From a virus: a stretch of 21,534 bases of DNA. The notes beneath the pieces are model-generated. The model saw only the letters and a program-made list of their open reading frames with translations, ran no database searches and was not told the origin of the DNA. Shown piece after piece: positions 1-21,534 of the stretch (position 1 is the first letter of the stretch; each line of letters begins with the position of its first letter). Position numbers and translations under genes: made by a program. The stretch spans positions 1 to 21,534 of IMG/VR virus record IMGVR_UViG_3300042344_000381; one strand, written 5' to 3'.

Positions 1-161
1 GCAATGTGGTCGAGACGGCCAACAACTTGAACCGCACATTGGCAAGTGAGTATCAAGATCTTGATGGCTATCAACTCAACGCCTTCGCTCGCTTGCAAAA
101 AGAAATGGAAGAGCTTGAGTCGATGTTTAAGCACATCAGAAACAGGAGGAGAGCAGCATGA
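1..161 (+). CDS. 3' end of a hypothetical protein (5'-truncated by the window edge)
   Basis: An open frame enters from the left edge (first complete codon at 3) and runs 52 codons to a TGA at 159-161. The visible part is polar and predicted helical, with a Leu/Glu-rich stretch and a basic tail (HIRNRRRAA). Its stop overlaps the next start as ATGA, the same coupling seen at many junctions here, which supports it being a real gene end. No family is recognised, and its start lies outside the window. Confidence 0.65.
   Translation, partial: NVVETANNLNRTLASEYQDLDGYQLNAFARLQKEMEELESMFKHIRNRRRAA
144..149 (+). promoter_or_regulatory. Ribosome binding site AGGAGG
   Basis: A perfect AGGAGG lies 8 nt before the ATG at 158 and fixes that start. 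It sits inside the last codons of the upstream gene. Confidence 0.75.
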
Positions 162-514
162 GCATGCCAGAAATCGTGAAGCGCACAGTTGCGCAGGCCA
201 TCAAATTGCTTGACGCATCAGGTGTTAAGTACAAGATTATTGACCAGGACGGCAATGAGTTTGGTGATCTTATTGTTTCCACGCCTAAAAAAACTAGCAA
301 GACTTATAAGCATCCGCCGGGGACAATGTACAGGTTTTATCACCCGTTGATCAAAGACATGAAAGTTGGCGATGTTGTTGCTATCAAAAACTTTGACTTT
401 GAGCCAAAAGCGCTTCAAGGGGCGATTACTGCATGGGCTACAGAGCATTGGGGCAAAGGGTCTTACAAGACTTGTGTTGTTGGTTCCGATGTTGAAATTC
501 TTCGTTGTTCATAA
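158..514 (+). CDS. Small phage protein of unknown function, 118 aa
   Basis: The protein has 118 residues and a strong ribosome binding site. It begins with a helical segment rich in Val, Ala and Lys, followed by a basic Thr/Lys-rich stretch. It ends in a pattern (KVGDVVAIKNF, then a helix with AW, then GKGSYKT and a final Val/Ile-rich strand) that I associate with small phage proteins in which a hydrophobic strand is followed by a helix and a basic C-terminal strand. This could be a nucleic-acid-binding fold, but no catalytic residue is visible and the function is unknown. It is the second gene of the rightward cluster, coupled to its upstream neighbour by ATGA. Confidence 0.8.
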   Translation: MSMPEIVKRTVAQAIKLLDASGVKYKIIDQDGNEFGDLIVSTPKKTSKTYKHPPGTMYRFYHPLIKDMKVGDVVAIKNFDFEPKALQGAITAWATEHWGKGSYKTCVVGSDVEILRCS

Positions 515-519
515 GGAGG
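513..519 (+). promoter_or_regulatory. Ribosome binding site AAGGAGG overlapping a stop codon
   Basis: AAGGAGG begins inside the TAA stop (512-514) of the upstream gene and lies 5 nt before the ATG at 525. It decides that start in favour of the longer in-frame reading beginning at 366, which would overlap the upstream gene almost entirely. Confidence 0.8.
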
Positions 520-524
520 CGAAT

Positions 525-713
525 ATGAAAACAGGTGGACCAGCGTTTCCAATCAAAGGTCCAGTAATGACTAGCGATGAGCAAGGCATGACCCTGCGCG
601 ACTACTTTGCGGCCAAGGCCATGCAAGCACTGGCGCAGGGGAATTATTTTGATGCAACCGCGAGGCAGGCTTACATGATTGCAGACGCCATGCTCGAAGC
701 GAGGGAGAAATGA
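525..713 (+). CDS. Conserved small phage protein (GMTLRDYFAAKAM family), 62 aa
   Basis: A 62-residue protein with the signature GGPAFP near the N-terminus, then GMTLRDYFAAKAMQ, then a C-terminal ARQAYMIADAMLEARE helix. This arrangement is very common in phages and prophages of proteobacteria as a small protein of unknown function; I recognise the family by these motifs but know no activity for it. The start at 525 is chosen because of the consensus ribosome binding site at 513-519. Its TGA overlaps the next ATG (ATGA), so the two are probably translationally coupled. The C-terminal IADAMLEA pattern recurs in the gene at 1297 (IADATLEI), suggesting a distant relationship. Confidence 0.9.
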   Translation: MKTGGPAFPIKGPVMTSDEQGMTLRDYFAAKAMQALAQGNYFDATARQAYMIADAMLEAREK

Positions 714-910
714 CACCCGGCACACGCGTGAAGACACCTCGAGGGCTTGGCGTCCTCGAGCACATCCAAGATGACGGGACCTGCGCAGTCCGATTGATCA
801 ATGACCGTGAGTGGCCATTTCCCGAGTGGATTTACCTGCAACGCAATCAAGTCAAGCTGGCATTCAAACCCAAGCCTGACCTGTCAACTTATGAGGAGGC
901 ACCCTTCTGA
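710..910 (+). CDS. Small beta-rich protein (SH3/KOW-like fold suggested), 66 aa
   Basis: The protein is 66 residues. The N-terminal half (GTRVKTPRGLGVLEHIQDDGTCAVRL, shown here only as its pattern of Gly-x-x-Val and alternating hydrophobics) looks like a small SH3- or KOW-like barrel: a Val-Lys-Thr-Pro strand, a Gly-rich turn, then strands ending in CAVRL. The C-terminus is charged and Pro-rich. Function is unknown; small barrels of this kind are frequent in phage accessory regions. The start is fixed by ATGA coupling with the gene before it and a GAGG-containing purine tract just upstream. The fold assignment is inference from residue pattern only. Confidence 0.8.
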   Translation: MTPGTRVKTPRGLGVLEHIQDDGTCAVRLINDREWPFPEWIYLQRNQVKLAFKPKPDLSTYEEAPF

Positions 911-1203
911 TGGAACAAGTTTACTTACAGCACCTGGGCACTTGCCCCATCTCGAAGTTTGAGACAAGCAAGCTTAAACCCGTAACCAAGCGGCCCTACA
1001 AGTTTGGCGTGAGCGCTTGCTACTCACCTGCCCCTAAGAACTACTACAGCCATGACCAGGACTGGGTGTATGACCTGATGGTACTTGATCGCACGCCCTA
1101 TCAAATGATTCGCTACAAGGGCTTGCAGTGGCTTCTGTACGCCCTATTTGCCGGCGCTGTTATCTACTTCAGCAACGGTGTCGCACAGTGGGCAGCGCGG
1201 TGA
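910..1203 (+). CDS. Hypothetical protein with a C-terminal membrane segment, 97 aa
   Basis: Residues 1-70 are polar and aromatic-rich, with several Tyr and Lys residues and a Ser-His-Asp-Gln-Asp-Trp patch. Residues about 74-93 (LQWLLYALFAGAVIYFSNGV) form one clear transmembrane helix, followed by a short WAAR tail. The protein would therefore be C-tail anchored in the inner membrane with its N-terminal domain in the cytoplasm, by the single-helix topology. GAGGAGG at 893-899 lies 10 nt before the ATG, and the start overlaps the upstream stop by one base (TGATG). No family is recognised. Confidence 0.8.
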   Translation: MEQVYLQHLGTCPISKFETSKLKPVTKRPYKFGVSACYSPAPKNYYSHDQDWVYDLMVLDRTPYQMIRYKGLQWLLYALFAGAVIYFSNGVAQWAAR

Positions 1204-1310
1204 TGGCTGACCTTATGGATTGGCTTGTCACGATGTTTGGTGTCGGCTCGATCGGGCTGATTGTGTTTCTAATCTATGTTTTATGGAGCATGCCCTATGG
1301 CGAAGAGTGA
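1203..1310 (+). CDS. 35-aa single-pass membrane peptide
   Basis: The reading frame gives 35 residues beginning MADLMDWLVTMFG. A hydrophobic segment (VGSIGLIVFLIYVLW) covers roughly residues 14-28, followed by a short acidic end. The ATG overlaps the upstream TGA as TGATG, the same junction as the gene before, which makes it likely that this tiny frame is translated by re-initiation. It lies directly after another membrane protein, so the pair may act together at the membrane. A role in lysis or in modifying host membrane processes is possible but there is no direct evidence. Confidence 0.65.
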   Translation: MADLMDWLVTMFGVGSIGLIVFLIYVLWSMPYGEE

Positions 1311-1536
1311 TGATCGATTGACGCTGATTGCCGCAGCGCTTAACGGGATCTTGTCCCGCGGCATTGAGCATTACAAGGATGGACCTTATTCACTGGATAC
1401 GCCTGAGCGCATTGCGACTTTGGCTATCCGTATTGCAGACGCAACCCTGGAAATTAGCAATGAAAGACTACCAAAACCCCGAAGTGCAAATCCAAGTCCT
1501 GATCGAGTACATGATGGTGATGATCGCCAGGCGTGA
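1297..1536 (+). CDS. Small hypothetical protein, 79 aa, with an overlapping C-terminal extension
   Basis: Starts at ATG 1297 (MAKSDDRL), with GGAG at 1285-1288 at good spacing; an in-frame ATG at 1276 lacks such a site and would overlap the previous gene more. Residues 1-57 form helices ending in RIADATLEISNERL, resembling the end of the small conserved protein at 525. From about residue 58 the sequence turns Pro/Ser/Asp/Arg-rich, which is exactly where the next gene (1460) begins in another frame, so the last 25 residues are overprinted on that gene. The tail may be an evolutionary read-through extension. Function unknown. Confidence 0.7.
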   Translation: MAKSDDRLTLIAAALNGILSRGIEHYKDGPYSLDTPERIATLAIRIADATLEISNERLPKPRSANPSPDRVHDGDDRQA

Positions 1537-1633
1537 CTGGCATGGTGTCAGTGATGCAGCTAACGACATCCGCGAACTCGAGGCCGAGCAAGAAGGTCCC
1601 AACTTCCTGCGCAGGAGTCAGGAGCATGCTTAG
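1460..1633 (+). CDS. Small conserved phage protein, 57 aa
   Basis: The 57 residues contain a coherent helical, acidic/aromatic pattern: VQIQVLIEYMMVMIARRDWH followed by GVSDAANDIRELEAE. I recognise RDWHGV-DAAND-RELEAE as a recurring small phage protein, annotated as hypothetical. A GGAA purine tract lies just before the ATG. It overlaps the upstream gene by 77 nt and the downstream gene by 8 nt. The conserved-looking sequence argues that this frame is the real gene in the overlap. No function is known. Confidence 0.75.
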   Translation: MKDYQNPEVQIQVLIEYMMVMIARRDWHGVSDAANDIRELEAEQEGPNFLRRSQEHA

Positions 1634-1787
1634 CGATGCTGACATCAGGGCCTGTGCTGACAGTGTCCCTGACTCACTAACGGCTGACCACTGGCTCTAT
1701 GCCTTTGCTCGTGCCATTGAAGCGATGGTATTGCGCAAGCAAGCTTGTAACGATGATTGGCGTGACAGAGAAGGCGATCGCGCATGA
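1626..1787 (+). CDS. Small hypothetical phage protein, 53 aa
   Basis: A 53-residue helical protein beginning MLSDADIRACAD and containing a LYAFARAIEAMVLRK helix, a pattern common in small phage proteins that end with a FARAIE-type helix. AGGAG at 1613-1617 lies 8 nt before the ATG. It is coupled to the next gene by ATGA (1784-1787). No domain or activity is recognised. Confidence 0.75.
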   Translation: MLSDADIRACADSVPDSLTADHWLYAFARAIEAMVLRKQACNDDWRDREGDRA

Positions 1788-2116
1788 TCAAGATGAATGA
1801 ATTGTTGTACGCACGAATGATCAAGATGCTGATGGATGGCTGCACTGCGTACAACATCTGCGATGAGACAGGGCTGCATTTGGTAACGGTCCAGTCTTAT
1901 CTCAGGGCCTTACACAAGGAAGGCGTGACTCACATCACGGGCTGGGTGAAGAACTCCCGCGGTGTGGATGCCACGCACATTTACAAGCTTGGTATCGGTG
2001 AGGACAAGCCACGGTCAAAGATGACACGGGCTGAGATTGCCAAACGATACCGGTTCAGACAACGGTTGCGCGCACGCATGGAGCGTGAGCGGATTGCTTT
2101 AGGGGTAAGACCATGA
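1784..2116 (+). CDS. Winged-helix/HTH-like DNA-binding protein, 110 aa
   Basis: Residues about 8-50 read as a helix-turn-helix: a first helix, a DGCTAYNICDETGLH turn region, then a recognition helix TVQSYLRALHKEGV. It continues into HITGWVKN and a YKLGIGEDKPR strand, then a strongly basic C-terminal helix (RYRFRQRLRARMERER). This order matches a winged-HTH phage protein family that binds DNA, probably as a regulator of neighbouring genes; the regulatory target is unknown. The start is at 1784, coupled to the upstream gene (ATGA). The first 12 bases are repeated exactly at 1817-1828, so the protein carries MIKM at residues 1 and 12, leaving internal ATGs as alternative starts. Confidence 0.8.
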   Translation: MIKMNELLYARMIKMLMDGCTAYNICDETGLHLVTVQSYLRALHKEGVTHITGWVKNSRGVDATHIYKLGIGEDKPRSKMTRAEIAKRYRFRQRLRARMERERIALGVRP

Positions 2117-2880
2117 GCGGTGATCACAATCAATTTCAAAAACCAAAGTCATATTTAGACGACATGAATGAAGTCAGAAAAGCCTTAGAAATGGCGTTAA
2201 TGGCACTAGAAGACGCCAACGATATGTTTAGCAATGATTGCAGCGTCGAAGATGTTTATGCCGATGAAATTGAGGCATTGACTAAGGTGCTTGAGAAGAA
2301 GTCTTTTGAGTGTCCGAGGTGTGGGCATTGTTGCCAAGCAGATCAGCCAGCACAGCAGGAGCCTGTGGCGTGGATGCATACCACTGGAACAGGGCATGTG
2401 TACTTCCGCAAAAAGCCGCAAGACAAGGTATTCAACCCACAGCCTGTGTACACCGTACCGCCGAGGCGTGAATGGGTTGGGCTGACGGATGAGGAGATTG
2501 ACGCCCTGAGCCAAGCACCTTCGTTGACCGATGAATTGATGGACTGCGTTGATCGGTTGGGGTCTGAGGCTGACACTGTTGATCCGCGTGTTTGGCAGCA
2601 CTTGTTGGTGTACGCGCCGAAGCCTGAGGAGGAGCCGGTGGCGTGGATTACCAATGGGGGCAAAGGGGAACTTTGGTGGTATCAATCATCAAAATTTGAC
2701 GAAGAAGGCAACCTGATCGGCCCCAATCCAGATGACATACCCCTCTACACCGCACCACCAAAGCGTGAATGGGTTGGGCTGACGCTAAATGAAGCAGAAG
2801 ATTTTTACGACAAATACGCTGACAGAGCGGAGCTTATAAATGCTGTAGACAAGTTACTTGAGGAGAAGAATCGTGGCTAA
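2113..2880 (+). CDS. Modular phage protein with two EPVAW...EWVGLT repeats, 255 aa
   Basis: Function unknown. Residues 15-63 form an acidic helical N-terminal region. A Cys cluster (C67, C70, C73, C74; CPRCGHCC) suggests a metal-binding knuckle. Two related modules follow at residues 83-128 and 174-228, each starting EPVAW, passing through a Gly-rich strand region and P-x-YT-x-PP, and ending REWVGLT; the second lacks the DEE after it. This modular layout is common in phage accessory regions, where copy number of the module varies between relatives, and resembles the Ea22-like class of accessory proteins. The modules are also near-identical at the DNA level over 22 bp. AGGGG lies 7 nt before the ATG, and the start is ATGA-coupled. 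Two modules could have arisen by tandem duplication. Confidence 0.8.
   Translation: MSGDHNQFQKPKSYLDDMNEVRKALEMALMALEDANDMFSNDCSVEDVYADEIEALTKVLEKKSFECPRCGHCCQADQPAQQEPVAWMHTTGTGHVYFRKKPQDKVFNPQPVYTVPPRREWVGLTDEEIDALSQAPSLTDELMDCVDRLGSEADTVDPRVWQHLLVYAPKPEEEPVAWITNGGKGELWWYQSSKFDEEGNLIGPNPDDIPLYTAPPKREWVGLTLNEAEDFYDKYADRAELINAVDKLLEEKNRG
2466..2487 (+). repeat. 22-bp direct repeat, copy 1
   Basis: The 22 bases here, encoding the REWVGLT end of the first module of the modular protein, recur exactly at 2763-2784, 297 nt downstream and in the same reading frame. This suggests internal duplication within the gene. Confidence 0.85.
2763..2784 (+). repeat. 22-bp direct repeat, copy 2
   Basis: Exact second copy of the sequence at 2466-2487, ending the second module. 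The shared stretch could serve as a substrate for loss or gain of a module by recombination. Confidence 0.85.
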
Positions 2881-3073
2881 GTTACCCTACACCTGGACCA
2901 TCTGCCCTGATGAGCCGGCACCAAAACAATTCACAGCACTAACTCCCAGGCTGCTTCATGCCATGCGAAGTGGTGGCATGGACTTCACGATTGATCATCG
3001 GGTTCTTGCATGGCCAGCATCAAAAGCAGGCAAAACGATTGTCAATAACCACCTGAAAAAAAAGCATGAATGA
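2873..3073 (+). CDS. Hypothetical protein, 66 aa, GTG start
   Basis: The start is taken as GTG 2873, preceded by AGGAG at 2861-2865 (7 nt spacing); an in-frame TTG at 2858 would place the ribosome binding site inside the gene. The 66 residues begin MAKLPYTWTICPDEPAP and contain a DFTIDHRVLAW core followed by a basic Lys/His-rich tail. No family is recognised. It overlaps the upstream gene by 8 nt and the downstream gene by 8 nt, consistent with the compact cluster. Confidence 0.65.
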   Translation: MAKLPYTWTICPDEPAPKQFTALTPRLLHAMRSGGMDFTIDHRVLAWPASKAGKTIVNNHLKKKHE

Positions 3074-3386
3074 TGCCCTACGCTATCGCATGCTCAGGCA
3101 GTTGGTTGACTACCCTGATCAAATGGATGCTGACTTAGATGAGCTTATACGAGAAGCAATTGAAAATTATCGAGCGACTGCACAGTCAAGCGCAAAACCA
3201 AATGAAAACCGATCCAGCATTGGCCGATCAATACTTGCACGATCTGGCCTGGAATGTGTTGGAGTTGAGAAAGAGACTACACGATGCAATGCCCGTATTG
3301 TCGCAACGAGTCAGGACGGTCCTACAAGACAACCGTCCTTGACACCAGGTCTTACTGGGAACCCAACAAGCTTAGATTTTATTTAG
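3066..3386 (+). CDS. Small phage protein with a doubtful overlapping tail, 106 aa
   Basis: Residues 1-36 (MNDALRYRMLRQLVDYPDQM and the following acidic helix LDELIREAIENYR) resemble a common small phage protein in which an RYR-x-LR helix is followed by a LDELID-type acidic helix. From about residue 37 the sequence becomes Ser/Arg/Thr-rich and low in regular pattern; that part runs in another frame through the next two genes. Either the protein really carries this 70-residue tail, or the ancestral stop was lost. The start has no good ribosome binding site, so translation is probably coupled to the upstream gene. Function unknown. Confidence 0.5.
   Translation: MNDALRYRMLRQLVDYPDQMDADLDELIREAIENYRATAQSSAKPNENRSSIGRSILARSGLECVGVEKETTRCNARIVATSQDGPTRQPSLTPGLTGNPTSLDFI
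3139..3342 (+). CDS. Small helical hypothetical protein, 67 aa
   Basis: The frame encodes a well-patterned helical protein: MSLYEKQLKIIERLHSQAQN, then an acidic loop, then ADQYLHDLAWNVLELRKRLHD. The heptad-like Leu spacing suggests a small coiled-coil or helical hairpin. It lies wholly inside the longer frame starting at 3066 but has the more regular sequence in this stretch, so I take it as the real product here. It overlaps the zinc-ribbon gene by 59 nt. No strong ribosome binding site is visible and function is unknown. Confidence 0.5.
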   Translation: MSLYEKQLKIIERLHSQAQNQMKTDPALADQYLHDLAWNVLELRKRLHDAMPVLSQRVRTVLQDNRP

Positions 3387-3496
3387 AGCGCCGACGCGAA
3401 TGCAAAAAATGTCAAACACGATTCATAACCAGAGAGTTCTCACCATCGGTAACACCATCCTCACGCTCAGAGAGTGGGCAAAGCGAGGAAAAATAA
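3284..3496 (+). CDS. NrdR-like zinc-ribbon protein, 70 aa
   Basis: Residues 1-50 carry a four-Cys zinc ribbon: CPYC (C3, C6), a strand region with VLDTRS, a basic RRRECKKC (C40, C43) and then RFITRE. This closely follows the N-terminal zinc ribbon of NrdR, the repressor of ribonucleotide reductase genes (CPxC ... DSR ... RRRxEC-xC-xRFTTxE). The ATP-cone domain that makes a complete NrdR of about 150 aa is absent, so this is a stand-alone DNA-binding-type ribbon rather than NrdR. The last 20 residues are Ser-rich and overprinted on the next gene. A role as a small transcription regulator is inferred, and its target is unknown. Confidence 0.7.
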   Translation: MQCPYCRNESGRSYKTTVLDTRSYWEPNKLRFYLERRRECKKCQTRFITREFSPSVTPSSRSESGQSEEK

Positions 3497-3696
3497 GCTA
3501 TTACACCCTGAAGTGGCGTGTGGATCAGGGATGGCCCTCAGACCGTTTATTTGAGCGCAGGAACGCCGTAAAGGACGGCAAGAAGGTTTGCTCTAAGTGC
3601 CAGGTCACAAAGCCCGTAGAGGGCTTCTATAAGCGTTCTAGGGGCGGGTGGCTGGCAGAATGCAAGGAGTGCTTTAAGAAGCGTTATTTGAAGTAA
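3400..3696 (+). CDS. HNH-endonuclease-associated HTH plus zinc-finger protein, 98 aa
   Basis: Residues about 20-50 (TILTLREWAKRGKISYYTLK and onward to GWPSDRLF) match the HTH-type DNA-recognition module often found beside phage HNH homing endonucleases: REWA, then YYTL, then a basic or aromatic WR and a Gly-Trp. Residues about 62-94 hold two CxxC pairs (CSKC, CKEC) separated by a VEGFYKRSRGGW segment, the treble-clef-like zinc finger usually preceding an HNH domain. The HNH catalytic motif itself is missing, so this is either a stand-alone DNA-binding protein or a remnant of an endonuclease. An alternative start is ATG 3409; neither has a good ribosome binding site. Its end overlaps the leftward transglycosylase gene by 13 bp. 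Confidence 0.65.
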   Translation: MQKMSNTIHNQRVLTIGNTILTLREWAKRGKISYYTLKWRVDQGWPSDRLFERRNAVKDGKKVCSKCQVTKPVEGFYKRSRGGWLAECKECFKKRYLK

Positions 3697-4886
3697 GGGC
3701 TGTAAGTGGCAGGCAGTCCTGATGGCATACCTTTTTCCTGGGCCTTGCGATAGGCATACATCACCAGGGGAGAGGTTGCCATAGCGCCACCAAGGATTTG
3801 TGTTCCCGTGTGAGGAATGGCCATCATGGCCGAGCCTAGTGCGCCTGTGCCATATGCTGCTGCCATAGGCATATCCTGCTCAGCATACTTGCTCATGGCT
3901 TGTTGGGCCTGCTCTGCAGCGCTGATGCCGCCCAAAGTACCGCCGAGCACCTTACCTGCTGGCGATGTCATGATGTTTTTGGCCATCGTTAATGGGCTTT
4001 TTTGCCGGGCAAGCAATGCCTCTTGATCCTTACCGCGCTGAATCAAGCGATCAACGAGTGCCATCGGTTCACCAGGCATGCGAGGGCCATACATCTTGGT
4101 GGCACGGCTTGATACCTTGCCATGGTCCTTGGCTCGCTCATAAGTGGCTGAGGCTTGAGGTACACCACCAACGCCAGGCTTTTCCATGCCAGCCCAGTTG
4201 CGCAGCCATTTCTCACCTGAAGTGGCGGTGGTAGGCTGATTGATGCGTGACATGCCCTCAAGTGCTCGACCAAGCAAATTAAACTTAGAGCCTGCAAACT
4301 GTAAGCCTGCTGAAGTTGCCGCCCCTGTTAAGCCACCAGCAGCATCAAGCATGAGCCGCTGGTAATCCAATTCAGATGCTGGCGCTGGCCTCTCACCTTC
4401 ACTCAGGGTGCCACCCTGGCCAACGCCTACGCCCTCGGCCTCGCCTTCTAGGCCTATAAAGGGCTGTGGCAGCGTGCCACCTGCATAGGTATTGATCCTG
4501 CTTACATAGGCTGCAGTCTCTTCAGGGATGTCCTTGGGATCAAGTGTCTTGAGGTATGCCTTATTGGGTCCTGAGTTATAAGCCGCCAACAGTGCGACAG
4601 GATTGGTCCCGATGTCGGGCAGTGATGACAGTTGCTTGAGGTAGGTTAAGCCGCCTTTGATGTTTTGGCTGATGTCATAAGGATTAACGCCAAGCTCTTT
4701 TGCCGTGCTCGGCATGAGTTGCATCAGACCGATCGCACCCTTGGGTGAGATAGCTTTAGGATCAAACTTACTCTCAGCCGCCACCATGGGCAGCACAAAG
4801 TCAGGGTTGATGCCCATGCGACGAGCTTCATCGCCAATCTGCAGGGCGTAACGGACCTGATTCTCGTCGAGTTTGTTTGCTTCCAT
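3684..4886 (-). CDS. Virion-associated lytic transglycosylase (SLT domain), 400 aa
   Basis: Residues about 15-135 form a soluble lytic transglycosylase domain that cleaves the peptidoglycan MurNAc-GlcNAc bond. Visible motifs are the catalytic Glu38 in AAESKFDPKAISPKGAIGLM, then LMQLMPSTAKELG, and AAYNSGP at 101-107. The remaining 260 residues are Gly/Ala-rich and low in Trp, with hydrophobic stretches (for example the GGISAAEQAQQAM region), typical of large virion proteins that reach the host envelope. It is the last gene of the leftward operon and starts as TAATG (1-nt overlap) with its upstream neighbour. A role in local wall digestion during DNA entry is inferred from the family (compare T7 gp16), rather than host lysis, which the GH24 lysozyme would do. 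Confidence 0.9.
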   Translation of the reverse strand: MEANKLDENQVRYALQIGDEARRMGINPDFVLPMVAAESKFDPKAISPKGAIGLMQLMPSTAKELGVNPYDISQNIKGGLTYLKQLSSLPDIGTNPVALLAAYNSGPNKAYLKTLDPKDIPEETAAYVSRINTYAGGTLPQPFIGLEGEAEGVGVGQGGTLSEGERPAPASELDYQRLMLDAAGGLTGAATSAGLQFAGSKFNLLGRALEGMSRINQPTTATSGEKWLRNWAGMEKPGVGGVPQASATYERAKDHGKVSSRATKMYGPRMPGEPMALVDRLIQRGKDQEALLARQKSPLTMAKNIMTSPAGKVLGGTLGGISAAEQAQQAMSKYAEQDMPMAAAYGTGALGSAMMAIPHTGTQILGGAMATSPLVMYAYRKAQEKGMPSGLPATYSPYFK

Positions 4887-6535
4887 TAGCGCACCCCAAG
4901 CTCACTAGCTCGTTTGTTGATCGCATCCATGGTCAAGCCACCGCCAGAGCGTGGTGCCTGCTGTGTACCCTTAGGCAGCAAAGGCTTCATCGCATCTTCA
5001 ACAGCAGCAATACGCTTGGCTTCTTCACGCTTGTAATCTTGGCCGCTCTTTAGCTGTGCCAGTGTCATCTTGGGATTCTGCTCGAGCGTATCAGCGCGCC
5101 ATTTCTCAAAGTTACTGATGGCTTCAATTGCTTTGGCTTTGGCCATGATCACATTGGGTGTGTCAAAGCGTGGATTGATTGCAGCCCTGCGCAAGATCTC
5201 GCGCTCGCCCTCAGTAATCTGACCCTGGCCCTTGATCAGTTGCGAGTAGTACAACTCCATCTCGGCAATGCGCGATGCTGCCATGGCCGCACGGTCAATC
5301 ACCTGCTGCTTGCGCTCTTTGAACTGTTCCATAGTCTCGTTGGGAGACTTGGGCAGGTTAAGTGTTAAGTTGGCAATCACATTATCAAGCTGCGACTTAT
5401 CGATGCCTGCAGAGCCTGATTCTTGAGCGCGCCTTGCAAGCGTAACGATGGCAGCGAAAATGTCATTCGGTTTATTGAAGGCACCAAAGTATTGGCCCAT
5501 GCCTTCAGTGCCAATCAGCGTTTGAATGTCCTTAGCGGTTTGGACCTTAGCCACGGCCATTGAACCCGCATCAATCGCAGCGCCTGTGCGCTTAGCGCCA
5601 GCCGTAGCAAGCTCTGTCTCTTCAGCGCGTTGCACTGCTGCTTCTAGCTCTTGCTGACGCTTTGCCGCTTCTTTTTCTTCAGCCGTCACAGGAATGCGCA
5701 TAGCTGATGATGATGATGGCCTAATGCCTGTTCCAGGAGTGCCTGTAGGTGGTGCTGCAGTTCCTGCTGCAGGTGGTGCTGTAGTCGCTGCTGCAGGCTC
5801 TGCGCCAGGCCTTGTCATAGGCTTCGTGTACTTATCAGCAATCTTGAAGACCGTGGCTGCGTCGTTCTTACCCATAGCAACATCAAGCGCGATCTTGTCT
5901 TCTTTGCTGACACTAATCGTGCCAACACCCGGAATCGTAACCATTTCATTAGCCTGGCCAGGAAATGGCGTAAAGCTAGGACCGCCAGGTGTGCGCAAGT
6001 TAACTGTGCCAGTGGGCTGAACTGCAAAGCCTTCTCTCTGTTCTTTCAAAAACTTAAAGGCAAGCTCGCCCATGTCTTTGTCATACAAGCCAATTTGCGT
6101 TGCTTTTTCAGGCGTCATGCCGACAAATTGCGCTGGGTATTGCTGGCCACCGACCGTAACGGTCTCGCCTGGCTTACCGGGCTGCATGGCACTTGTAAAT
6201 GACTTAAGCGCCTCGCCCTTTTGTGCTGCGCCATACTGACTGGCAGCAAGCTCTGCGCGGATCTGAGCCATCTCAATGTTGCGCTTGCGCTCGGCCTCTG
6301 CTGCAGGGCCTACAGCCGCGGCAACATTTGAAATGCTTTCGCCAAAGGACCCTGACTTGGTTGGCCCTAGGAAGCCTTGAGCCATAGCCAAAAGGACTGG
6401 ATCAAAAAGCTGGCTGCGTGACTCAAGCGCCTCGAGCATCTTCTTTTGGGCGTCAATGTAAGTCTGACGCGCCTCAGTCATGCCAGAGGATTCGCCAGGC
6501 ATTTCCACGAGTGCTAAGGGTGATTTAGTTGCCAT
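4886..6535 (-). CDS. Putative internal virion protein, Ala-rich and coiled-coil, 549 aa
   Basis: Large structural-type protein without enzymatic motifs. The N-terminal region contains FDPVLLAMAQGFLGPTKSGS and a FGESISN segment, a pattern I associate with long virion proteins of aquatic phages. A helical segment rich in Ala/Glu follows, then a folded part at about 120-240. A Pro/Ala/Thr-rich linker lies at residues about 240-280. The C-terminal half is strongly helical (repeated Ala, Glu, Lys, Gln), suggesting coiled coil. Placed between the FGG-motif protein and the transglycosylase, it is probably a component of the internal or ejected protein set. Start ATG 6535 has a GGGGGA tract upstream. 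Function is inferred from position and composition. Confidence 0.6.
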   Translation of the reverse strand: MATKSPLALVEMPGESSGMTEARQTYIDAQKKMLEALESRSQLFDPVLLAMAQGFLGPTKSGSFGESISNVAAAVGPAAEAERKRNIEMAQIRAELAASQYGAAQKGEALKSFTSAMQPGKPGETVTVGGQQYPAQFVGMTPEKATQIGLYDKDMGELAFKFLKEQREGFAVQPTGTVNLRTPGGPSFTPFPGQANEMVTIPGVGTISVSKEDKIALDVAMGKNDAATVFKIADKYTKPMTRPGAEPAAATTAPPAAGTAAPPTGTPGTGIRPSSSSAMRIPVTAEEKEAAKRQQELEAAVQRAEETELATAGAKRTGAAIDAGSMAVAKVQTAKDIQTLIGTEGMGQYFGAFNKPNDIFAAIVTLARRAQESGSAGIDKSQLDNVIANLTLNLPKSPNETMEQFKERKQQVIDRAAMAASRIAEMELYYSQLIKGQGQITEGEREILRRAAINPRFDTPNVIMAKAKAIEAISNFEKWRADTLEQNPKMTLAQLKSGQDYKREEAKRIAAVEDAMKPLLPKGTQQAPRSGGGLTMDAINKRASELGVR

Positions 6536-6538
6536 GGC

Positions 6539-7627
6539 TTATCCCCCGTGACCCAGAAACATACCCTCACCTGAATCACTACCTTGATCACCTTCGGTGT
6601 AAGGAGCGGTTCCTGCGCCACCAAAGCTTGGTGGCAGATCACCCAAACCAATCAAATCAAGCTTGGCTTGATTGCTGAGATTAGCCAATTCTTCAGGTGA
6701 AATATTGCCAGCACCAGCACCAAATAAACTGCGCAGCGTATTGAGTGCTCGATCGCCAAATCCTTGGCCACCAGTTGGGAAGGCAGCGCCAAGTAAAGTG
6801 CCAAGGCCAGCAATTTGTGACAAGGGTGATGGCCCGTAAACATTTGCAGGACCCTTGTAAGTCTCAGTGGTTGTAGTGGGGAAGCTATAGCCGCGAAGTA
6901 GCTGAGCTACATTGGCAGCACGGGTTAAAGGTGCATCAATCTTGGATTGGTCATAAGCTGTTTGCTGCGCGCCAAGCTCTGCCAATCCCTTAGCCTCACC
7001 AAGGCCTGCTGTAAATTCTGTCTGGCCAAGGTTGGTCAAAGCATTAGCCGCACCTGTTTGCTGGCCCTGCTCGCGTAGCGCAGCATCAAGTGCGGTCTTA
7101 AACCCTGCTGATCTTAGGCCTGACTCTTCCCGAGATAACGCTGCGGCAAGATCACCTAAAGCTTGGCCACCTAAGACACCAGCGCGACGGCCACCAAACT
7201 GTCCTGAGCCAATACCGATCGCTTTTAAGCCTGGCAGTACACTGCGCTGTAGGTTGACATCGGATGCCTCACGCATCGCGTCGATGACTTCTTGCTGATA
7301 TGGATCGTAAAACTTGCTGATGTCATCGGCTGAGACATCCATGGCTGATTGGCCAGCCTTAAGCGCCTCATCAAGAGGGGTCCTATATTGACTTAGCAAC
7401 CCACCTGCTTTGTCATAGGCTGACTTTTGCAAGTCTGACATTGGCGCAATAAGCTGTTCGCCTGTCTTTGGCGTGAAAGTGCCGTCAGGACCTGTAGTGC
7501 CAAGCGCTTCCGAGCCAGCCTTAGCAAGGTTGGTTAGGTATTCAGTGAGAAAGCCTGGCGCTTTTTGCTCAGTGGTCCGCGTGGTCTCAACATTGGGTGG
7601 CGCAGTGCCTTCAAATAGTCCAGCCAT
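6539..7627 (-). CDS. Putative virion protein with YDPY and FGGRRAGV motifs, 362 aa
   Basis: The recognisable core is a YDPYQQEVIDAM segment (residues 107-118), then a helix, then GSGQFGGRRAGV (140-151). A proline/tyrosine helix followed by a Gly-rich FGG-S/R-R turn of this kind recurs in structural proteins of marine and freshwater podoviruses. The remaining sequence is Ala/Gly/Leu-rich and helical, with a Gly-rich hydrophobic stretch near residues 270-300 and an acidic Gly-rich tail. No enzymatic motif is visible. Together with its neighbours it is probably an internal or tail-associated protein. It lies in the same operon, with only 2 nt between it and the upstream stop. Confidence 0.6.
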   Translation of the reverse strand: MAGLFEGTAPPNVETTRTTEQKAPGFLTEYLTNLAKAGSEALGTTGPDGTFTPKTGEQLIAPMSDLQKSAYDKAGGLLSQYRTPLDEALKAGQSAMDVSADDISKFYDPYQQEVIDAMREASDVNLQRSVLPGLKAIGIGSGQFGGRRAGVLGGQALGDLAAALSREESGLRSAGFKTALDAALREQGQQTGAANALTNLGQTEFTAGLGEAKGLAELGAQQTAYDQSKIDAPLTRAANVAQLLRGYSFPTTTTETYKGPANVYGPSPLSQIAGLGTLLGAAFPTGGQGFGDRALNTLRSLFGAGAGNISPEELANLSNQAKLDLIGLGDLPPSFGGAGTAPYTEGDQGSDSGEGMFLGHGG

Positions 7628-7629
7628 GA

Positions 7630-10500
7630 TTACTTACCCTTCTTGAGGTAGTCGAGTGGAGACTTATGCGCCGGAGGTGGTAGATCCTTTTCTTTGGTGG
7701 ATCTGGCCCTTGCGCGAATCTCGTGCATCATTTTGTACAGTTTATCGGTTCCTGCCTTGGTTGAGCCATTGCCGAGTGCTGAAACCACATCGGCTGGGAA
7801 AACAAACTCACCATCAGCAAGCCATGCTGGAATGTCATCAGATTGACCATCGCCGTCACCGGCAACATGCTTGCCATCACGGAAGTCTTCTCGAGTTCCC
7901 AGGCCGCCGGCACGATACATGAACTGAGGGTTCATCGCACCGCCAGTAGCCTTTAAGGGTTCAACAAAGCCGCCTTCAGCGTACTCACGGTCAGTAAGCC
8001 CGAGGATGTCATCAATCGATGTTTCCTGACCATAGGTATAGCTGGGCGTCTCAGGTTGAGGTTGCGGTAAGCCAAGTCGCTGTGAGAGCACGGCTGCGAG
8101 CATGGGGTCGATCGAGTTCATCTCTTCAATCCTTTGTTTCATGGCTGCCAGGGGATCGATCTGCCTTTCCTGTAGCACTTTTGATTCAAGCATTTTTCCT
8201 TGTAAGCGTGCAATCTCAGGGCCAGTAATCGGACCTGCTTGTTGCGATGCTGGTGCGCCAGCCCTTGTCTGGGGCGTAGGAGGTGGTGGTGGGGGAGGAG
8301 GGGGCGGCGGTGGGGTCCCGCTGATGCCAGAGACACCACTGATACCTGAGATGCCACTTACACCCGAAATCCCAGATATGCCCGAAATGCCACTAACGCC
8401 TGAAATGCCAGAGATACCACTGACGCCTGATATGCCGCTTACGCCTGAGATACCACTTACGCCAGAGACGCCACTGACACCTGAGTACCCTGAAAGTCCT
8501 GACCTGCCGTCGCCCTCTTTTTCGCCTTCACCTGACTTGCCCGACAGGCCTGATTTTCCTTCACCGTCGGTTGGTCCTGTGGTTGGTCCAGTAGTCGGGC
8601 CTGTAACGGGACCAGTTCTTAAATCAATCGCAGTATCCGTAGCAGGACCTGTCGCTGGACCTTTTGTTACATCAGTTGCTAACTCAGTGGACAAATCGGT
8701 CACTAAGTCAGTGGCCGGTCCAGTCGTGACTTGCGTGACATCAGTGACTTCAGGCTTTTCTGCCTCTTGCCTTAATCCCTCAAGCGCAGCAAAAGTGATG
8801 TCATCAAGCTGCGAGTCAGTGGCTGCAAGATCATCAAGCTTTGCGCCACCACGAGATTCATCAGGCGCAAGACTAAGGGTTGCAAGCACTCTGCCATTGA
8901 CTGGATTAATAACAAATTGATTACCTTCATCATCAGCAATAATCTGTGGCTTTTGACTAATCAAGTTGCTACCCATGGCAGCACCTGACTCATCAGTTAC
9001 ATTGACGCTGTAACGCAATGATTGATCGGTTGGGTCATAACGGGCTGTATAAAACACCGGCTGACCTGAAGCATCAAGTACTGGATTGCCAGCACGATCG
9101 AGCATTTGAACGCGTTGGTTTAAATAAGGCGCACCACCCTCTGGGTCCTCACTCAAGAAAGTGCTTCCTGATGCAAGCTCAGTTTCGCCAAGCTTTAAGC
9201 CTGGTATTTCATAGCCGCCAAACTGTACACCTGTTTGCTGTAAACCGCCCTGACCTTCAAAAGCGCGTGGATCAGTAAGTGGACTACCACCAACGCCCTG
9301 TCCAGAAATGCGTGGATCAATGCCTTTTACACCAGTCTCTGAAAAGTCCTCGCCACTAACAGCTTTGGCTGCTTGCATGGCTTCAGCATCAGTTGCGCCA
9401 GCCTTTTTGGCATCTACAAAAGCTCGCTGCATAGCGCCCGATGCCAAGCTTGTAATCGCACCAAGCTCATTGCCACTCATGACTTGCAGGCCAGCATTCA
9501 CAATCCGTAATGCATCGGATTTGTTCATGCCAGTCTCATTGGCCAAAGCACTTGCAGCCGCATCAGCGCCAGCGCTTGTAAGCAGGGTCGTGGGATTAAT
9601 GCTGCCCGTTGTTACTAATTGCTGCACAGCGCTCTTGCCAGCGGCCGCAAGCTCGTTGGGTAGCATGGAGCCAATCTGACTGCCTAATGCCCCAGCGCCT
9701 GCAGAAAGCACTGAGTTTTTCAGCGCCGTCATCGGATCAGTGCCTGTGGCCAATTGCATGCCCAGATTGATGGCGCCTGACCCTAATGCTGATGCAGCAG
9801 CACCCGTTAAGGCACCACCGCTAAGAAATCCTCCTAAAGCACTGCCAGCGCCAGGCAGGAAAGCATTAAGCAGTAAGCCAGGCATCGGGCTGCGCAAAAA
9901 GTTTTGCAGCATATTGCCTTCAGTGCCAATTTGCTGCGTTATCTGTCCTGTTACAGGATCAAGCAAGTCATAGCGATATTGATTTTTACCAAGCCCTGCC
10001 TGGTTTTCTGACATCTTGACGAGCGAGTCACCGCTTGGCGTAACGCTCCACTCTTGGCCCTGATAACTCACTGGGTTGTAACGCGTCTCACTGCCACCTT
10101 CAAGGTTCTCTATATATCTTGATCCTTCAATAGCGCGCTGTGCTGGCGTTAATGCTGCAATCCTTGCCTGCTCGGTGTCGTAGTCTTGTTGTTGCTGTGC
10201 GGCTGTGTAATACGAGCCTGCCTCTTCACCACCACCAGGAATGTACCTATCAGTAAAGGTGGGCGCCGTATCAAGTGGCGATGGTGTCACAGCCGTTGGC
10301 GCACCAGGGAAGTAATCCATCAGTGACCTGCCTGTGGCCCTGCGAATATCCTCGTCTGATACTCCATACTGCGACATGGCAGCACGCGTAGCTTCTTCAG
10401 TAGGCGCAGCCGCAAAGAACTTGCGGATGTTCTCATTCATGGCGTCTAAGCCAATGCCACCTTCGCCCGTAGCGTATTGATAAGCGCCTGAAGTGCTCAT
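7630..10500 (-). CDS. Giant virion protein with Gly-X-Ser repeat, poly-proline and conserved C-terminal domain, 956 aa
   Basis: A composite protein. Residues 1-200 are a mixed folded region. Residues about 203-280 are a Gly/Ala-rich hydrophobic stretch that could insert in a membrane. Residues about 597-645 are Thr/Asp/Gly/Pro repeats including four GPxT units (630-645). Residues 668-727 are 20 Gly-X-Ser triplets, followed by GT and 12 consecutive prolines (730-741). Residues about 881-956 form a C-terminal domain (GDGDGQSDDIP, ADGEFVFPADVVSALGNGST, then a KMMHEIRARAR helix) of a type I recognise as conserved in structural proteins of other podovirus-like phages. No enzymatic motif is seen. 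The start is ATGA-coupled to the small protein upstream. Its role is probably structural, in the virion interior or tail. Confidence 0.65.
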   Translation of the reverse strand: MSTSGAYQYATGEGGIGLDAMNENIRKFFAAAPTEEATRAAMSQYGVSDEDIRRATGRSLMDYFPGAPTAVTPSPLDTAPTFTDRYIPGGGEEAGSYYTAAQQQQDYDTEQARIAALTPAQRAIEGSRYIENLEGGSETRYNPVSYQGQEWSVTPSGDSLVKMSENQAGLGKNQYRYDLLDPVTGQITQQIGTEGNMLQNFLRSPMPGLLLNAFLPGAGSALGGFLSGGALTGAAASALGSGAINLGMQLATGTDPMTALKNSVLSAGAGALGSQIGSMLPNELAAAGKSAVQQLVTTGSINPTTLLTSAGADAAASALANETGMNKSDALRIVNAGLQVMSGNELGAITSLASGAMQRAFVDAKKAGATDAEAMQAAKAVSGEDFSETGVKGIDPRISGQGVGGSPLTDPRAFEGQGGLQQTGVQFGGYEIPGLKLGETELASGSTFLSEDPEGGAPYLNQRVQMLDRAGNPVLDASGQPVFYTARYDPTDQSLRYSVNVTDESGAAMGSNLISQKPQIIADDEGNQFVINPVNGRVLATLSLAPDESRGGAKLDDLAATDSQLDDITFAALEGLRQEAEKPEVTDVTQVTTGPATDLVTDLSTELATDVTKGPATGPATDTAIDLRTGPVTGPTTGPTTGPTDGEGKSGLSGKSGEGEKEGDGRSGLSGYSGVSGVSGVSGISGVSGISGVSGISGISGVSGISGISGISGVSGISGISGVSGISGTPPPPPPPPPPPPTPQTRAGAPASQQAGPITGPEIARLQGKMLESKVLQERQIDPLAAMKQRIEEMNSIDPMLAAVLSQRLGLPQPQPETPSYTYGQETSIDDILGLTDREYAEGGFVEPLKATGGAMNPQFMYRAGGLGTREDFRDGKHVAGDGDGQSDDIPAWLADGEFVFPADVVSALGNGSTKAGTDKLYKMMHEIRARARSTKEKDLPPPAHKSPLDYLKKGK
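8278..8313 (-). repeat. Poly-proline tract of 12 codons (G-rich on the + strand)
   Basis: Twelve consecutive proline codons using all four Pro codons, directly after the Gly-X-Ser repeat and a GT pair. On the + strand it is a run of G-rich triplets including two runs of five Gs. Mixed codon use argues for selection on the protein rather than DNA slippage alone. Confidence 0.95.
8320..8499 (-). repeat. Twenty tandem Gly-X-Ser triplets (imperfect 9-bp repeat)
   Basis: Twenty uninterrupted Gly-X-Ser units in the 956-aa protein, where X is mostly Val or Ile, with Leu and Tyr in the first two units. It has collagen-like periodicity but no proline in X or Y, so a collagen helix is doubtful. Codons vary between units (for example both Ser families are used), so the array is older than a recent slippage event. 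Confidence 0.95.
8566..8712 (-). repeat. Thr/Asp/Gly/Pro-rich repetitive linker
   Basis: Degenerate short repeats encoding VTDLSTELATD-like and then GPxT units (four at residues 630-645 of the 956-aa protein). It precedes the Gly-X-Ser array and is probably an extended spacer. Confidence 0.75.
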
Positions 10501-10748
10501 GGACCTGGTCTCGAATTCACAGCGTTAACGAGTGCAGCAGCCCAGTCTTGCCAGTCATCAAACAAGTAAGGCTCAGGGATGCCTTCATTAGCAAAAATAT
10601 CAATCGCTTTTAACCCGGCGCCCCAAGACTTGAAATCCACATCAGGCCCAGGAATTTGCAGTTGTTGGCCAGCATAAGCCTCGCACATAAGCGAAGCCCA
10701 AGACTCGAAGGTGTGATAACGCGGATCGTAAACCAGAGCGATCGTCAT
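10497..10748 (-). CDS. Small Trp-rich phage protein, 83 aa
   Basis: The protein has 83 residues with several Trp/Tyr residues arranged in two similar segments: FESWASLMCEAY followed by FKSWGAGLKAI, and then FDDWQDWAAALV. This Trp-plus-helix pattern with intervening Pro-Glu-Pro turns is seen in small proteins beside tail genes of podovirus-like phages, but no function is known to me. It is coupled by ATGA to both neighbours (stop at 10497-10499 with the 956-aa protein start; start at 10748 with the stop of the gp10-like hub). That placement suggests a role in tail assembly, such as a small adaptor or chaperone. Confidence 0.75.
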   Translation of the reverse strand: MTIALVYDPRYHTFESWASLMCEAYAGQQLQIPGPDVDFKSWGAGLKAIDIFANEGIPEPYLFDDWQDWAAALVNAVNSRPGP

Positions 10749-13027
10749 ACGGTATAACCCCGCACATCACCGATGTCGGCATCGACAATAATTTTACCTG
10801 CCTGATAGTCGGCGTCCACTTGATTAGATACAAACTTGAGTCGCAAGAGCCTGCGCTGCTCTTTCATATCCACCTTGCCCGTTACGGAGTCAAAGGTATA
10901 AGGTCCTGTGATTTGATCAGGCTGATCAGGGTAAGGCCTGCCGACAATGTAAAGGTCCATGTCGCCTTCAAGCAAGAAGTCAGGCTCCACGCGCTCAAGG
11001 CGTGTCCAGCGATTCTCACCTACTGGACTAGGCTGCGAGGGACCACCAGCAATCACACCAAGATCTGAAGTCGTGAATGAGCTTTCAATGGCCAGCACAT
11101 TAGCGCCTTGCACAAGGTTTCTCCCTACCTCATGCTGCCATAGCGACACCAATTGCATGAGCGTATCGACTGTGATTTCAAAGTCAATCCCAACGCCATC
11201 AAGGGTTGCAGTCAGCGTATCGCCAAGCGTATAGCCCGAGCCGCGGTTGTTAATTGTGACTGAGATAACAGAGCCACCAACCACTACCATCGTGGCCGTA
11301 GCGCCAGAGCCTGAGCCACCTGTTAGCGATTCATAGCTGTAGGTTGCATCGGCATAGCCTGAGCCTGCATTAGAAATGCTGACCTGATTGATTGCATCAG
11401 CCGCATTGACCTCGTAGCCTGCCTCGATGGGGAATCGGAACACTTGAGAAAAGTAGCCAGCAGAGCGCTGTACGCCATACGCCTCGCCTGTGTCATACCA
11501 AATGCCCTCACGAATATTAAAAATTACACAGTCGGTACATTCAACGGCATTGCCTCGAGGATAAAACCACCAAACCTCGCCAAACCTTGGGACCTTGGAA
11601 GCCCATACCTTTTGGCGCTGGTTGTAATTTAAATTGTCAAAGAAATAGTTTTGGTTGAATGGATTGGGAATCTCTTTGACCACACCGTTATAGAGCATGA
11701 ATCGGTCAACACCAACCCAGTAGTAAATGCCGTCATATTCAATGGCAGCCGATGAGGATAAGAACGATGTTTGACTGGTGATGATGTCATAACGCCAGTA
11801 AGTCGTGGCAGCAAAGTTACCCGTGCCAGGTACGCCTAGTGTCTGAGGTGTGTAGGACACGCGAATAAGGCTGTCTAAGGACCAAAATAAACCGCTAGGC
11901 GCATTAGAACCACCTCGGACGGGTAAACCTTGCAGGATCTTACCCGTGGCCACATTGACCTCGTTTGCGTCTGCTGAGACCCAGTCATCAATGTCACCTG
12001 CCGAGCAGTTTTTAATCAGGCCGTCATTGCCATACACAAACACATAAGGATGCAGTGATACCACGCCACCAGAAATCGAGACCTCATTGTCAAAAGTCAA
12101 ACTTGTGGTGCTGGAGGCCGTGGCTGCCTGGCTCAAGGTCACCGTTGTAGCTACAACCGACACCACTGTCGTGCTAGCAGGAATGCCATAACCTTTGACA
12201 ACTTGGCCTGCTGCTACTTTAGGGTCCAACGCTGCAAGCGTTACTGTGGTTGAAGCATTGGTGACCACGCAACTATCAACCGCAAAAAGCCCTGCCGCCC
12301 ATAGGACTGTGCCCGTGAGAGGTCCACACAAAAGCCTGGTATTGATCTCTGAATCGATGTTATCCAGATCTTGCGATGGGTGTGCCAGCAAGAGGTTGGT
12401 TTGATAACCCACTGTGTCAGTAAAGGTGTCAAACTGCCAGGAATTATTGTCTGATGCTACGAAAGGCGAATCAATCGATGCTACTTGCAAGCTAAGGCCT
12501 GAGCCACCACCACCACCGAGATCTGCATCGGCAGCCGTCAGCAAGTCACCAGCAACATAGCGAATGCCTGGCCCTGTAATCGTTGCGGCAGTAATCACAC
12601 CTGCTGTCACTGTGATTGTGGCTCGAGCGGCGATGCCTGTGCCCGAGGTGCTATAGCTCAAAGGCACATTGGTATAAGTTGCGCTGGCATACCCAGAGCC
12701 ACCATCAACGATAGACAGTGATGCTATGGGACCGCCAAAAGTGTAGTCCTGCAAACCTGAGCCAACACCTGCATTATTGACGGGCAACACTTGCAAGCCA
12801 TCGTTGTAACCGCTGTAAACATTGCTGTACTGATTGCGGACAACTACAAAAACGCCCCGAGAGGGGCCTGCTAAGTTGTTGATGATTTCGCGATAGCCAC
12901 CGATCTTGCGAGGGCGACCGCGCTGAAATCGTACCCAGCGCCCATCGGTATAGAATTCCTTGTCAAAAAGAGTTCCGTCTCGCTGAATGCCAGGCTTAGT
13001 ATCAAGCGCAAAGACCTTTTTGGTCAT
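10745..13027 (-). CDS. P22 gp10-like tail hub / DNA-stabilisation protein with three inserted modules, 760 aa
   Basis: The scaffold resembles packaged-DNA stabilisation proteins of the P22 gp10 type, which close the portal below the head and connect to the tail. The evidence is a long beta-rich sequence with DGLIKNCSAGDIDDWV, then LPVRGGSNAPSGLFWSLDSL, WRYDIITSQTSFLS, YYWVGVDRFMLYNG and KVPRFGEVWWFYPRG (residues 335-490), and a C-terminal EQRRLLRLKF strand. Interrupting it are two related GSGY beta modules (about 102-186 and 546-622) and a third module of another type (about 253-312). The family is typically about 470-600 aa, so these modules explain much of the extra length. Start ATG 13027 overlaps the tail-fibre stop by one base (TAATG). 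The hub assignment is from motif recognition; the phage could also use another tail-tube protein. Confidence 0.65.
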   Translation of the reverse strand: MTKKVFALDTKPGIQRDGTLFDKEFYTDGRWVRFQRGRPRKIGGYREIINNLAGPSRGVFVVVRNQYSNVYSGYNDGLQVLPVNNAGVGSGLQDYTFGGPIASLSIVDGGSGYASATYTNVPLSYSTSGTGIAARATITVTAGVITAATITGPGIRYVAGDLLTAADADLGGGGGSGLSLQVASIDSPFVASDNNSWQFDTFTDTVGYQTNLLLAHPSQDLDNIDSEINTRLLCGPLTGTVLWAAGLFAVDSCVVTNASTTVTLAALDPKVAAGQVVKGYGIPASTTVVSVVATTVTLSQAATASSTTSLTFDNEVSISGGVVSLHPYVFVYGNDGLIKNCSAGDIDDWVSADANEVNVATGKILQGLPVRGGSNAPSGLFWSLDSLIRVSYTPQTLGVPGTGNFAATTYWRYDIITSQTSFLSSSAAIEYDGIYYWVGVDRFMLYNGVVKEIPNPFNQNYFFDNLNYNQRQKVWASKVPRFGEVWWFYPRGNAVECTDCVIFNIREGIWYDTGEAYGVQRSAGYFSQVFRFPIEAGYEVNAADAINQVSISNAGSGYADATYSYESLTGGSGSGATATMVVVGGSVISVTINNRGSGYTLGDTLTATLDGVGIDFEITVDTLMQLVSLWQHEVGRNLVQGANVLAIESSFTTSDLGVIAGGPSQPSPVGENRWTRLERVEPDFLLEGDMDLYIVGRPYPDQPDQITGPYTFDSVTGKVDMKEQRRLLRLKFVSNQVDADYQAGKIIVDADIGDVRGYTV
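11162..11392 (-). repeat. GSGY-type inserted beta module, second copy
   Basis: Residues about 546-622 of the gp10-like protein: VSISNAGSGYADATY, a Gly/Ser-rich loop, then SVISVTINNRGSGYTLGDTL. It is homologous in pattern to the copy at 12470-12724. Such GSGY modules recur in phage structural proteins and probably lie exposed on the virion. Confidence 0.75.
12092..12271 (-). repeat. VxGxGIPxxTTV-type inserted beta module
   Basis: Residues about 253-312 of the gp10-like protein: ASTTVTLAALDPKVAAGQVV, then KGYGIPASTTVVSV and TVTLSQAATASSTTSLTF. This repeat type, with a VKGYGIP turn and a TVTLS strand, is common as a module in phage tail proteins and differs from the two GSGY modules. Confidence 0.7.
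12470..12724 (-). repeat. GSGY-type inserted beta module, first copy
   Basis: Residues about 102-186 of the gp10-like protein: LSIVDGGSGYASATY, a Thr/Ser-rich loop with ARATITVTAGVITAATITGPG, then GDLLTAADADL and a Gly-rich GGGGGSG turn. It matches the copy at 11162-11392 in order and spacing of the Gly-rich motifs. Confidence 0.7.
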
Positions 13028-14514
13028 TAAAAGGTGCCCCCGCTGATACCACCTTCAAAGTTGCCCGTACCCGTCACTTGCATGTTGCCGGTGAAAGTGC
13101 CATCAACCCCATCGACATTACCTGTGAAGGTGCCATCACCTGTAACGGTTAAGCCTGTGGTCTCAAACCTGGCTACCTGAGCACCGTTGGCTGCTACGCC
13201 AACACCGTTAGCGCCAGTGCGATAGATACCTGTGTCAGTGTCACCCGTGAAAGTAATTGATGGCGCTGCTGCAGTACCCGATGCTGTGACTAGCTTGGTG
13301 GTTGAATTAACAGCGCCTGTGACATTGATACCATTAGCATCAACATCTAAAACAAGATTGCCAAGGATTGAAATGCCAAAGCGCCCTGCGCCAGGCCTGT
13401 AAACGCCTGTATTGGTCTCAGATCCAAAGTTCAGTGATGGGCTGCCAGCGTTGCCATTAACAAGGCTAAACGAGGTGCCACCAGCTTGAGTGGTATTGGC
13501 ATTCAGGATATTTGTGCTGTCACAAAAGACAGTAGCCTGGCCGGCTGCCGGCACGGTAGCGGTATTGGCCCCTACCGCGCCCGTTGAAATGGTTAGCGTA
13601 AAGCCACCAGCCGTGCACTGGTTGCTGATGACATAGAAATTAATGACTGGTGGCACGATGATCGTAACATTGCCAACAAGCACACCATTAAAAATCATAA
13701 TGGTATTGGCTGCTTCATTGGCCGTCAGCGTGTAGGTTCCTGTCGTGACTGTTTTGGTCAAAACGCCAAACTCAAACTGCGTGCTGACACCATAGCCAAT
13801 CGTCACAAAAGCAGTGCCTGTGGACACAATAAACGCTGATTCATTAGGCGCAAAGGCTTTGCTTGCACCACCATCAATCAGTTGGCCACCCGTAGTGTTA
13901 ACGGTCAGAGTGCCCGTGCCATTGTTTTTGATCAGGAAGAACCAATCATCACCGACCGTTACTGCTGAGGGCAGCGTCACTGATGTTGCACCGCCACCCC
14001 ATACATAAGTCTTAGCGCGATCGCCATCAACAAACGATTGGCTCGCAATGATTGACTCGACTGGATGACTTTGATTGAGCGTCAGTCCAGATGCTAAAAG
14101 GCCAGCGCCAGCAAGGGTGGCCGCATCAGCACTCGAGGTGCCAGCGCCAAACTGGAAGTTGGACCAGGTGCCTGCAGCCGTGGTGTTATTGGTTAAGTAG
14201 ATATAGCGCGAGGTACCCGATGCAATTGCAACAATGGTGCCTGCGCCACCCGATGTCTTAACCGTAAAGGTGTGAGCGCCCGTGTTTTTGATCAACGCAT
14301 CCTGACCTACTGACACCTCATCAGCAGGAGGCATGCGCAACTCAAGCCCAGCACTTGAGGCTGACACATCCATGATGCGTGCTGCCGGCGTGTCGGTACT
14401 TAGGTTGCCGTTGATGGGCCACACCAACTGCAGGTTTGCAGTCAGTGTGATCGATTCATACGAAACATCCGTAGGCTGGACAACATCGCCAGTAAAGGGG
14501 CTGGTATAGCTCAT
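13027..14514 (-). CDS. Modular tail fibre / adhesin-like protein, 495 aa
   Basis: A Thr/Gly/Asn/Val-rich beta protein lacking Cys clusters and enzymatic motifs. The first 130 residues include an attachment-type region with LQLVWPINGN. Three imperfect beta modules follow the pattern strand-VG-x-x-IKN-G-strand-TGG at about 60-120, 175-240 and 255-335. Two copies of a DTGIY-type repeat lie at 358-400 (SETNTGVYRP) and 418-458 (GDTDTGIYRT), each followed by a LxVTG end. The C-terminus has DGTFTGN twice, then a Gly-rich end. The DTGIY repeat is a recurrent tail-fibre element. It is short for a receptor-binding fibre and ends without a recognised adhesion or chaperone domain. It sits between the adaptor and the gp10-like hub, separated from the adaptor by a 2-nt gap. 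Confidence 0.75.
   Translation of the reverse strand: MSYTSPFTGDVVQPTDVSYESITLTANLQLVWPINGNLSTDTPAARIMDVSASSAGLELRMPPADEVSVGQDALIKNTGAHTFTVKTSGGAGTIVAIASGTSRYIYLTNNTTAAGTWSNFQFGAGTSSADAATLAGAGLLASGLTLNQSHPVESIIASQSFVDGDRAKTYVWGGGATSVTLPSAVTVGDDWFFLIKNNGTGTLTVNTTGGQLIDGGASKAFAPNESAFIVSTGTAFVTIGYGVSTQFEFGVLTKTVTTGTYTLTANEAANTIMIFNGVLVGNVTIIVPPVINFYVISNQCTAGGFTLTISTGAVGANTATVPAAGQATVFCDSTNILNANTTQAGGTSFSLVNGNAGSPSLNFGSETNTGVYRPGAGRFGISILGNLVLDVDANGINVTGAVNSTTKLVTASGTAAAPSITFTGDTDTGIYRTGANGVGVAANGAQVARFETTGLTVTGDGTFTGNVDGVDGTFTGNMQVTGTGNFEGGISGGTF
13135..13263 (-). repeat. Tail-fibre DTGIY repeat, second copy
   Basis: Residues 418-460 of the fibre: PSITFTGDTDTGIYRTG, a Gly/Ala loop, then RFETTGLTVTG. 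It matches the copy at 13315-13443 (PSLNFGSETNTGVYRPG ... DANGINVTG) in order and length. Confidence 0.85.
13315..13443 (-). repeat. Tail-fibre DTGIY repeat, first copy
   Basis: Residues 358-400 of the fibre: PSLNFGSETNTGVYRPG, a Gly loop, then LDVDANGINVTG. It is the first of two tandem copies separated by about 17 residues (401-417). Confidence 0.85.
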
Positions 14515-14516
14515 GA

Positions 14517-15146
14517 TTAACTATCCGCGGCAATGGCCTGGCGATCAGCGATACGCAGCTTATCCTCGGCCATGAGGGTTTGCATGATGGCGTCATACTG
14601 CGCTTGCCACACGGGTGTGCGCTGATCGTTCTTTAAGAACGGCATGGCTTGCAATAAGGAACCGTAGAGCAATGCTTGAGGTGCGTAGACCGTAAACCAG
14701 TTGGTTTGATTGGCAATGTCCAGCGGCGCTACACGCTCGTAATAAAGCACTTCAAAGTTGTAAGCGATCGTTGGTGTCGGAGCCACAAACCAATGCGTGT
14801 AATCGTAGTCACAATAAAACTTGGGCACATCCGTTTGTGTCGGATCAGGCCAATACTCACGCAGGTACTCATACTTTCGTAGCAGGACAGGGTAACGCTT
14901 GCCTGCCACCGTGATGTTCATTGAGACTGTTTTGTGCCAGCGTGCAGGCTTATCAATCACGGGATTGGCTGCATTCATCGTGCTATTTTGCACGGTCAGA
15001 TTGCCTAAGAACTTGATCTGGCTGGCAATGACCTGCTCGGCAAGTCCGATGAAGGTGGGAATACGGGCAACGGTCTCGGCGTCGGTGCGCTCCAGGTACT
15101 GCTGGATGTCCGTCACCAAGTTGTTGTAGGTCATTGCGTAGGCCAT
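14517..15146 (-). CDS. Head-tail adaptor-like protein, 209 aa
   Basis: A mixed helix/strand protein beginning MAYAMTYNNLVTDIQQYLER, then AETVARIPTFIGLAEQVIAS, and later REYWPDPTQTDVPKFYCDYD, VAPTPTIAYNFEVLYYERV and YAPQALLYGSLLQAMPFLKN. This order, with an N-terminal helical YLERTD-x-PxFI region, a REYWP/TDVPKFY patch and an APTP turn before an aromatic YYER strand, is what I recognise as the phage adaptor family acting below the portal (compare SU10-type adaptors and P22 gp4). It would form the ring connecting portal and tail hub. The start is ATG 15146, coupled to the upstream gene as TAATG; an in-frame GTG at 15152 would break that pattern. The downstream fibre gene follows after 2 nt. Confidence 0.65.
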   Translation of the reverse strand: MAYAMTYNNLVTDIQQYLERTDAETVARIPTFIGLAEQVIASQIKFLGNLTVQNSTMNAANPVIDKPARWHKTVSMNITVAGKRYPVLLRKYEYLREYWPDPTQTDVPKFYCDYDYTHWFVAPTPTIAYNFEVLYYERVAPLDIANQTNWFTVYAPQALLYGSLLQAMPFLKNDQRTPVWQAQYDAIMQTLMAEDKLRIADRQAIAADS

Positions 15147-15538
15147 TACCACACCTTCTTCTTAATCGATTCGGGCTGGGGCACAAATTGCTTGCCTTGC
15201 CGCATTCCTTCACGCTTGGCTCGAGTTGTTGCCGCGTATTCAGAAGGGGTGAGCTTCTCTCGTGCTGCTTTGGGCAAGTAACGCTCGCCAGTTGCTTTGG
15301 GTCCTTGAGTGCTGGGTTTGCCACTGCGCGTACCCCAGTCCTCTTTGGTCCACTTTGAGAGCGAATTATCCGCTTTTTTGGGGCCTTTGTAACCCCCACC
15401 TGAGGCTTTGTATTTCTGGGTGGCTAGCTGTGCCTTACGGGCGCTCCATTGACCTGGATTACCGCCTTTGCCCGAGGCTTTGACTGAGGCAACAATGCGC
15501 TTCCATTTGCCTGGATCTGACTTGGTTGCTGAACTCAT
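15146..15538 (-). CDS. DUF5872-like basic protein, 130 aa
   Basis: A Lys/Arg/Gly/Ser-rich protein with the ordered motifs SDPGKWKRIVASVKA, GNPGQWSARKAQLA, KYKASGGGYKGPKK, SLSKWTKEDWGTRSGKPS, ATGERYLPKAAREKL, EYAATTRAKREGMRQGK and QFVPQPESIKKK. This series matches the uncharacterised DUF5872 family as I remember it, found in phages and in some algal and giant viruses. Its strong positive charge suggests nucleic-acid or glycan binding. The start is ATG 15538, giving ATGA coupling with the lysozyme gene; an earlier in-frame ATG at 15550 would lengthen that overlap. It lies between lysozyme and adaptor, so a late role (packaged or DNA-associated) is possible. Function is unknown. Confidence 0.7.
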   Translation of the reverse strand: MSSATKSDPGKWKRIVASVKASGKGGNPGQWSARKAQLATQKYKASGGGYKGPKKADNSLSKWTKEDWGTRSGKPSTQGPKATGERYLPKAAREKLTPSEYAATTRAKREGMRQGKQFVPQPESIKKKVW

Positions 15539-15993
15539 AGCAGGGCACACTCCGCATCGCGTCGAATGACTAAACCGCGCAGGACCTTACCCCCACCGCG
15601 GACCCAAAGCTTTAGTTGCTCCTTGGCACCTTCCCAGTCTTGCTGGTTGATCTTGCGCCTGAGCGTTGAGGTTTGCAATCGACCCACCCCTAGGTTGTAG
15701 CAAAAGTCCACGATGGCATTTAGCTTGTTCCAGTCCTGGTTTTGGATGGCAAGCGTCAACAAGATGGGGCAGAGCCTGATTGCGCCAGGGGCATAGGTAT
15801 GCACAAGCTCGTGCATCAGCAATTGCTCGGCATACTCCCTGGTAATCTCAGGATCGTCCTTGGTGACGCGATCGCCGCTCTGGTAATAGGTTGAGCCATA
15901 CCCAATGGTCCAAACGCCTGCAGGGCACAAATAAGGCTTTGCTGAGAACCCTTCAAAGCGCTTGCAAAGCTCTTTGGCTAGATCAAGCTTCAC
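15535..15993 (-). CDS. Phage lysozyme (endolysin, GH24 / T4-lysozyme fold), 152 aa
   Basis: Hydrolyses the MurNAc-GlcNAc bond of peptidoglycan for host lysis. The catalytic signature FEGFSAKPYLCPAGVWTIGY places Glu14, Cys23 and Thr29 at the positions of T4 lysozyme Glu11, Asp20 and Thr26. The Asp position is Cys, as in many phage lysozymes with the CPAG-x-WTIGYG motif. The later FCYNLGVGRLQTSTLRRKIN helix is the typical GVG-x-x-x-STL segment of the family. Length is normal for the class. There is no signal peptide or SAR segment, so export depends on a holin, the gene just upstream. The start is GTG 15993, overlapping the holin stop as GTGA; its gene end is ATGA-coupled to the DUF5872-like gene. 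Confidence 0.95.
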   Translation of the reverse strand: MKLDLAKELCKRFEGFSAKPYLCPAGVWTIGYGSTYYQSGDRVTKDDPEITREYAEQLLMHELVHTYAPGAIRLCPILLTLAIQNQDWNKLNAIVDFCYNLGVGRLQTSTLRRKINQQDWEGAKEQLKLWVRGGGKVLRGLVIRRDAECALL

Positions 15994-16487
15994 GCAAGCC
16001 CTCTAGCTTTCAAAGTGCGATCAAGAAACCAGTAATTAAAGGTGCCTGCAACGAGCGCGGCAAAGTCGGGTGACATGATCATCTTAAAGACTTCCTGCAC
16101 AGGTAGGCCTTCACGCGAGGCGATGATCGCAAACCAGATATGCGAGGCTGACCAGATAGCCAAAATCCAGTAAGTCACGACAGGCCTGACTGACGCTGAC
16201 AATGAGGCCACCCAGCCACCAGCAGCTTTGGCCATCTCGGTCTGTGAATTGATAGCTGCCTCAAATGCTGCCATCACACCAGTATCAATGGCTTTGTCAC
16301 GCTCAGCGCCAATCTCGGCAAGTTTCATTTCGCCGCGGATCTGCTCGAGTTCACACTGGCGGTTGAACATGGATAGCTCATGCTGCCGCTCGTTCTTGCG
16401 GTCCAGGAACTTTAAGACTTCAGGGGCTAGCCGAAACAGGCCACCGAAAATCGTGCCGAAGAGACCGCCGCCAATGATGTCTAGCAT
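15990..16487 (-). CDS. Holin-like protein with three hydrophobic segments (3-TM holin family type), 165 aa
   Basis: The protein has an N-terminal Gly-rich hydrophobic segment (residues about 4-22, IIGGGLFGTIFGGLF), then a charged helix with DRKNERQHELSMFNRQ, a further helix, and two transmembrane segments at about 103-123 (VVTYWILAIWSASHIWFAII) and 141-157. The pattern LDRKNE-x-xHEL followed by a long charged helix and two TMs resembles the holin of 3 TMs (GTA-type holin) family. Holins form inner-membrane holes that release the endolysin. It lies directly upstream of the GH24 lysozyme, and the junction is GTGA-coupled. The family call is from memory of the motif; membrane topology is clear from the sequence. 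Confidence 0.75.
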   Translation of the reverse strand: MLDIIGGGLFGTIFGGLFRLAPEVLKFLDRKNERQHELSMFNRQCELEQIRGEMKLAEIGAERDKAIDTGVMAAFEAAINSQTEMAKAAGGWVASLSASVRPVVTYWILAIWSASHIWFAIIASREGLPVQEVFKMIMSPDFAALVAGTFNYWFLDRTLKARGLA

Positions 16488-16756
16488 TACTTTTTCCCCA
16501 GCTTTTCGCGCTCTTCAAGCAGGCGCACTTTTACTTGCAATTCATTGATGTGCTGCATTAACTGCTCTTTTTGCATGGCTCGTTTCTCAGCGCTTATCGG
16601 ACTATCGGTCGGTACACCCTCTTTGGTAATCAAAGCAGGCATTGCGCCTTCGATCTTGGTGAGGCGCGTGGAAAAGTCAGCAACCTGCCCAAGCAGCCAC
16701 GCAAGCGATGCCACGATGACTGGGATGATCGCCTTGAGGATGTCAGACCAATTCAT
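16487..16756 (-). CDS. Small protein with N-terminal membrane segment and C-terminal coiled coil, 89 aa
   Basis: Residues 8-24 (KAIIPVIVASLAWLLG) form an N-terminal transmembrane helix. Residues about 55-88 are charged and Leu-heptad-like (KRAMQKEQLMQHINELQVKV), a coiled coil. This layout, one TM plus a periplasmic-facing coil, fits either an inner-membrane spanin-like protein or an accessory holin. It lies between the XhlA-like protein and the holin. There is no recognised outer-membrane lipoprotein partner and no lipobox in the window. The start overlaps its upstream neighbour as ATGA, and its stop overlaps the holin start by one base (TAATG). The spanin idea is inference from layout. Confidence 0.7.
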   Translation of the reverse strand: MNWSDILKAIIPVIVASLAWLLGQVADFSTRLTKIEGAMPALITKEGVPTDSPISAEKRAMQKEQLMQHINELQVKVRLLEEREKLGKK

Positions 16757-16956
16757 ATGCCAAGCAGCTTCTTAACAAACATCGCGGCCACGCCAGGCCC
16801 AAGCAGGACGGCAGCAATGGTGATGTAAAGCAGCCACTCAATGCGTTGCATGCGCTTTGAGCCATCATCAAAACGCTTCTCAATATTTTCGTACCTGCTG
16901 GCACAAACCGCCTCGTGGACTGAAAGCCTGGTTTCGATGTTTTGTTCCATGGTCAT
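16753..16956 (-). CDS. XhlA-like small membrane protein, 67 aa
   Basis: Residues 1-40 are a charged helix (ETRLSVHEAVCASRYENIEK) with a RMQRIEWLL junction, followed by one transmembrane segment at about 41-60 (WLLYITIAAVLLGPGVAAMF). A basic or polar N-terminal helix followed by a single C-terminal TM is the pattern of the haemolysin XhlA class, phage-encoded membrane proteins that assist lysis. It lies just upstream of the holin and lysozyme, which supports a lysis role. The start is ATG 16956 (MTMEQN); the second Met is a weaker alternative because the first gives ATGA coupling to the oxygenase gene. Confidence 0.7.
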   Translation of the reverse strand: MTMEQNIETRLSVHEAVCASRYENIEKRFDDGSKRMQRIEWLLYITIAAVLLGPGVAAMFVKKLLGI

Positions 16957-17576
16957 AAAGCATTCAAGAAAATTAACTGTGTCAGCCGGCTGTTAGTCAC
17001 ATCGGTACCGAAGTGATCTCCCATCGAATGCCACATCCAGGGCCGAAACAAAACCAACCGATTGGTCCGAATCGGGGCATCAAAAACAGGTTCCCATAAG
17101 TTTTTGTTCTTGCCTTCAGTCTCAAAGAACTTGACCATGTCATCGTGTGTCGTAACACCGATGGCTTGTGCTTCGATATGGTCCCTTGGCGCCACTTCCA
17201 TACCTGATTTGCGGTGGCGATACATCGTCGTGCCAGCCTGCTTGCCAGCATAATGCTCGGGCAGGCTTAGGTAAATAACCCCAGCCCAAACCTGCTGAGG
17301 CTTGGGATCAAAGTGAATGACTTGCGTTGAAGTGTCATGCTCGCAGGTAAAGCGAAAGTGGCCACAGCTTGAGGTAGGCGTCGGGAACACAATATCGCCT
17401 GTAATCGCTGAGAGCATGTTGTTAAGGTCCAATGACCAAAACGCCTGCATGCTGTTGCACCCAGGGTAATTACGCTCTCCTGGCGCTTCATACTCAGCCT
17501 GCAGCGCAATCTGACGAATGTCTGCAAAGTTGGGGAAGAAGTCATCCACCACGATGATGCGCTTATCAAAGTTCAC
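16953..17576 (-). CDS. 2OG-Fe(II)-oxygenase-like protein (DUF6445-like), 207 aa
   Basis: A mixed beta protein with the ordered pattern IIVVDDFFPNFADIRQIALQ, NYPGCNSMQAFW, QVIHFDPKPQQVWAGVIYLS, GTTMYRHRKSG, and NRLVLFRPWMWHSMGDHFG with NSRLTQLIFLN at the end. The H-x-D pair (H88, D90) and distal His183, with Arg197 downstream, fit the metal- and 2-oxoglutarate-binding set of the 2OG-Fe(II) oxygenase superfamily, and the VDDFFP/NYPG/GT-MYRH layout fits DUF6445. The family would hydroxylate a substrate that cannot be read from sequence; here it lies among glycan enzymes. I take the start as GTG 17576, which gives a GTGA overlap with the GT32 stop; an adjacent GTG at 17579 is the alternative. Catalytic activity is inferred. 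Confidence 0.7.
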   Translation of the reverse strand: MNFDKRIIVVDDFFPNFADIRQIALQAEYEAPGERNYPGCNSMQAFWSLDLNNMLSAITGDIVFPTPTSSCGHFRFTCEHDTSTQVIHFDPKPQQVWAGVIYLSLPEHYAGKQAGTTMYRHRKSGMEVAPRDHIEAQAIGVTTHDDMVKFFETEGKNKNLWEPVFDAPIRTNRLVLFRPWMWHSMGDHFGTDVTNSRLTQLIFLNAL

Positions 17577-18274
17577 CACTCACCTGTCCAGTGACGCAAA
17601 CCGTTGGCAGCATAGAAGTCACGCTTCATCTTCTCCCAATCGCCTGCATACCCCTTAAATAGGGTGGTTTGATGGGGTGGATTCTCTGGTATGCACTTAA
17701 GACCTTCAACCATATTGATCGCAGCACGCATTTGCTCGAAGGCTTGCTCGCCAGGATTGGTATCAATGATGCCGCCAAATAATGTCTCAGTGATGGCATG
17801 CATGTAAGTCTGTGCGCCAAGGAAATAGATGCTATCTGCACCCTCTCGCCTGCGTGCAAGCCAGTGCCTAATGGCAGCGCGGTAGATTGGATTGTGCGGT
17901 GCGCTCAACATCATGTCATGCGAGAAATCATGGTTGCGGCAAGTCGGCAAAATTTGCCGCGTGTCATCATCAATCAGTTTTGACAGGGGCATGTTGCAAA
18001 GCCTGTCAATATCGATGTAAAGGCCACCTTCCAAGAACATCTTGTAAAGCCGCCAAATGTCGGTCTTGGCCACGATATGCAAGGGCTGGGCAAGCTCATA
18101 GTCCTCAGCCATTTTCTCTTGCAGGTAGGCCTCGATGTCAGCATCGTCAGAGATCTGCAAGTCCCAATCAGGGTTCAGTTCGACAAGCTTTTTAAGGCCA
18201 TGCTTGATCAGGGGCGCGTCACTTTTGAGCACCTCTTTGTCATTCCAGGCAATATGAATGATTTTGGGAATCAT
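17573..18274 (-). CDS. GT32-like glycosyltransferase with a DxD motif, 233 aa
   Basis: It begins IPKIIHIAWNDK, which fits the first strand of GT32-type (OCH1/TcdA-like sugar) transferases. It then has NPDWDLQISDDADI, and the central KTDIWRLYKMFLEGGLYIDI with Asp88 and Asp90 in a D-I-D motif that binds the nucleotide sugar with a metal ion. The later LSAPHNPIYRAAIRHWLARR region is also typical. The family transfers a hexose or GlcNAc to a glycan or protein; donor and acceptor cannot be told. A cytoplasmic enzyme, with no signal peptide or TM. Coupled by ATGA to the kinase fusion upstream and by GTGA to the oxygenase downstream, so it is probably made together with them. Confidence 0.85.
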   Translation of the reverse strand: MIPKIIHIAWNDKEVLKSDAPLIKHGLKKLVELNPDWDLQISDDADIEAYLQEKMAEDYELAQPLHIVAKTDIWRLYKMFLEGGLYIDIDRLCNMPLSKLIDDDTRQILPTCRNHDFSHDMMLSAPHNPIYRAAIRHWLARRREGADSIYFLGAQTYMHAITETLFGGIIDTNPGEQAFEQMRAAINMVEGLKCIPENPPHQTTLFKGYAGDWEKMKRDFYAANGLRHWTGEW

Positions 18275-19137
18275 GATTTATCGGTGACTACAAGTTTTTT
18301 GAATCCCATCTTCTCGCGGATCTTGGTGGCTGAGATGGCGTGCGTGGCATCGTCAAACACTTCTTGCTCGATTTTGTAGCCCACATCACGGCCATAGGTG
18401 ATGTTTACGACATTGGGCACTAGCTGAATCTCATATTGGCCTTGATACAAAGGATCAAGATCGCGCCTGATGAAGTCCTTGACTTGCTCGGCAGCAAAGG
18501 GATTGGACCCGTTCCAGCCCTGGCAATCACGGATTTGAATGACTACCTGACCTGTTTTGGCAATGGCACGCTCAAACAGTTTGCGATGGCCAGGATGCCA
18601 AGGTTGCCAGCGTCCAAGCATTTGGACGGTCTCTTTCTTCCAGTCAAAGCGTGGTCTGCGACGGTCATTCAAGATGTGATCTGCAATAAAGTCAGACCAC
18701 TTATCAGCGTCTTTCTCGGTAATACGAAAGTCGTAGAGATCAGGTGGTACGAAAGCTTTGTTGGTATCTTCGTAGCGGCCCTGATCGATGGTGTCCATCC
18801 AGATCACCCAGTCAGCCTTGAAGTTATGACGCATCTCAGGCAGGGGTGCCACAAAGTCACAGATCACATAGTCAGCATTGGCAGTCATGGCAAACTCAGC
18901 CATGCGTAAGGACTGGCGAATGCGCCCTTCATGGCTAAAGTCCCAGTCGTTATACTTCTTGCGGACCTCATCAGCATTGAACCACTTCACGCTGGGGCGA
19001 TAAAAGGTTGGCACCACCTCGCACTGCGCTAGTGCTTCAACGGGAATCTCAGTGCTGGCTTCCAGGCGCTTCTTGAGAGCCTCAGCCATAAAGGTTTTGC
19101 CTGCTCCTGGCAGGCCCATGATCAGAATTTTTTTCAT
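18271..19137 (-). CDS. APS-kinase-like P-loop kinase fused to a nucleotidyltransferase, 288 aa
   Basis: Two domains. The N-terminal part (1-165) has a Walker A GLPGAGKT (8-15), then FNADEVRKKYNDWDFSHEGR and ADYVICDFVAPLPEMR, which follows the order of adenylylsulfate kinases (P-loop, LDGDNVR-type loop, FS-x-x-R-x-x-N/S-R, then CSF-x-x-P); such an enzyme makes PAPS from APS and ATP. The C-terminal part (about 170-280) has GRWQPWHPGH (175-184) and ISATKIR (268-274), the HxGH and IS-x-T-x-IR motifs of the cytidylyltransferase/NMNAT-like family. The C-terminal part is much shorter than ATP sulfurylase, so it may instead be a mini nucleotidyltransferase of unknown substrate. Kinase plus nucleotidyltransferase also recalls NadR, but in the opposite order. 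Substrate not determined. Confidence 0.8.
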   Translation of the reverse strand: MKKILIMGLPGAGKTFMAEALKKRLEASTEIPVEALAQCEVVPTFYRPSVKWFNADEVRKKYNDWDFSHEGRIRQSLRMAEFAMTANADYVICDFVAPLPEMRHNFKADWVIWMDTIDQGRYEDTNKAFVPPDLYDFRITEKDADKWSDFIADHILNDRRRPRFDWKKETVQMLGRWQPWHPGHRKLFERAIAKTGQVVIQIRDCQGWNGSNPFAAEQVKDFIRRDLDPLYQGQYEIQLVPNVVNITYGRDVGYKIEQEVFDDATHAISATKIREKMGFKKLVVTDKS

Positions 19138-19829
19138 GCGGCTAACTTATCGTTGCGGTCGGTTTTTCGGCCATGCTTGGGGCGTCCAAGGATGGTTGTC
19201 TCAGTCTTATCAGGTGCGTCTGTAGCGTACACGCCCATTTGATGAATCGGGAAAATATCAGCACGAATCAGAATATCTAAAGGCACAGCAATGCCGTACT
19301 TAATCACATGCGAGAGCAGGTTTTTAGCGACGGCTGGATCAATGGCGTAGGCATGAGCACGGCAAATGAAATGATAATTCGGGCCTTCAGACGCGTGTGG
19401 TGGCGTTGGCATCACAGCCCAACCCTTTTGCGTTTGCTCGTGGCAACCAAGATAGCAAATCGAGTTGTAAACCGCGTGCTGGCGATAAGGCTGCACCATC
19501 ACCGCATCATGCTCAAGAATGACAAGGGGTTTGTCATCTTCAATGCACTTGGCCCACAGGCTTATGTGTGAGAGCGCACAGGCCACTTCACCGCGTGTGA
19601 GGTAGTGGTCAGTCACCTTGATCAAGTTCATCACCTGACTGTGGTGAGCAGGTGGCTGGATGGGGTCTTCTAAGCCGTTATAAGCATCCCAAAACTGGTA
19701 GGGCATACCAATCGAGGCGCAGGACTTAGCAGCTTCGTTAGCCTTGCGCTCGGATACCTCATGCCCTGGGATGCGGATAATGTAAGCCCGATCCACAGCC
19801 ATGTCATAGCTGTAGAAGAGCGACTTCAT
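19134..19829 (-). CDS. GT25-like glycosyltransferase with EHD in place of EDD, 231 aa
   Basis: The N-terminus has DRAYIIRIPGHEVSERKANE, followed by IGMPYQFWDAYNG, the hallmark start of GT25 (LPS-type galactosyltransferase) enzymes. LTRGEVACALSHISLWAKCI then DDKPLVILEHDAVMVQP (residues 78-112) is the SH-x-LW / VLEDD region. Residue 107 is His where the family has Asp, so the usual EDD is EHD (106-108). Toward the C-terminus, YAIDPAVAKNLLSH and VPLDILIRADIF are the expected donor/acceptor-side motifs. A cytoplasmic transferase acting on an LPS-like or protein-linked sugar is inferred. ATGA-coupled on both sides. Confidence 0.8.
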   Translation of the reverse strand: MKSLFYSYDMAVDRAYIIRIPGHEVSERKANEAAKSCASIGMPYQFWDAYNGLEDPIQPPAHHSQVMNLIKVTDHYLTRGEVACALSHISLWAKCIEDDKPLVILEHDAVMVQPYRQHAVYNSICYLGCHEQTQKGWAVMPTPPHASEGPNYHFICRAHAYAIDPAVAKNLLSHVIKYGIAVPLDILIRADIFPIHQMGVYATDAPDKTETTILGRPKHGRKTDRNDKLAA

Positions 19830-20281
19830 GTGGGCTTAACAGGCCAGTCTAAACCGTTGAAATCAACGATGGTAGGCAGATCACGCAGGGCTTGGCGGTA
19901 GGTTGTCCATGCCTCGGGCACAGCTTGTCCTGCTTCCAGATACTTGATGATGACCCAGTCAGTTTCAGCCAGCCTGAAGTTGCGCTCAATGCGCCACAAG
20001 CGCCAACGCTCTGCTGCCTCGGCATCAAGCTCTTCTTGCGTCTTGGATCGCTTAACGAGCGTCCAGACGACATGATCGTCCTTGATCTCGTAGCTTTCAG
20101 AATCCCACACCTCAGTGCGCGTATCCATCGAATCAGGCTTCACTGAAACAACGGGATACCAACCTGAGCGAATCAGCGCATCTTTATCAGCACCCCAGGC
20201 TGAGACATCAGGTGGCAGTGGATTGGCACCACGCACTACCTTCCCGTCTTCAACCTTAACCCATAGATCTAATCCTGCCAT
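19826..20281 (-). CDS. Phage tail assembly chaperone-like protein, 151 aa
   Basis: The N-terminal 75 residues are beta-rich (LDLWVKVEDGKVV, then SGWYPVVSVKPDSM and EVWDSESYEI). The C-terminal 55 residues carry the diagnostic pattern RRN-x-x-L-x-ETDW ... AW-x-x-YRQALRDLP ... WPVKP (here RNFRLAETDWVIIKYLEAGQ then EAWTTYRQALRDLPTI). This is the C-terminal domain of phage tail assembly chaperone proteins that help fold or trimerise tail fibres. It lies among glycosyltransferases rather than beside the fibre. The start is ATG 20281, with a GGGG tract upstream; the in-frame ATG at 20293 has none. The gene overlaps the upstream fusion by 26 nt. Confidence 0.8.
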   Translation of the reverse strand: MAGLDLWVKVEDGKVVRGANPLPPDVSAWGADKDALIRSGWYPVVSVKPDSMDTRTEVWDSESYEIKDDHVVWTLVKRSKTQEELDAEAAERWRLWRIERNFRLAETDWVIIKYLEAGQAVPEAWTTYRQALRDLPTIVDFNGLDWPVKPT

Positions 20282-21534
20282 GATGTACCCCATTCAAGTA
20301 ATCGCTAAGTTCACTGCGAATCATTTCAAAAACATCATCCCAAGTATCGTATTTGCTCTGCCTGAACAATCGAACAGCATCGTACCAAGGAACATTACTT
20401 CCAGGTAAGGCCCACAAGTAATAAGGCAGGATTGGGATGGCAACCCAGGTCGGTATGCCCATCGCAGCCGATAGGTGAGCCACTGAGGTACATGATGAGA
20501 TGACTAAGTCACAGCCTGCCACAGCTAACTGCGTATCCTGCCATGAGTCAAGTTTGGACTCAGCAATCCATTCAGGCCGATGCTGTGCGCCTTCATCACG
20601 CTGCAAGGACACAAACTCAACATCAAAGCCTTTAACAGCATTAAAGAGTAATTCCGGTGGGAAATACTTGCGATGATCGTGCTCAAAATTAGGATTGCCC
20701 TGCCAGCGCAAACCAATGCGGAATTTGTCCTTCGTGACTTGTGGGCAGGGAATATAAGCGCGACCCCACACATCCTTGTACTCAATACCCAAAGGTATCG
20801 GTGCTGACATTCCAGGCACCCAAGCATGGTGATAAACGCCTGGAGCCGCTTCGTGAACGGCTACCGCACGCACATTGGGGACCGTTGCAAAGAGCGTTAC
20901 AAGCTCAGGCGAGCAAGCCACAATCACTTGGCAGTTGCGAGCCGTAATGTCTTGCACAAAGCGCATCTGGTGGATTTGATCGCCCAGACCACCTTCTAAG
21001 TAAAGCAAGACAATTTGATTAGGTTGGCCTTCCCAAACTTGAGTAGGCACTTGAGGCTTGCGGTTGCCAAAGACCTGCTCAATCCTGCCTCTTGCAAGCA
21101 GTTGCATACCCTCTTGCAGCTTGCCTTGCATCAGTACATACAGGCCTCGGTTATAGGCTGCGCGATGATTTTCAGGCTCGACACGCTCAAGGTGCTGGGC
21201 AATCTCCCAAGCCTTTTGGAAGTCACCGCGACGACCTGCTTCCAGTTGCAAATCAAGGGGCTGTTTGGGTCTTGACTCTTCGGTTTCGCCAAGCCAAAAG
21301 CGTGGTTGATTGAACTCGTGATAGCGATGCCCCAACACCTCTTGGGCTGTTTGTTTATGCTGGCGCTCAAGCTTAGGCTTGATGTCATGCAAACCAGGGA
21401 TGCCCCAAACCTCATCATCTTTCTCGGCTACTACCGAGCCTTCAATGCGCTCAAAGTCATAGGCAAAAGGCTCAAGCTCCAAGAACTGATGAATGCGATC
21501 AAGCTGTGTCTTGGGATCAGCAAGCAGGTCTTCG
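20256..21534 (-). CDS. Sulfotransferase-TPR-glycosyltransferase fusion (5' end beyond the window)
   Basis: The frame is open to the right edge, so the N-terminus is missing. 425 residues are visible, in three parts. First, the C-terminal end of a sulfotransferase domain: EDLLADPKTQLDRIHQFLEL followed by EPFAYDF-x-RIEG, KDDEVWGIPGLHDIKPKLER and VLGHRYHEFNQPRFW, matching the end of bacterial PAPS-dependent sulfotransferases. Second, TPR-like helices at about 21063-21242 (LEAGRRGDFQKAWEIAQHLE, NRGLYVLMQGKLQEG, RGRIEQVFGN). Third, a GT-B type transferase at about 20298-21035 with GGLGDQIHQMRF, IGLRWQGNP, EFVSLQRDE, and DLVISSCTSVAHLSAAMGIP, fitting GT9/heptosyltransferase-like TPR transferases. 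A TTG at 21482 is a spurious internal start. Co-located with the APS-kinase-like gene, which could make the PAPS the sulfotransferase needs. Confidence 0.8.
   Translation of the reverse strand, partial: EDLLADPKTQLDRIHQFLELEPFAYDFERIEGSVVAEKDDEVWGIPGLHDIKPKLERQHKQTAQEVLGHRYHEFNQPRFWLGETEESRPKQPLDLQLEAGRRGDFQKAWEIAQHLERVEPENHRAAYNRGLYVLMQGKLQEGMQLLARGRIEQVFGNRKPQVPTQVWEGQPNQIVLLYLEGGLGDQIHQMRFVQDITARNCQVIVACSPELVTLFATVPNVRAVAVHEAAPGVYHHAWVPGMSAPIPLGIEYKDVWGRAYIPCPQVTKDKFRIGLRWQGNPNFEHDHRKYFPPELLFNAVKGFDVEFVSLQRDEGAQHRPEWIAESKLDSWQDTQLAVAGCDLVISSCTSVAHLSAAMGIPTWVAIPILPYYLWALPGSNVPWYDAVRLFRQSKYDTWDDVFEMIRSELSDYLNGVHHGRIRSMG

Follow-up and report, generated by a model that had tools for sequence, protein, structure and literature searches.

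Does a phage that encodes a sulfotransferase also supply the activated sulfate on which such an enzyme depends? APS kinases make PAPS, the donor for sulfotransferases. In the window analyzed here (21,534 nucleotides, positions 1 to 21,534 of the IMG/VR virus record IMGVR_UViG_3300042344_000381), a gene fusing an APS-kinase-like domain to a nucleotidyltransferase (NT) domain lies in the same gene block as the end of a sulfotransferase gene, and the initial annotation suggested that the two form a PAPS supply-and-use pair. From sequence comparisons we consider it likely that the fusion carries out both steps of PAPS synthesis in one compact protein and feeds the adjacent sulfotransferase, with the NT half as a predicted ATP sulfurylase.

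Cassette layout and the sulfotransferase neighbor

The cassette is real; every gene is at the place claimed for it and all are on the minus strand, with neighboring genes overlapping by 4-7 bases from 19829 down to 16753 and two genes overlapping by 38 bases at 20256-20293. The gene truncated by the contig end (20256..21533) encodes the C-terminal end of a sulfotransferase, a TPR-like region whose Pfam score (21.1 vs. 32.7) is under the cut-off, and a C-terminal domain that had been called a GT-B transferase, an identity left unconfirmed because no Pfam match was found to E 0.1. A tail assembly chaperone (Phage_tail_APC, PF16778; 19826..20293; Pfam 52 vs. cut-off 26.6), overlooked by the initial annotation, also lies within the block. 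The two other transferases proposed there are both supported by Pfam, as a glycosyltransferase family 25 (GT25) protein (19134..19829; 69.3 vs. 24) and a GT32-type glycosyltransferase with a DXD motif (17573..18274; PF04488, 30.5 vs. 23). The fusion is encoded between them (18271..19137), and the last protein (16953..17579) matches DUF6445 (54.5 vs. 24), while its 2OG-Fe(II)-oxygenase-like character falls below the cut-off of 2OG-FeII_Oxy_5 (18 vs. 27).

Of the sulfotransferase, the window encodes no more than the C-terminal end. The missing N-terminus was recovered from contig L002, in which the fusion is 99% identical and the gene order of the cassette is kept, and it confirms a PAPS-type sulfotransferase. 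The full-length protein (591 aa; L002:7107-8882) is over the cut-offs for PF13469 (53.2 vs. 27) and PF00685 (38.2 vs. 22), and has the 5' PAPS loop LPRSGST in a part that is outside the truncated window gene. The neighbor protein is of the same kind as the TPR-sulfotransferases of the Sulfotransfer_3 family (PF13469), complete in L002 but reduced to its C-terminal end in the window.

Two halves of the fusion protein

The 288-aa fusion comprises an APS-kinase half (residues 1 to about 160) and a compact HxGH adenylyltransferase half (about 160-280). The kinase half of the window fusion exceeds the Pfam cut-off for APS_kinase (PF01583, 28.7 vs. 21.1), as its earlier label implied, and a SAR11 kinase half scores 45.6. 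APS kinases are its top profile matches (E 1e-15, 9e-14) and occupy the first 19 rows of the Foldseek results; in a VIA second look at the Foldseek PDB matches, the first 30 rows (Z 16.0-19.1) are APS kinases or APS-kinase(-like) domains of ATP sulfurylases and PAPS synthetases, the next match being gluconate kinase (Z 15.1). Residues D56, R59, F67, R72 and R78 are invariant across 44 sequences. If, as we assume, the APS pocket of APS kinases is formed by D, R, F, R and N, the first four positions are kept in these sequences (D56, R59, F67, R72) and the fifth, Asn, is changed, so that APS-binding residues persist at four of the five positions. What we take to be the usual APS-kinase lid motif is absent, and the kinase half does not reach the cut-off of the NCBIfam apsK equivalog TIGR00455 (21 vs. 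138.7 bits). By family, fold and pocket residues this half is probably an APS kinase, with APS phosphorylation as its predicted activity.

The NT half (18271..18666, minus strand) is the more informative part of the fusion, which went unnoticed in the initial annotation. It is barely under the Pfam cut-off for CTP_transf_like (20 vs. 21), and both sequence and fold make it an adenylyltransferase of ~125 aa resembling NMN and phosphopantetheine adenylyltransferases: NMNAT is the top sequence match (E 1e-10), the VIA Z against NMNAT/PPAT folds is about 10, and the motif GRxQPxHxGH is common to both. It differs from these enzymes in a gene context of sulfur activation and in scoring far under the NCBIfam cut-offs, both for the NMNAT models on the window (TIGR01527, 26.2 vs. 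181.2; NF002243, 28.6 vs. 127) and for the NadR model on the SAR11 halves.

With Sat-type ATP sulfurylases (PF01747) the NT half shares an HxxH-type nucleotidyltransferase motif and a genomic setting, upstream of aprMBA and next to a pyruvate-kinase-like gene. It differs in having no PF01747 match over the cut-off (none in the window fusion; 17 vs. 24.3 in one SAR11 NT), in being about a third of Sat's size, and in carrying GRxQP in place of QxRN; QxRN (RNP) and a GRD loop are the Sat motifs given in the available text of PMC3779200. No Sat structure is among the 50 matches listed for the NT model. The NT half of phage relatives has a loop, YGR(D/G)VGY, whose sequence possibly resembles that of the GRD loop in Sat.

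The architecture of the fusion fits a PAPS synthetase, both activities in one chain being predictions. Like metazoan PAPSS1/2, it joins an N-terminal APS kinase to a C-terminal adenylyltransferase and has the kinase fold and most APS-pocket residues; in contrast, the metazoan enzymes are about 620 aa long with a Sat-type sulfurylase, vs. 288 aa with a second domain of ~125 aa that is NMNAT/PPAT-like.

Genomic linkage in phages and SAR11

Among 41 phage loci picked by a PHROG head-tail adaptor gene, a marker chosen from a kinase-bearing contig, 17 have both kinase and sulfotransferase, 22 have neither, and there is one locus with each gene singly. Merging adaptor proteins at 98% identity leaves 9, 13, 1 and 1 (n = 24; Fisher p 7e-5, phylogeny ignored). 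Of the 588 relatives the 80 best were kept, and 45 kinase contigs were selected from these by hand with a general preference for length; 31 of the 45 carry PF13469, in every case with a copy on the kinase strand no more than 6 kb upstream. The initial expectation that relatives keep the two genes together holds in the window's own clade, where a sulfotransferase is linked in 49/61 distinct contigs with ≥5 kb upstream (26/35 clusters at 90% identity), but not in distant relatives, since only 1/37 loci with kinases <65% identical to that of the window have a PF13469-type sulfotransferase nearby. These clade counts started from 103 fusions, those among the 173 full-length ones with ≥5 kb of upstream sequence; 7 loci present twice because of two overlapping scans were afterwards set aside, 5 of them from the own-clade count (66 to 61). 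The PF13469-type profile used misses other sulfotransferase families near L165, L198 and L219; other sulfotransferases lie close to some distant relatives (L165, L195, L198, L219 and L232). At bacterial loci, a sulfotransferase is marked in 3 of the 10 displayed (L242, L261 and L266; two Pfam-checked).

Cultured phages hold the same fusion family as the PHROG 10255 ‘kinase’ (2.3e-46; 34-39% identity, five phage records). No sulfotransferase is nearby in the two neighborhoods read, those of Stenotrophomonas phage DLP6, whose copy lies among a DNA ligase and other DNA genes, and Clavibacter phage 33. In DLP6 the one Sulfotransfer_2 match is some 90 kb distant from the kinase; Clavibacter phage 33 has none anywhere on its record for the three sulfotransferase families tried. 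Stf0 (PF09037) gave below-cut-off matches only, in 4 of 50 records (40 loci hand-picked from 80, mostly longer, 8 contigs without PF13469 and the two phages); the same 50 records served for Sulfotransfer_2, and the scan for a third family covered those 40 loci and the two phages. These record-wide scans count matches at any place, with distances to the kinase that range from 2 to some 90 kb. The proposed supply-and-use pair is accordingly partly supported, by the pocket residues (four of five) and own-clade linkage, while in distant relatives the linkage is mostly absent.

The SAR11 bacteria are among the most abundant in the ocean, and 16 stand-alone SAR11 proteins, encoded immediately ahead of aprMBA, have 50-54% identity to the NT half. 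In SAR11, NT lies directly before aprM-aprB-aprA (gene order read in 44 of the 53 genomes with aprA), and NT, kinase plus NT, or the fusion is just upstream of aprMBA in 24 of the 53. Across 118 genomes, with kinase and NT counted at E about 1e-20 or better and weaker matches left out, aprA is found in 48/63 genomes with NT vs. 5/55 without (genomes incomplete; Fisher test ignoring phylogeny). PF13469 follows the kinase half, in 30/42 SAR11-family genomes with it vs. 15/76 without, a comparison of incomplete genomes that ignores phylogeny and uses a ‘strong’ sulfotransferase set (E < 1e-25) picked after the table was seen. The aprA genomes without detected NT are G155, G169, G187, G212 and G222. 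In G155 the kinase half is cut by the contig end; G149 keeps NT and has no aprA. Canonical Sat was rejected as a stand-in in the five, none of which has PF01747; because of this, and because four of the five Sat genomes in the 118 also carry the NT/kinase family (G090, G137, G145 and G199), NT and Sat are not alternatives by presence. Elsewhere NT adjoins a pyruvate-kinase-like gene, which in other genomes adjoins canonical Sat or CysC-Sat. Among 50 genomes with the family (50 of 80 loci carrying it), 37 lack PF01747 as well as any strong PF01507 match, and 27 of these have PF13469 sulfotransferases (25 over the cut-off). In the available text of the sources, sat is immediately upstream of aprMBA in Allochromatium (PMC3779200), and cysDNCHIJ and sat are absent from ‘Ca. 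Pelagibacter ubique’ (PMC5069961).

Proposed function and alternatives

We somewhat favor the view that the NT domain represents an additional type of ATP sulfurylase with an NMNAT/PPAT-like fold, one that differs from CysDN and, as far as our tests go, does not belong to the Sat family. Alone it would close the SAR11 sulfite-to-sulfate route after AprBA; fused to the APS kinase it would form a very small phage PAPS synthase. The C-terminal HxGH domain of ~125 aa would convert ATP and sulfate to APS and PPi, the N-terminal kinase would turn APS into PAPS by phosphorylating its 3' position, and the adjacent sulfotransferase would use it up. The acceptor would most likely be a tail-fiber-associated glycan or protein, because the block in the late operon has a tail assembly chaperone besides glycosyltransferases and an oxygenase-like protein; a glycan on virion or host may be the sulfated target. 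The PAPS synthase reading is based on the families, fold and pocket of the kinase, its own-clade sulfotransferase linkage, and NT in the place of sat in SAR11. Against it are distant phage relatives mostly without a sulfotransferase nearby, and the missed Asn, lid motif and apsK cut-off; against an ATP sulfurylase are the closeness of NT to NMN/phosphopantetheine adenylyltransferases, the absent QxRN, the five aprA genomes in which NT was not detected, the presence of NT without aprA in G149, and the joint occurrence of NT/kinase family and Sat in four genomes.

That closeness, together with the adjoining GT25, GT32 and other glycan enzymes, would also fit a true APS kinase that uses host-made APS for the sulfotransferase while the NT half adenylates another small molecule of the same glycan pathway. 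We regard this as unlikely, given that NT takes the position of sat in the apr operon of SAR11 and replaces Sat beside the pyruvate-kinase-like gene, and that a recognized ATP sulfurylase is absent in many NT-carrying hosts. Another reading takes the fusion for an enzyme that salvages NAD during infection, a nicotinamide riboside kinase coupled to an NMN adenylyltransferase as in NadR, where domains of these two kinds come in reverse order; NMNAT is the protein that the NT half matches best by sequence. This reading is very unlikely and was rejected as the main one, as the kinase half matches APS kinases first by fold and profile, the NMNAT (window) and NadR (SAR11 halves) models are far under their cut-offs, and the sulfotransferase and apr linkage would be left unexplained.

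Campylobacter methyl-phosphoramidate synthesis has an APS-kinase homologue and pairs APS-kinase-like with nucleotidyltransferase functions, a precedent for a fusion making another 3'-phosphorylated activated group for capsule or fiber decoration. Here the linked neighbors are sulfotransferases and the apr linkage suggests APS, making such a product highly improbable. Just as improbable is that kinase and sulfotransferase form no functional pair and merely co-travel in a variable tail-fiber region: the cassettes do sit in regions that vary between phages and linkage is weak in distant clades, but co-occurrence beside the same head-tail adaptor gene is near-exclusive (17/22/1/1; 9/13/1/1 when merged) and extends to bacteria (PF13469 in 30/42 vs. 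15/76 SAR11-family genomes).

Viral cysC and viral sulfotransferases are already known separately, as reported auxiliary metabolic genes. In the portions of these papers available, viral cysC and cysNC are listed as not validated (PMC12713726) and PF13469 in OM43-type phage genomes is given an unclear function (PMC10580990); these differ from the present case in that cysC is not joined to a sulfotransferase and the NT half is unmentioned. Phage PAPS reductase (PMC10434257, available portion) is a different enzyme from the fusion. Within the accessible text of open-licence PubMed Central literature, we found no account of a phage cassette that pairs a PAPS synthase with a sulfotransferase, and none that treats the NT family as a sulfurylase.

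If the PAPS synthase reading is true, SAR11, in which AprBA is reported without sat, would have in NT a candidate for its missing sulfate-activating enzyme. Phages would bring a complete, very small PAPS supply together with their own sulfotransferases, and many uncultured phages would carry such a synthase beside them. Genes best-matched to NMN adenylyltransferase, cytidylyltransferase or ‘kinase’ profiles would gain a new meaning.

Cassette layout and the kinase half of the fusion

Beyond its first 3.7 kb, which carries small ORFs on the forward strand, the window, a virus record of 21,534 bases, is a minus-strand block that includes tail, lysozyme and virion genes, with the proposed glycan/PAPS cassette (16953-21534) at its upstream end. 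ORF reading and Pfam searches recovered all six cassette genes of the initial annotation, overlapping end to start, and placed a seventh, a tail assembly chaperone, among them. The sulfotransferase is present only as a C-terminal piece because the contig end cuts the gene; its N-terminus, which the initial annotation had proposed to recover, was read from L002, a viral contig with a fusion 99% identical to that of the window. The whole L002 sulfotransferase (591 aa, loop LPRSGST) matches both PF13469 (Sulfotransfer_3) and PF00685 above cut-off, and the cassette genes follow downstream in the same order as in the window. The GT-B label given to the C-terminal part of this gene found no Pfam support. 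Within the virion gene block, a 956-aa protein (7630-10500, minus strand) carries a long GVSGISG-type repeat and then a proline run.

The 288-aa fusion (18271-19137, minus strand) begins with the kinase half (residues 1 to ~160), which matches APS_kinase above the Pfam cut-off, falls short of the NCBIfam apsK cut-off and is therefore a divergent member. The top Foldseek matches of the AlphaFold2 model (mean pLDDT 87.4) are APS kinases; when the matches were scored with VIA, the top 30 rows were filled by APS kinases, on their own or as the APS-kinase(-like) domains found in larger sulfurylases and PAPS synthetases (Z 16.0-19.1), and a gluconate kinase came next (Z 15.1). Profile and fold together place the kinase half among the APS kinases as a predicted, divergent member. 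The APS-binding residues, which the initial annotation had singled out, are kept in part. D56, R59, F67, R72 and R78 are invariant in an alignment of 44 diverse fusions. The kinase half was also aligned to 2yvu and PAPSS1, and the first four residues probably correspond to the D, R, F and R with which known APS kinases contact APS; a fifth contact, Asn, is not kept among the 44 fusions. Upstream of the fusion on another viral contig, L024:9428-10411 encodes a C-terminal copy of the kinase domain with an apparently lost P-loop, possibly a pseudo-APS-kinase; its N-terminal part is oxygenase-like by eye, with no Pfam match, and matching genes occur on L020, L022, L047 and L049.

Linkage with sulfotransferases in phages

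The fusion family is common among viruses, with relatives encoded in at least 588 viral stretches among at least 600 matched. PF13469 was found on 31 of 45 contigs hand-picked among the best 80 of 588 relatives, in every case with a copy on the kinase's strand and no more than 6 kb upstream. As a control, loci of one phage group were chosen by a neighbouring structural gene (the head-tail adaptor, by PHROG). Among the 41 loci with 7.5 kb or more of upstream sequence, both kinase and sulfotransferase were present in 17 and neither in 22, and each gene occurred alone once. Merging adaptor proteins at 98% identity left 24 loci (9 both, 13 neither, 1 and 1; Fisher p 7e-5), and merging at 90% left 16 (5, 9, 1 and 1; p 0.008).

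The expectation that relatives keep kinase and sulfotransferase together held for kinases at least 65% identical to that of the window (54/66 loci, or 49/61 distinct contigs) and failed for more distant ones (1/37 loci). The link is thus clade-dependent, which counts against the supply-and-use pairing that had been proposed. Other sulfotransferases lie near distant fusions at L165, L198, L219 and L232; counting matches anywhere on a record, PF03567 was above cut-off on 8/50 records, Stf0-like matches were below cut-off on 4/50, and PF13469 was found on 5/42 (4 over cut-off). The neighbourhoods of two cultured-phage relatives (DLP6 and Clavibacter phage 33) contained no sulfotransferase.

Some fusions without a PF13469 sulfotransferase have P-loop-like proteins nearby, starting LTGPQGSGNHLW or VAGAPGSKWSSV (L058:8066-8686 and 9375-9995; L071:8090-8719 and 9375-9998; L080:12002-12697), possibly divergent sulfotransferases; those scanned gave no above-cut-off Pfam match and no PHROG match. 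Other neighbours of fusions include a carbamoyltransferase (L041:8486-9955), a nucleotidyltransferase-cupin fusion (L028:9243-10004) and an S-adenosylmethionine synthetase (L180:9052-10170).

The NT half in bacteria and the place of Sat

By motifs and model, the nucleotidyltransferase (NT) half (18271-18666, minus strand) groups with NMN and phosphopantetheine adenylyltransferases, and it reached no family cut-off in Pfam or NCBIfam. Bacterial carriers of the fusion family, among the best 80 of 542, include Pelagibacteraceae (SAR11), SAR116, SAR86, Bradyrhizobium and others, and at many loci kinase and NT are split into two overlapping genes. Sulfotransferases were marked near 3 of the 10 bacterial loci printed, with those at L242 and L261 confirmed by Pfam. 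Across 50 carrier genomes, all absences being read in the light of their incompleteness, Sat (canonical ATP sulfurylase, PF01747) was found in 4, strong CysD/CysH-type PF01507 matches in 10 and neither in 37, of which 27 carry PF13469 (25 over cut-off). The weak PF01507 matches of SAR11 are confined to profile positions 2-90 and fall in ~525-aa frames that we take for GMP synthase.

In 118 SAR11-family genomes, PF13469 accompanies the kinase half (30/42 genomes with it vs. 15/76 without, p 4e-8). The 23 genomes with NT and no kinase half showed zero strong PF13469 matches (E < 1e-25) and 5 at E 0.001 or better; in 16 of them NT directly precedes aprM, aprB and aprA (at L325, aprB and aprA were above the TIGR02060 and TIGR02061 cut-offs of NCBIfam, and aprM was assigned by position only). 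NT coincides with aprA (48/63 against 5/55 genomes; p 4e-14, phylogeny not corrected), and in 24 of 53 aprA genomes the operon has close upstream of it NT alone (18), kinase and NT as split genes (5) or the fusion (1). NT proteins encoded at the apr operon show 50-54% identity to the window NT half and have in common with it 16 positions that are invariant in the whole comparison of 69 sequences; a single group (support 0.97) unites the NT domains of SAR11 with those of the window type. In Allochromatium, sat occupies the slot before aprMBA and is co-transcribed with it, as reported in PMC3779200, and 'Ca. P. ubique' is described as lacking sat and cysDNCHIJ in PMC5069961.

The surroundings of 44 of the 53 aprA loci were inspected closely: directly 5' of aprM lies a gene for NT at 16, for a HIT-family protein at 20 plus one by eye (L376), for a CADD-family protein at 5 and for another protein at 1, with a contig end at 1. 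The HIT-like proteins (L358-L361, L363-L369, L371 and L374-L382), one of them confirmed as PF01230, are candidate APS-splitting enzymes. Some members of the HIT family cleave APS, so the slot before aprM may serve in disposing of APS.

NT or the fusion also stands in Sat's place next to a gene for a pyruvate-kinase-barrel protein, which was seen at six SAR11 loci and matches PF00224 at each (L321:4034-5014, L334:5530-6495, L337:5192-6199, L339:4835-5830, L352:68-1414 and L353:2094-3419). This gene adjoins CysC-Sat or Sat, confirmed by Pfam, at two loci and the fusion or NT at three; at the sixth its neighbour is a masked stretch that contains a fragment of NT. Because the loci were fetched for Sat or NT, they indicate equivalence of place and no frequency.

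Predicted role of the fusion

The NT half falls below the Sat cut-off and does not show the QxRN motif, and by these tests lies outside the Sat family; it nevertheless appears to work like Sat. In the simplest single account, which we consider likely, NT would form or consume APS: following AprBA, it would act as an ATP-forming sulfurylase, and when joined to an APS kinase next to a sulfotransferase, it would work in the direction of PAPS. Several observations weigh against a sulfurylase role, including the resemblance of the sequence to NMNAT and PPAT, the lack of NT in four aprA genomes (G169, G187, G212 and G222), a fifth (G155) with a cut kinase half, and the co-occurrence of Sat with the fusion/NT family in 4 of 5 Sat genomes. 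So does G149, which keeps NT (L335:6057-6437) between its usual flanking genes although aprMBA does not lie there and the genome yielded no aprA.

Viral cysC and viral sulfotransferases have each been published as auxiliary genes of unproven role (as presented in PMC12713726 and PMC10580990). We found no description of their pairing or of the NT half in the open-licence PubMed Central literature searched. The tail chaperone and the late position of the cassette favour a fibre-linked acceptor for the predicted phage sulfation, which may alternatively change the host surface.
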